From NCBI GenBank assembly GCA_019787685.1, contig JAHNUO010000023.1:248001-312000 (forward strand): a stretch of DNA of 64,000 nt, given 5' to 3'. The position numbers and the translations under genes were made by a program. Shown piece after piece: positions 1 to 64,000 of this stretch (positions are counted from its first letter, which is position 1; each line of letters begins with the position of its first letter). The notes under the pieces are model-generated. The model saw only the letters and a list, made by a program, of their open reading frames with translations. It was not told the origin of the DNA and did not search any database. The DNA comes from Chiua virens. Its lineage: Eukaryota > Basidiomycota > Agaricomycetes > Boletales > Boletaceae.

Positions 1-1
1 C

Positions 2-2359
2 TTCCTCGGAATGATCGTGGGAACTGATGGAATTAAAATGGATAATGAGAAAACCAAAGCAGTCGCTGAATGGCCTACTCCCACCTCAGTCAAACACATC
101 AGAAGTTTCCTCGGACTTGCCAACTTCTATCGCAGATTCATTAAAGATTATGGGAAAATAGCACGACCTTTACATGACCTTACTAAAAAGGATCAGAAAT
201 TTGAATGGACCTTCGCTTGTGACGAAGCCTTCACTATGCTTAAAAAGGCTTTTACGACAGCACCTATCCTAGCTTATCCGGATCAGAATGCCAAATACCG
301 CTTAGAATGCGATTCATCGGATTTCGCAACAGGAGCAGTTCTATCTCTAGAAAAAGAAGGACTTTGGCACCCTGTCGCTTACAATAGCCACTCTATGACA
401 CCAGAAGAACGGAATTACCCGATTGCCAACAAAGAAATGCTTTCGGTTATCCGATCATTAGAATTATGGCGCCACTATCTTGAGGGTGCAAAATATGAAT
501 TTGAAATATGGAATGACCACCAAAACCTTACGTGGTTTATGACACGCCAAGACCTTAACCGAAGACAAGCGAGATGGGCACAATATCTATCACGCTTCAA
601 CTTCACTTGGCACCACAAGGCTGGAGTCACTATGGGAAAAGCAGATGCCTTAAGTAGAAGAGAAGATCACATGATCGGAATCGAAGATGATAACAAAGGA
701 ATCCTTCTCATGGATCCATCTAAAATCAGATCAGCCGTCACTCTCCTATACAATGGCGATAAATTCTTATCAGACGTACAACATGAAACTATGAAATTAT
801 CACCTAATGCCATGAAACATCTACTTTCTATCGGATACAAAGTCGAGGACGCCTTCCTTAGAAAGGGAGATAGGATCTTCATTCCAGATGCTCTACGCAC
901 CAAATCTATTACCATGTTTCATGACACACTGGAAGCAGGACGTCCCAGTTATGACAAAACTCTAGAACTTCTATCACGAACCTATATTTGGCCTCACATG
1001 AACGAAGAAGTCAAAAATTATGTCTCACATTGTGAAAGATGCGCTCGTTTCAAAGGTTCCAATCAGAAAACAGCAGGACTTCTGCAACCCCTAGAAACAC
1101 CGTCATTACCATGGGAAGATATCTCAGCAGATTTCATTACAGATCTCCCACTTTCACACTCCTATGATTCAATTCTCACGGTTGTGGACCGCTTCTCTAA
1201 AGAAGTGGAATTCATTCCTTGCCACAAAACGTGTTCATCTATGGATCTTGCTAAATTATATCTCTCACACATATGGAAACATCATGGCCTCCCTAAAACC
1301 ATCATATCAGACAGAGGACCACAATTCGCTTCCCAACTTATGAAAGATATATGCTCAGGGTTAAAAATAACACCCAAATTAAGCACCGCACATCACCCAC
1401 AGACAGATGGACAATCGGAACGAATGAACCGAGAAGTGCAGCAATATCTTCGCATGTTCTGTGCTGAGAAAAATAACACATGGGCCGATTGGCTCCCTCT
1501 TGCACAATTCTCATATAACAGCAAGAAACACACTGCCACTAAATTCTCACCATTCGAAATTACACGTTCCTACGTCCCTAGAATGGGAATTATGCCACAA
1601 TCCATGAAAAACCCGGCTGCTCAGAACTTCATTACGGACTTCTCCGAAGTTCTAGAACAAACCAAATCTAATATAGACAAAGCCGCGGAAAATATGAAAA
1701 ATATTGCGGATAGATCGAGATCAGAACCCCCTTCCTATTCGGTTGGCGATAAGGTCTGGCTCGCTACGGCAAACTTGAAAATAAAACAACACCCAAAATT
1801 CACGGATAAATGGATCGGCCCCTATGACATAATCTCTATGCATGGTCCGAATGCTGTAAAGCTTCGAATCCCACGAACTATGAAAATACACCCAGTCATA
1901 AATATTTCTCAGGTCAAACCTTATAAGGAACACCTACCCGACCAGCCGGTTTACAAACCATGGCCTATAGTAATTGGAGATGACCGAGAAGAAGAATTCG
2001 AAGCAGATTATATTGTTGATTCCCGAATGAAGGGTCGTCGCTTAGAATATCTCATACACTGGAAAGGTTATGATGATGACGAAAGAACTTGGGAACCTCT
2101 AAAGAACCTAAAGAATGCACCGGATCTTATCTCTGACTTCCACGAAGCACATCCGGATGCCCCGAGAAAACTAAAAGTCACACAAACCGAATTCAACTCT
2201 ATGTTCCGAACTTATAACGATAAAACTAAAGAAGATGAGGATAGTCTCCATCGTCTCAATTATGAAATAGATCATTCGGAGTCTGATCAACAGAAGGGGG
2301 ATAGTGTTACGATATCAACTTTTCCTCACTTCTCATCTCCAACATTCGATCGATTCTAA
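2..2359 (+). CDS. Ty3/gypsy Pol polyprotein, C-terminal 786 residues
   Basis: This is the end of a retrotransposon polyprotein that reverse-transcribes and integrates element DNA. The frame is open from base 2 (FLG, then MIVGTDGIKM of the reverse transcriptase thumb), so the true start is off-window. Next come the RNase H domain (ECDSSDFATGAV and IWNDHQNLTWF), the integrase zinc-binding region ending CERCARFK, and the integrase core with D in ISADFITDLP, D in ISDRGPQF and E in TDGQSERMNREVQ. A chromodomain follows near the end (EYLIHWKGYDDDERTWEPL), placing it among chromoviruses, which use it to target chromatin. The usual second zinc-binding His (AGHPG in relatives) reads AGRPS here. The stop falls inside the 3' LTR. 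Codons favour A or T at third positions, unlike the C-rich gypsy copy at 32.7-36.3 kb, so the two belong to different families. Confidence 0.95.
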   Translation, partial: FLGMIVGTDGIKMDNEKTKAVAEWPTPTSVKHIRSFLGLANFYRRFIKDYGKIARPLHDLTKKDQKFEWTFACDEAFTMLKKAFTTAPILAYPDQNAKYRLECDSSDFATGAVLSLEKEGLWHPVAYNSHSMTPEERNYPIANKEMLSVIRSLELWRHYLEGAKYEFEIWNDHQNLTWFMTRQDLNRRQARWAQYLSRFNFTWHHKAGVTMGKADALSRREDHMIGIEDDNKGILLMDPSKIRSAVTLLYNGDKFLSDVQHETMKLSPNAMKHLLSIGYKVEDAFLRKGDRIFIPDALRTKSITMFHDTLEAGRPSYDKTLELLSRTYIWPHMNEEVKNYVSHCERCARFKGSNQKTAGLLQPLETPSLPWEDISADFITDLPLSHSYDSILTVVDRFSKEVEFIPCHKTCSSMDLAKLYLSHIWKHHGLPKTIISDRGPQFASQLMKDICSGLKITPKLSTAHHPQTDGQSERMNREVQQYLRMFCAEKNNTWADWLPLAQFSYNSKKHTATKFSPFEITRSYVPRMGIMPQSMKNPAAQNFITDFSEVLEQTKSNIDKAAENMKNIADRSRSEPPSYSVGDKVWLATANLKIKQHPKFTDKWIGPYDIISMHGPNAVKLRIPRTMKIHPVINISQVKPYKEHLPDQPVYKPWPIVIGDDREEEFEADYIVDSRMKGRRLEYLIHWKGYDDDERTWEPLKNLKNAPDLISDFHEAHPDAPRKLKVTQTEFNSMFRTYNDKTKEDEDSLHRLNYEIDHSESDQQKGDSVTISTFPHFSSPTFDRF

Positions 2360-2735
2360 AGATAAACACCTCATGTCAAGGCTGTCCAAAGGATCATATC
2401 CGATTGGCTGCCACAATAACACAGCATCCATCAACACATGCCTCTTATCTTTCACTTCCCTTATCACTGACTCATCATCGGCAGTGCAAGGCTATGCTCT
2501 TATCTATGACTCATATCTACTCACACCTTATCATCCAATAGGATACATTATGCTTATCTACGTAGTTCATACTCAGATTAGAACTCCGATATCCATGTAG
2601 TATATAAACCCCATGAATGATAGCCAGAGAACTCTAACAAAGTTCTCTTGGAGTTTTCGTCTCTCTGCTGGACTGAACCCCCTCTCACTTCATCCACTAC
2701 ACTTTAACAGTCTAGCTTTGTTCTAGGTTGTTTCA
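2305..2735 (+). repeat. 3' LTR, family A (copy A1)
   Basis: It starts TGTTACGATA and ends TTGTTTCA, with a TATA-like box (gtatataaac) about 290 bases in. It defines family A; copies A2, A3, A4, A6 and the altered copy A5 align to it. The polyprotein stop at 2359 lies inside it. Confidence 0.9.
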
Positions 2736-3141
2736 GAAGGAAACTCACACAATTTTTCTTTTCACCCACATACATAGTTGATTTCAAAGTCCAATGATGG
2801 GTCCCTGTTGCAATAAACCCACTACTAAAAGTAGTGGGAATTACCATGTGATTGTATCTCATTGTAATGCCTGCTCATGCAAATTTGGCAAAATAATGTA
2901 ATTTTTCTCATTGAAATGACCTTTATAATGAACATTGTAATGTTCAAAAAAGGATTAGCAGACCTTATAAGGCAGTCGTAAGGGGTGGTAAGCCAGCAGC
3001 ATTATCATGGCTGAAAAAAAGTTGCAACATGGCACCAACTCCAAGAGGTGTGACCTTTATGGGTGCAAATGCTGAGGGCTGATGATGGTGATCAACACCA
3101 GGGGACACGATGACCAGCAGCTTTGCGACATGTGGACTAGG
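2736..3141. other. No gene; short perfect hairpin
   Basis: I see no coding sequence here. At 2818-2838 lies a perfect 9-bp inverted repeat (cccactact / agtagtggg) with a 3-base loop in an A/T-rich surround, possibly part of a small non-autonomous element, but no terminal repeats were found. Confidence 0.5.
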
Positions 3142-3543
3142 TGAAACAAACTAGAACAAAGATTGAACTAGATGTCTAGTGAAGATGAGAGAGAGGATGT
3201 GGAAGTCCAATCAAAGAGGTGAAAACTCCAAGAGAACTTTGTTAGAGTCCTCTGGCTTCAATTCACAGGGTTTATATACTACATGGATGTCGGAGTTCTA
3301 ATCTGAGTATGAACTATGTAGATAAGACAGAGAGATGTGATTGAATGATAAGGTGTGAATCATATGAGTCATAGATAAGGGGCATAGCCTTGCACAGGTA
3401 TCTGGCAGGTATGAGTCATGGATAAGGCTGTGGTTATGTGGCGACCAATAGGATATGGTCCTGTGGACAGCCTTGACATGAGGCATGATTAGAAAAGATT
3501 GAAAGTACAATCCATATGAGGATGAAACATTGAGATTGTAACA
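3142..3543 (-). repeat. Solo LTR, family A (copy A2)
   Basis: On the minus strand it starts TGTTACAATC and ends GTTTCA. It is flanked on both sides by CTAGG (3137-3141 and 3544-3548), a perfect 5-bp target duplication, so this is a true insertion that lost its interior by LTR-LTR recombination. Confidence 0.92.
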
Positions 3544-3657
3544 CTAGGTGACTGGAGTCATGCAGATATGTTGTCCTGGTGGCAATGTGTGGACCTAGTT
3601 GGTGTGTCCACTAAAGATTCTGCCACTAATGAGGGCCATAATTCAGAACTGACTTGG

Positions 3658-4420
3658 TGTTACGATTCATCCTTTCTTGTTTCTTTTCTTTCAATTTCAC
3701 TACGCTTGGTACTACAGGTACCAACCTACGTTCAATCCACAAGGCTTATCCTTGCTTCGGATTACTCAGCAAGGGCTTAACCCTTTGCCCCATTTACATT
3801 TCTTTCTTTTGATCCAATTATGTGACTCCAGCCCAACCTGTTGTTCTGTCATCGCTTCCTTTCTTCTGCTTCTGCCGATCCATTAGGGATCCGCTTCATT
3901 TCCACCATCTTCCTGATGGCTTCCGCTTTTACCTTTTTATCTTCATTCCATTTGGAGCTCTTGCCCTATATGTCTCCTTTTGGCCCTTTGGTTAGTTCTG
4001 CTCTTCCTGGCCACCCTTTTGGACCTGGTCTGTGCCCCGGTCCCTTATGTATAAATACCTTGCAGAGATACCCTGTATTCCTTAGTCTTGATCTCTGAAA
4101 TCTAGCTGAGTATCTCTGCTCACTCCTTGGGCTTTACCTAAGCCAACCTTGTCGCTGCGACCAACGACCAGTTCCTCGATCCATCCTGATCACAAGGGGA
4201 AGTCTCTGGTCCTTCAGGTATATAGTAGATTCCCAACGGGACGCTCTCAGCAACACCTGAGTTCTATCTTTATCTCGCTGGTAGCAATCCACTGACCAGC
4301 AATCCTCCTCGAACTCTTCAGTGCACCATGTATCAAGTAGTGGTTGTTTGAGTTATTGCAGTCACTTGATACTTAGTGCTTTTGCAGCTACGCTAGGCCC
4401 TACCCAGGACTATTGTAACA
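3658..4420 (+). repeat. Solo LTR, family B (copy B1)
   Basis: This 763-bp LTR begins TGTTACGATT and ends ATTGTAACA, so its termini are short inverted repeats. Perfect CTTGG duplications flank it (3653-3657 and 4421-4425). An internal tataaatacc is the likely TATA box. It is the reference copy for B2-B6. Confidence 0.93.
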
Positions 4421-4476
4421 CTTGGAGAGTAGTCTGTGTAGGGTAGGGATTATGAAAGCTGGTGGTAGTCAATACC

Positions 4477-4864
4477 TGAAACAACCTAGAACAAGGCCTA
4501 GACTATAAAGTAGAGTGGTGAAGTGAAGAGGGGGTTCATCCAGTCAAAGAGGCAAAAACTCCAAGAGAACTTTGTTAGAGCTCTCTGGACTAGATTTATG
4601 GGGTTTATATACTACATGGATGTCGGAGTTCTAAACTGAGTCTCAACTACATAGATAAGAGGATAGCCTTGCATAGGTATCTGGCGGTGATAAGAGATAA
4701 GGATGACTGTGTGTGATAACATGTGTGATGCATGAGGTGTATTGTGGCAGCCAATTGGATATATTCCTTTGGATAGCCTTGACATGAGGCAAAGCATGCT
4801 GTAATATGTTTAGAATCGATTGAAGGTGAAATTCATTAAGGGTTGAAACATTGGAATCGTGACA
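4477..4864 (-). repeat. Solo LTR, family A (copy A3)
   Basis: The minus strand starts TGTCACGATT and ends GTTTCA; the left edge reads TGAAACAACC on the plus strand. Perfect ATACC duplications flank it (4472-4476 and 4865-4869). Confidence 0.92.
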
Positions 4865-6079
4865 ATACCTGAGGTAGCGAAGTACCACATCGTGGTGATG
4901 AGAAGAATCGGATGATGGTAAGTTGCAAGTTTCTGATTGGTAACCCATCTGATACTATCTATTTGATTCCATTTCAGATCCCATGTGAGGTGGTCTTGCT
5001 GTCCCACAAGGATAGTACTTCCTACTTTGTGTATTGATAGACCATTACTGAGGTTTTCATGATGGAACGTTGGAACTTCAATGGAAGCCAAGCATCTTTG
5101 GAAGTCGCTCCTTGAGCTGTGGGGAGAGGGAGGCAGAGGGACTACTAGTAGGTGTTGGGCAAGAGTGTGAAGTGGTGTTGCATCATGATAAAACATTTGG
5201 CATCACGGCACACCTGCCTAATGGGGCAGAATTTATTCTAAAATATTATCATTTTTTATTACAGCAGTGCATGAATGAAATAAGACTGGGCATGAGAAAT
5301 TTTGAGGCACGGCAATGGTCAGACAATCTAGAGGCTGCAGGAAGTCACCCTGTAGTGCTTTTTTTTTCTGTGTCTTTTCATCCTTACAATATTTGCCAAT
5401 GCACTTTGCATCTACTGTGAAGCTATCTTTACATAACAGCTGACTAAGAACCAAGTACTAACATGCCTATATTTCTGGCACTCCTCCTTGTTCTCTTGTT
5501 CTCCACCACCCCTGGACACTCCCTGCAATCCTCCATATGAACTTTGCGACACTCCTGTTTGATCTCGTGTACAAAATCGCCAGCCATGTCAACTTATACA
5601 TGTAGAGAATGGAGTAATTGTAATTGCAAATGACCAACAGGTTTTCAAACCAAATAACTGTTGGGGCATGTTGATGGACCCATTGTGATGTCCCAGTTCA
5701 AATTTTAGAGAAAACGGCAGTCAGAATAATGAGTTATAAATCATTTAAGAATTTTGAGGGAAGGGTGTGATAAGTAGACCAAACAAAGTGTAAACAAAGT
5801 GTAGATGCCTTTATAATGGTTCAGTTACAGTCTAAGGATGTCATTAGGCATTGGGGAAACACTTTTTGGACAGGTGGTGGACTGTACTGATTTAGTTGAT
5901 TGTAATGTTGGATTGATGGGGGGAGGATCTAGATCAGATCGACTCAATGAAATATAGACACCTGTCTGATCATTTTATCATAGTCTAATGATATCATATG
6001 CATTAGGAAAACAATACTTGGACTGGTGGTGGACTGTACTGCTTTAATTGATCATGATATTGGGTTGATAGGAAGAGGG
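4865..6079. other. Unassigned sequence with weak coding traces
   Basis: No recognisable gene. Around 4920-4980 there is an intron-like segment (gtaagt to tttcag) followed on the plus strand by a short open stretch reading IPCEVVLLSHKDSTSYFVY, so this may be debris of a coding element. Nearby frames are broken by stops and I recognise no domain. Confidence 0.35.
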
Positions 6080-6157
6080 GGTTGTTTGAGTTATTTCAGC
6101 CACCAGATACTGGTGTTTTTGCATCAACAGTAGGTCCTACCCAGGACTATCATAACA
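6080..6157 (+). repeat. LTR fragment, family B (copy B2)
   Basis: Only the last roughly 80 bases of a family B LTR remain: the gttgtttgagtta motif and the terminal ggactatcataaca match the ends of B1 and B5. The 5' part is missing. Confidence 0.75.
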
Positions 6158-6550
6158 ATTCTTCTCTTCTTACCATATTCCCTACATCCCCTTCTTGAAC
6201 TGTATCATCACCTTCACATCCATCTTTAGATTGTGCCACTTCTTGTTTTCTACCATGTAGATGAGTCATCACCACTGTGGAATGTCAAACAGAGACCCTT
6301 CATCTCTTCAACTTAGTTCTAAGTGCATGCTCGCCCTCTTCAAGGTCAATAATCACATCGGTTCAGTCCTGATGTGTTGAAATATGAGGTGCAACATTTA
6401 ATATGACTCCAAGTGGGGGCTGCTGCTTTGTGACAAAGGGTGCATAGAAATGCCAGGGTGAGAATGCCAGGGTGATATGACATGGATGATTCTGGAGATC
6501 AGGGTCAAGGGCAAGTGAAGTTATCTTTACAAATAGTTGCCATCAGTTGC
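6158..6550. other. No gene seen
   Basis: Anonymous sequence between LTR remnants. No open frame or repeat was recognised. Confidence 0.5.
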
Positions 6551-6853
6551 TATTACAATTTCAACATTTCACCCCTTAACAGACTTCACATTCAATCTTT
6601 CCTAAAAACTTTATAGCATACTTTGCCTCGTGTCAAGGCTGTTCAAAGGTATCATCCAATAGCATTAGTAGCATAGTTCATACTCAGTTTAGAACTCTAA
6701 AATCCATGTAGTATATAGTATATAAACCCTACAAATCAATGCCAGTGGACTCTAACAAAGTTTACTTGGAGTTTTCGTCTCTTCGCTGGACATCAACCAC
6801 CTCTACACCACAACTATCCTCTTAGTAGTCTAGCTTTGTTCTAGGTTGTTTCA
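6551..6853 (+). repeat. Solo LTR, family A, internally deleted (copy A4)
   Basis: It begins TATTACAATT (TG mutated to TA) and ends GTTGTTTCA. It is flanked by GTTGC at 6546-6550 and 6854-6858. At 303 bp it is shorter than A1 because of internal deletions, and the TATA region is partly duplicated (gtatatagtatata). Confidence 0.88.
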
Positions 6854-7259
6854 GTTGCCATCCCAAGGTTTGCTCAAGGGTAGTGCTGCCTGCATCAGTG
6901 AGCTACAGAAACCCATTCCAAAAGAAGGGGGGATCTAAAGCCATGGATCATCCCACTGATATGAGTTGCTCTCAAACCATCCACCCATCATGCATGAGGT
7001 AATCAAGTGCTTCACATCCAGTCAATCATCCAAAGAAGGAAGGAGAGCCATCACATGAAGGGTTATCATAAGGTGTAAAACAAATCAAAGAAATACACTG
7101 TCGCCTTCATCTTCAGCAATCTCAACCATTCAAGCTTCCGGAGCAAACTTCTAGCTTGATTATTACTTACAATTACTTATAACTATGTAGCTGCAGAACT
7201 ACTCTACATCCACTGAGTACCTATCCATCCATAGGTCTATCCATCAATCCATCAGAGCC
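6854..7259. other. No gene seen
   Basis: Anonymous sequence of ordinary composition leading into the G-depleted domain. I found no feature. Confidence 0.5.
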
Positions 7260-7360
7260 CTCACTTAACATTAATGTCCTTCACATATACAATCTACAAT
7301 CTAGACTTCCTGTCCTTACAATCTCCTAATTCCTATCTCTATTTCTTTTTTCTTTTCTTT

Positions 7361-7411
7361 TTTCTTCTTCTTCTTCTTCTTCTTCTTCTTCTTCTTCTTC
7401 TTCTTCTTCTC
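7361..7411 (+). repeat. TTC microsatellite
   Basis: An uninterrupted run of TTC triplets lies inside altered LTR copy A5, a pyrimidine tract that could form triplex DNA. Confidence 0.95.
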
Positions 7412-7524
7412 TGTTTTTCTCTGTTTTTTTTTTCCCGGCCTCCGGCCGGTACTCACCCCCACTCTCTCTTCTTATCACTCATTTCCTACACATCTATCAA
7501 CACATTACTCATCATCACTCACAA

Positions 7525-7540
7525 CCCCCCCCCCCCCCCC
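7525..7540 (+). repeat. C16 homopolymer
   Basis: Sixteen consecutive C bases sit within altered LTR copy A5, replacing a short stretch that reads ccacc in copy A6. The exact length could be a sequencing artefact. Confidence 0.9.
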
Positions 7541-9300
7541 ATACCTGTCCAACTCTATCTTCCTTATCTTTATCTATCACTCACTTCTTATCCTCCAATA
7601 CCATTACACCGTACTTCATACTCAGTTTAGAACTCCAATATCCATCTACTATATAATCCCCATCAATCAATCCCACACTTCTTTAACATTCTTCTCTCAC
7701 CCTTTTCCCCTCTTCAACTGAACACCTCTCTCATCCACCTCTACTACATCTACTTCCATCTTCATTCTACATTCTTCAATCTTCTTCCTGTGTCTCAACA
7801 TCATCTCGTACCATCAATATCAACCCATCACATTCACTCACACTCAATTCCTTCAACCAACCTAGCTTTCAAATACACCCCTCAATTTCTCTTCCATCCT
7901 CACATTACATCATCACACATCTCTCCCCTGTCAATTCACTATCTCACTTCCCAATCTTCTTCAATTTCTCCATCCTGTCAACCTCTCTGAACACAACAAC
8001 TTCACCCCACTCTATCTCATCATCATCCCTCAATTCTTTTCCTCCAACCCTCAATCTAATCAATCAACCTTTCAACTCTCATTCCACACCCGTAACCATT
8101 CTTCCTGACCTGTTCCACTCATCCTTTCTTTCTTTACTCATTTTCTCACTTCCAAATATCCTCCCAATATCTTTCAATTCTTTCTGAAATCTCCTTCCAC
8201 ACCAATTTCTTCACCAGCAGCAAACACACCCCCATCCCTCACTTCTTTTTCTTTCAATCAATCACTCAACCCACTTCATCAATACATCAATCACACAACT
8301 CATCCATCCCATCTACTATCTACTCTATCCATCTTATCTCCTCTCCTCACCACCTCTCCCCCATCCATTCTCTCATTTTTCCTCTCTTCCCCAACTTCTC
8401 AATTTCTTCTCCTCTTCTCCCTCCCTTTCTTTTTACACACAATCTTCATTACTACTTCTTACCCTTCCAATCAATTCTTCCTCTTTATATACTACTTCCA
8501 CATCACCCTTCTAATCTCACTATCAACTACATACATATCCTTAACATATCCTATCCCTCAATATCCCTTCAATCTCTACCACTCACACATATCCTAAATC
8601 AATCATACTTCCTCACTCTTGAATATCCTTCCACCCAATCACTTCTCTTCCTTCCCACTCCCTTAACATCACCCACAGTATCCCATCATACTTTTTCAAT
8701 ATCTCTTTCCTCATCTCCCTTAACACTTCAATCTTTCCAATCATAACACTACCCCCCTCAATCACAATCACACTCCCCATCTCACCTCTCATAATTCTTC
8801 TCATCATCCCCTCATCTATTTTTCTCTCAATCTTCCCCACCTTCCTCATTATTTCTTAACATCCTATTAATTCCCAAATTCCTCCTTTTTACTTCTCCTC
8901 CCCCAATCCCTATCCTCAACAGTTCTCTCTTATTATTTCCTGTCCTTCTTTACTCCTTCCCACTTTCTTTCCTCCAATTCTTTTCCTTCCCAGTCTATCA
9001 CATATTCCACTTCTTTTTCTTCTTCTCCCAATTCTCCAATTTCAATTCCTCTTCATTTATACACCACTCATTCTTTTTCCTGTTCTTTATATTCTTGCTT
9101 TTTCCAACTCAATCCTTTACACCATTCAGTCCATACTTCTCTGTCAATTTCCCGTCTCTTTTTCTTTTTTCTTTTTACCTCCAGAGCCTGTCCTTCTCAC
9201 CAGTCACCTAACATCCCAGTTCTCACCTCTATTTTTCTCCAGGTGCTTTTTTCATATCATCTCTTACAATCTCAATCACTCCTAATCACTCACTCCTTAT

Positions 9301-10698
9301 TGTTACAATACTTCCAGGTACCACCTAGCGTAGCCCCAAAACCACCAAGTATCAAGTCGCTGCAATAACTCAAACAACCACCACTTCATATGTCGTGCGC
9401 TGAAGAGTCAAACAAGGCTTTCTGGTCAGCAGATCGCTACCAGAGAGACAAGTGAAAACTCAGCCCTTGCTGAGAGTCGTCCCGTTGCAAATCTATACCC
9501 GACGCACCGTCGTCGGTCCAGGGTTGACTGCAATCAGTCCCAGTCTTCAAGTAGGACTAAGAGTAGTCCGGTCAAGTGCTCACAAGCCCTGTCGCAAGTG
9601 GAGCAGAGATACTCAGCTACATTGCAGAGATCAACACTAGAGTACAACAGTATCGCTGCCAGGTATTTATACTACCCGGATAGTGCACGCACCAAGTAAC
9701 TAAAAGGGGAGGGCAGAAGAGTGGAAGAGCAAAGAGCCCAAAAGGGAAGTGCACTATGTCTAAAAAGGGGTGGCCAAGAAGAGCAGAACAGAACAAAGGG
9801 CCAAAAGAGAAAATCGTATGATGCAAAGGCAGCGGACAATGACAAAGAACAAATGACTAATGCAAAGTCATCGGATGCTGACAAGAAAGAAATGAGTAAG
9901 TCCAATGCCATCGGAAGATGACCAGCACAGAATGAGTAAGCACTCGGGTTAGGCCGGTGCGGGGTTACGTATGAAGAAAGAAGATGAAGAAAGAAGAACA
10001 AGTACGGATGAACGTTGAAGGTAATAAATCCCGGCTGTAGTGCAATACTCAGGGGGATTGAAAGAAAAGAAAAGAGGGGGTGAAGGAATGCGATTCCATT
10101 CGACCCAGGGACAACACTGAGTTGGTGAACAACAAATAATGGTTCTTGAGTAGTCCGAGATGAATCCGGGGCAAATCCAGATTAAAACGGATAGAAAAGC
10201 GGACACAGCAGTCCAATTCCGGATCAAGAAAATACGAGAAGAGTGAGGGAAAACGAACGTCAAGGGAAAACAATGTGAGACAGATGCACACGGGCAAAAG
10301 CTACTGTATTTTGTCAATACAGTGAATTTATAGTCCTCAGGAATACCCTCAGACGCATCCTAAGTAAGGAAAATAATAATAAAAAGAAGGTTTTCATATG
10401 GTATAAAGTTTGAGAGACACCTGAATGTCCCTGCAAGGACATGGTCTAGCCAATGCTCAGTATGAATAAGGAGCATCAAAAATAAAATAAAAGAGTCCAA
10501 GGCAAAACGAGTGCAGATATAGCAATCTGGATGAGTTCGCACAAGCAGACAGATCAGGATCGGGATTGGGTGACAACGGGGTACAGAAACGTGCTATGCG
10601 AGCACAGGGAATACCTATTCCCTACAACGTACGATGATACCTGTAGTATCGAGGTGAGTGAAATAGTACAAGTGAAGCAAAGGAAAGAAATCATAACA
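9301..10698 (-). repeat. Family B LTR split by a nested element (copy B3)
   Basis: The plus strand starts TGTTACAATA and ends CATAACA, the reverse complement of a family B LTR. After removal of 10016-10626 and one ACGT copy the two halves join colinearly: B1's ctacaggtaccaacctacgt matches across the junction. Base composition is normal, so this LTR was not subject to the G loss that ends at its left border. No outer target duplication is visible (cttat versus aagac). Confidence 0.88.
10016..10626 (-). repeat. Nested solo LTR, family C (copy C1)
   Basis: This 611-bp unit has TG...CA ends and perfect 4-bp ACGT duplications (10012-10015 and 10627-10630). It is nested in LTR B3 and is the reverse complement of copy C2 at 31721-32333. 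On the minus strand it begins TGTAGGGAATAGGTATTCCC, a near-palindrome, and carries a TATA-like ggactataaattc. The short open frames on its minus strand recur in C2 but look like no known protein. Confidence 0.9.
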
Positions 10699-12836
10699 AA
10701 GACAGGGTTTTCGGTGGGGTGAGACATTGGGAGCTGACATGACTTCCAATGAGGACCACTCAGTAACAGCTCAGCTCATCTTCGTAGTTCCTTCACAGTC
10801 CAGAATGAAATATGCTGATTTTTGATCTAAGTATAGTTTAAATCATTGCACTCAACAAACCACAACAGAGGGACAAACCAGATCAAGGGACAAGAAAGAA
10901 TCAATCATGTTCATACTCAAGCTGGACCCAAGGAGCCATAAACCTAAATCCCAGTCCCCTCTGAAAGTGAACAGGTAATAAATGTTGAATTTCCTATGAT
11001 GACTGAATTCGTCCACATCAAATCAATTGAGAAACATTGTGCCCACCCCAAATGTACTGGCAGCCCCAGGGAAGTACTCGGTGCATGAGTCTGGATCACG
11101 TTGACCCTCATTCACTCGAGTAACCTCAACATCTTTATTTCAACAGCAGATGTTAGACTCATGGTGTTCCTGTGTGTCCATCATGATAGGCTCATCGACA
11201 GCCATGGGTTGCACAGAACTTGAATCCCAGCTGTCCCTGGAAAAGAAGTCCTTACCTAGATGAATAAGAGTGTAAGCACAACCCTCAAGCTGCCAGTGCG
11301 GCCATTTCTGGAAAAAGAAAGGTGCTCACCAAGGCAAACAAGAGTGTCAGACCAATTGGAACAACCTGATCTTGACTGGCTCATATGTTTTGCCACAGCT
11401 TTGTGGTCTTTGAAACCAGCTCTGCCACAGGAGGGACAGCAGGGTAGTGTTGCTGTGGCTATGGCTTTTAGCCAGCTTGAGTCATAGCCGAGCTGATGGC
11501 TATGCAGACTGAGTTGGGTTACCGGCTCATTGGATAGCTGACTCCCGATTGTCAGCTTAAGCTAGCTTAGTCAGCTTTGGGTCAACTTGAGCCGGGCTGT
11601 CACTGCCAACACTACACAGTGAATCAACTACATACTAAGTTACCCCAGCCCTTGATGTATGTGGAATACAGCTATGAAAATTTATCTATTAAGAGTACAA
11701 AAAACTCGTAGCCATACTCAGTCACAGTGAAAGATCAAATGTGTCAGGGGACTGAATGCAAAGAAGGATAAAGTGGTTCTTACCATTGGCATGTTGATGC
11801 CAACAGTTGGGGTGGTTCTGGGATGTCAAGAATGTCAACATCCTCCCCACCATTGACAGCACCTTTGTCAAATGCGGGGATTTTAAGCGATGGAAGGGTT
11901 CACTGTACATAATTTTTCTCTATTGCCAATTAGAGGCACATGTCTCTAAGAGAAAGCACACTTGAAAGTGTCCCCTGGCAGATAGTGGAGACAAGCTGGG
12001 TTATACCTGCTATTTCCCTCATGTTTCCACTTGAGAGCATGTTGATGATGAGGTATGTGAAATCTGTGCAAGCTGGGAAAAACAAAGTTAGAAGCTGTAG
12101 AGAGGTTAATAGTGAGGTACACACAATCCTAGGCCACTAGTCATGGTCTGAGGACCCCCTGGGTATGACCTCTGTACCTTCTGATCCTAGCCTGAGGGCC
12201 AGAATATGTTGGTGATTTTGGTGAGCTGTCCCAGGCTGTGTGACATGGCAAATCCATGCAGATTTGCCATGGAAGGATTGGCTTATGATGATATCGTGAT
12301 GGGTCCAGATGGGGCATCATGGGATGTGAATAGAAACGACAAGTCAGGGAAGATATAGCCATGCTGGTGCATGTAGGAAAAGGGATCTAGAAAGTTAGCT
12401 CTAGGTTGTTTGGAAGTATGGACAGTGTAACACACCATTGACCTGGTTACTAACTGTGATGGTGAAAACAACAAGGACTTCCTAGCCTTCAGTGCTGGCA
12501 TCAAATGTACTGGTCCAGACATGGAGCAGCAGCACACTGCAGGGGAGAGAATGATGACCGAATGGCCAAGGCTGGTCTGTGGGATTGACCATGACACTTG
12601 TCAGCAAATCATCATGGATCAGACTCATGATAGAGCAGTTAGAGATATTATGTTCTGGAGGCTGATGAGATTGGGAACTGCATGTGACTGAGCATAGAGC
12701 ACTGCAAAGGAAGATAATGAATGATGGAGAAGGGACTGAAAGAGTGACAGTGCCACTGAGTCTGTGTGTGAGAATGGAATCAACCATGACTGCCACTTCA
12801 ATGTTTCAACAATTGCACACAGATACATAGCACAAC
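10699..12836. other. No gene; AGCT-rich imperfect repeats
   Basis: No gene could be supported over about 2.1 kb. At 11440-11610 there are dense AGCT/GAGC motifs in both orientations, suggesting an old inverted-repeat element. Near 11240-11350 two related segments each run ctggaaaa to caagagtgt. A short plus-strand stretch at 11822-11905 (VNILPTIDSTFVKCGDFKRW) looks protein-like, but I cannot name it. Confidence 0.4.
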
Positions 12837-12839
12837 TTA

Positions 12840-12894
12840 GGCCTGGTTTGGACTCCAAATTGAATGTGATTCAAAATTCAAAATTCAGAATTTA
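12840..12894 (+). repeat. Harbinger left terminal inverted repeat
   Basis: It begins GGCCTGGTTTGGACTCCAAA and runs 55 bases with no mismatch to the reverse complement of 28882-28936. TTA precedes it. Confidence 0.96.
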
Positions 12895-12958
12895 ACACTC
12901 ACGTGATATCAGCACGTGATGGAAAGTAATGACAAATCAGGCTTTGCCACTCACTGCC

Positions 12959-14298
12959 ATGTCAAGTGCATCATCAGGACGATCTAATCATTCCCTGTGA
13001 TCAAAAGGCAGCATTGGTGCCACTATAATCACATCTCTAGAGAAGTCTAGTCAGAGAAAAACTCGAGCAAAGTGGACAGATGAAGAAGAACATGTGTTGG
13101 TGCTTTTTTTGAAGCAACAAATGGTGGGAGCTGGAGACAGTGTCAACTTTACAAAGAAGCATTTCAATAATGCTACTCAACACCTGAAAACCAAATTCCC
13201 AAATCAGCAGGGTGGTGAAAAAAATGGAGCTTCTTGCCAGACAAAGTGGACTAGTGTGCGTTTATCTTCACACTATCTATATACTATCAGATTTTACTCA
13301 TGAAATATTGCAGCTAAAGGAGGAGTACTTTGCTGTTGTAAATCTCAAGGCTGCCTTGGGGTTCACATGGAGTGATAATACTGGAGCTGGAAGGGGAAAG
13401 TCAGATTCTGTGTGGAAGGATTATCTCAAGGTAGGCGCTATACACTGCATGAGAATGATTCTCATTCATGCAATGCACAACACAGTCACACAAACATGCA
13501 AGTCGTTTTAGAAACAAGGGATTTCTTGTCTTTGAGATCATAGCAGAGATGATGCCATTGGAAGGCCAAGGCTTGCACGTCTTTTGTCCTGGTGGCAAAC
13601 ATCATGGTGGAAAATCAGTGCTGAAACCCAGTGACCCAGCACCATCATCTGACTTACTGACACCTCCAGCATCAGATCCATTCTCCAAGTCGGTCATTCC
13701 AAGTGCCCCAGCAGCCACCACCACTCAGGCTGTCGTATCAGGTTCCCAGGCCATATTCTCACCTGCTTGTGACGTTTCCACCCCACCATCTGTACCTTCT
13801 TCATTCTTGCAAGCTTCAGACTGTGGCTCCAATGGTTTCTCGGGAGTTTTGACAAGCATTAGCTGGGGGAAGCGCAAGGTCAGCACACTTTCCGGTTGCG
13901 AGTCAATCATAAGTGGCCCAAGAGCACCAGGTTCATCAGATCCATCTCGACTTTCAAAGCATGTTTGTGGTCCATCCATGGCAGCTGCAGCACAGGCAGA
14001 GAATGCAAAGACAATGAAGCAGCTCACCAGTACTGTTGAGCAGATTTCCAATTCCCTGGTGACTTCAGGAATTACCACCAACAATGATGTCTGGCAGTGC
14101 ATGATTGCAATGCTGAATACCCACTGTGCAGATTTTTCATCTGTGAATGACTTCCTTCACATTGGACACTTCCTCACTGCCCTGGCCAATAAACATCACG
14201 CTCTCCTTTTTACTGGCCTCACAAGCCCAATGGACTGCAGACAGCTGTTGGAAAGCTACCTTCAGGAAATAAAGGCAGGTGGCACACAAGCGGTATGA
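12959..14298 (+). pseudogene. Harbinger Myb/SANT-like DNA-binding protein
   Basis: Harbinger elements encode a Myb/SANT-like protein that binds the element and helps the nuclease. The proposed start is ATG 12959 (MSSASSGRSNHSL), followed by an in-frame TGA at 12998. The frame then reads RAKWTDEEEHVLVLFLKQQ and on to CQTKWTS, typical of this domain. Exons are 12959-13255, 13314-13430 (KEEYFAVVNLKAALGFTWSD) and 13486-14298; both introns are GT-AG and keep frame. The block WKDYLK then RFRNKGFLVFEIIAEMMP is the usual end of the DNA-binding region, and the rest is a Ser/Pro-rich tail. The single early stop makes it a probable pseudogene, although a start after the stop is possible. Confidence 0.82.
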
Positions 14299-15167
14299 TA
14301 GTTTGAACCACGTATGATTTGTACGTTAAGTTCATCAGCAAATTACACCCAACTTATTTATACTTATTCATGCTTTTTGTTCCAACTAAGTGTGAAAAAA
14401 GCATAGGCAGGAAAAGCATACTAAGCATAGAAACAGGTAAGTCCCTATCTTGTCCTTTGCTTATTCCTGCCTATTTTACGTGGTATCCTGGATCCACACC
14501 ATGTACCAGCAGAAAAAGGTAAAAAGGCATCAGTTTGGTATTGCTATCATACTAGTAATTACAAGCACAAATTGTATTAAAAGGGCAGGTCAAACAGTCC
14601 AAGCACAATAGTCAGAATAAGACCTGGGACAGGGGAACAGCAGTGCAACAATGACAAAGAAAGGACAAAAATTAGTAGAAGTGGGAGAAGTGAAGCAAGC
14701 ATGAAAAACTCAAACATGGACAGCTTCCAAACAGAGACAGTTGAAATGTACAATGAAGGAAGTATTGCAGGAAAAAGAGCACGACGTCAGCATAGCAAGC
14801 AGGGCAAATAAACCAGACACCAGAAACAAGTAGTTCTGAAAGGTTTGTCAGTATCGTCAAGTCATGTTAAGGTCAAACAGCGGAAACAAGAGTCTTACAC
14901 AAGAAGGCACAAGGGTTTGCAGCTGTGGGCTCACTGGTCATGTCATCCGAATCCTGTGCAGTGTTCTTCACACTCTTCATTTCCTGAGCAGCTTTACAGC
15001 CGATTTCAAGAATAATGAGATTCCATGTATATAAATTTAGTACGCAAGTTTCCTGTTGTCTAAATTGGGAACGTCCAAATTAGGAATGGATGCCTGACCC
15101 ACCGGAAGTCAACCACTTGTCTTGACGTGACCCAGCTTCTCTTCCACTATCGTCAATTTGTCATGTC
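14299..15167. other. No gene seen
   Basis: About 870 bases between the Harbinger Myb gene and the next coding trace hold no recognisable domain or terminal repeat. Confidence 0.45.
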
Positions 15168-16130
15168 TCAGCCCACAGAAACTGACTCACTCCCTGGGCA
15201 CTTAGGGGATCTGGATTGGAACAACGACCAATTCTGGGCTGTGGACGACATTGACTTGGAGATTGACCAGCTGATCTCGGAGACGTTGGAGATGGAGAAG
15301 GCTGACTTCAATAGCAGACGTACTGGTAAGTATTGTCCTCACAGATCCCATTATATTGACCTTCTTTTTGCTAGTCTACACATTCATCAATGAGTATGCT
15401 CCCGATGTTTGCCTGCCAACCAGGAATCTGAGTCTACCGGATAGGCCTGAGCCGACTCGGAAGGTTACCGAATCTGAGAAACCATGCTCTGGGAAATGAA
15501 AAGAGAGGCCTGCCAGTGACCCAGACATAGATTCGGAATTGCAAAAGACCATAAAGCAAGGACAACCCAAGAAGGTAGCCAAGTCGAAGGCTGATGCGCT
15601 CATCGACAAGGAGAACACACCGAAAGCAATATCAGTTACTGCCTACCTTCACCTTGAAATGGTGACCACACAGCCTGCACATGGTCGCAATAAGCCTGCT
15701 ACAACAGTCACAAAGGCCGTGCAGTGTCCTCCGTTCATCTTTGCCTCTGACAGCAAATTCAAAACCTTTGTTCAAGCAATTGCTGATACTGCAGGTACCT
15801 CTGTCCATCAACTGACACTGTCACGGCTGCATTGGAAGTTCGAGATGCCAGCAAATCTCACATTGAAGGTTCTCTCAAACGAAGTTGGGTATCGGGCCAT
15901 GCTTGATGCCACAGTTGAATGCACAAAGGGCCATACCATTTTTTTTATTCTTACCAAAGCCCATTAGTGCTGAGCCGGTAAGGACTAATAGTAAAATTTT
16001 CAATATATGTGGCTACCAATTTTCACAGGATGCAATCATGATCTCTCACCATGGCCATGAAGATGATGATGACGCATATAGTCACGGTGGCTCTGAAGTC
16101 CGAGAACTCTCCCACAAGGAGAAGATTGTA
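15168..16130 (+). pseudogene. Hypothetical basidiomycete protein, degraded
   Basis: I do not recognise a named family. The trace begins MSQPTETDSLPGHLGDLDW, passes an intron-like segment (gtaagt 15327 to ccaaccag 15421), and continues as KPCSGK, a TGA at 15498, then QKTIKQGQPKKVAKSKADAL and a block with FIFASDSKFKTFVQAIAD and LSRLHWKFEMP. The latter resembles a ubiquitin-like fold region seen in transposon-linked basidiomycete hypotheticals. A second intron-like stretch (gtaagg near 15978 to cacag near 16029) leads to DA followed by a poly-D segment. It ends beside an opposite-strand transposase, so it may be truncated by that insertion. Confidence 0.45.
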
Positions 16131-16149
16131 AGTTGGCAAATTCATTGAT

Positions 16150-16772
16150 CTGATACTCATGCACAGCAACCAGGGAGTATCAATTCCCACGAATGAAGAC
16201 ATCTGAATGCTCTGCACGCTGACCAGCCATGGCCCTTCCATAGTGTCGTGCCCAAGTGAGTTCATTTTTGCTTGTCTTGTCAACGCATACAAATTCACTT
16301 CCATCTCCCTGGAAGTATGTGCAGATAGACTCGCACCATGCCCCACGCTGAGCCTCATTCCTCTCTGATGCTGTTTTGTGAAGGATTTTGCGAGTGAGTC
16401 CAATCTCTTTTAGGTTGCGACAAAGCATAGGTTTTGAGATGTCAACACCATGAACAAGTGCCAACCAGGTGATGACTTCATCCAAATATTGGTCAGATTC
16501 TTGAGAAAAAAACTCTTTGCAGGCGGTCATGAGTGTGCAGGTAAGAACCCGAAGAGACTGTCCTCGGATAGGAGATGGTGGGCGATTGGCACTGCCATGC
16601 TCTGCAAAGATAGCTTCCCACCGATACATACTCGCACAAGAAACTCCAAGCAAGGCAGAGATATCATCTGAGGGCCAGCCTTCATTCCAAAGTCATAAGG
16701 CACACTCCTTGAGGTCCTCACTGATGCGGCGATTGACCATATTGATAAGATGTTGACGATGGGCAATGGTCA
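16150..16772 (-). pseudogene. IS630/Tc1-like (DDE_3) transposase, N-terminal part
   Basis: It starts MTIAHRQHLINMVNRRISED, with an in-frame TGA after CAL, then a helix-turn-helix (SDDISALLGVSCASMYRWEA), PPSPIRGQ, and the start of the catalytic domain with GDGSEFVCVDKTSKNE, where the Asp should be the first catalytic residue. The frame stops at DVFIRGN, just before the region that normally reads YSLVA; those residues follow the stop. The second Asp and the Glu are absent, so the copy is truncated and inactive. No terminal repeats were found. Confidence 0.78.
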
Positions 16773-18365
16773 TCCCAATTTGGATAACTTGATTTGGATA
16801 AATATTGGTACTCAAAAAATCTTACACATCTCATAATACATGGAAACAGCTGTAAACATGGACATTGAAAATTCAGGGCCTCTGGTCAGGATGGAATCTT
16901 TGTAGGCAGTGGTGTCACTGTTCCAATTGTTAGCAGAGAACTGGAATGGCCTGATGGTTTGTCAGCCAGTATGCTTATTAAGGATCTTTGGAAGCATGAT
17001 CTTGTTCTTGTCATCCGCATTTTCAGCCCATTGCACTAGGATATCTTCAATGACAATGTCACCATTGGAGATCAATTTGATGGCATGCTTGAGCTAGTTC
17101 AAAACCAATTAGTGATGAGAGACTCAGAAGAGAAGAGAATTATACTGCTGCCACAGCTATACATAGCTATGACCCCTGCACCTTCTTTCCCTGCAATCAG
17201 TCCTTGTACATCCCAACCAGGAATATCCACGACACTTGTGATGTTGACGAGATGAGTTCATGCAATCAATTTGTAAAGCTGGCTCCATGCTATCTGGATC
17301 TTCTCATAGGAAATGGTATCCATCCTTTAGATACACCACCTCTTCTTTGATGTTGATGTCATTATCAAGTTTTCCAAAGAAGTCGACCATCATTATGAGG
17401 GCAGTGGAACCAATTCCACTGTGCCACTCACTCAATCATTGGCTTGTCTGCGAGCATGAGCACTTTAGATCATGACTTATTGTATACTTAATACGTATGA
17501 CATAAAAAACAGACCCCGTGGTTGTGACGCGATACTTAACATCAGGGTATACAGTATTAAAGATTGTTTGCAACGTGGCCACCAGTTTGTCGTCTGGGAC
17601 ACTCCATATGTTGTCCTGGGTGCTATACCAGAGTGTCGCCGTGGAGATGAACATCCTGGACCAGTGGTGGTTAACAGGAACAGGGAGATCTTTGTTATGG
17701 TAATCAGCACACTTCTTCATAACTTCAATGATATAACCATCTTTATTGTACATACAGCCCAGAGAGCCCTGGGTGGAAGCACCAGGTCCTGGGATAGAGC
17801 TCAAGTGAGGAGCCAAGTCGGAATCCTGAGGCCGCACAGAGGGTAATGCAGAGTTCATTTCAACCTTCACTTTCTTCTGTGAGGGTGCCTCATTGGATTG
17901 CATATTGGATTTAATGTCAATGGAGGTCTATGTAGATGATATCCATGGTAGTACTCTCTGGAACAACAAGTTAGGACTCACTGATGTTGTCATGCGATGT
18001 TCAATTCCTACCACTTTGGTTACCTGTCCCACTGACTCATCAATATCCATATGATTGTGTCCATTGTCCATGCTGTCCGGTTCACTGTCAGGAACCATGT
18101 CAATACTTAGCTTGCATTTCAAGGCCACGGAGGGGTTTTGAGGCTGACTTGGAGGTGGCATCTCCAAATAACCTTCATCAATGTTGGGAACAATCTAGAA
18201 TGGGTTACAACATAGGTACATGTAGGGTAACGATGGACATACCCTGACCAGCCCTTTGCAAAGCTAACTGGGAGGTGGCATCTCTAAGTCATCAAGATCA
18301 GCATCAGGAACAGCCTGGAACAGGTTACCACATAAGTACATCCATCCAGTATCACAATGGACATA

Positions 18366-18579
18366 CAGTGAGCAACAAAACTGATGCAATGTTTGTAGCA
18401 TTTTGATTGAAGCATGAATATTGAGAGCCCTGTTGATGCTAGACCCTCTAACCTAGGTACCATTGGAAAGCCCCGATCAAGGGCTTTCCAATGGTATATG
18501 GGTTTATTATGTAATTCTTACTATATCGGGAAATATTTCGAAATTGGTATGAGGTACTCATTGCATCAGTTTTGTTGCT
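18366..18579 (+). repeat. Mariner left inverted arm
   Basis: This arm is itself an inverted repeat. AGCAACAAAACTGATGCAAT opens it (18371) and the inverse closes it (to 18579). A central palindrome (ccattggaaagcccc / gggctttccaatgg) sits at about 18459-18496. Confidence 0.93.
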
Positions 18580-18598
18580 GGTATAAGGGTATCACAGA

Positions 18599-19613
18599 TT
18601 AGTATGAAGTGTATCCTCCTTTGGCCTTGATGACCTCCTGAACTCTTCTAGGCATGCTCTCAATCAATCTCTGACACTCCTCCACCCCAATCTTATACCA
18701 TTCTACTTTAATTCTCCTAAAGTTCCAATATCCCCTTAGCTGGCTCAGGATACTCTGCAAGTCTTCTTTTGAGGAGAAACCATAGATGTTCTATGGGATT
18801 AAGGTCTGGAGACTGAGCAGGCCATACCATGACCTCAAATTCATGGTCATCAAGCCACTCCCCAGCCTTCCTACTGGTGTGCTTGGGGTCATTATCCTGC
18901 TGGAAGATAATGTCTTCTGGGGAAAATCCATAATTTACCAGAGTTTGTTGGAGTTCATCTTCCAAAATCTGCACATAGAGATCAGCATCCATCTTACCAT
19001 CAATCTTGCAAGCCATTCCAACACCTTCCCAGGTCATACAGCCCCATAGCATCACTGATCCTCCCCCAAACTTAACTGTTCCCTCCACAATGCTGTTACT
19101 AAGACCCTCTCCTGCCCTTTTCCATGCCCATTTCCTGCCATCTGACCCAATGTGATTAATTTTGGTCTCATCTAACCATATAACTCACTTCCAGTCCTCA
19201 ACAGTCCAATGCTGAGGGCTTAGAGCAAAGTCCATCCTTGCTCTCCTATAACACTAGGCAAGAAGAGGGTGTTTTTGCTTCACTACAGCCTTCATACCAG
19301 CTTTCTTCAAGTGGCGGCAGATGGTCTGGGGGGAGATAGAATGGTTCTTCACTGCTTGAAGTGTTTTGGTCACCTGAACTGCATTCTCAGCCTTCCCAGA
19401 TCCAACAAGACGAATAGCATGATGTATATCAGTAGGAGAAATGATGGAAGAACGACCACCAGAGGCTTTGGGTAGGTTGAGAAGATGTTTGGACCTGAGT
19501 CTACTAATAGTAGATTGGTTGAGACAAGTAGATTGAGCAATTTGATGGGTTGATTGTCCCAATTCCAAGAGAGAGATGATATGGTGAGTTTGGTCAACTG
19601 AGAGAGATTTCAT
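18599..19613 (-). pseudogene. Tc1/mariner DDE transposase, two stops and a frameshift
   Basis: The protein starts MKSLSVDQTHHIISLLELGQ with paired helix-turn-helix domains (STHQIAQSTCLNQSTISRLR; SPQTICRHLKKAGMKA). It continues HPLLA-stop-CYRRARMDFAL, DWK-stop-VIWLDETKINHIGSDGRKW (first catalytic Asp), FQQDNDPKHTSR (second Asp) and SPDLNPIEHLWFLLKRRL (third acidic residue). The two stops are in the same frame. A 1-nt shift near 18717 separates the C-terminal end (VEWYKIGVEECQRLIESMP to GYTSY). All catalytic residues remain, so decay is recent. Confidence 0.93.
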
Positions 19614-19742
19614 GATGATGGTTATGGACAAAGTGATAGTGTGTGTGTTTGTTTGTATCATGTTGAACTTATTGCATGTCACATGATCCATTTCTTATGT
19701 AATAACCACTTGCAATATGCATTTTGAATACTTTAGAGTGTT

Positions 19743-19956
19743 AGCAACAAAACTGATGCAATGAGTACCTCACATCAATTTCGAAATATTTCCCGATATA
19801 GTAAGAATTACATAATAAACCCATATACCATTGGAAAGCCCTGATCAAGGGCTTTCCAATGGTACCTAGGTTAGAGGGTCTAGCATCAACAGGGCTCTCA
19901 ATATTTATGCTTCAATCAAAATGCTACAAACATTGCATCAGTTTTGTTGCTCACTG
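19743..19956 (-). repeat. Mariner right inverted arm
   Basis: It is the inverse of 18366-18579 with only a few mismatches, for example in the central palindrome. The inner copy of the terminal motif lies at 19743-19763 and the outer copy at 19931-19951. Confidence 0.93.
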
Positions 19957-22885
19957 TACCACAACCAGCCATTTGGTGTTCATTGTTCGAGGTTGGGTAG
20001 GTGGTGGCATCACTGCACTGTTGTCCTCGTCAACATCAGAAATGACTTAGAATATACGTAGTAAGTTTAGAGTGAAAGAAAAAAGAAAATGTACCAGAGT
20101 CATCCGTTTCATGCCCAATCTACATTTCACGGTTGCCTTCCTCTCTGCCAACTCACTGACAGTGTCACCATAAATCTCATCCAACAGTATGTCGTCCACA
20201 GAACAGTTTTGCTGTTAAAGCAGGGCATTGGTCAGTTCAGATGCCACAGAAGTATGAGTAGATGACTTGGGCATAATCAATGGGAAAATGGAAGACGGAG
20301 GGCATGTGGTGACTGAGTGGCTACTAGTAGTAGGAATGACTTCATTGATGCCTTCAGGTTGAAAATCTGGACTTTCTTCATCTGTGTGGACACCGACAAC
20401 CCATGTCTTCACTTTGATACCTTGGGCTGGGGGTTTCTTTTTTGCTCTGGCATTCACTGCAAGGTTGAAGAAAAAAAGAGTGGCCTCAGTAAGTAACAAC
20501 ATGATTACATATAAAGACTTGTACTTACTTGGCAGCTATGTAGCAAACCACAGGTGTGGCAGGTTTCCCAGCCTCAGATGAATTTACATTGCAGCATCAG
20601 TGAAAAAGAGAAAATGTACCAAGTTTTGCCTGGATTCAATTCATCATCTCCTTTGGGCTACCAGGCTTAGTTGCTTCTGCCTTTCTGCCAGGCACCTTCT
20701 GACTGGATATGGTAAGTACCATGTGGAAAGGGGTAGGTAAGTGTTGTGGCACACCTTGTTGTTTGTTTCACCTATCTTCACCCTCCCTCTGCCTTCATTT
20801 TCCTTAGGTTAGAGACTATGCAGGGTTGAGGTTGAGGGGGAGGAACCTTTTCCTTTCTCACCTTGGCCTCCTTTACCCTTTCAGCATCTAGATCCATCTT
20901 GGCCAGGAGTTGATTGCTTTCCTCAGCAGCCTTCTCCTTAGCAACCTTGGCCGCCATGAGGCACTGGTCGTCTGCTGCTTTTTTGGCTTTGGTACATCGC
21001 TTCTGAACAGTACCTGTCTTGAAAAGTATCTGAGCAGGCCATTTGTCAGCATTGCCAGGTCTAGTGCACCATTAAGCCACAGGGTTTGGAGCTTTGGGCA
21101 GGGGTGGTTAACTCATGAGGCTCAAAAGTGTAGAAAGAACCAGATGGACCATGGATAGAAGAAACAACACAGAATGGAAAATTCAAACTTGAAGTTCTTC
21201 TGAAATTTGAATGTGCATATCGGTGTTACCTAACATGCTGCAACTCAATATCACTTAGTCTGGCACCCTGCAAGTACCCTTCAAGATGCCTTCCCGGTCA
21301 CACAAGTATTCCAAATCCCTTGCACCCACCCAGGATGCAAGCAGTTTTTCAAATCACTTAGAGGTCATATGGTGCATGTCCAGTTACTTCACCCTGCTTC
21401 GACACCTCCACTGAACCTTCCTGCTCCCGAATTACCCGAGAGTTCTTCTGAGTTACCCGCTGGTTCATCACATCCCGAAACCTCTCCTCCACACTCACCA
21501 ACTCATGCCAATGCCTACAGCAATAGTGAAGTGGATGAGAGTGGCTAGGTGAGGGATATTTTTGATAAAGGGTACAGGTTCCTGGAAGTCCTCGATGCTG
21601 AGCCTGACCTGAATGTGAATTACTTCGGTCCACATAACAAGTATTATCGATCCTATCATCCTAAGCTTACTGGTATGTTTCAGCTTTTTACCAAAGGCTT
21701 GCAGTGGTTTAAGCTGTTTTTTACATATAGCTTTACTGTGTGACAAGGAAGGGAACTTTCTCCTGCCTGGATCACCTCCCACTGCTGTCAGCAATCAAAA
21801 CGACTGGTTCCCTTACACCGATCAACTTTAATTTGAGACCGTAGAATTTCTCTATTCAAAGTGTCAAATGTCCACAGCCAACTTGAAGATAGACTCCCTT
21901 CTGGACCTATGGGCCAGCTCATTGTATCCTCATGGTGCTGCTCCCCCATTCTGAGATCACTGTTACCTTCACAAGGTCATTGATGCTATGGTGGTTGGGG
22001 ACGTCAAGTGGTGGAGCTTTTCTGCAAGCTACTTAGGTGAGGTACCTGATGTCAATCCTCCCAAATGGATGCAACAGAAGTATGACATCTGGTACCATGA
22101 TCCCTGCGAGGTGGTTCACAAAATCCTCGGGAATCCAAGTTTCAAAGACAAAATGGACCTTCAACCATTTGAAGAGTTCTCAACACATAACCAATCCCAA
22201 CATTACAACAACTTCATGTCCAGTGAATGGGCCTGGGAGCAGGTGGTGGGTCATATGTCTGCAATCATTAATCACTGATGTGTTTACATGATTGGTACAG
22301 GATCTTATTACTATGGAAGATGAATGCATGATCAGTAGTACATTTGTGCCCATCATTTGGGGTAGTGACAAGACTACTGTCTCAGTTGCCACTGGGAATA
22401 ATGTCTGTCAAGCTCACCAGGATGCACTAGTATTACATCAAAAAAGAATTTAGATGAAGATGCTGTTGACCGCAACTATATGTTCAACGAAGTTGCATTT
22501 AGAACAAGTGACCTGGATACTCTGTGGGTCAAGTATGGCATTGTTGGTGATATTATTGTATGTGTATAGCTGCTATCAAACCTTTTGCTTGCTAAATACT
22601 CATTAGCCATTTACAAATGATTTCCCCTGAGTGGACATTCATCAGCTCATTGCGCTGGACATTCTCCATCAACTCCTGGGTTTGTTCTCACATCTCCACT
22701 CATCATTCAAAATGGAAGCAAGTTGAATTATGGATGAAATTGACTGCTGGTAAGCTGATCAATTTTCCGATGTTGATGGTACTAATAGCTATACAGAATT
22801 GCAGTGGTTGCCCCCTTTACTGGATTGTGATGCTTCCCTCAAGGTCGGCATTTCAAACAATGGACTGGCAATGATTCAAAGGCGC

Positions 22886-23494
22886 TGTAGGAGTTAGATA
22901 CTCCCTACGGTTGTAGGATACATTTTCCTCGCTCTTCATCATGTCATATCACCTCCTATCTCATCCGCCATCGACTTCGTGCCAGCCCGGTTTCATTCCT
23001 AGTGTTTACAGATCATCCGAATCCAATCCGAGTCCAATCCGAGTCAATGCAATCCAATCCGGTTCCTTCGTACGTATTCTGCTTCATCCAATTTGACTTG
23101 TTCTACTCGATTTGGCCTTATTAAGGTCATTACTATCCTAACACCTTTCCTTTCTTTGTCATCTACAAGGTTTGACACTCCTTCTTAGCATACTCACCCT
23201 ACGTCGATCCTGTACACTTACTTAGGGTCGGATTACCTTTAACAGTCCTGGGTTATACCCAGGACTATAAAACCATGTTTCTAACACAAAAATATTGTCT
23301 TTCTGCATTCAGGAGATCTCCTGTTTACTCTCCCGTGTGTGAGTGAGCTGGATAGTTTCTCTTTTACCTCGTCCTATCGTTCCTCTGCGTCTCATCTACT
23401 TGGATCAATACTCTCATTGCCTCGCCTCCACCCAGATACTTTTACATCAACCACTTTTCATTCCGGATCGTCCAGCAGTCTCTAGGACTCTTAG
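22886..23494 (+). repeat. Solo LTR-like unit, family D (copy D1), inside Plavaka
   Basis: It begins TGTAGGAGTTAGATACTCC and ends CTCTAGGACTCTTAG. Its reverse complement is copy D2 at 36519-37127. It inserted directly after the Plavaka codons for NDSKAL. At 23244-23266 a perfect 10-bp stem (agtcctgggt / acccaggact) sits immediately before TATAAAA. No target duplication was found. Confidence 0.85.
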
Positions 23495-23760
23495 TGTTAC
23501 AATTTCTTTCTTTCATCTCGCTTGTACTTCTTCACTTCACTCAATACCTAGGTATCCTTGTATGTTCATCCGTACTCGTTCCCTTTTGACCTTTGTAACT
23601 CCACACCAGCTTTACCCAATGCTTACGTTCTTCTTTTCTCATCATCTTCCAATGGCATCACACTTACTCATTCTATTCTCGTCATCATCCGATGGCTTCG
23701 CATTTGTCATTTCATCTTCGTCGTCGTCCGTTGCCTTCGCATCATACAATTTCCTTTTTA
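23495..23760 (+). repeat. LTR fragment, family B (copy B4)
   Basis: TGTTACAATTTCTTTC through the ctcatcatcttccaatggca region matches the 5' third of family B. The 3' two thirds are missing and Plavaka sequence resumes. Its start abuts the end of D1 exactly. Confidence 0.78.
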
Positions 23761-24283
23761 CGATGGTTGCATTGACATGTATAACTCTGCAACATTGTAT
23801 TTCTTTGTACCCAGCAACTTAAGTGGGATTGGGGGGATGCAAAAGGAACTGATTCATTCCATGCTGCTCTGGAGAAAGGAAGGTGCCTGCAAAGACTGTG
23901 TGTTTGTTATGACAAATGCAAACAACCCCGAAGTGACCAACATGGATGCTTTTGACATCGCTTGGGTGTATGCATTTTACACTTTCACCTGTCGAGATGG
24001 GAAGTACTTCCCTTGTGCCATTATCCAATGGTTGGAAAAAATTGGCAATGGTCCTGACGAGGATACCGAGATGTAGAAGGTCCATCCATCCTCCCTTCAT
24101 AACCATTTACCTGAGTATGCTGTAATCCACCTCAACTCGATTTATCATACTGCCCATCTAATTCCCATGTATGGAACCCACCCCATCTCCTGTCAGATCA
24201 GACCCCAACACTGCTATGATGTGTTCCGCACATTCTACATGAATAAATATGCTGACCATCACACTTTTGAAATTGCTAGCTAG

Positions 24284-25319
24284 GTTATTCAGCTAACCGG
24301 AATGATTTGTTTGCCAAGTCTTGATCCTATCCCTTCCTTGCCTTCCTCTTTTGACCTTGAATGACACTCACACACCTTCACCTTCATGACCTTGACCCTA
24401 CTGCACATGTATGATCCTCTGCCCATGAATGAAATGAATATCCTACCCCCCTTTTTTGAAGTTGTTGGACAATGGATTGTGGTGAACTTAATCACATACA
24501 GTTTGGTGAGTAGACTTCTCAGTTCATCCCATCTCTTGCATTGGGCATCATTGGTAGTATGTTGACATTTTTTCCAATCCTGCAGTGTGCTGTATGCCTT
24601 TACCCAGTTTCCTTGGGTTCACAAAACCTCATGCCCTTGCTGTTTTACTTTATCCTTGTCTGACATGTCGCACATGCTACCTGGACATTCTCCACCTTGC
24701 CACCCCTCCCATGTCTCATGATGTACAGATATCTGCCTTGTCACATCACCAAACATGGCAAATCTAATGCCTTTGGTGAGTCAACAGACTTCTCGTTTGT
24801 TTCACTTCTTCACATTAACAGTTCCTATCATAAGTCCCTGCCTCCTGCGTTCTCTCCACCATGGCTCACTGTATCTGCATACCCAGGGTCCCCATCATCT
24901 GGATCACAGCATACCTTCATATGTCTAATGATGATCTCTTTGTCTTGTTATCTCATGTCATCTTGTTGGTAGTGAGTTTGAAGAAGCTGTCAGTCTGTAA
25001 AGTTCAGGCAAAGAAGAAGATAGCAGATGTCACAGACTCATCAATCCACTGGAATGGTGGCATTCCACACATGTTATTCAGGCATTCAATACCGTGCTCA
25101 AAGACAATGTAAACTAGCTCATCTCAACTGGCTTGAGCATCATGTTAACTCATTTCCATCCAGAAACCTTTGCTTTTCAAGCATCTTGCTTCATTCAGTT
25201 GGAACCTTCAACACTGCATTAGTGTGCTCTATTGTGAGTCTTTTGCTACCTTGTGATTCTCCCCACTGCTTGCATATCGTGATACCCTGATCTGCTCCAC
25301 ATATGCAGATGCCTTCTTT
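24284..25319. other. No gene seen
   Basis: Sequence downstream of the Plavaka stop, possibly its 3' non-coding and subterminal region, since Plavaka ends were not located. No open frame was recognised. Confidence 0.4.
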
Positions 25320-26560
25320 TCCAATTTGGTCCCACTACCTTGCTTGCTGGGCTACTGTCTGGCTCACTGCAGCTGTGGGCCCAGACACTTTCTTTGCCTT
25401 TCCTCGCCACTTCAGACCTATCCACTATCAATACAACATTGACATGTTCTTATCGTGAGTTCCCTAGTCTCATTGTGTCCACTACTGTGACTCACTGTAT
25501 CTGTGGGCCTAGACATTTCCCTCACCATTGTTAGAGACCATGTGACTCGGAGGTAGCCAACTCTGGATCTCTGGAGTTGTAGTGTTGGACGGGACTTGGC
25601 TTCACCGTATGTGGTGCGCCCTTGTCACAGTCTGTCCCTATATTTCAGACGTGCGGAGAACAGAGGTAGATATATGACTCAACACATAAAGTGGAGTCGA
25701 GCGGAGTAAAGACTGTCAAGGTCTTATGGAGTTTTCAGAGTGAGTCATACAAATAAACTAATATTCAGACTAAGGGTACACAGTCGGGGTACTACAGTTT
25801 ATATACTTGGAGTGGAATGGAGATTAGTAATGGAGTTGGTAAGAACTGAGTAAGACGGAAGATCAGGAAACTACATAGCCGGAGGTAAGTCAGGTACTGA
25901 GAAAGCTGGAGCTGTGCTCATAAGCGAGACACAGGTTATGTACTAAAATAAAAGAGGAAACATATATATGTAATGGAGGTCCGGGATCATGGAGTTGCGT
26001 CCTGAGGGTGATCGACCTGGAGTTATGGTCTAAGAGAATGGAGTTATATCTGGAGGAACGGAGAATGGAGCGGTATATGACTGCCATTCCCTGCCATCAC
26101 GACGTATTCACCCTCAATGCAACATCAGTGCGTTCTTATTGTGAGTTCCCTAGCCTTGTTGCATCCTGTATTACGACTGACTGCACCCATGGGCCCAGAC
26201 ACTTTCCTCACCATTCCCTGTTCACAACCTATTCACCACCAATATGATGGCATGGCATGTTCTTATCGTGAGTTCCCTCGTCATTCTACTGCAACTCACT
26301 GCACCTGCAGGCCCAGACACTTCCCTTGCCTCACCTTGCCACTTCGTGCCAGCTCACCCACTATCGATGTGACATCAATGTGTTTGTTGTGAGTCCCCCA
26401 GTCTCCTCACTTCCTCCACTGTGACATGCTGCACCTGCATGTCCAGGCACTTGCAGCACATCCCTTGGCACTTTTGATCCCTCCACCATCAATGTCATAT
26501 CATACACCCCACTGTGAGTTAGTCCCTCATCACTTTGCATTTGCCATGACTCACATATTC
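25320..26560 (+). repeat. Degenerate ~125-bp tandem repeat
   Basis: About five or six decayed units are recognised by cttatcgtgagttccct and gggcccagacactttcc at 25447, 26133, 26261, 26384 and about 26509, a period of 123-128 bases once the insertion at 25529-26083 is removed. Each unit carries a GTGAGT that resembles a splice donor. Confidence 0.75.
25529..26083 (-). repeat. 555-bp LTR-like insertion in the tandem repeat (family F)
   Basis: CCAT flanks both sides (25525-25528 and 26084-26087), and removing the insert restores the neighbouring repeat unit. The plus strand starts TGTTAGAGACC. The minus strand carries tatataaactg as a likely TATA box. It has many gga/gag-rich short motifs and no protein. 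Confidence 0.72.
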
Positions 26561-27366
26561 ATATCACTTTCTTTCCCCTCTCAGTGTTAATCTGGCACCC
26601 AGATGCATATTCCATGTCAATATGTTCACACAATGGATGTGTGGCCCCTCCATATCTCCTCCACCTAAAAGGTTGATGGTGTGTACCTATGCCTTTCAAA
26701 TTTCCCTTCGCTACTTCATCATCCTCTGCATTGCTGGGATCCCCCCACATGCCACCTACTATATATGGCTATGAAGACTGACACTGTCGACCCAGTAAGG
26801 TGCTACTCCCTCAACATCAGGCTCCCGATTACTTACATTTTCCCATCCTCAGCATTGTCTGGATCATCCCAGGCCCCAACAACCAATGGTTTTGAACAAC
26901 AACGCTACTGTCACTCAGTTGGTAGCAACTATGGTTATGGTTGTTGAGACGGTATTGTCAATGTAACCCACTGCCCCTTCCCAGTTGTACTGACCATCGC
27001 CGTGCCAGTATCAATAGTATCATTACCTTTGTCCCTGTGGCAGAGTGTACTGGTTAGTGCTGACTCGGATTTACCTTCAGACCTCCACCTTCCTTCTCAG
27101 GCACTTGCTACTACCAGCAATTTTACTAGTGTGATGCTCCATATCCATACTAGTATTTTTTTGGCTTGTTTGCTTAGCTATACATAATACCATTAATTGT
27201 ACTTCTCCTGCTTGATGTGCAATGAACCGAATTATCATATGATTGGAAACAACCCTGATCAACTTAGTTGTGCTGAATGCACTTAATGGTATTATTACAC
27301 TTCATGCCAAACTCGGTCGTGAGAAAAAAGTACAGAAAGGGTGAGGAAAGGTGACTAAGCAGAGTG
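26561..27366. other. No gene seen
   Basis: About 800 bases between the tandem repeat and the end of the Harbinger nuclease. Short open stretches occur but I recognise nothing in them. Confidence 0.4.
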
Positions 27367-28873
27367 CTAAATTCCTGATGTTGGCAATGGTATCCCACAT
27401 CGTCTGCATTCTGCTGTGTAATCGTCCCACATTGCCTGTGCAATTCCATCATGTCACAAACCTGCAGACACCATCTCGTTCCTGTCTCCCACAAAATATT
27501 CATCTTGATTATCACCATCCGAGTTGATTGGAAGATCCTGTTCAAACTGCTGCATCAACTCATACCAATCAAAATTTGTGTGATAGAATGCATTGGGATC
27601 AAAGTGATTGATGAAGTTGTGGATGGTGCACAGTCCTGTGGGTATACATGCTTGAATATCCATGGAATACTCTGGGGGGAAGTTGAGGATGCACCATTGG
27701 CACTGTAATACCCCAAAAATATCTTCAATGATGTTGCAGAGTGTGGCATGTTGAAGATTGAAGAGCTCATGTGCATTCCTTGGGTTATAGTTGGATTAGA
27801 TCAATCTGCTGACACACAACTATGATCATATGTACCCAATCCCTCCCTGGTGCCATTCCTTTAAATGGTAGCACACACCATGGTATGGAATGAGAAGGGC
27901 ATCACACGATGGAAACCCAGCATCTCCTAGAATATATTTACCATTGGGCATCTCAATATCATTTCCAACTGCATTCCTCCAAAGTGTGCTATTGGCAACT
28001 GATCCATCCTATCTGCACAGTGAATAAATGAAGTTGAAATTGAAATTGCAAGCAAACAGGCAACTTTAAGAGAGATACCCCTTGTGGTTACGCGTGAAGG
28101 GATGTTCACTGGTCAATGAGAAGACATGGATATGGGTTCCATTGACCACTCCAATACATCTGTTGAAGAACCAGAAGTGAGGGTTGTCGAGAATCTTGGT
28201 GCCATTGGCATGTGAGAGGTGGGAAAGCATACATGTGCATCATAAAATGTGGGAGATAAGAAGAATTCTGCAAGGAGTTTGAAGTATCTGCCAGTGAAGA
28301 TGAAAATACAACAAGTAAGATTCAAAATGGACTGTAATATCAGGTTATCTATGTACTTGGTCACTGTATCTGTTGAATATTGAAATTGTTCACCAACGAG
28401 GCGTGAAGACAAACCTGTGACACAGGTATAGAGGTAGATTGCAACCTGTTCTTCTACTAAAACACCAGTTGTGTAGAGTCATGAATCAATGATGCCATTC
28501 TGCTTAACGACAACAACAAGAGCCAAAAAAATATCAAGGGACACACCAAGATTTGTCTTGATACGATCAGGGTGTCCATTCATGAGCTTGAGCACCCATG
28601 CATGGCCAGTAAGGATGGAGGTGTGGTATGGAATATGTGGGGTCGCAGAACTTGGTTCGAGATCTGAGTAATCTGTGCAAGAACAATTGTCAAGAAGAGA
28701 AGGAGACATTGACGGCAAGTTTGGAGATGTACAATGGCATGGATTTCATTGGGATCGTACTGTACTTCTAGGTCACTGTCAATGTCAATGTCAATGTCCA
28801 TTTTGTGATGTCCGAGTCCAAGGAATGTCCCAATTCGGTCATACCATTGCTTTCCATCACATGCTGATGTCAT
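27367..28873 (-). pseudogene. PIF/Harbinger DDE nuclease, broken
   Basis: It starts MTSACDGKQWYDRIGTFLGL only nine bases inside the right terminal repeat. The family blocks follow in order: ILTGHAWVLKLMNGHPDRIK, VSLDIFLAL, FQYSTDTVTKY joined over an intron to FKLLAEFFLSPTF, CIGVVNGTHIHVF, LGDAGFPSCDALLIPYHGV, HELFNLQHATLCNIIEDIFG, FPPEYSMDIQA, LCTIHNFINHFDP and AMWDDYTAECRR. The first catalytic Asp (IDGTHI in relatives) is Asn; the second (LGDAGF) and the Glu (IIEDIFG) remain. At least two frameshifts and several stops are present, so it cannot make active enzyme. Confidence 0.9.
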
Positions 28874-28881
28874 GTGAGTGG

Positions 28882-28936
28882 TAAATTCTGAATTTTGAAT
28901 TTTGAATCACATTCAATTTGGAGTCCAAACCAGGCC
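28882..28936 (-). repeat. Harbinger right terminal inverted repeat
   Basis: It is the exact reverse complement of 12840-12894 over 55 bases and is followed by TTA. Confidence 0.96.
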
Positions 28937-29037
28937 TTAGTTACTTAGTACAGGTTGTCAATGGTTAACTTGATTTACAGTGCAATCTCCACTAGTGCTA
29001 CCACATTTGTGAGTGAGCTAAGTTACCATGCAAATAC

Positions 29038-29810
29038 TCAGGTTCTGTGTGAATCAACAGTAGCTGTAGCATTGTCACCATCATCACCTTCCTCATCTCC
29101 AATCACACCAATGATGTGATTGATGAACAGTCCCACCCTGTCACAGTTCATGTTATTTGTGACAATTGCCACCAGAATGTCATCATCATTTATATTGATA
29201 GCCATCTCTGCCATTGACGTCACCCACCCTTTGGTAAAGTTTAGCCATTCTTTTTTAAGGAAAAACTTTATCATTTGCAGTGCTTCCATCAGGACTGGAC
29301 TGATCTGGTTTCACTGTTTCATCATGGTTTCACCACCTGATGAGAATACTCACTCACAAGGCACAGCCAATGCTTGGATTGGAAGGTAGTCCATAGCAAT
29401 AGAACTTTGAGTAGTAACTTACTTGCATATAACACAAAAAACCCAATTACCAACAGCCTTGTCCTTTGGGAAGAAATACGTGACATCTGCTGCTGTCTGT
29501 GAACTCGCTTGTTTCTAAGACAACTAGGTCTCTGTAAGTGGGTCAGTCACAATGTTTGGGTGCAAGTTGTCAGCATATTGATCCCCTCGAGGCCTGGGGA
29601 TGGACATTTCTTTGTTGCTTGCAATATTGTCCAGGTTGAATATCTCTTCCGTACTTTCAATGCTGTTTTGAAGCATGGAAGACACAAGAGTTGGTGGATC
29701 AACACTACCAGCACCATCAGAGCCCATTGGTTCACAGAAGCCAGGTATGTCTTGATCAGCACAATTTCTGGTTGTCTGAGGAGGCATCTCAGTTAGCAAG
29801 AAAAATGACA
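29038..29810 (-). pseudogene. hAT transposase remnant (BED and dimerisation ends)
   Basis: The minus strand at 29405-29038 reads IAMDYLPIQALAVPCE, a stop, VFSSGGETMMKQ, a stop, then ISPVLMEALQMIKFFLKKEW, the C-terminal dimerisation region of hAT transposases. Just upstream (about 29505-29425) is ADVTYFFPKDKAVGNWVFCVIC, which resembles the N-terminal BED zinc finger, preceded by an acidic Ser/Thr-rich leader. The catalytic middle is missing, so this is probably an internal-deletion derivative. The Harbinger inserted about 100 bases past its end. Confidence 0.7.
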
Positions 29811-30103
29811 ACCAACCTTATATATTCCCTTGTGTGCCAGACAAGGGCAGGTAGGGGGGTTGACTGTTTACGTGTTGCAGCGGTGTACCAACTGCTCATT
29901 GTGGCTTGTGGAGAGCAATCAGTCACATTTTATGTACTCATCTCACCTGGATACTCAGCACCAAAACCGAAATGCATGCATGCGTTGTTAGTCACAGTCA
30001 GAGTATAGTGATAACTGCGTATGTGCAACATCATGAGAGCTTGGATACATATTGGGGGGGAAAAGATGCTAGATAGTGACAGAGTCTGGTGAATAGTATG
30101 ATT

Positions 30104-31200
30104 TCAAACCATCTTGGCCTTCTTTGAAGTGTCATCGTCCTCACTGTTCTCATTGTCCTCCAAGTCACTCTCATGACGGTGCTTCAAACCCCAGAAGGTC
30201 GCAGTGACCCATTCGTCGTATTGGTTGTGACTTGTCATCTTGACTCCTAGCAAGATGTCTTCATTGAATGACCAAAGTGATATGAGAAAAGTAGTTTGGT
30301 AGGAAATCAAGGGTACTGTTACGATCTCAATGTTTCACCCTCATATGGATTATACCTTCAATCTTTTCTGACACTCATGCCTCATGACAAGGCTGTTCGC
30401 AGGACCATATCCTATTGGCTGCCACATAAACATAGCCCATTCACACAACTACACTTCTTATGACTTGATTCCTACATGTGTATTCACACATTACTCATCA
30501 TGACTTATACCCACCAGATACCTGTGCAAGGCTATGCTCTTATCTATGACTCACCTTTGTTATTGTCCAATAGTATTTCTCTGTAGTTGGGCAAACCACT
30601 GCAGTAAGAGCTTGCATTTATGAATGCACCATAATCCAGATATTCATGTGACAGGGTCTTCCATACTGTGTTTTTCCACATCAGGCTCTTGTAAGGCCTA
30701 TCTTCCTCAATGACAACAAGGATAGCCATGCAAATGGATTTGAATGATTTTGCAAGAGAGATGAGACCATTTTGAGTGTCCATGGATGTCTGAGTGAATG
30801 CGACTTGACAGACAACTGGGATATTGGAGTGGATCAGCCATCTTTCACCCCAAACAACAATGAAACATTGGGGACAATCTTATTTTTCCCCACTCTTAGC
30901 TCCTTGTTGTGGTAGATTTTGGCATATAGAAGGCCTTTGGGGAAGGGAAGGTACTTCTCCTCCTGAGTCAACATTTCATCTAGGGTGTTGATCGAATATT
31001 CATGTACATCTGTTGGCCACTTCACAAAAAGCAGGCTGCAATCACTGAAGTAGGAGAATCTGGTCTTTTTTTTAGTGTGATTGGCAGACAATATGGTCAA
31101 TACTGACTGCAGTTTGCCCCAAATGCTTGGATATTGAGAAATGAGGTAATTGATAATGTCAAATTGTTCCTCTGAAACAGGGGATAATTTCTATAATACA
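30104..31200 (-). pseudogene. Hypothetical protein, possibly PD-(D/E)XK-like, interrupted
   Basis: Minus-strand traces read SEEQFDIINYLISQYPSIWG, then LSANHTKKKTRFSYFSDCSL, LYAKIYHNKELRVGKNKIV, IPVVCQVAFTQTSMDTQNGL and AILVVIEEDRPYKSLMWK. The order resembles basidiomycete hypotheticals with a nuclease-like core, but the catalytic residues are not clear. An LTR fragment (30317-30553) separates the last part (SLWSFNEDILLGVKMTSHNQ and an acidic tail). Frames change between blocks. The assignment is tentative. Confidence 0.4.
30317..30553 (+). repeat. LTR fragment, family A (copy A6)
   Basis: It begins TGTTACGATCTCAATG and follows A1 colinearly to ctcttatctatgactca, where it is cut off. It is the best comparator for the 5' half of altered copy A5. 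Confidence 0.85.
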
Positions 31201-31720
31201 AATCAGTGTGAGTAACTGCTGTAGTATGAACACCACATCCATACCAAGGTTTCCTGGCCCTCTCAGCGTGCTTTCAACACCTGTACAAGGTACTCAGTGG
31301 TACCATTGTATGATTCTTGAAATGTCACTCATGATTCTGGATTAGAAGGGATCAATCTACTTACTAAGCTGGTTGAGATATGATTCATCAAGTGCATCCG
31401 TAAAAATTGTAGCAGGTCAAAAAGCTAATGGAGGAACTATGCTTTGGGTGGTCAGGAGTCCTTGGGGTGGTGGGACTCTTGTGACATTTTGATAATGTGG
31501 GGGGGAAAGGAGGCAAATAAACTGAGAGTGGATTCAGTGGAGCCCAGCTGCCACTGTGCACAGCAACAGAAAATGCCATGCTGGACTTTATGCTAATCGG
31601 GCTCATCATGGGGCTGGTAGAAGGGGAGGATGCAGAAATCAAATTTATCTGGGTACTGGGAAGGAAATATAGAAGGAAAAACTCACCCTTGATTTACTCT
31701 GCTGAAAAGAAGGGAGACGA
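31201..31720. other. No clear gene
   Basis: This probably holds upstream remains of the hypothetical gene to its left. I recognise no domain, and frames are short. Confidence 0.35.
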
Positions 31721-32333
31721 TGTAGGGAATAGGTATTCCCTGTGCTCGCATAGCACGTTTCCGCACCCCATCGTCACCCGATCCCAATCCCGATCTATCT
31801 GCTTGTGTGAATTCATCCGGATTGCTGTATCTGCACCCGTTTTGCCTTGGACTCTTTTATTTTATTTTTGATGCTTCTTATTCATACTTAGCATTGGCTA
31901 GACCATGTCACGCAGCCCTTGCAGGGACATTCAGGTGCCTCTCGAACTTTATACCGTACGAAAACCTTCTTTTTATTATTATCCTTACTTAGAACGAGTC
32001 TGAGGGTATTCCCAAGGACTATAAATTCACTGTATTGTCAAAATACAGTAGCTTTTTGCCCGTGTGCATCTGTCTCACATCGTTTTCAGTTGACGTTCAT
32101 TTTCTTGCTCTCCTCGTATTTTCTCAATCCGGATCAGACTGCCATGTCCACCTTTCTATCCATTTTAATCTGGATTTGCCCCGGATTCATCTCAGACTAC
32201 TCAAAAACCATTTCTTGTCATTCACCAACTCAGTGTTGTCCCTGGGTCAAATGGAATCGCATTCCTTCACCCTCTTTCTATTTCTTTTCAATCCCCCTGA
32301 GTATTGCACTACAGCTGGGATTTATTACCTTCA
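31721..32333 (+). repeat. Solo LTR-like unit, family C (copy C2)
   Basis: It begins TGTAGGGAATAGGTATTCCC and ends TTTATTACCTTCA (613 bp), the inverse of nested copy C1. ggactataaattc supplies a TATA box. Flanks acga and atga agree at three of four bases, consistent with a decayed 4-bp duplication. Confidence 0.88.
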
Positions 32334-32671
32334 ATGATAGGGCACATGACAACATATTGAGACAGCAGCTGATCTGAAACAATAATCAGTTGGGAAAGAG
32401 CTGGGAAAGTTTGATATAACCAAATTAATATTGGACCTATTTGGTGATGCTACGCACAAGATCTGTGATCAGTGATCTGGGAAGATGCTGTGCCATTGAA
32501 AGGGAACCCACATCACATATGTGTATCCATTGTTCTCTCTCTGTAAGTTCCACCTTGTTGCTGTTGGCCTATCAGTCGCTCTTAACATCAACCAACCAGT
32601 GGACCCCTAAAGTCAACAACAATGGGTCAGAATGATCAGTTACAACAAGACCTGAAACAACCTCGAACAAG
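32334..32671. other. No gene; LTR A scrap at its end
   Basis: Nothing coding seen. At 32651-32671 ctgaaacaacctcgaacaa matches the edge of family A LTRs, marking the breakpoint where the following polyprotein is truncated. Confidence 0.5.
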
Positions 32672-35600
32672 AATGGTGACATCAAGTTCACCACCACCCT
32701 CCAGATTGCTCTTGGCGGAGTACTCCAATGTGTAAAGTTCCACATCATCCATTGTGGTTCTGAGAACATAATCCTTGGCCTCCCTTGGCTTAAGGTGACC
32801 AACCCCACCATTGACTGGGTCACCAAAACCATCACCATCACCACTCCCAAACCCAACTTCCCCCCTATCACCCACGATGAACCTTGCCACTCCGCCAAGC
32901 TCACTCACCCCCTGCCGGTCATCCCGACCTGCCACATCGACGTTGATCCCATCTGGGACGGCAAAATCTTCGACTACCTCAGCACCGAAACTGGGCACTA
33001 TTTCACAACCCAATCTGTGCAACACTCTGTGAACCACATCATGCACGCGGGTCAACACTTCGTTTGGACCACTCTACCGGAGAAGCTCACCAACACTACC
33101 GCCCTTGCAGCCACAGCCACCAAAGCCAAGGTCACCCTCCCTTCGGAATACTCGGAATTCAAATCCATGTTCGCAAAGGAACCCTCCACTCAGATGCCCC
33201 CCTCTAGGTCCTGTGATCACGAGATCCACCTAAAGGACACCTTCTAACCCAAGGTCGGAAAGGTCTACCCCTTGTCTCCTGACGAGCGCAAGGCCACCGA
33301 CGACTTTATCGACGAACACCTTGCCAGCGGCAAGATCCGCCCTTCAAATTCCCCTCAAGCCTCCCCCTTCTTCTTTGTCAAGAAAAAGGACGGCAAACTC
33401 CGCCCCTGCCAGGACTACCGCTACATTAACGAACACACCGTTCGTGACGCCTACCCCCTTCCCCTCATCTCCAACCTCGTCGATAAGCTGAAGGATGCCA
33501 AACTGTTCACCAAGTTTGACGTCCGATGGGGCTACAACAACATCTGCATCAAGGACGGACACCAATGGAAAGCCGTGTTCATCACGCACTGCGGCCTCTT
33601 CGAACCTATGGTCATGTTCTTCGGACTGACAAACTCCCCCACAACATTCCAGCGTTTCATGAACGAGTCCTTCCGTGACATGATCGCCAAGGGATGGCTC
33701 GTCATTTACATGGATGACCTCCTCATCTTCTCCAAAGATTACGCTACACACACCGAACGCACCAAACACATTCTCGCTCACATGAAGGAACTCGACCTTC
33801 ACCTCAAGCTTGAGAAATGTCACTTCACCACCACTGAAGTAGAATATCTCGGCATGATCGCTCGCCCCGGCGAACTCGCCATGGACCCTGTCAAGGTCGC
33901 TGGCATCACTGACTGGCCCACTCCGACCAAGCTCAAGGATGTCCGATCATTCATGGGCTTCACCAACTGCTACTGCCGGTTCATTCTGGACTACTCTACC
34001 ATCACCCGTCCCCTCATCAATCTCACCAAGAAAGATGCGCCTTGGATCTGGGACAACCCCCAGATCACTGCCTTCGAACACCTTAAAAAGGCATTTACCT
34101 CTGATCTGGTACATCACTTCCCGGATACCTCTAGACCCTTCGCCATTGCCACCGACGCTTCCAAATTTGCATTGGATGGTGTCCTCCTCCAGACTGACTC
34201 AAATGGCGACTGGAAACCTTGCTCCTATCTTTCGCAGTCTTTCAACGCCGTGGAAAGGAACTATGACATCTATGACTGCAAGTTACTCGCCGTCATTAGA
34301 TCCCTCAAAGCATGGCACCATTACCTCCACGGTAGCACTACTCCTGTGACCATCTTCTCGGATCACAAAAACCTTACCTACTTCTGACAACCCCAAAACC
34401 TCAACCGTCGTCAGGCCCGCTGGCTTCTCGACCTTGCCAACTTCAACCTCACGTTCTCCCACATGCCAGGCAAACTCCTTGATGGTCCGGACGCACTCTC
34501 CCGTCGTCCCGACCATATCACCTCAGACTCAGACAACGAAGATGTTACTCTCCTTCCAGACAACATCTTTGTAAACCTCGTCACTACCGACCTCCAGGAC
34601 CTGATCTCCCGCTCCTCTGCCATGGACCCACTTGTCCTGGACACTCTCAATGCCATGGATGGCAGCCTCCTGCTGTCATTCCGCTCCTGCCTCTCCGACT
34701 GGTGCTATGATGCCAGTGTCCTGACCTACCAAGGTCGCATCTACATCCTGCCTAACTGCGAACTCTGGCAACAAATCATTGCCCGCCACCACGACTCCCA
34801 CACTGCTGGACATCCTGGCTTCTTGAAAACTCGCCAGCTGGTCGCCACTGAATTTTGGTGGCCCGGCCTTGCTTCCTTCGTCCGCTCCTATGTCTCTAGT
34901 TGCACCTTGTGCGAACAACACAAGGTCAACACCCATCCTACCACACCCCCACTCTCTCCAATCCCTTCCGCGTGCACCCGCCCGTTCCAGAACGTTTCTG
35001 TTGATCTCATCACAGATCTCCCTGTTTCTGCTGAGGGATATGACTCTCTCATGGTCGTGGTAGACCATGGCCTTACAAAGGGGGTAATTCTTTGCCCTAT
35101 GGTGAAAACCGCCGACTCTGCAGGTATAGCCTGCCTCTTCTTGCACAAAGTCTACATGCGATTCGGCCTCTACGACAAGATCATCTCTGACCGAGGTCCA
35201 CAGTTTGCCTCCACATTCGCAAAGGAGCTCTCCCGACTTATCGGATACTGCCTCTCCCTCTCCACCACCTACCATCCTCAATCCGATGGTGAGACGGAAC
35301 ACATCAATCAAGAAGTTGAGATGTATCTCCGCATGTATTGTCAAAACAATCCGGAGAAATGGGCTGACTTACTCCCTATGGCCGAATTCGCACACAACCA
35401 TCACCCCCACTCCATCACCGGCAAGTTGCTGTTCTTCCTTATGATTGGCTACGAACCCCGTCCCTTGCCCGCTATCATTGCGGAAACCAAACTCCCCGCC
35501 ATTGAGGAACGCCTCAAAACCCTTTCCACCGCCCACGACGAAGCCCTCGCCGCACACAAACTCACCTGGCAAGCCATGAAAGCTCATTCCTTTAGAAAGT

Positions 35601-36313
35601 TCAAACCCTTCTCAAAAGGCAATCAGGTTTGGCTGGAAGCCTGCAATTTGAAATGGGAACTCATATCCCCGAAACTCGCATCACACTGCGAAGGACCCTT
35701 TACCATCACATAGGTCCTCTCCCTGCTCACCTACTGTCTCCGCCTCCCCAAGACCTGGAAAATACATTCGGTCTTCCATGCTTCACTCCTTTCCCCATAT
35801 CGGGAAACAGAAACCTACGGACCAAACTTCCCAAAACCTCCACCGGACCTTATAGCTGGCGAAGAGGAATACGAAATCAAGCGGATCCTCCATCACACCC
35901 GGAACCCACGTAACCGCAAGTTCCTGATCCGCTGGAAGGGCTACTCCACCTCCGATGACTCTTGGGAGCCTGAGGCCAACCTAGGAAATGCCAAGGAAAC
36001 CATTGACGCTTATAAGCGCCTCCACCCCAAGGATTTCCCCTCAGTCTCCCACCTTTCAGCCCTTCCACCACTTCCACCACTGCGACCACCACGCTCACCG
36101 CTCCGACCACCACCAGTCCACATCAGAACTGTTATGGCCTACCAATCTTGCTCTACCCCCGACTTTGAATCCAACACTACACCTGTACCCATCTTCACCC
36201 CCACTGTCGACATTCCCCACATTGCCTTACCACTCCCAGTTCCCCCACTGTCACTCCACTCCTCGGATGCTCCCTCCCTCTCCTCCGAATCTTCCCTCAC
36301 GGAGTCCACCTGA
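32672..36313 (+). pseudogene. Ty3/gypsy chromodomain Pol, C-rich family, three stops
   Basis: One frame runs from the late protease region (TTTLQIALGG, IILGLPWLKVTNPTIDW) through reverse transcriptase (FTKFDVRWGYNN, VIYMDDLLIFSKD), RNase H (IATDASKFALDGV), integrase (HTAGHPGF, CTLCEQHK; core Asp in VDLITDLP and ISDRGPQF, Glu in DGETEHINQE) to a chromodomain (FLIRWKGYSTSDDSWEP). Stops interrupt it at 33245 (TAA), 34385 (TGA after LTYF) and 35711 (TAG after PFTIT); otherwise it is continuous to TGA 36311-36313. The 5' end is truncated next to an LTR A scrap. Third codon positions are mostly C or G, unlike the family A element at the left edge. Confidence 0.94.
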
Positions 36314-36518
36314 CCCATTTCTCCAGCTGATTCTGTGGTTGCTTCCGCAGGATGGGGAACAGCAAGCATATGCACTCACCCTCCTTATTCTATTCACCGT
36401 GTTTGTCCTCCTCTTGTCACAGTGTAGAAAAGAAATAATTGGTGATAAGAAGAAAGGTGGGGCAATAGGTTCATCCCAAGGGGGGTTATATTTGAAGGAA
36501 TGATGGATTCAGGTTTGT

Positions 36519-37127
36519 CTAAGAGTCCTAGAGACTGCTGGACAATCCGGAATGAAAAGTGGTTGATGTAAAAGTATCCAGGTGGAGGCGAGGCAATGAG
36601 AGTATTGATTCAAGTAGATGAGACGCAGAGGAATGATAGGACGAGGTAAAAGAGAAACTATCCAGCTCACTCACACATGGGAGAGTAAACAGGAGATCTC
36701 CTGAACACAGAAAGACAATATTTTTGTGTTAGAAACATGGTTTTATAGTCCTGGGTATAACCCAGGACTGTTAAAGGTAATCCGACCCTAAGTAAGTGTA
36801 CAGGATCGACGTAGGGTGAGTATGCTAAGAAGGAGTGTCAAACCTTGTAGATGACAAAGAAAGGAAAGGTGTTAGGATAGTAATGACCTTAATAAGGCCA
36901 AATCGAGTAGAACAAGTCAAATTGGATGAAGCGGAATACATACGAAGGAACCAGATTGGATTGCGTTGACTCGGATTGGACTCAGATTGGATTCGGATGA
37001 TCTGTAAACGCTAGGAATGAAACTGGGCTGGCACGAAGTCGATGGCGGATGAGATGGGAGGTGATATGACATGATGAAGAGCGAGGAAAATGTATCCTAC
37101 AACCATAGGGAGTATCTAACTCCTACA
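36519..37127 (-). repeat. Solo LTR-like unit, family D (copy D2)
   Basis: It is the reverse complement of D1 over its full length, with only scattered differences and the same stem before the TATA box. It lies between the gypsy polyprotein and the zinc-knuckle ORF, whose apparent N-terminus (MMKSEENVSYNHREYL) is translated from this repeat. Confidence 0.88.
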
Positions 37128-38072
37128 GCGGTAGACCTGCCTTTTCATTCACACACTATCCGGGCCTCTACGCCCACCCCTGACTACTTCACTCACATGC
37201 GAAACCTCATCCTTGACCCAAGCATGGTGTTCCCCATTGAGCACCATCTTGACCTCAACTCCCCTCTCCACGCCCTCTACTTGGCGTACCTGCAGAATGA
37301 ACAACTCACCCTTGTCCGGCCAGACCTCTATGGGCCTATGGCCAACACTCACCTCCTCTCGGCCATCACCGGCCAGATCCATGACAAAATCTGCACATTC
37401 CTCGAGCACACCCTATTCCAAATGCAGATGGGTGAATTCCTCTCCAACCTCCACCGCTACCAGGCAGAACTCTCCCTCCGCCTCGACCAACCCCTCGCTT
37501 CGGGCGCTCCCTCTCCGTCTACCCCCTCCGCCTCCTCTCTTCCCTTCTCCCCTGAAGAGATCGATGCTTGGAACCGCACTGAAGCGGAACACATGTTCCA
37601 AACCGGTCAGGTCGACCTCCCTGAGGACCACCCTTGCTACCACAAGGCCTGCTACGAGTGCCACAAACTTGGGCACATCTGTGTCGAATGCCAGGACTAT
37701 CAATGTCCCATCTGTCTTACCTGGTCCCCTGGACACATCCAGTCCCGTTGCCCTGGACAACCCCCTCATGTCCACGCTAGGATTCCCCTGGCCAACCGAC
37801 TTACCCCGGTGGCAGCCAGATCTACCTGGAACCGTTGTTCCCCATGCCCCATCATCCCGTCCAACTCCTCCTCGTCTAATGGATCGTCCTCCTTCTCTGC
37901 ACGCCGCCGCACCCGCCGCCCCGCTATCCCAGCTCTCCCACTCTGCCGTCCCTCCAGATGCTCCTCTGCCTCCCCGGACCGCCGCTCCGTGTCGCCGTGT
38001 GACGACCCAATTGACGATGAGGGTTACGCCAACATTACGGGCAGCCCTGTTAGGGATTCGTTCGATTTCTAA
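37128..38072 (+). CDS. Zinc-knuckle (gag-like) ORF before LTR B5
   Basis: After the repeat-derived leader the protein reads HTIRASTPTPDYFTHMRNLI, a helical region, and a Cys/His cluster (CYECHKLGHICVECQDYQCP, ICLTWSPGHIQSRCPG) that looks like paired zinc knuckles for nucleic-acid binding, then a Ser/Pro/Arg-rich tail. It ends 42 bases before LTR B5, separated by a polypurine-like gttggggggtaa. Either it is an extra ORF downstream of pol, or a rearranged gag. Its original start was lost to the D2 insertion. Codons are C-rich like the pol to its left, suggesting the same element. Confidence 0.7.
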   Translation, partial: AVDLPFHSHTIRASTPTPDYFTHMRNLILDPSMVFPIEHHLDLNSPLHALYLAYLQNEQLTLVRPDLYGPMANTHLLSAITGQIHDKICTFLEHTLFQMQMGEFLSNLHRYQAELSLRLDQPLASGAPSPSTPSASSLPFSPEEIDAWNRTEAEHMFQTGQVDLPEDHPCYHKACYECHKLGHICVECQDYQCPICLTWSPGHIQSRCPGQPPHVHARIPLANRLTPVAARSTWNRCSPCPIIPSNSSSSNGSSSFSARRRTRRPAIPALPLCRPSRCSSASPDRRSVSPCDDPIDDEGYANITGSPVRDSFDF

Positions 38073-38114
38073 AGAGGATCTTCACATGGTGCTTTGATCT
38101 TAGTTGGGGGGTAA

Positions 38115-38868
38115 TGTTACAATTCATCTTTTTCTTTACTTTCTTTGCTACTTTCACTATGATCGGTACTACAGGTACCTCCTACGTTCAATCTGTGAGG
38201 CTTACCCTTGCTACAGATTACTCAGCAAGGGCTTAACCCTTTGCCCCACTTTTCCCTTCTTTCCTAGATCCGATTACACAACTCCAGCCCAACCTGTTGT
38301 TCTATCATTGCTTCCTTTCTTCTGATTCCTGATCCGGTAGGGATCACCTTCACTTCCACTGTCATTTGGACAGCTTCCGTGTTTTACCTTTTACACTTTC
38401 GTCTGTCCAGTGCTTCCGCCCCGCACGACTCCTTTTGGCCCTTTGTCTGTTCTGCTCTTCCTGGCCACCCTTTTGGACAGTTGGTCCATGCACTACTTTG
38501 ATAGTATAAATACCACGCAGTGATACTCCTGTACCTCAGTCTTGATCTATGCAATCTAGCTAGTATCACTGCTCCTCTTCGGGCTTAACCTAAGCCATCC
38601 CTTGTCGCTGCGACCAACGTCCAGCATCTCAGTCCACCCTGATCACAAGGGGTAGTCTCGGTCCTTCGGGTATAGATTCCCAACAGGACGCTCTTAGGCA
38701 ATGTCCTAAGTTCTAACTCGTCTCACTAGTAGCAACCCACTGACCAGTAAACCTCCTTGAACTCTACAGCACGCCACGTATCAAGTGGTGGTTGTTTGAG
38801 TTATCACAGCCGCTTGGTACTTAGCACTTTTGTGTCTACACTAGGCCCTACCTGGGACTATCATAACA
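38115..38868 (+). repeat. LTR, family B (copy B5), likely a 3' LTR
   Basis: It begins TGTTACAATTC and ends ATCATAACA. A polypurine-like tract precedes it, so it is probably the 3' LTR of the element carrying the zinc-knuckle ORF. The matching 5' LTR is not seen upstream. Confidence 0.88.
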
Positions 38869-39466
38869 GTTAAACGGATGAGGCAACTTTGAGCACAAGA
38901 TGAAACAGGGATTGAAAAAGATGAAATTTTTTATTTACAAACACAATTTTATAGTCTCAGGTATTCCCAGCACTTTTACAATGGATGAGGTACCAAGTCA
39001 ATAAGGAAAGCATACATATAACAGAGTGGTCTCTCATAGAGATCAACCTGTAAAAAGAAAAACAATGTTCTGTCAAGGTGGGATAGGGTTTGATCCACAA
39101 ATCAATGGACTACCTTTAAAACATTGTACAATCTGACTATCCATACCTATTAACCAATCAGGTACATGTCAATTACTTGGAACCATCTGAAAAGAATCTA
39201 AGAAGGTATGAAATAAAATGGAAATTGGACAGAAAAGGGAGTCAATTAGTGTGTGTCATTCAATCTTGATTAAGTGACCTGATTCGGTCACCTCGCGCAG
39301 CCACATGTAGAAATGACAAACAAAACATATGAATATGGATTGAATCCACTTGGATAGACATGGGACCATGATAGACAGATAGGACAATCAATATAGGCAA
39401 TCTGGGCAACCTGTAAACAAAGCAGAAATGTGGGTTTATCACCACAAGGGGCCATTGACTCCTACA
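38869..39466 (-). repeat. Solo LTR-like unit, family E (copy E1)
   Basis: The minus strand begins TGTAGGAGTCAATGGCCCC and carries a TATA-like gactataaaattg; it ends near cctcatccgtttaac. The start and the TATA surroundings resemble families C and D, so the three may be related. Confidence 0.65.
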
Positions 39467-39495
39467 ATGCCACTGGCTCAACCTGGAGGATAACT

Positions 39496-39962
39496 CATTT
39501 CTTTCTCATCATCATCCAATGGCATTGCACTTACTCATTTTCACTTCATTATCATATGATTCCCTTTGACCATTTGTAATTGGTTCTGCTCTTTGCAGTC
39601 ACCCTTGATTCCTTACATATAAATACCTTGCAGCGATACTCCTGTACCCTAGTCTTGATCTTCACAATCTAGCTGAGTATCACTGCTCCTCTTGGGAACC
39701 CCTTGAGACTACTCAACCACTTGGACTCAACATAGTCAACCCTTGACCCTAGTCCCTTGGGTATAGATTCCCAACAGGACACTCTCAGCAATGGCTGAGT
39801 TTAACCTTCATCTCACTAGCAGCAATCTGCTGACTAGTTAGTACTCCTCTTGAAACTCCCTAGCACACTACATATCAAGTGGTGGTTATTTGTGTTATTG
39901 CAGCCACTGGATATTCAGTGCTTTTGCAACTATGCTAAGTCCTACCCAGTACTATTGTAACA
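39496..39962 (+). repeat. LTR fragment, family B (copy B6)
   Basis: It matches B1 and B4 from ctcatcatcatccaatggca to the terminal actattgtaaca. The first roughly 290 bases are missing. Confidence 0.82.
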
Positions 39963-39984
39963 GTTATTTTTTGGTAGAGAGTCA

Positions 39985-40660
39985 TTGTACCATGCTCTTG
40001 TTCTGAATGATGTAGTGGCCCCCCTATGTGATTTATTTGCTTCAAAGGGTGGTCACCTCAATCTGGACTTTGTTCTCACTGTAGGCTGTCAGCTAGTGAG
40101 TGTCTGCTATTCTGACATTGAGATGTCAAACACCTAACTGCTCACTGAACAGGTACATAGACTTGAATATCTCCACTCGCACAACTATATCCACAGCAAC
40201 ATCAAGCTGCAGAATATCTTGATTCAACACATTCCTCAATTATACAGCCTTCCTCATCAACTTCAGTATCTCTCTCCAATATCACAACTCTGCAACTCAA
40301 GTGCATGTTCCATACCAATAGGACTGCCATTTTGTCAGTACCCCTTCATTCTGTTCCATCAACCATCATCTGGGTGCTCAATTGAGCTGTGATGATCTGG
40401 AGTCACTTGGATACATGCTAATCTATCTGTTGCAAGGATCACTCCCATGGTTCAGCAGCATTCACCCTGACCTCTCTAACGACATGATACTTAAGTTGAA
40501 ACAAGACACCACAAGTTGATCAACTGTGCAATGGCCTCCCTCTCGAATTCACTACATTTCTCCATTATGCATGCTCTCTTGCCTACCCAGTGAAACCAGA
40601 TTATGATTACCTTCATTCCCTGCTCCTCCACTGCACAGTTAGTGCATCACCTGCAGGCCA
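39985..40660 (+). pseudogene. Casein kinase I pseudogene
   Basis: Traces follow casein kinase I order: LNDVVAPLCDLFASKGGHLN, EYLHSHNYIHSNIKLQNILI (kinase catalytic loop, with HRD replaced by HSN), DDLESLGYMLIYLLQGSLPW, and PVKPDYDYLHSLLLHC. Intervening parts are deleted or frame-shifted, including the DFG segment, so it cannot encode an active kinase. Its source is probably a host gene copied into this transposon-rich region. Confidence 0.82.
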
Positions 40661-40907
40661 TTGTTTGCCTGATTTTGGCACATCTGCTCTGTCTTCTGGT
40701 TGCTCTATGTCACACCTGGCAACTATGTCAGTCTCAATGGGATCAGCTAACCATCAACAAGTGCCCCTCAACCACAATGACAGCATTGCCAAAGAATGAA
40801 AGTAAGTAATACCAGTGTTACTTCTCTGACTGACACAAGTGTATTCAGGAAGAGAATGTGAAAATCCAGCCCCAAGGAAGAACTTTTCACCTCTCAAAGG
40901 GATATGC

Positions 40908-41425
40908 ACACAGTGAGATCATCATTAGTCAACATTGGGTAGGAACTGACTTATAGCATTTACTTCCTGGAGGGACATGCACACTGTGAGATCATCATTA
41001 GTCACCATTGGGTAGGAACTGACCTATAGCATGTCCTTCCTGGAGGGACATGCACACTGTGAGATCACCATTAGTCACCATTGGGTAAAAATATCACTTT
41101 GGCCTGCAGCATGTCCTTCCTGGAGGGACATGCATACTGTGAGATCACTATTAGTCAGCAGTGGGTAAAAATATTGCTCTGGCCTACAGCATGTCCTTCC
41201 TGGAGGGACATCTATGCTGTAAGATCATCGTTAGTCAGCATTGGGTAGGAATATCACTCTGGCCTGCAGTATGTCCTTCTTGGAGGGACATGCATACTGT
41301 GAGATCATCATTAGTCAGCATTGGGTAAGAGTATCACTCTGGCCTATAGCATGTCCTTCTTCATGCACACTGTGAGATCACTATTAGTCAGCATTGGGTA
41401 GGAATATCACTCTGGCCTGTAGCAT
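40908..41425 (+). repeat. 80-bp satellite, first block
   Basis: About seven diverged copies of the unit found at 42.7-44.9 kb, several shortened by a few bases. The hairpin core catgtccttcctggagg is recognisable in most. Confidence 0.9.
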
Positions 41426-42654
41426 TGTGTTAAATTATGCTTAGATGTGTATGGCTGGATGGTTGGATTTTTATCAGAGATTAGTCAAGCTTGATTGTTA
41501 CTTGGGGTCATTGTGGGTAATTTTGCACTGAATTACAGTTGGATTATGGTTGGATATGATTGTACTGACTGTAAAACCTTTTATCACTTGATGGTCATTT
41601 TGCATAAATTATGCTTTGATTTGTGTGGCATTTTTGTCAAATGTTGGATTAGGGTTACTGATGATTGTACTTACCACAAGACCTGGTCTGATTTGATGTT
41701 GTTGTTGCTCAAATTTTACCTGGGAATAACTTGGATTTATGCAAAATGTTAGTCACATTGTAGTTGGATTACACTCAGAATATGGTCAGAATAGGTTGAT
41801 ATTTATTTTGATTTTGATTGGATTTGGTATGTTGACTACCCTAACTTCTAACCAACCCAGGGGGTAAACCCCCTGGACCCCCATTTGTTATATAATCCTG
41901 ACCCTAACAATTAACCAAGACACCCCTAACAAGTGTTAACCAATGGGTAGTTGTGTTTGATTTTGTATTTATATTTTGTTGATTTTGTGTGTTTTCATGT
42001 TTTGGTAATTTTTGATTTTCTTTGTTTTCACTTAGGGGGATGAGTGGGGATGTGAGTGCTTTTCTCAAGCTTGTCCATCTGTCTCACTTCGCTTTGGTTC
42101 TTGGTGATACATGATGCAAAAGTTTTAGATATTCAGAAATGGGTCAGTTCATTTCACACACTTCTTATCTTGCTTAGATTTACATTTCACACAATTTGCC
42201 ATTAATTTCACCTTGCATATGACACAAATCATCCTTATATTTGCCTTGGATTACTTGCATTTTGTTATCATATTGTGTTTATGTTGGATACATATTATTG
42301 TCAATGTTTCTGTGGCATGTTTTTTTTTTTTTGGCCGACATAATTGTCAAATTGTGCTCAAATCATAGTCAGACATCACTCAGACTATGGTCTGCCTAGT
42401 GTAATTGTTTGGTCACTTGATAGTCACATTACTGCAAGATTTCTGGTAGACCATGGTGATGGTGGTAAGGGCATGGTGGTCCATTGGTATCCTAAGTCAG
42501 CAGACACAGTGCAGTTGAGCTAAAGCCCAGGATCCTATTCCTGATATACCCAAGGCCTGATTTTGTATTGCATTTGCTCCAGCATTTTTAGAACAGCTGT
42601 AACAGCACATCGATGGCAGGTATTTAAACAAGGTCTCTGCCAGTGAAACATGGA
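41426..42654. other. 1.2-kb unrelated segment inside the 80-bp satellite
   Basis: It is A/T-rich and has no convincing gene. At 41855-41876 lies a perfect inverted repeat (ccagggggt / accccctgg), and ccctaac occurs three times within about 100 bases. The satellite stops and restarts in different unit phases at its edges. No terminal repeats or duplications could be fixed. Confidence 0.5.
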
Positions 42655-45090
42655 AATTGTTAAGTTAGTCAGCATTGGGTGAGAATATCACTCTGACATG
42701 CCCACAGTGAAATCATCACTAGGTAGCATTAGGTAGGCATGTCAATCTTGCTGCAACATGTCCTTCGTGGAGGGCCATGCACACAGTGAGATCATCATTA
42801 ATCAACACTGGGTAGGAACTGACTTGTAGCATGTCCTTCCTGGAGGGACATGCACACAGTGAGAGTATCATTAGTCAGCATTGGGTCAGAATATCACTCT
42901 AGCCTACAACATGTCCTTCCTGGAGGGACATGTACATTGTGAGACCACCATTAGTCAGCATTGGGTAAGACTATCACTCTGGCCTACAGCATGTCCTTCC
43001 TGGAGGGACATGCACACTGTGAGATCACCATTAGTCAACATTGGGTCAGAATATCACTTTGGCCTACAGCATGTCCTTCCTGGAGGGACATGCACACTGT
43101 GAGATCACCATTAGTCAGCTTGGGTAAGAATATCACTGTGGCCTGCAGCATGTCCTTCCTGGAGGGACATGTACACTGTGAGACCACCATTAGTCAGCAT
43201 TGAGTAAGACTATCACTCTGGCCTACAGCATGTCCTTCCTGGAGGGACATGCACACTGTGAGATTGCCATTAGTCAGCTTGTGTGAGAATATCACTCTGG
43301 CCTGCAGCATGTCCTTCCTGGAGGGACATGCACACTGTGAGATCACCATTAGTCAGCATTGGATCAGAATATCACTGTGGCCTGCAGCATGTCCTTCCTG
43401 GAGGGACATACACACTGTGAGATCACCATTAGTCAGCATTGGGTCAGAATACCACTCTGGCCTGCAGCATGTCCTTCCTGGAGGGACATGCATACTGTGA
43501 GATTGCCATTAGTCAGCTTGTGTGAGAATATCACTCTGGCCTGCAGCATGTCCTTCCTGGAGGGACATGCACACTGTGAGATCACCATTAGTCAGCATTG
43601 GATCAGAATATCACTCTGGCCTGCAGCATGTCCTTCCTGGAGGGACATGCACACTGTGAGATCACCATTAGTCAGCATTGGGTCAGAATACCACTCTGGC
43701 CTGCAGCATTCCTTCCTGGAGGGACATGCATACTGTGAGATTGCCATTAGTCAGCTTGTGTGAGAATATCACTCTGGCCTGCAGCATGTCCTTCCTGGAG
43801 GGACATGCATACTGTGAGATTGCCATTAGTCAGCTTGTGTGAGAATATCACTCTGGCCTGCAGCATGTCCTTCCTGGAGGGACATGCACACTATGAGATC
43901 ACCATTAGTCAGCATTGGATCAGAATATCACTCTGGCCTGCAGCATGTCCTTCCTGGAGGGACATACACACTGTGAGATCACCATTAGTCAGCATTGGAT
44001 CAGCATATCACTCTGGCCTGCAGCATGTCCTTCCTGGAGGGACATACACACTGTGAGATCACCATTAGTCAGCATTGGGTCAGAATACCACTCTGGCCTG
44101 CAGCATGTCCTTCCTGGAGGGACATGCACACTGTGAGATTGCCATTAGTCAGCTTGTGTGAGAATATCACTCTGGCCTGCAGCATGTCCTTCCTGGAGGG
44201 ACATGCACACTGTGAGATCACCATTAGTCACCATTGGGTGGAAATATCACTGTGGCCTGCAGCATGTCCTTCCTGGAGGGACATGCACACTGTGAGATCA
44301 CCATTAGTCACCATTGGGTGGGAATATCACTGTGGCCTGAAGCATGTCCTTCCTGGAGGGACATGCACATAGTGAGAGTATCATTAGTTACCATTGGGTA
44401 GGAATATCACTGTGGCCTGTAGCATGTCCTTCCTGGAGGGACATGCACACTATGAGATTACCCTTAGTCACCATTGGGTGGCAATATCACTGTGGCCTGA
44501 AGCATGTCCTTCCTGGAGGGACATGCACATAGTGAGAGTATCATTAGTTACCATTGGGTAGGAATATCACTGTGGCCTGTAGCATGTCCTTCCTGGAGGG
44601 ACATGCACACTATGAGATTACCCTTAGTCACCATTGGGTGGCAATATCACTGTGGCCTGCAGCATGTCCTTCCTGGAGGGACATGCACACTATGAGATTA
44701 CCCTTAGTCACCATTGGGTGGGAATATCACTGTGGCCTGTAGCATGTCCTTCCTGGAGGGACATGCACATTGTGAGATCAGCATTAGTCTCCATTGGGTG
44801 GGAATATCACTGTGGCCTGTAGCATGTCCTTCTTGGAGGGACATGTCTACTGTCAAATCTCAATTAGTCAGCATTATGCCCATGTCTGGCTGTCCTTCCT
44901 GGAAGGACAGAACATAGTCCAGAATCACAATGGGACATATACTTTGTGATATAAAGAAGACATCACATGACAATTCTTCCCATGTGTGAGTGTCCTTCCT
45001 AGAGGGACATATCAGATATTGAAGCTCTAGAGATCACATAAGCTAGGGTATTTTACCCATGTGTAGGATGTCCCTCTAGGAGGGACATGT
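42655..45090 (+). repeat. 80-bp hairpin satellite, main block
   Basis: Roughly 28 head-to-tail 80-bp units with the core catgtccttcctggagggac, then gatcaccattagtcagcatt and atatcactctggcctgcagc. The core can fold: ATGTCCTTC pairs with GAGGGACAT. The last units (44.86-45.09 kb) keep only the hairpin. Overlapping open frames arise because 80 is not a multiple of three; they are not genes. Confidence 0.95.
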
Positions 45091-45159
45091 CATGAGTATA
45101 ATATCAGAAAAACAGAAAAAACTAGACCCTAGGGAGTGTAAAATGTGCTCATAACACAA

Positions 45160-45710
45160 TTGATATACCATTTAGTCGGCCATGTTGCCTATTGGCTCGA
45201 GTGATATATCAGTGGATCAAGGGTGTCGGAGTCCTACGTACGGTCATACTAGTTTGAGTGATATATCAGTAAAATCGTGAGTATGCATTGGCACCTACGG
45301 TTACAGAGTGATATATTATTTGCCAGTGTAATTGGCCACCGTGCGCTCAAGTGATACATCAGTGTATGTGCAGTTTGAATGATATATCAGTGAAATCGTG
45401 AGCATGCACCTATAGTTACAGAGTGATGTATCAGAGTAAAATCATGAGTATGCACCTACAAGCTACGATTACACAAGTGATATATCACTTGGTTGGCCAC
45501 AGTGCCCAATATTCAAGTTGTCTTGAGTGATACATCAGTAGTACAATACGAGTGTGTGCAGTAGTAGTACTTTTAGTAGCACACACGAGTCACAGTCATT
45601 GATATATCATTGATATATCATTTGGTTACTTGATCCGCAGTGTCTGCCTACTAGCCTATTAATGTATGACATTTTTATGCTAAGTACAATAGTCTGATAC
45701 ATCATTATTA
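45160..45710. repeat. Cluster of TGATATATCA palindromes
   Basis: About eleven near-copies of the palindrome TGATATATCA, usually as gtgatatatcagt, occur in 550 bases, for example at 45201, 45258, 45351, 45380, 45478 and twice in tandem at 45599-45620. Three are followed by a second shared module (gtgagtatgcac then cctacggttaca). Confidence 0.85.
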
Positions 45711-45737
45711 CTGATACTGGTGTGAAGATATTGCTAT

Positions 45738-46560
45738 CAACTGGAAGAGCTCGCTGAAGAAGTCACCCTGGAACCAGGAGGTAATCCGGTTATTGGCCCT
45801 TGACTTCCAGTCCGAGATCCAGTCGGGCGTGTATCCTAGTGTAACTTATGACCCTCGTACCATAACAATTCAGTCCCTCAGCCAGATTTGCTTTCAGAAG
45901 TTGTCACGAACACACCAAGCCTGTCGACAGCAAGCAGCTATAGAATGCAATTCCGACGAACAAGCTCGTGGGAGCGCTATTTCAAAACAACAAGGAAAAC
46001 AAAGCACTCAGTGAAAGAACGACAGGTCAAATGCTCGGAAACATGGTGTGCGCAAACAAACCTGTCCCATGTGAATTCTGCTGATTGATCTATCTTGTCT
46101 ATCAGACATTTGCTAGGCGTCGCAAAGTTGCCCGCGAAAATCGATTCTGAGACCCTCCTGCGTGGGACGCGATCACAAAGGTCCTTAACTGCCTAGGAGT
46201 GGAAGGGATGAGCAGTGATGAAACGGACTCGCCCCCTGGCATTTACCCCAAAGTTTTGAGGCGCATTGACATACTGTGACTAAGCCCTTCTATCTCCCAG
46301 TTACTCCGTGCTGTAGAATCATACGAACCCTCCCTCAGAGAAGAGAATATGCGATCGCATTATTGGGAATTCCTCACTCCGCCGTTACTTTGAACCACGC
46401 AAGAATAGTTTGGCAAAACACCTTGCTGGACTTCCCGGAATTGGTATAGCGATGAGTGGTTTAGGGGTTTGAGTACTGGACAGTGCACAATTCTTTCTCC
46501 GAAAAACGACGTTGAACTCCCCAATCTGGTAGGTTGGATATCACTTAGAGTGACCGTGGT
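45738..46560 (+). CDS. Hypothetical basidiomycete protein (RRRK/GVEGMS family)
   Basis: The plus strand reads NWKSSLKKSPWNQEVIRLL, SLSQICFQKLSRTHQACRQQ, then after a likely intron TFARRRKVAREN, LNCLGVEGMSSDETDSPPG and YPKVLRRIDIL. A further block gives RRYFEPRKNSLAKHLAGLPG and WYSDEWFRGLS. I recall this layout, with its basic RRRK patch and GMS(E)DE acidic motif, from very common agaric proteins of unknown role. Exon joins are not fully resolved, and an intact frame cannot be claimed. Confidence 0.55.
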
Positions 46561-47194
46561 TAACCTTTGGTTGCTGTTAGGAACGTTACGCAAAGAATGT
46601 GACGCCTGGTGTTTGATGAGCGGCTCTGAGTGGCCCACGAGGTGGCCCCCTTGAGTGGTCCCCTAGTACGTTTTCTAGTCATACGCAAAATTTGACTTTA
46701 CCTATGTATGGTTGACAGACCTTAAATCTTTTTGGAATACGTACAGAGTTTTATCCAATGAATTTATGTAATATGTGTCCTTGTAACATATTGTATACTT
46801 ATTCTGGCTCAGTCTAAGAGTACGATCCTGTCGTATATGAAGACTTTGTGTGCGAATACGTTTGAATACATAATTTACAGACATACCCAACCTCCGTAAT
46901 AAAATTTGATGTTCACATATAGTTAATTGACAAAGGTTGCATATGCTAAGCCTCTATGCTTTGCATATCGTTCATAATATGATACCTGTATATTTTTGTC
47001 TGCTATTCTGAATATGAACTCAAGATATTTATTCACGAAATATTTGTCATCGTAAGCGGAATAAGTTCTCCACTATGTAATCACTAAGTTCAGGTGACTT
47101 TTTTCGTTCTGCCTCTGGTGTAAGATACACTGGTCCGAGCTTCCCGAATGATCAGATGTTATCAATATCTATCTCATTTCTGCTAAGTCCCTTG
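46561..47194. other. No gene seen
   Basis: A/T-rich sequence without recognised coding or repeats. Confidence 0.45.
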
Positions 47195-47600
47195 TTAAGT
47201 CCCCTCAGGCTGTAACTTCGTTGACATTGCTCTCGTTGCACACGAACCTACATCATGGACCCTAATGATGGCGATACAGATGGGACTGGCTACCTGACGA
47301 CCACCATGACAATGTACATTAGCTAGACCTGTAATAGTAGCACTTACCTGGGTTGTTTGGAGGCGCTTCGATGGAGATATGGTGATGTAAATTGATTCCG
47401 GGCGAAGGAGGATGGGAAGCAATAGACAAAGTGTCTTCCAGGAGCCCGTACCTGCAATGATGACAGAGTTCTGGCAACGTAGCATCGCAAGGGATGCTCA
47501 GAGCTGAAAAACATGTGGAATGACGTCCCCATCAGTGAGGATTGATACGATAAGGCATGCTCGCATCGCGTCGAGTTTCTCTTCATCTGAGTTCAAAGTC
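47195..47600 (-). pseudogene. Superfamily 2 helicase fragment
   Basis: The minus strand reads AMLRCQNSVIIAGTGSWKTL, then LLPILLRPESIYITISPSKR. This is helicase motif I and Ia of a RecQ/DEAD-like protein, but the Walker A Gly before Lys is Trp (GTGSWKT), which should abolish ATP binding. Only this N-terminal portion remains. It lies near the intact helicase fusion gene but differs clearly from it. Confidence 0.65.
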
Positions 47601-48067
47601 CCAATAAAGAGACTGGGAAAAAGCGAGCTCCCAAGACGGTGACGACGACATCCGAGGGGAAGGGCCCGATGCTCTTCAATACAAGTAACTCCTTTGCGAG
47701 ACTCAAGATCAAGACAGCAGAACTCCTCAATTACAATTCAATTCAAAACCTTGTCTCTTCAGTGATTTACTGACCCAGGAGTTGGGGTTCCATGCATCCC
47801 GAAGCAAGAGTCCCTCTCGCACAATGGAACCATCTTCATTACATAGCATAATTGCTGGCTAGCCTGGAGAATATAACTTGCGATCTGCAAAACGTAAGGG
47901 CTGCACTTGAGAGGCAGACAGAAATCATGTCCGAAATTCTGGGTGCAATTCGTCCAGATGCCACTAGCTAGGTCTAGCCTGAGTAGTGGTGTATATATTT
48001 GTACTAATCTCAGGCTCAACAAATAACTGTCTTGCTAGCATATATTGTATTTTGTACTAGTATTTAT
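47601..48067. other. Unassigned; short coiled-coil trace
   Basis: At about 47,870-47,970 the plus strand reads LENITCDLQNVRAALERQTE and then ILGAIRPDATS before a stop, a possible coiled-coil C-terminus, perhaps of the hypothetical gene to the left. The rest is anonymous. Confidence 0.35.
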
Positions 48068-50275
48068 TGGGTAGCAGAACATGAGCATGAGCTTGGAGGA
48101 GCTTGGGGTAGCTTGGGGTAGCAGAGCATGAGCATGGGGAGCATGGGAGATCATGGGAGATCATGGGGGAGCATGGAAGAGCATGGAAGAGTATGGGGTA
48201 GCATGGGGTAGTAGAGCATAGCAGAACATGAGGGAGCATGGGGGAGCATGGGGGAGCATGGGAGAGCATGGGAGAGCATGGGAGAGCATGGGGAGCATGG
48301 GGTAGCAGAGCATGAGCATGAGGTAGCATGGGGTAGCATGGGGTAGCAGAGCATAGCAGAGCATGGGAGAGCATGGGAGAGCATGGGGTACCATGGGAGA
48401 GCATGGAAGAGCATGGGGTAGCATGGGGTAGCAGAGCATAGCAAAACATGGGGGAGCATGGGGGAGCATGGGGGAGCATGGAAGAGCATGGGGTAGCATT
48501 GGGTAGCAGAGCATAGGGGGAGCATGGGGTAGCATGGGGTAGCATGGAAGAGCATGGGGTAGCATGGGGTAGCAGAGCATAGCAGAGCATGGGAGAGCAT
48601 GGGAGAGCATGGGGTACCATGGGATAGCATGGAAGAGCACGGGGTAGCATGGAAGAGCATGGGGTAGCATGGGGTAGCAGAGCATAGCAAAACATGGGGG
48701 AGCATGGGGGAGCATGGGGGAGCATGGAAGAGCATGGGGTAGCATGGGGTAGCAGAGCATAGGGGGAGCATGGGGTAGCATGGGGTAGCATGGAAGAGCA
48801 TAGGATAGCATGGGGTAGCAGAGCATAGCAGAACATGGGGGAGCATGGGGGAGCATGGGGGAGCATGGGGGAGCATGGGGGAGCATGGAAGAGCATGGGG
48901 TAGCATGGGGTAGCAGAGCATAGCAGAGCATGGGGGAGCATGGGGGAGCATGGGGGAGCATGGAAGAGCATGGGGTAGCATGGGGTAGCAGAGCAGAGCA
49001 GAGCATGGGGGAGCATGGGGGAGCATGGGGGAGCATGGGGTAGCATGGGGTAGCAGAGCAGAGCAGAGCATGGGGGAGCATGGGGGAGCATGGGGGAGCA
49101 TGGGGGAGCATGGGGGAGCATGGGGTAGCAGAACATGGGGGAGCATGGGGGAGCATGGGGGAGCATGGGGTAGCATGGGGTAGCAGAGCAGAGCAGAGCA
49201 TGGGGGAGCATGGGGGAGCATGGGGGAGCATGGGGGAGCATGGGGGAGCATGGGGGAGCATGGGTAGCATGGGGGTAGCATGGGGTAGCAGAGCATAGCA
49301 GAGCATGGGGGAGCATGGGGGAGCATGGGGGAGCATGGGGTAGCATGGGGTAGCAGAACATGGGGGAGCATGGGGGAGCATGGGGGAGCATGGAAGAGCA
49401 TGGGGTAGCATGGGGTAGCAGAGCATAGCAGAACATGGGGGAGCATGGGGGAGCATGGAAGAGCATGGGGTAGCATGGGGTAGCATGGGGGAGCATGGGG
49501 GAGCATGGGGGAGCATGGGTAGCATGGGGGTAGCATGGGGTAGCAGAGCATAGCAGAGCATGGGGGAGCATGGGGGAGCATGGAAGAGCATGGGATAGCA
49601 TGGGGTAGCAGAGCATAGCAGAACATGGGGGAGCATGGGGGAGCATGGGGGAGCATGGGAGAGCATGGGGGAGCATGGGGGAGCATGGGGTAGCATGGGG
49701 GAGCATGGGGTAGCATGGGTAGCATGTGGGTAGCATGGGGTAGCAGAACATGGGGGAGCATGGGGGAGCATGGGGGAGCATGGGGGAGCATGGGGGAGCA
49801 TGGAAGAGCATGGGGTAGCATGGGGTAGCAGAGCATAGCAGAGCATGGGGGAGCATGGGGGAGAATGGGGGAGAATGGGGGAGAATGGGGGAGAATGGAA
49901 GAGCATGGGGTAGCATGGGGTAGCAGAGCATAGGGGGAGCATGGGGTAGCATGGGGTAGCATGGAAGAGCATAGGATAGTATGGGGTAGCAGAGCATAGC
50001 AGAACATGGGAGAGCATGGGGGAGCATGGGGGAGCATGGGGGAGCATGGGTAGCATGTGGGTAGCATGGGGTAGCAGAGCATAGCAGAACATGGGGGAGC
50101 ATGGGGGAGCATGGGGGAGCATGGAAGAGCATGGAAGAGCATGGGGTAGCATGGGGTAGCAGAGCATAGCAGAACATGGGGGAGCATGGGGGAGCATGGG
50201 GGAGCATGGGGGAGCATGGGGAGCAGAGCATGAGCATGGGGGAGCATGGGGGAGCAAAGCATGAGACAGCATGAG
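48068..50275 (+). repeat. G-rich decamer satellite (AGCATGGGGG)
   Basis: About 2.2 kb is built of 10-bp units AGCATGGGGG, AGCATGGGGT and AGCATGGAAG with spacers AGCAGAGCAT and AGCAGAACAT. The + strand has closely spaced G4-G5 runs able to form quadruplexes. All three minus frames stay open for more than 700 codons, as expected from a stop-free 10-mer, giving repeats of Cys/Pro/Met/Leu/His. I read these as non-genic. Higher-order units of roughly 100 bases or more repeat within the array. Confidence 0.96.
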
Positions 50276-50384
50276 ACAGCACAGGGAATAGTCACTATGG
50301 ACTTCAGAGACATTGGGGCTAGAAAATGCAGTATCATGATAAATGTCTTGTATAAACAGTACAAACAGTATTGTATAAGTACCA

Positions 50385-53300
50385 CTATGACATCCTCCAC
50401 TCTACGTATCTAAGAAACACTTCAATTACCTTACTGCAGTATCCTGGAGATGGCCTCTCCAGTAGCCACTTTGCATAACCATCCAAGTCCTTGGATAACT
50501 TTCCAAATGGATTATTCTTCCACAGATGGATGTTGGGCGCCTTCCAAATTGCAATTAATGTTGGCACTATAATGTCTTCCCATTCGCATGGGGCATCTGA
50601 CAATGTGAAGGGACCATGCAGCATATCAGCACAGGATGGCACATGACACTTCCAGCAGATTCCTTGGTTTTTTGTGATAGAAGTTGGATAACGAATTTTC
50701 TTCTTCCAGTCCATGACATAGAAAAATCCTCCAAACCACTCCTTCAGATTAGGGCATGTATACATGGTGTCATGTTTGCATGGTTGCTGCAGAACATAAC
50801 AGACACCACATCCATGGTCCTTGACAGCATTGAGAGCCATTCGGATTCGATCAGCGTCTTCAATCACAGATGCAAGGCGGTCTGCACGCTGCCGCTTTGC
50901 CATGATAGCAGCAGCTTCGAATGTATCATGTGGTAAGCAGTGTGTGTTGTCAAGCAGGCGTTTTGATTGTTGTGATGGCCACACTGGTTCAGGCCGTTGT
51001 TGGACACATTTCGCAAGGTCCTTGGAATATTGTGCAGCACCAGGATATATTGTTGTCGTGTGGTTCGTCATTGTGCCTGCCTTGCAGATAGAGCATGGGA
51101 TGTTTTCCTGATCTTCACTGCATTGCATTCCTTTTCCATCGATGTAGAATGTTGATTTGAAACGGAGACACTGTGTGGCGGCCTGACTGTATGCATAGTT
51201 GTGTGCATACACATGTCCTTTGTGATCGTGGGTGGCAGGAGAAACTTTGGGAAGTTGAGGACTTGATCCAGGAAATACTATGCATCGGGCCCGGTTTCCA
51301 TCCCGTCCTCCACGGCCCTGTGCTTGAATAAAGTCACTCATGTCCAATGCCATTTTGAAGTGGACAATGAGCCGGACATGAGGGTAATCATTTCCGGTGC
51401 TAAAGGCACTGGTACAGATCATAACAGGGGTGGCGCCACATCTCCATTGATTGTAAATTGCCATCCTGGTTTCATCAGTCACAGTCGGTGCTCCAGAATA
51501 GAATGGCCAACCACTCTAACCACCAAATCAGGAAATGTAATGATCCATGGAAATGGGACTCACCAAAGATGCCAATTCCTCTCCATCATCAATATAAGCA
51601 ACAAAGATAAGTCCTCTATCATGTGGAGCCCATTCCAACTTCTCCTGGGCTACTGAATCAATGATTTGCCTTGGGATGTTATTGGTTGGAAGTGGTCCCT
51701 TGAGAACATACTCCAACTCTGGTCGATTGCTGCTTTGACGAATCTCCACTGCATTGTCCAATAATCCAAATGTCTCTTTCAGAGCTGGAACGCTTCCAGG
51801 AGGCACAGTCCCACTGAGCAAGATGACTTGCACACATTGCTCTCGTAGCTCTCTGACATGGGCAAGGGAGGAGCGGAAATCATGCGAGAGTAATGGGAGA
51901 TGAGCTTCGTCAAACACCAGGCGAGTAATCGGAAGGTCTTCATTAAGTTTTGCAATTTGAGTACGCCATCCACCAGTTGCTGCTCGATCTGCAGACACAA
52001 GAATCAAATTGATGCCAGGATTGAGCTTTCCTCCATGAGTAGATGGATTATACTCCTGATAGGGAATGTTCATATCTTCCAGCTTTCGCTGCCAATCAGT
52101 CATCAGGGACCTCAATGGCAAGATGACAATGATGCCTGTGTTTGGTGATAGCTTGGCAGGAAGTATGGCTAGCATAGACTTTCCACCACCAGTCTTCAAC
52201 ATAGCAACCACATCTGTCTTGCGTTCAATGACAGCAATAACAGCATGCTTTTGTTCATCTGAAATCCATGTAGCCTCTGGGTTCTTTAAGGTATGTTGCA
52301 GAACTTCAAGACACTTCCTTTCAGTGTTGGGCATTTGATATGTTGAATCTTGAGATATATTCTAAGGTTAAATAGAAGAAAATGTATTTCAATGGAATCA
52401 CATACTGAAATCATGTGAGCTTGACATATTGGATGTCATGTGAGATTGGTCATGGGAATGCTCTGAGTTCATAACCTCAAGATTAGCTGGTTGAGGTGGT
52501 ATTTCTAGAATCCATTGGTAAACAAGTGGAGATGATTTCTAAGATGATGACACTTACGTGTCTTTGTGTGCATGGAAACCATATCTACCTGTGGACTGTC
52601 ATAGAGTTCTTCAAAGTCCATATCCTCAAGGTTTGTTCCTAATGCGTTGTTTTCTAAGAGGTATTTGTAAGTAAGAATAGGTTTAAACATAATTGTACAT
52701 ACCAGTCTGCTTTGGTGTGGAAAGTGGATTTGCATCAATATCCATGCCATCCATATTACATGGGCTTTTGGCCACTTGTGATGACCATTCATCGTCATTG
52801 AGGGCCTTTTTGATTGTGGATATGATGGTAGGGTTGATGTTCTCTATGAATGCCTTGATTAAACGAGCTTCCATTCCACTAAGCATCATGTCTGTGATTC
52901 GTTCCAAGATTCGATCCACAATACGGTCTTCAGAGATGTTTGGTTGATGTGATTGAAGGTTGCCCAGTACATCTCTCTGTAAATCCTTGCCCAGTTGACC
53001 TGACTTGGCGAGATGATGGAAGTTGGCCAAACCAGAATCCTTGTATGATAGACCTAGTCCACCTGGCATGGTGTGCATAATTTGCTGCCATTTGACACTA
53101 GCATCTAGGAAATGAGGAAGAAGGTCCTCTGCAGCACCTGCCAGAGCATCAGGGCTGAGACCATAAACACGATTCTCAGTTGCTCGCGAGTGACCAGCTT
53201 GTAATGCATCAACTGTTTCACCTTCATCAAGGTCTAATAGGTCTTCAGTATAATTTGCCAGCTTTCGCTTGAAGGCAATGCTAATGTGACGCCATGGGTT

Positions 53301-56212
53301 GACTGTGAGCTTGCACTGAACATGCGGTAAACTTGCACGACCCATAGTATTGCTGAGATCTTTGGTAGTGAATAGTTTATCCACATTGACAAAGATGTGG
53401 TTTTGATAGAGATGCAAAGTATCTTGTGGATTTGCATAGCAGAGGAATATAGCAAGCTCTGCAAATGGTCTTGCCAGTGCCAGGGATTGAATCATGAGGT
53501 CGCTGGTAATGCTATCCAGTGAATGGGGAATAAGCTTGTCATGACCAGTCTGGGATCCCATCTTGTTATATTGGCGAAGAAGGGCTACATGCCTTCCAAG
53601 GACGACTAAATTTCGCTGGGAGCGATACCTGGTGTTGCAGAAGACCATGGGAGTGAGCTCTGTGCCACGTCCTGGTGCACCACTGAGCATTTCGCAACGC
53701 ATGAGGAGATGTCCTTGAAATTCAGCATAGTCTCGAAGCCAATGTTGAAGTGCTCCACGATTCCATTCCATGGTTCCTTCAGTGAAGCGTCCAAAGAAGC
53801 GCCGGACATCTGGATTAGCCATAAAAGCATTGGCCAATGCATCACGATTATTGAAGCAAGTGTTGCGAGTATCTGTGAGAAAGGAATAATTGACTTCATG
53901 ATTGTCCAATGAATCCGAAAGGTGATCATAGGAGATGTGCAAATTAATGCCTTTCAAAACCTTTTTTTCCCAAAGGTCTATAATAGTTTCTCCACTGGAT
54001 TGGAACATAGTCCTCAGCTGGTCAAGGTGAATTCGGTCTCCCTTGAACAACATATGTTTCCAGTTTGTACGATCCAGCCACCAGATGCAAGGTAAGCTTT
54101 GTGTCTGGAAAGAAACCGAAGATGCATAATGTTGCAAAGCCCGAATGCGACTGAAAGGGGAGTTGGATTTCTCTGTAAACCATGGAAGAAGGTCATTGCA
54201 AGTATTGATCTCATTGCCTTCATGCTTGATGGGAGCAAGGTGTTTGATCTCCAAAAGACAGGTGAGACGAATGCAGTATTGGAATTTAGCGAGGTAACCA
54301 GTGATATCTTTGGGTTCCAAATGTCCACCATCTTTTTTGAGGGTATAGAGAATGAGGAGGCGTTCTGTAGGACAGGGGATATGGTTTTCAAGTGACCTGG
54401 TCCATGTGGCTAGCCAAAGGCCACACAAGAGCTCATGCAATATAGGAATAGCATCACTTTGAGATTTGTTTTGAAGTGTAGAGTGCAATCGTTCAACTTG
54501 ATCCTTCACCTCCTGAGGTAGTGGGATTTGATAGTGATTTTGAGATAATGACCGGATCAACATGCAGAGGAGACCAATGGTGGGTCGAATATATCTTTTT
54601 AGGGTTTCTGGTTCTTGGTGTGGTTGGAATGGAGTATTAGATATACCACTAGAAATTCCAAGTCAGATTTAGAATTGACCACAAATGTTTATGAAACTAC
54701 TTACTCTGACTTGGGATCTGGAGAATTCAACATTTGCCTAACCAGGTCATCCGAATACCTCAATGTTTCCATTGCATTTTCAAAGTATTTCTGGACCACA
54801 CTTCTAATTCCTGGAACTTGAGGATCCAGGTCAAGTGTGTCTGGAATTTCTACCAACTTGCGGAGTTTATGAGGGTCATATCCAGCAATGTGCTCATGCC
54901 AGCGAGTGAAGCGGAGCCAGGGGGAGATGAGCCGCTCATCTTGAGGAGGTGGTTGAACTTTCATATTTTGTGACATTTTGTGACGGATAGCTTCAATTAT
55001 CCCATGAGTGATAGGCTCTTGGGAAATCGACATAGGAACAGCCATGGGGGTAGAATTGGCAACCTGCCATAGCATACGAGAAGGACCACCTGCATTGAAC
55101 TGTTGCATCTTGCAAGATATCCATTTCTGAGGGGTAGGAATATTTGGATGGGCGAGGTTGTGATGGGCTTTCAGATTCTTCTTTGATCCCAAGACACATG
55201 GGCATGTAGAACAGGCAAATCCATCCAAAAGCTTCAAACCTTTGAATGCTGGCATGCCTTCCATGGTAAGTGGAGGTTCAGGAAGATCCTCTGGCAGGCC
55301 TAAAAAAGCAACCAGTTCATCAAAGAAGGTTGTTTGGAGTTTAGTACCATGATGCTTGTGGCGTAAGTGGCCTGGAACCTGATCTGGAGTCAGGGCTACA
55401 AGACAAATGTTGCAGCAGAAAGCATTGAGAACAGGATCGATCACAATGTTGATACTGTTCAAAAATGGATGATGGAGTAACTGGTCTGTTGGATCTAAGG
55501 TCTGGACAATGTGAGTGTTGTTGTCTGCAGTATGCTCATTGAACATTGTACTTACTGGTAGAGACAGGATTTCTAAATTGCAGATAGGATCACCATTGTG
55601 GTCACTCTGGTGACTGTCCAGAATGCCAGATTCTGCACTCTAAGAACCAGTATCAATAGAGAAGGCCTGTACTGATATAATTGTACACACCTCTGCATCC
55701 ATCTGTTCCAAAGAACCACATGTGTTAGCAAGTGCTGTTGAAGAATCCTGTGAAGAAAGGTATACATGTGAGAGAATAGTCTAAGAAAAAGAATATGACA
55801 CATACACCATTTTTTTCCTGAGCATCTAAAGAAATACTTTCATGGTTAATAGATTCATCCATGGCATTATCCTTATTTGCTGTGTTATTGTCCAGGAACT
55901 ATAACAGATGAAAAGCTAGGATACCAAAACATGCTACCAATGACTCACATTTGATGGATTTACCCATGTCTTCCGCTTGCGTAGATGCTTCTTTAGGCCC
56001 TCCAAAGTGGAAAACCCTCCTTCCTTAGAACATCCACCCACTGTACAATGACATTGGTAATTGTTTTGTTCATTCATCTGAACTGTAATCTGGCCAAGTT
56101 CTGGAATAGTGATGGTGACACTATCACTAAGACCAACAATGCATCGCTTTTGATGCTTAGAGTATTCTTTGCAAGTATTAAAGTCAAGCTTACACTTTCC
56201 ACAAGTGGGCAT
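50385..56212 (-). CDS. Zinc finger-tyrosine recombinase-like-RecQ helicase fusion protein
   Basis: Nine exons can be joined on the minus strand: 56212-55949, 55898-55808, 55734-55691, 55639-54705, 54648-52703, 52653-52558, 52504-52406, 52348-51564 and 51515-50385. All eight introns are GT-AG, 48-73 bases long, and every phase matches, giving 1796 residues with no internal stop. Cys/His clusters occur at residues 4-24, 54-80, 209-229 and 276-297. Residues about 770-940 fit a tyrosine recombinase: Arg772 in GAPGRGTEL, Arg898 in PWRHIS, His931 in AGHSRAT and Tyr940 in NRVYG. The C-terminus is a RecQ-type helicase: TGGGKS at 1211-1216, DEAH at 1305-1308, SGT at 1337-1339, QAQGRGGRDG at 1484-1493, then Cys-rich segments. 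The start could be an in-frame ATG 51 bases upstream, and an ATG at 52334 could start the helicase separately. The recombinase call rests on motif spacing only. Confidence 0.82.
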
Positions 56213-56584
56213 AGTGTAAAAGAAGAGAATGGATGTAATGAGGTGATGATGGTGTGATGTCAAGAAAGGTTCAACATTGATGAGTCATCTTGTTCTTGTA
56301 TGAAATATGATGACATAATCTATATGACAAATATGCAATGATGATGTAATACTATATATAAAATTATAATTATGTAATCCTGACACAACAAACCTAATCC
56401 TTACATCAAATCAAATTAGATTGTACTGTCTAATAAGGCTCATAGCTTGCACTTCATGGTACTGAATTCCAAGAGTGAAATAGCATCAAAGGATACTTAT
56501 GAGAGCAAGGGTGGTGTGAACTGAACCCAATACCCATAGATAGTCTTTGTAGACAGTGTATGGACAGTACAAAGGCCTTATGTA
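56213..56584. other. Upstream region of the helicase fusion gene
   Basis: A/T-rich sequence containing tataatactatata-like stretches on the minus strand near 56350, plausible as core promoter. No gene. Confidence 0.45.
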
Positions 56585-56725
56585 CCCAATACTACCCCAT
56601 GCAACCCCACACTACCCCATGCTACTTCCTACTACCTCATGCTGCCCCATGCTGACCACATGTGACCCCATAACACCCTGTGCTACCCCATGCATCCCTA
56701 CCCTATGTATCCCCACAGTCACAGA
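56585..56725 (-). repeat. Inverted, decayed copy of the decamer satellite
   Basis: Units such as accccatgct and tgccccatgc are the reverse complement of the AGCATGGGGT array at 48-50 kb. The segment begins gtacccaata, mirrored by tattgggtag at the outer edge of the left array. The helicase gene therefore lies between inverted arrays. Confidence 0.75.
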
Positions 56726-56734
56726 CAGTGTGTG

Positions 56735-57118
56735 GACACTCACATGGGTGCACACACTCACATGGGTGCGCACACTCACATGGGCGCGCACACTCACATG
56801 GGCGTGCACACTCACATGGGCGCACACACTCACATGGGCGCGCACACACTCACATGGGCGCGCACACACACATGGGCGCGCACACTCACATGGGCGCGCA
56901 CACTCACATGGGCACGCACACACACATGGGCATGCACACACACATGGGTGCGCACACTCACATGGGCGCGCACACTCACATGGGCGCGCACACACACATG
57001 GGCGCGCACACTCACATGGGCGCGCACACACACATGGGCGCACACACTCACATGGGCGCGCACACTCACATGGGCGTGCACACTCACATGGGCATGCACA
57101 CTCCCATGGGCGCGCACA
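56735..57118 (+). repeat. 18-bp satellite CACATGGGCGCGCACACT
   Basis: About 22 units of 16-20 bases alternate cacatgggcgcg with cacact or cacaca. Long alternating purine-pyrimidine runs favour Z-DNA. Open frames on both strands are by-products of the repeat. Confidence 0.95.
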
Positions 57119-57167
57119 CTCAATATTGTCTCAACCTAACTGCCTAACTGCCTAACAAGATCCTTAT

Positions 57168-57497
57168 GGATCGTTAACCAAACCAGACTGCAATGTGATT
57201 TACTAGCATGGCTAGCAGTGGTGTAGTGGCTAGAAGTATTTTCAGATTGTAAAAAATCTGACGCGCATCTACGCGCATGGCGCGCATGCGCGCAGGGGGA
57301 TAGATGCGTGTCTATCTGCCATCAGATTATTAGGATCGTTAACCAAACCAGACTGCAATGTGATTTACTAGCATGGCTAGCAGTGGTGTAGTGGCTAGAA
57401 GTATTTTCAGATTGTAAAAAATCTGACGCGCATCTACGCGCATGGCGCGCATGCGCGCAGGGGGATAGATGCGTGTCTATCTGCCATCAGATTATTA
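57168..57497. repeat. Perfect tandem duplication of a 165-bp structured unit
   Basis: Two identical 165-bp copies (57168-57332 and 57333-57497) begin ggatcgttaaccaaacc. Each has a tRNA A-box-like tggtgtagtgg, the stem cagat/atctg, a cgcgcatgcgcg palindrome and the pair cgcatcta/tagatgcg. Its last three bases supply the stop codon of the adjoining minus-strand gene. Confidence 0.92.
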
Positions 57498-59432
57498 GGC
57501 TACCTGCCACGTAGATGATGGCGGAGATGCAGCATGCAACACCTCCATGACTGGTACGTCATCTACACTAGGATGGAGTGAAGACGGCGGTGATGGTGGC
57601 TTTAGTGACGTTAACACCTAAATAAACAGGGAGTAAAGTAGCCACAAACCTGATCATAGTCAAATGCAGGACCACTTGGGGCGGCGCTTGATGGTATCTC
57701 GACCTATAGCATCATGAAAAGCCATTCGAAGGAGACAAAGGGGTTAGTACCTCAAGGAGGTCAATGTTCTCATCCTGGTCATCAGGCCCAGCGCCATGGG
57801 TAGATGGCTAGTGTGAACGCGTAACGAAAATATCCGAGTCAGATCTATCGTGGTGACAATGGAATGACAAAGGCGTACTGCGTGGGAGTCAAGGAATCTA
57901 GTCAAGTCCTTCAAACATAAGCAATAGGAATTGATTTGCAGTGGCATGTTGTGCACATACCACATGGGGACTTGTGAAAGACTGAATTCCAGTGAGTGGA
58001 GAGAGTGCTAACTTCCGCTTAGGAAAACTCACCCTCAGGGATAGATGTTCATGCACATCCAAGCAGGCCCTCTCCAACATCATTTCAATCTGCATGGTGA
58101 GTTCCCTGATACATCACATTGGTTACCAGCCTAACCGCCAAGGTCACGGAAACACCCACGTGAGTGAATCGCGAAGCTCAGTCCACGTAGCGTCAGGTTT
58201 TGTCTGCATAAATTCCAAGAAATGCTTGGAATAAGAGCTCAGATCAGTGAGGAGGTATGATTGCACTCGAGAAATCTACCTTCATGAATGTCACTTCTCG
58301 TCCACAACCATCATAAAAGGCTAGATCGTTGCACGCAGATAAGCAAATCTGAAAAGTATTGACCAGTTTGAACACACCAAGTGCAATATCATCAGGCACA
58401 TACCACTTTGAGCTCCCCAACCTCCTTCGTCTCTGATATTAGCAAGCAAGGCCCAGTAGGTGGCTGAGGGTCACAGCCTTGAGCTTTCTTATGTGATTTC
58501 AGTGCGATCTGTCAATGCAAACCTATATGCAGCGAATGCAAACTTACAGAGGTTGACTCATCACCTCTTCGCAGATCTTTCGATGAAGGTCACAGGGGAA
58601 TGTAGATGTGATTTACCTGTCACGTACTTGGGAAAGTTTCAGAATGACAACAGTCAAAAAGCGCCTAGAAATGGCTTCAGTCTCGAAGAGATACTCATGT
58701 GAAGCATACATACAAACAGTTCCGAGCCTTTAACTCCTTCGAGTGGTGTAATAAGGCGATCATGGAGAACCTGACAGACATGATATCAGATGATACCACA
58801 AATCTTGATCTACTTACATTATCAAGAATAGGCTTGCCATCCGCTGAGACAATTTCTGCTAACTTGAGTATGGTTGTGAACCCAAGAACGGAAGCCACTC
58901 ACTAGAATTCCGGCCATCGGCTCTCGTACCCGCACGACCAATGTCTTCTTCTTCTAGACCGCGACCCACGACTAAAAAATCTTGAGTTTCAACCATGGCA
59001 TCCTCGCGTAGACATTCGACAACTTACAGTAAAAGCAGATGCGGCAATCTTCCGGAACCTCGCTGGTTAGTTGTTTTATTTGGTATAACTATTGGAGTTT
59101 CAGTAGACCTCCAATCCGGAAGCAAACAGACGCACGATGTTCTTGCGAGTCGGCCAAAGGTGCTTAGGGAGTACTTTGGAATCCGCCATGACAATAACAT
59201 CCTCTGCCTCATAGCCGCGGAATGCTGCATTGCGTCGGATGAGACCGCTCAACATCCAACAATTGAATTCGCACGTACTTATCAAATAGTCTCGAAATGC
59301 TTTGGCATCTCGATGAGAAGAATCAAGATCAGGCAAGTCACTGAAACTAGTCCCAGACCTAGGTCTACAACGGACACGCCGGACAGCAACGAGGAGAGCT
59401 CTCTTATTTCCCAGAAGTTTGGGTGTTGCCAT
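57495..59432 (-). CDS. Metacaspase-like (peptidase C14) protein, catalytic motifs not seen
   Basis: Start ATG 59432 gives MATPKLLGNKRALLVAVRR, then LPDLDSSHRDAKAFRDYLI. After a clean intron (59278-59225) follows GYEAEDVIVMADSKVLPKHL and PTRKNIVRLFASGLE, the N-terminal half of a caspase fold. Further blocks are EEEDIGRAGTRADGRNSS, DIMSVRFSMIALLHHSKELK, ICLSACNDLAFYDGCGREVT and FLEFMQTKPDATWTELRDSL, all in metacaspase order. A tail (DDQDENIDLLE, PPSPPSSLHPSVDD, ASPPSSTWQVA) ends in a TAA within the 165-bp repeat. The expected YSGHG and DxCHSG motifs are not evident, so it may be a non-peptidase homologue or a decaying gene. Inner exon borders are uncertain. Confidence 0.68.
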
Positions 59433-59539
59433 GGCAATTGAATGGAAAGCGACTCGGAGGCGCGATGCCAAATGTAAGCGCTCGAACTTGAAAATCGATA
59501 AAAATCACCTTGCTTGAAGGAAAAGGCAAGGCTAGATAC

Positions 59540-61000
59540 CACGTGACTCACTACAAAAATTCAAACACGGCTTTACGTAATCTATGGCAGAACAAATGCA
59601 CATTTATTAAAAACCCATTCGCTGTGAAAAGTGGCTCTACATGAAAAAAATGCATCAGAAGACCTTGCAAGATAAATATGGCGATCTGGGGTTGCGATGA
59701 TAGTCCCGATGATTTCGAATCTGGTCGAAACACTAGAAGCTTCACAAGATGGCAGTTCCGTGACTGCTGGGTACAGGGCGTTCTTCAGGCGAGACAAGGG
59801 CAGGATCGAAGCAGCATTTCGAATGATGGAATGGATAAGATCAACCGCGGCTGCAAATGCATTGTACATTTGCTCTCGAGCATTTCGATTAACGGCACGC
59901 TGGCGACACGATAAGGTGACGGCGAGTTCCGTGTAGTGGACTCGGCCGACGAAGGCTAGAGCGTAAAATGTTATCATAGGGCCTGATACAAGTCGATAAG
60001 TATCACAACGCGCTCGGGAATAAACATGGACTTGCCCACGATAGTTAGACCGAGGGCCGGCAACCTCGAACACAACAGAAGTTCTTCAAAGCTTCATCGA
60101 CTCTGCGGATGAGCTGGTGGTAATAGGCAGATAGCTCAGCAATTGGAATGCTCCTACATAATGCCCGCCTCCTCATTTTTCAGCTCCACCAAGAGAATCG
60201 GCATGTTATGAGGGCCAACAAGGTGCCCGTCAGTCCTATATTTGCCGATGCTAGCAGCAGCGATTGCCGGGAGACCTACACCAAGAGCTTCCTGAAAGAT
60301 GGTGTTGAGGTGAACCAGAGCTCCGTCTCATCGTACGTCTTCATCGACTTGGATCTTGGTCATTTCATTTGCAAAATTGTCAACTTGCCTCTTCAGGGCA
60401 CCATTTATTTCGCGGCCCGTATTGAGGCAAGTATCGAGAAAGCCGCCAAACGGTTGGTAGACCGGCGAAATCGGTGGGACAAGATCATCAAGATCTGTAG
60501 GTGTTTGTTGGGGTCCCGTATTAATGACCCATATGTTGGAACATCTATGGTGGATGGGGCGATCGTGCCGAGTCTTGCATGTTTGACCCAGTCGAGCAGC
60601 GGTACGTTTTCTGGGTACTGGAGTTTTGTCAGACGGTCTGAAATCAAGAACAATTGGTTGTACTGACCACTAGAAACGTCGACAACTACGTAGATAGTGG
60701 AAGGAAAGCTCTTCTGCTAAATCGCCAACGCTGGTTTTGTGGGGGTGGATGGGAATTCTGTTATCTTCGATCGTACATGCCTGTATGATTCGCGTCAGAT
60801 CGAACTCAGAGGGGTCACCGACTGGCACTGGATTTCGCATCCGATAGAACTTGAAAGCGGAGGCTTGAACACCTTGGGATAGATCCCCTCGCAAAGCCAG
60901 GAATAAGGTAAAGTCACGGCGACTTGCAACACTTGTCATTTCGTCGCCAATCAGGGTACAAAACAATGTTTCGCCTATAAATACCCACGAATTCAGATGA
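59540..61000 (-). CDS. Crinkler-like protein with nuclease-like core
   Basis: The N-terminal part reads GETLFCTLIGDEMTSVAS, like the ubiquitin-like header of crinkler (CRN) proteins (LFC...GD). It is followed by IPISPVYQ-like VPPISPVYQPFGGFLDTCLN, IGKYRTDGHLVGPHNMPILL, VELKNEEAG, then FEVAGPRSNYRGQVHVYSRA and FYALAFVGRVHYTELAVTL. The VELKNE segment resembles the PD-(D/E)XK core common in fungal crinkler and kinase-linked proteins. At least one intron is likely (about 60690-60640, GTAGTT to TTTCAG). No ATG precedes the header in frame, so the first exon is unplaced, and the C-terminus is unsure. Confidence 0.55.
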
Positions 61001-61008
61001 TTAAACAC

Positions 61009-61489
61009 AAGGTAAAAAGTGGTGCTAACTCGTCATATTAGGTGGCGATAACCCGTGGTTCGGAACACGAAAGGCCTAGGACCTAGGACCGAGCAACGAC
61101 AATGACTATCACCAACCAATATCAACGACTCATCAGGAAAGTGCGATAACCGTAGGAACGAACACTGGAGATGAAGACAGGGGCTTGAATGTTGAGAACG
61201 TCCAAGTACAGCTGAGTAACAACGACGGGAACGGTGCTGCGGCCCGATGCTATATTTCGATTACTACGTTGTGCTTTATGTAAGTCAAACAAGTGTACAC
61301 CGGAAAGGTTCCATACCAGTCACCATGTAATGATACTGTGTAGTTTGAAGGGGTTTCCTGAGCCGCCGGGCCTCGTAGAAATTTGATGCTGGACGTGCAA
61401 CGAGTACTAATGTTTTCTTGACTTATGTAAATTGAGATTTTTTCGAATTTTTGATTCAACTTCTGTTAGCTGACTGAAAGTTTGGCTTT
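61009..61489. other. Divergent promoter region between crinkler-like gene and CBP3
   Basis: About 480 bases between two divergent genes, with a short inverted stretch ctaggacctaggaccgag near 61075. No gene was recognised. Confidence 0.5.
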
Positions 61490-62813
61490 ATGGCTTCACG
61501 TTCGCTATTTTCAACTCGCATTGGTGCAGCGTCGAGGCATTTACGACGCCCACCTCATCAGCATGTCCGACTTCTGGCCTCTACATCGCCGTCAAAGCAG
61601 TCAGACCCCACAGCGATTTCAAATATACCAGGCAAGGAGCAATCCTGGCTAACGCACCGAGTCAGAGCAAATCCCTTCCTGTACACGGTTTTTGTTGGCG
61701 TTGCAGGCGCTCTTGGGTATGGCTCGCACAAACAGCTCGCGAACAGACGCGTATTACATCTGTACAACACCCTCTGTGCAACACGCGCGGACCAAGAAAC
61801 CGACTTTTGGAGAAAAGGTAATCGCTATCCGTTCACTATCGTGTAGTCTGTACTCATAGGTCACAAACTCCCCGTAAAAGAATGTGCACTTCCTCCAACG
61901 TTCCAGTCTTGGTTTACCGTCACCAATTTGCACGTATGGCTCCTCACCGTCCGTTTACGGGCCCTCCCGGCACCCCATGGAATGAATCACATTCAAGGCT
62001 TGATAGATCACTTTTTTCAAGATGTCGAGGAACGTGTCCGTACTGTGCTTCAGCCTGGCATTTTACCACCCCGTTCGCTGTCCTGACCCGTCCGTCACGC
62101 TCTTATCGCCCCCCGAAACCAAACATCGCTCAGACTTCAGCAAATGCATCTCCCCATATCCTAACAGCACCTTTTACACGTTTTCTTCTCCGGTGCCACC
62201 TCCCGACACATTTTCCTCACCAGCTGCCTATGCCAAGGCGGAGAAACGAGCGAGAGCACCGGAGAGGCTCTTGACGAGACATATGAAGATTTTTAAAGAG
62301 CAGTGGGCGGGATTGGGGATGAGTATGGACTTGGGACTTGTGAAAGGGGATGCAGAAATGGCTGCTGCGGTTTGGAGAAACCTATTAGGCGGAAGGGGGG
62401 CGAGAGGAATATCCCCTCCCTGTGCAAGCGTCACTCCGAGCACGAGCGACTCCGACGACGCGAGCAAATCATTCCGACGTTCCGTGAACCTCGTTGGCGG
62501 TCTCGTGGAGAATGTGGACAAAATCGATGTCAATGTCGAGGAGACGACAGACGATTCAAGCGGTGTTTATGACTTTGGTGCGAACGAGAATGATCGGTGA
62601 GACGTCTTCGGCGCGGTCGTTTGTATTGCTTCGTTACTCACAAACAGCAGGTACATTGCTTACCCGGAACTTATGGAGACGCTTGTCGCTTACCTTAGAC
62701 GCGAGGCGCAACGACTTGAACGGATTCCCGACGAAGCCATCCTTGGACCACGGGTGATGGGTAGGGAAAGTGAGGGAGTGAAGCAGTTGATGTGGGGAAA
62801 GGTGAGACCATAG
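61490..62813 (+). CDS. CBP3: Ubiquinol-cytochrome c chaperone, CBP3/UQCC1 family
   Basis: CBP3 acts in mitochondria, helping translate and assemble cytochrome b for complex III. The start MASRSLFSTRIGAASRHLRR is a typical Arg/Ser-rich mitochondrial presequence, followed by a hydrophobic segment (LYTVFVGVAGALGYG). Exons 61490-61817, 61860-62072, 62134-62596 and 62651-62813 join in phase to 388 residues. Family blocks are PPTFQSWFTVTNLHVWLLTV, IQGLIDHFFQDVEERVRTVL, APERLLTRHMKIFKEQWAGL, LGLVKGDAEMAAAVWRNLLG, RRSVNLVGG and YPELMETLVAYLRREAQRLE. The second intron uses a weaker GTTCGC donor, so its left edge is less certain. The gene is intact and convergent with MED14. Confidence 0.92.
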
Positions 62814-63079
62814 GGTGCTTTATACACTAGGTAATTTTATCTCGCTTGATCTGTCGTGAAACTACAATCTTTATCGCATAATATCAGAATATACCTTTCC
62901 CACCTTACTGGTAGTACATTGATGCGGCACGCTCGACAGAGGAACGCACCGTTTCATTTTTCATCTGGTCGTAAGTGACAGGTGCTGTAGCCCGGTGCTA
63001 GTCCACCTTTGCCATAAATATGCATTGTATAACTATGAAACACAGGAAACCGACAAGTAAACCGAGGGCACGGAGCGCA

Positions 63080-64000
63080 TCACCCACCCGCCCCTCTTAA
63101 TTTCCACAACACCCGTTCATGCAACGCGCGAATCACAGGTCCAATCGTACCGCTTTCGCATACGACTCCTACATCAATTGGGGCAATCCGTCGCCCTCCT
63201 TCTCCACTCTCGGACGTACGTGGACGTGTCGCGCGGACGGCGTCAAGAATAAGCATGCGAAATTCTGGAATGGGCACTAAGCCGATTCTCTCCAGGTTCG
63301 CGCTTGGATGTGAACCGAAGCCATCACCCGATTCCAGAGAAGGTGCTACTACACCTTGAAAGAGAGGATATGACGCATCTAAAATTGCGATGCGCCTCCC
63401 GGTCATTAGTCTCAAATCGAGGGCGTGCCTGCGTGGCGTAGGTGACGAAATGGAAAAAAAAAGGGACAGAGGGGAACAAACTTTAGGTCGCCGTACAACA
63501 CTCGCCACCACCCAATTCCTTTCACGATCGTATCAAACCATGGTTCTTCGGCAGAGTTGTTGTGCTTTTCTCTCTCGGACCACACGAGCACGCGCTCCTC
63601 TCTCGCACCCATCGCAAGGCGATCCAGCTCGACAGCAATAGGCAACGTGTCTCGAAGGAGCGCTACAAGCCGATGAAGCGACGGTGCCAGAGAGCCGTGT
63701 CGAAGAATCTGACGTAGATATGGTTCAGCTTCTTCGTGTGGGTTAGACCGTAGATGAAGTTGTAGGGATGTGATTGTGTGGGGTGGTGCGAGGGTCTTCG
63801 GATTCAAAGGTGCAGGCGGTGGTGCGCAACGTGAAAAACGGAGCTCGAAGGAACCACCTGTGGGGGATAATTGGTCTGTACAGCTAATCAACACCGTGTA
63901 GTCCTTTGCGGCGAAATGTCAAGAGTGTACGGAAGGAAGACGAACGAAGGCGAAATACCGAAGAGTAAGCGAATTCAACGGTTTGGAGGTCAAACGAAAG
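63080..64000 (-). CDS. MED14: Mediator subunit 14, C-terminal part (runs off the right edge)
   Basis: Mediator links transcription factors to RNA polymerase II, and MED14 is its central scaffold. Exons 64000-63959, 63903-63482 and 63428-63080 join in phase across two GT-AG introns. The protein reads LSFDLQTVEFAYSS, DYTVLISCTDQLSPTGGSFE, then LHLRSNPHEEAEPYLRQILR, LAPSLHRLVALLRDTLPIAV, GIGWWRVLYGDLK, HALDLRLMTGRRIAILDASY and APIDVGVVCESGTIGPVIRA before TGA at 63082-63080. The order matches the C-terminal region of fungal MED14 as I recall it. The N-terminus is outside the window. Confidence 0.8.

What the first reader, a model, noticed from the sequence alone, without database searches (positions are those of the whole stretch)
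7260..9300. Two-kilobase domain where G has been almost erased and replaced by C
Seen: over about 2 kb most 60-base lines have 0-2 G while A, C and T remain. A family A LTR inside it can be aligned by eye: of twelve G positions in A1 2561-2630, eight are C, one is A and three are kept in 7610-7679, whereas four normal sister LTRs (A2, A3, A4, A6) keep G at most of these sites. A second stretch (7470-7580 against A6 30455-30552) shows the same bias. Known mutational silencing in fungi (RIP) gives C-to-T/G-to-A transitions, not this. Inference: a strand-specific process producing C-to-G on the minus strand, for example cytosine deamination, uracil removal and Rev1-type insertion of C opposite abasic sites, acted on one tract. 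I know of no description of this in basidiomycetes.
Basis: partly seen in the sequence, partly recalled or inferred. Interest (0 to 1): 0.88.

Follow-up and report, generated by a model that had tools for sequence, protein, structure and literature searches.

The report
One-strand G-to-C hypermutation tract
In what appears to be a basidiomycete fungus, about 2.4 kb of transposon-rich DNA has had most Gs on one strand changed to C while the other bases were largely spared; this points to an intense one-strand mutation process that the best-known fungal mutation pathway does not explain.

Summary
Window 7236-9315 is nearly G-free (50 G in 2,080 bases; longest G-free run 400). Alignment to repeat copies with normal G shows true substitution. 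At sister-conserved sites in the alignable core, plus-strand G became C at 111 of 146 (15 A, 6 T, 14 kept); C was kept at 158/160, T at 301/316, A at 180/214. GC content is unchanged where compared; purines moved to the minus strand. The same plus-strand change hits an LTR lying forward, an LTR with adjoining interior lying in reverse, and the first 400 bp of a third repeat, so a genomic strand was hit after nested insertion. In that third repeat (to about 9690) the tract is unsaturated, 26/111 G to C, with little else changed; the next repeat has 0/175. Five sister copies of the third repeat show 0-2.5%. RIP does not fit. My best model is repeated exposure of the minus strand, lesions at C (probably deamination and uracil removal) and Rev1-type C insertion. 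The genome has UNG-like exons and a Rev1-like gene; no deaminase was found (one family tried). Under 1% of the genome could be scanned; reads and species are unknown.

The parts
7236..9315 (-). Core: near-complete loss of plus-strand G (minus-strand C)
   Evidence: Two-change-point fit (50 G in 2,080); substitution counts for its alignable parts
9301..9690 (-). Right shoulder: 26 of 111 conserved G (9301-9700) changed to C, other bases nearly intact, one 1-base deletion
7466..7785 (+). Ty3/Gypsy-type LTR (3' part) in forward orientation, G converted
8437..8748 (-). LTR of the same broad family in reverse orientation, plus-strand G converted
8749..9265 (-). 3' end of retroelement interior, reverse orientation, plus-strand G converted; many gaps against relatives
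9301..10023 (+). Repeat B (starts TGTTACAA); converted only up to about 9690
7786..8430 (.). Part of the core with no recognisable relative
   Evidence: best score 198.7 against null 176.7
6600..6854 (+). LTR left of the tract, not clearly affected: 0 of 30 G to C at sites 70% conserved among 17 copies, 1 of 36 at 50%
10014..10631 (+). Repeat right of the tract, not affected: 0 of 175 G to C against three other copies
7350..7410 (+). (TTC)n microsatellite inside the core
7435..7449 (-). G+C palindrome holding six of the surviving G; predicted DNA hairpin with a 6-bp stem that contains all six partner C

Best explanation
A 2-2.5 kb stretch of transposon-rich DNA was exposed, probably more than once, with its minus strand single-stranded. 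Cytosines on that strand were damaged, most likely deaminated to uracil and excised to abasic sites, and the plus strand was resynthesised by translesion synthesis that inserted C opposite the lesions (Rev1-type). Each round turned G:C into C:G. Shown: polarised G-to-C change on one genomic strand, at 76% of conserved G sites in the alignable core (111/146) and 23% in the shoulder (26/111), across three transposon units in two orientations, with a right limit near 9690 and a left limit between 6854 and about 7240, and with C, T and mostly A spared. Inferred: that the lesion was on C rather than on G, the deaminase, the single-stranded state, the role of Rev1, and that there were several rounds (from the two-level density).
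For: Substitution is mostly G to C on the plus strand: core 111/146, shoulder 26/111; reverse C to G 0/160 and 0/74 (Fisher p about 2e-48, computed with the shoulder count 29/124 of the laxer). Controls: five sister B copies give G to C in 0, 1, 1, 5 and 4 of 191, 195, 192, 198 and 176 sites; four other copies give G to C of 0.1-0.9% in pooled pair counts. Of 1,064 overlapping 200-base repeat bins with at least 30 scorable G+C sites, nine have 6 or more G-to-C sites; eight lie in window 7401-9800, one at 33401. GC content of 8437-9265, 38.4%, matches a sister's 38.7%, while plus-strand purines fall from 50% to 24%. The same genomic strand is hit whichever way the element points. Minus-strand C-to-G with few C-to-T and C-to-A at non-CpG sites (core 99:4:6; shoulder 20:3:0) is the product expected of C insertion opposite abasic sites. 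UNG-like exons lie in order at two loci, and a Y-family gene with a weak BRCT match reads as Rev1. Six surviving G have their partner C in one predicted hairpin stem, as expected if pairing protects single-stranded DNA. Shoulder sites are commoner where the minus-strand C follows a pyrimidine (21/56 against 8/54, p 0.009 uncorrected, one of several contexts tried).
Against: About 90% of C on one strand hit (132/146 G sites changed) is far denser than any kataegis I recall. Yeast with UNG1 and APOBEC3G gives C-to-T and C-to-G about equally (41.7% and 46.9% of 96 mutations, PMC3521656, passages); the tract is much purer (p 0.003 shoulder, 7e-13 core non-CpG). A-to-T change in the core (27/214, commoner beside a sister G, 18/93 against 9/121) is not predicted by cytosine deamination; it is near absent in the shoulder (1/98), and a neutral alignment puts A loss higher, 42 of 117. 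No AID hot-spot preference. No deaminase identified (uninformative). The Pfam UDG model found nothing at E<=0.01, and the one UNG-like ORF scanned had no Pfam hit. CpG transitions do not confirm deamination of methylated C, because a CpG-to-CpA excess also occurs outside the tract. The hairpin could be a later insertion.
Confidence: 0.45

Rival explanations
1. Guanines on an exposed plus strand were heavily oxidised (oxazolone, hydantoins), and polymerases put G opposite them, giving G:C to C:G on one strand.
For: Guanine oxidation products other than 8-oxoG are reported to pair with G or to give G-to-C (abstract openings of PMC7589758, PMC5537945, PMC4918129). The shoulder preference for G followed by a purine fits guanine stacking (stacking recalled; GG more readily oxidised, abstract opening of PMC4763079) as well as it fits YpC on the other strand.
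Against: G-to-T is expected too, but is 0 of 124 in the shoulder and 6 of 146 in the core. Needs almost every G in 2 kb oxidised.
Confidence: 0.15
2. The plus strand was resynthesised by an error-prone or pool-starved polymerase that lacked dGTP and used dCTP (and some dTTP) opposite pyrimidines.
For: Explains why purines in general decline in the core (A to T 27/214; more) and, perhaps, the many gaps.
Against: The shoulder shows about a quarter of G sites hit but A, C and T nearly intact, so the primary defect is specific to G:C pairs. C opposite undamaged C is a very poor mispair (recalled).
Confidence: 0.12
3. Slow, locus-specific strand-asymmetric mutation, for example transcription with an R-loop that becomes self-reinforcing as the minus strand gains G, rather than discrete bursts.
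For: Two-level density and near saturation suggest repetition; the minus strand of 7450-9300 is now 75% purine. The CpG-to-CpA excess right of the tract hints at a wider strand asymmetry.
Against: Ordinary changes are few: C to T 2/160 in the core and 1/74 in the shoulder, so it would have to be fast. The right limit is abrupt (6/25 in 9601-9700, then 0/21).
Confidence: 0.15
4. Sequencing or assembly artefact, for instance heavily modified bases on one strand misread in the consensus.
For: Reads could not be seen; only one such tract was found in the part scanned; many gaps in 8431-9270.
Against: C and T are read as expected in the same stretch; the shoulder has 26 G-to-C changes, one indel and few other changes apart from CpG transitions. 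G-to-C is not an error type that I know for any platform (recalled).
Confidence: 0.08

Closest known systems
Kataegis (strand-coordinated mutation showers; APOBEC and BIR models in yeast: PMC3628087 abstract opening; PMC6765108 passages)
   Same: Kilobase size, same-strand changes at C, C-to-G among the products when UNG is present
   Different: Near saturation, C-to-G at 99 of 109 changed non-CpG core sites, no strict TpC motif, in an apparently natural genome
Ig hypermutation in DT40 cells lacking pseudogene donors (PMC449846, passages)
   Same: Transversion-dominated, preference for G-to-C and C-to-G, few A/T changes
   Different: There G-to-C and C-to-G both occur, with AID hot spots; here one strand only and no WRC preference
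Repeat-induced point mutation and CpG decay in fungi
   Same: Acts on repeated DNA
   Different: RIP gives C-to-T/G-to-A transitions (recalled); here transversions. The sister copies do show the transition type
APOBEC hypermutation of retroelement cDNA
   Same: Minus-strand C hit in bulk
   Different: Would follow element orientation and give G-to-A (as abstracts); here the genomic strand is hit across opposite orientations and gives G-to-C

Membership tests
RIP | C-to-T/G-to-A transitions dominate | tested here: not met
   G to C 111, G to A 15, C to T 2 in the core
Kataegis | Changes confined to one strand over about a kilobase or more | tested here: met
   G to C 111/146 and 26/111; C to G 0/160 and 0/74
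Kataegis | TpC (APOBEC) context | tested here: inconclusive
   Pyrimidine before C 21/56 against 8/54, p 0.009 uncorrected, several contexts tried; core saturated
Kataegis | Association with a break or rearrangement | not testable with these tools
   No reads or sibling genome
Uracil excision and Rev1 bypass | C-to-G among main products | tested here: met
   Non-CpG C>G:C>T:C>A 99:4:6 core, 20:3:0 shoulder
Uracil excision and Rev1 bypass | Host encodes Rev1 | tested here: met
   L046 gene: IMS domain pieces over cut-off; BRCT (24.6 against 27.3 bits) and POLH-Rev1 HhH (21.2 against 27) below theirs; my reading as Rev1
Uracil excision and Rev1 bypass | Host encodes UNG | tested here: inconclusive
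   TIGR00628 exons in order at C5 and C1, best E 3.4e-14, each below the whole-protein cut-off; Pfam UDG nothing at E<=0.01; one ORF without Pfam hit
Uracil excision and Rev1 bypass | A DNA cytosine deaminase | tested here: inconclusive
   Only PF14441 tried, no match, none in the 14 controls either
AID-type somatic hypermutation | WRC hot spots | tested here: not met
   GYW on plus 5 of 26 changed to C against 24 of 98 elsewhere in the shoulder
Diversity-generating retroelement | Changes at template A | tested here: not met
   A kept 180/214, T kept 301/316, G kept 14/146

The most novel reading that the evidence does not exclude
A basidiomycete-type fungus has a natural, recurrent single-strand hypermutation process acting on nested transposons, using cytosine deamination and Rev1 C insertion to convert one strand almost completely: a genome-defence or repair by-product distinct from RIP, in effect a natural kataegis driven to saturation.
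Probability: 0.25. Interest if true: 0.92.

Novelty: new variant of a known kind. Interest (0 to 1): 0.8.

Why it matters
Strand-coordinated C-to-G hypermutation is known from tumours, antibody genes and engineered yeast. A natural tract in a fungal genome, with a saturated core, an unsaturated shoulder and clean sister copies as reference, would allow the lesion, the polymerase and the trigger to be inferred from DNA, and would add a second mutational fate for fungal repeats beside RIP. It also shows how a stretch can lose one base on one strand while keeping its GC content.

Tried and rejected
Rejected: chance or low-complexity expansion (homology over about 1.1 kb; reversed-sequence null far lower); RIP (spectrum); element-strand editing of cDNA (opposite orientations share the genomic strand); an LTR subfamily naturally poor in G (18 LTR copies aligned; at the 24 columns where most copies have G and the tract has C, on average 87% of copies have G, the lowest column 46%); a known RNA gene (no Rfam match at gathering score in 6500-10700). 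The CpG outcome looked diagnostic for deamination (11 G to A and 12 G to C against 4 and 99 elsewhere, p 6e-7; the CpG class is partly inferred) but was demoted, because CpG-to-CpA excess is also seen outside the tract (18:7 in 10014-10631, 8:2 in 9701-10023). Part of the T-to-C and A-to-C counts I put down to C-to-T and G-to-A decay in the sisters (inference). Indels in 8431-9270 (24-67 deletions and 23-41 insertions depending on penalty and copy) were not credited to the process, because the relatives there are distant; the shoulder has one. A first left-flank homology was self-overlap and fell to null level on masking. No other match in the genome for 6855-7350, 7780-8320 or 8320-9300 by seeded DNA search. 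Species not identified: in the pol search (best 120 of 6,982 listed) the best hit, 60% identity, is labelled with a Neobacillus record, and basidiomycete names (Phellinidium, Pleurotus, Lyophyllum) come at 41-44%; that the host is a basidiomycete is inference.

Literature: nothing matching was seen in the listings (open-licence PMC only). Passages were read from PMC3521656, PMC6765108 and PMC449846; other papers were seen as listings or abstract openings.

In one search the LTR 6600-6854 was aligned as reverse complement, so its C-to-G value of 4.8% (pooled pairs) is plus-strand G-to-C; by site it is 0 of 30, or 1 of 36 at a lower threshold.

Full report
What is there. Window 7236-9315 is a stretch in which G has nearly vanished from the plus strand: 50 G in 2,080 bases, 0-7 G per 250 bases from 7501 to 9000, one run of 400 bases without G. 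In the rest of the window the longest G-free run is 56. In 226.6 kb of other loci held from the same genome (some overlap each other), no 200-base window fell below 7% G or C. The genome has 48.3 Mb in 136 contigs, and the window is C23:248001-312000.

Homology. A genome search with 7430-7700 lists 40 places, the top five besides itself being LTRs with normal G content matched over about 215 bp at 72-75%. With a substitution matrix learned from the data, 7466-7785 aligns to four LTRs (scores 462-512) and 8431-9270 to seven retroelement copies (500-596); the latter read backwards scores 59-83. 8437-8748 is an LTR and 8749-9265 the adjoining element interior, both in the reverse orientation. The related element in the window carries RNase H, integrase and chromodomain. 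7786-8430 has no recognisable relative.

Spectrum. Polarised by sister copies, site by site (836 sites): G 146 sites, of which 111 now C, 15 A, 6 T, 14 G; C 160 sites, 158 kept, 2 T; T 316, 301 kept and 15 C; A 214, 180 kept, 27 T, 6 C, 1 G. A neutral alignment of 8421-9270 gives the same picture with more noise (at its strictest filter 7 of 107 G kept, 66 C, 16 A, 18 T; 64 of 67 C kept; but only 75 of 117 A kept, 28 T and 11 C). So A loss is somewhere between 16% and 36%, and G loss above 90%. Four control copies aligned the same way are dominated by transitions and have G to C at 0.1-0.9%. GC content is unchanged (38.4% against 38.7% in one sister) while plus-strand purines drop from 50% to 24% in the reverse element. 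In effect, base pairs were turned over.

The shoulder. The next repeat, B (9301-10023), looks normal, but against five sister copies it carries G to C at 8/25, 4/30, 8/31 and 6/25 sites in successive 100-base bins from 9301 to 9700, then 0/21, 1/28 and 1/36; the repeat after it has 0/175 against three copies. Sister B copies used as controls have 0, 1, 1, 5 and 4 such changes in 176-198 sites each. In 9301-9700 the other bases are nearly untouched: C 73/74, A 94/98, T 73/75, and one single-base deletion; G to A is 11/111, most of it at CpG. This unsaturated zone shows the primary event with little overprinting: G to C on the plus strand. It also shows that B was in place before the event. On the left, the LTR at 6600-6854 has 0 of 30 (1 of 36 at a lower threshold), and 6855-7235 has no relative to compare.

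Strand and orientation. The plus strand lost G in a forward LTR, a reverse LTR with its interior, and B. The process therefore followed the chromosome and not the elements, and acted after nested insertion. A blind scan of 1,064 overlapping 200-base bins of repeats, window plus 19 loci, put eight of the nine bins with six or more G-to-C sites in window 7401-9800; the other is at 33401 (7 of 31), not followed. That scan cannot see tract parts too altered for BLAST, and covers about 0.5% of the genome.

Mechanism. The shown facts are strand, spectrum, limits and two densities. On the minus strand the change is C to G. At non-CpG sites C>G:C>T:C>A is 99:4:6 in the core and 20:3:0 in the shoulder. 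C inserted opposite an abasic site left by uracil removal gives this product. The genome has UNG-like exons in order at two places (but nothing with the Pfam UDG model, and no Pfam hit for the one ORF scanned) and a gene with Y-family domains and a sub-threshold BRCT match that I read as Rev1, plus two other Y-family loci. Against it, yeast with UNG1 and APOBEC3G gives 41.7% C-to-T and 46.9% C-to-G (PMC3521656, passages), so the tract is purer (counts worked back from those percentages); DT40 hypermutation prefers G-to-C and C-to-G (PMC449846, passages). The near-complete conversion with few ordinary changes suggests several rounds within a short time. Six surviving G have their partner C in one predicted hairpin stem (z -3.1, 2 of 200 shuffles as stable), which suits protection of single-stranded DNA but is one case. 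A weak preference for C after a pyrimidine (p 0.009, uncorrected) suits APOBEC-like enzymes or, read on the other strand, guanine oxidation. I therefore hold deamination plus Rev1 at 0.45, with guanine oxidation, biased synthesis, a slow R-loop process and artefact behind it.

What did not help. Sites taken as CpG show G to A about as often as G to C in the core (11 and 12) and in the shoulder (11 and 9), which would fit methylated C escaping uracil removal, but a CpG-to-CpA excess lies outside the tract too. Some held repeat loci are CpG-poor (0.33-0.48 observed/expected in L037, L039, L040 and the window; 0.69-0.81 in L021, L029, L036) against 1.0 in two 10-kb regions flanking the window, so ordinary CpG decay is probably at work here.

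Limits. No reads, no sibling genome, species unknown, whole genome not scannable. Alignment in 8431-9270 has many gaps. The tuned alignment favours the spectrum it learned, but the shoulder and the forward LTR rest on neutral alignments.

Noticed in passing
window 48089-50256 and 42695-44875: Long tandem arrays: a 10-base GAGCATGGGG-type array of about 2.2 kb and an 80-base array of about 2 kb.
   Followed up: no
window 50388-54563, minus strand: ORFs with DEAD and helicase C domains beside the array, with a 626-aa neighbour without Pfam match; they may be pieces of one helicase-like gene.
   Followed up: no
window 33401-33600: Best spot for G-to-C outside the tract, 7 of 31 sites, in a Ty3/Gypsy pol region, with C to T also present; may be plain divergence.
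   Followed up: no
window 9701-10631: CpG decay gives CpA more often than TpG (26 against 9), just right of the tract; five control copies give 11:6, 7:9, 10:10, 3:1 and 3:2.
   Followed up: partly
window 7525-7540: A run of 16 C inside the converted LTR where sisters have mixed sequence.
   Followed up: no
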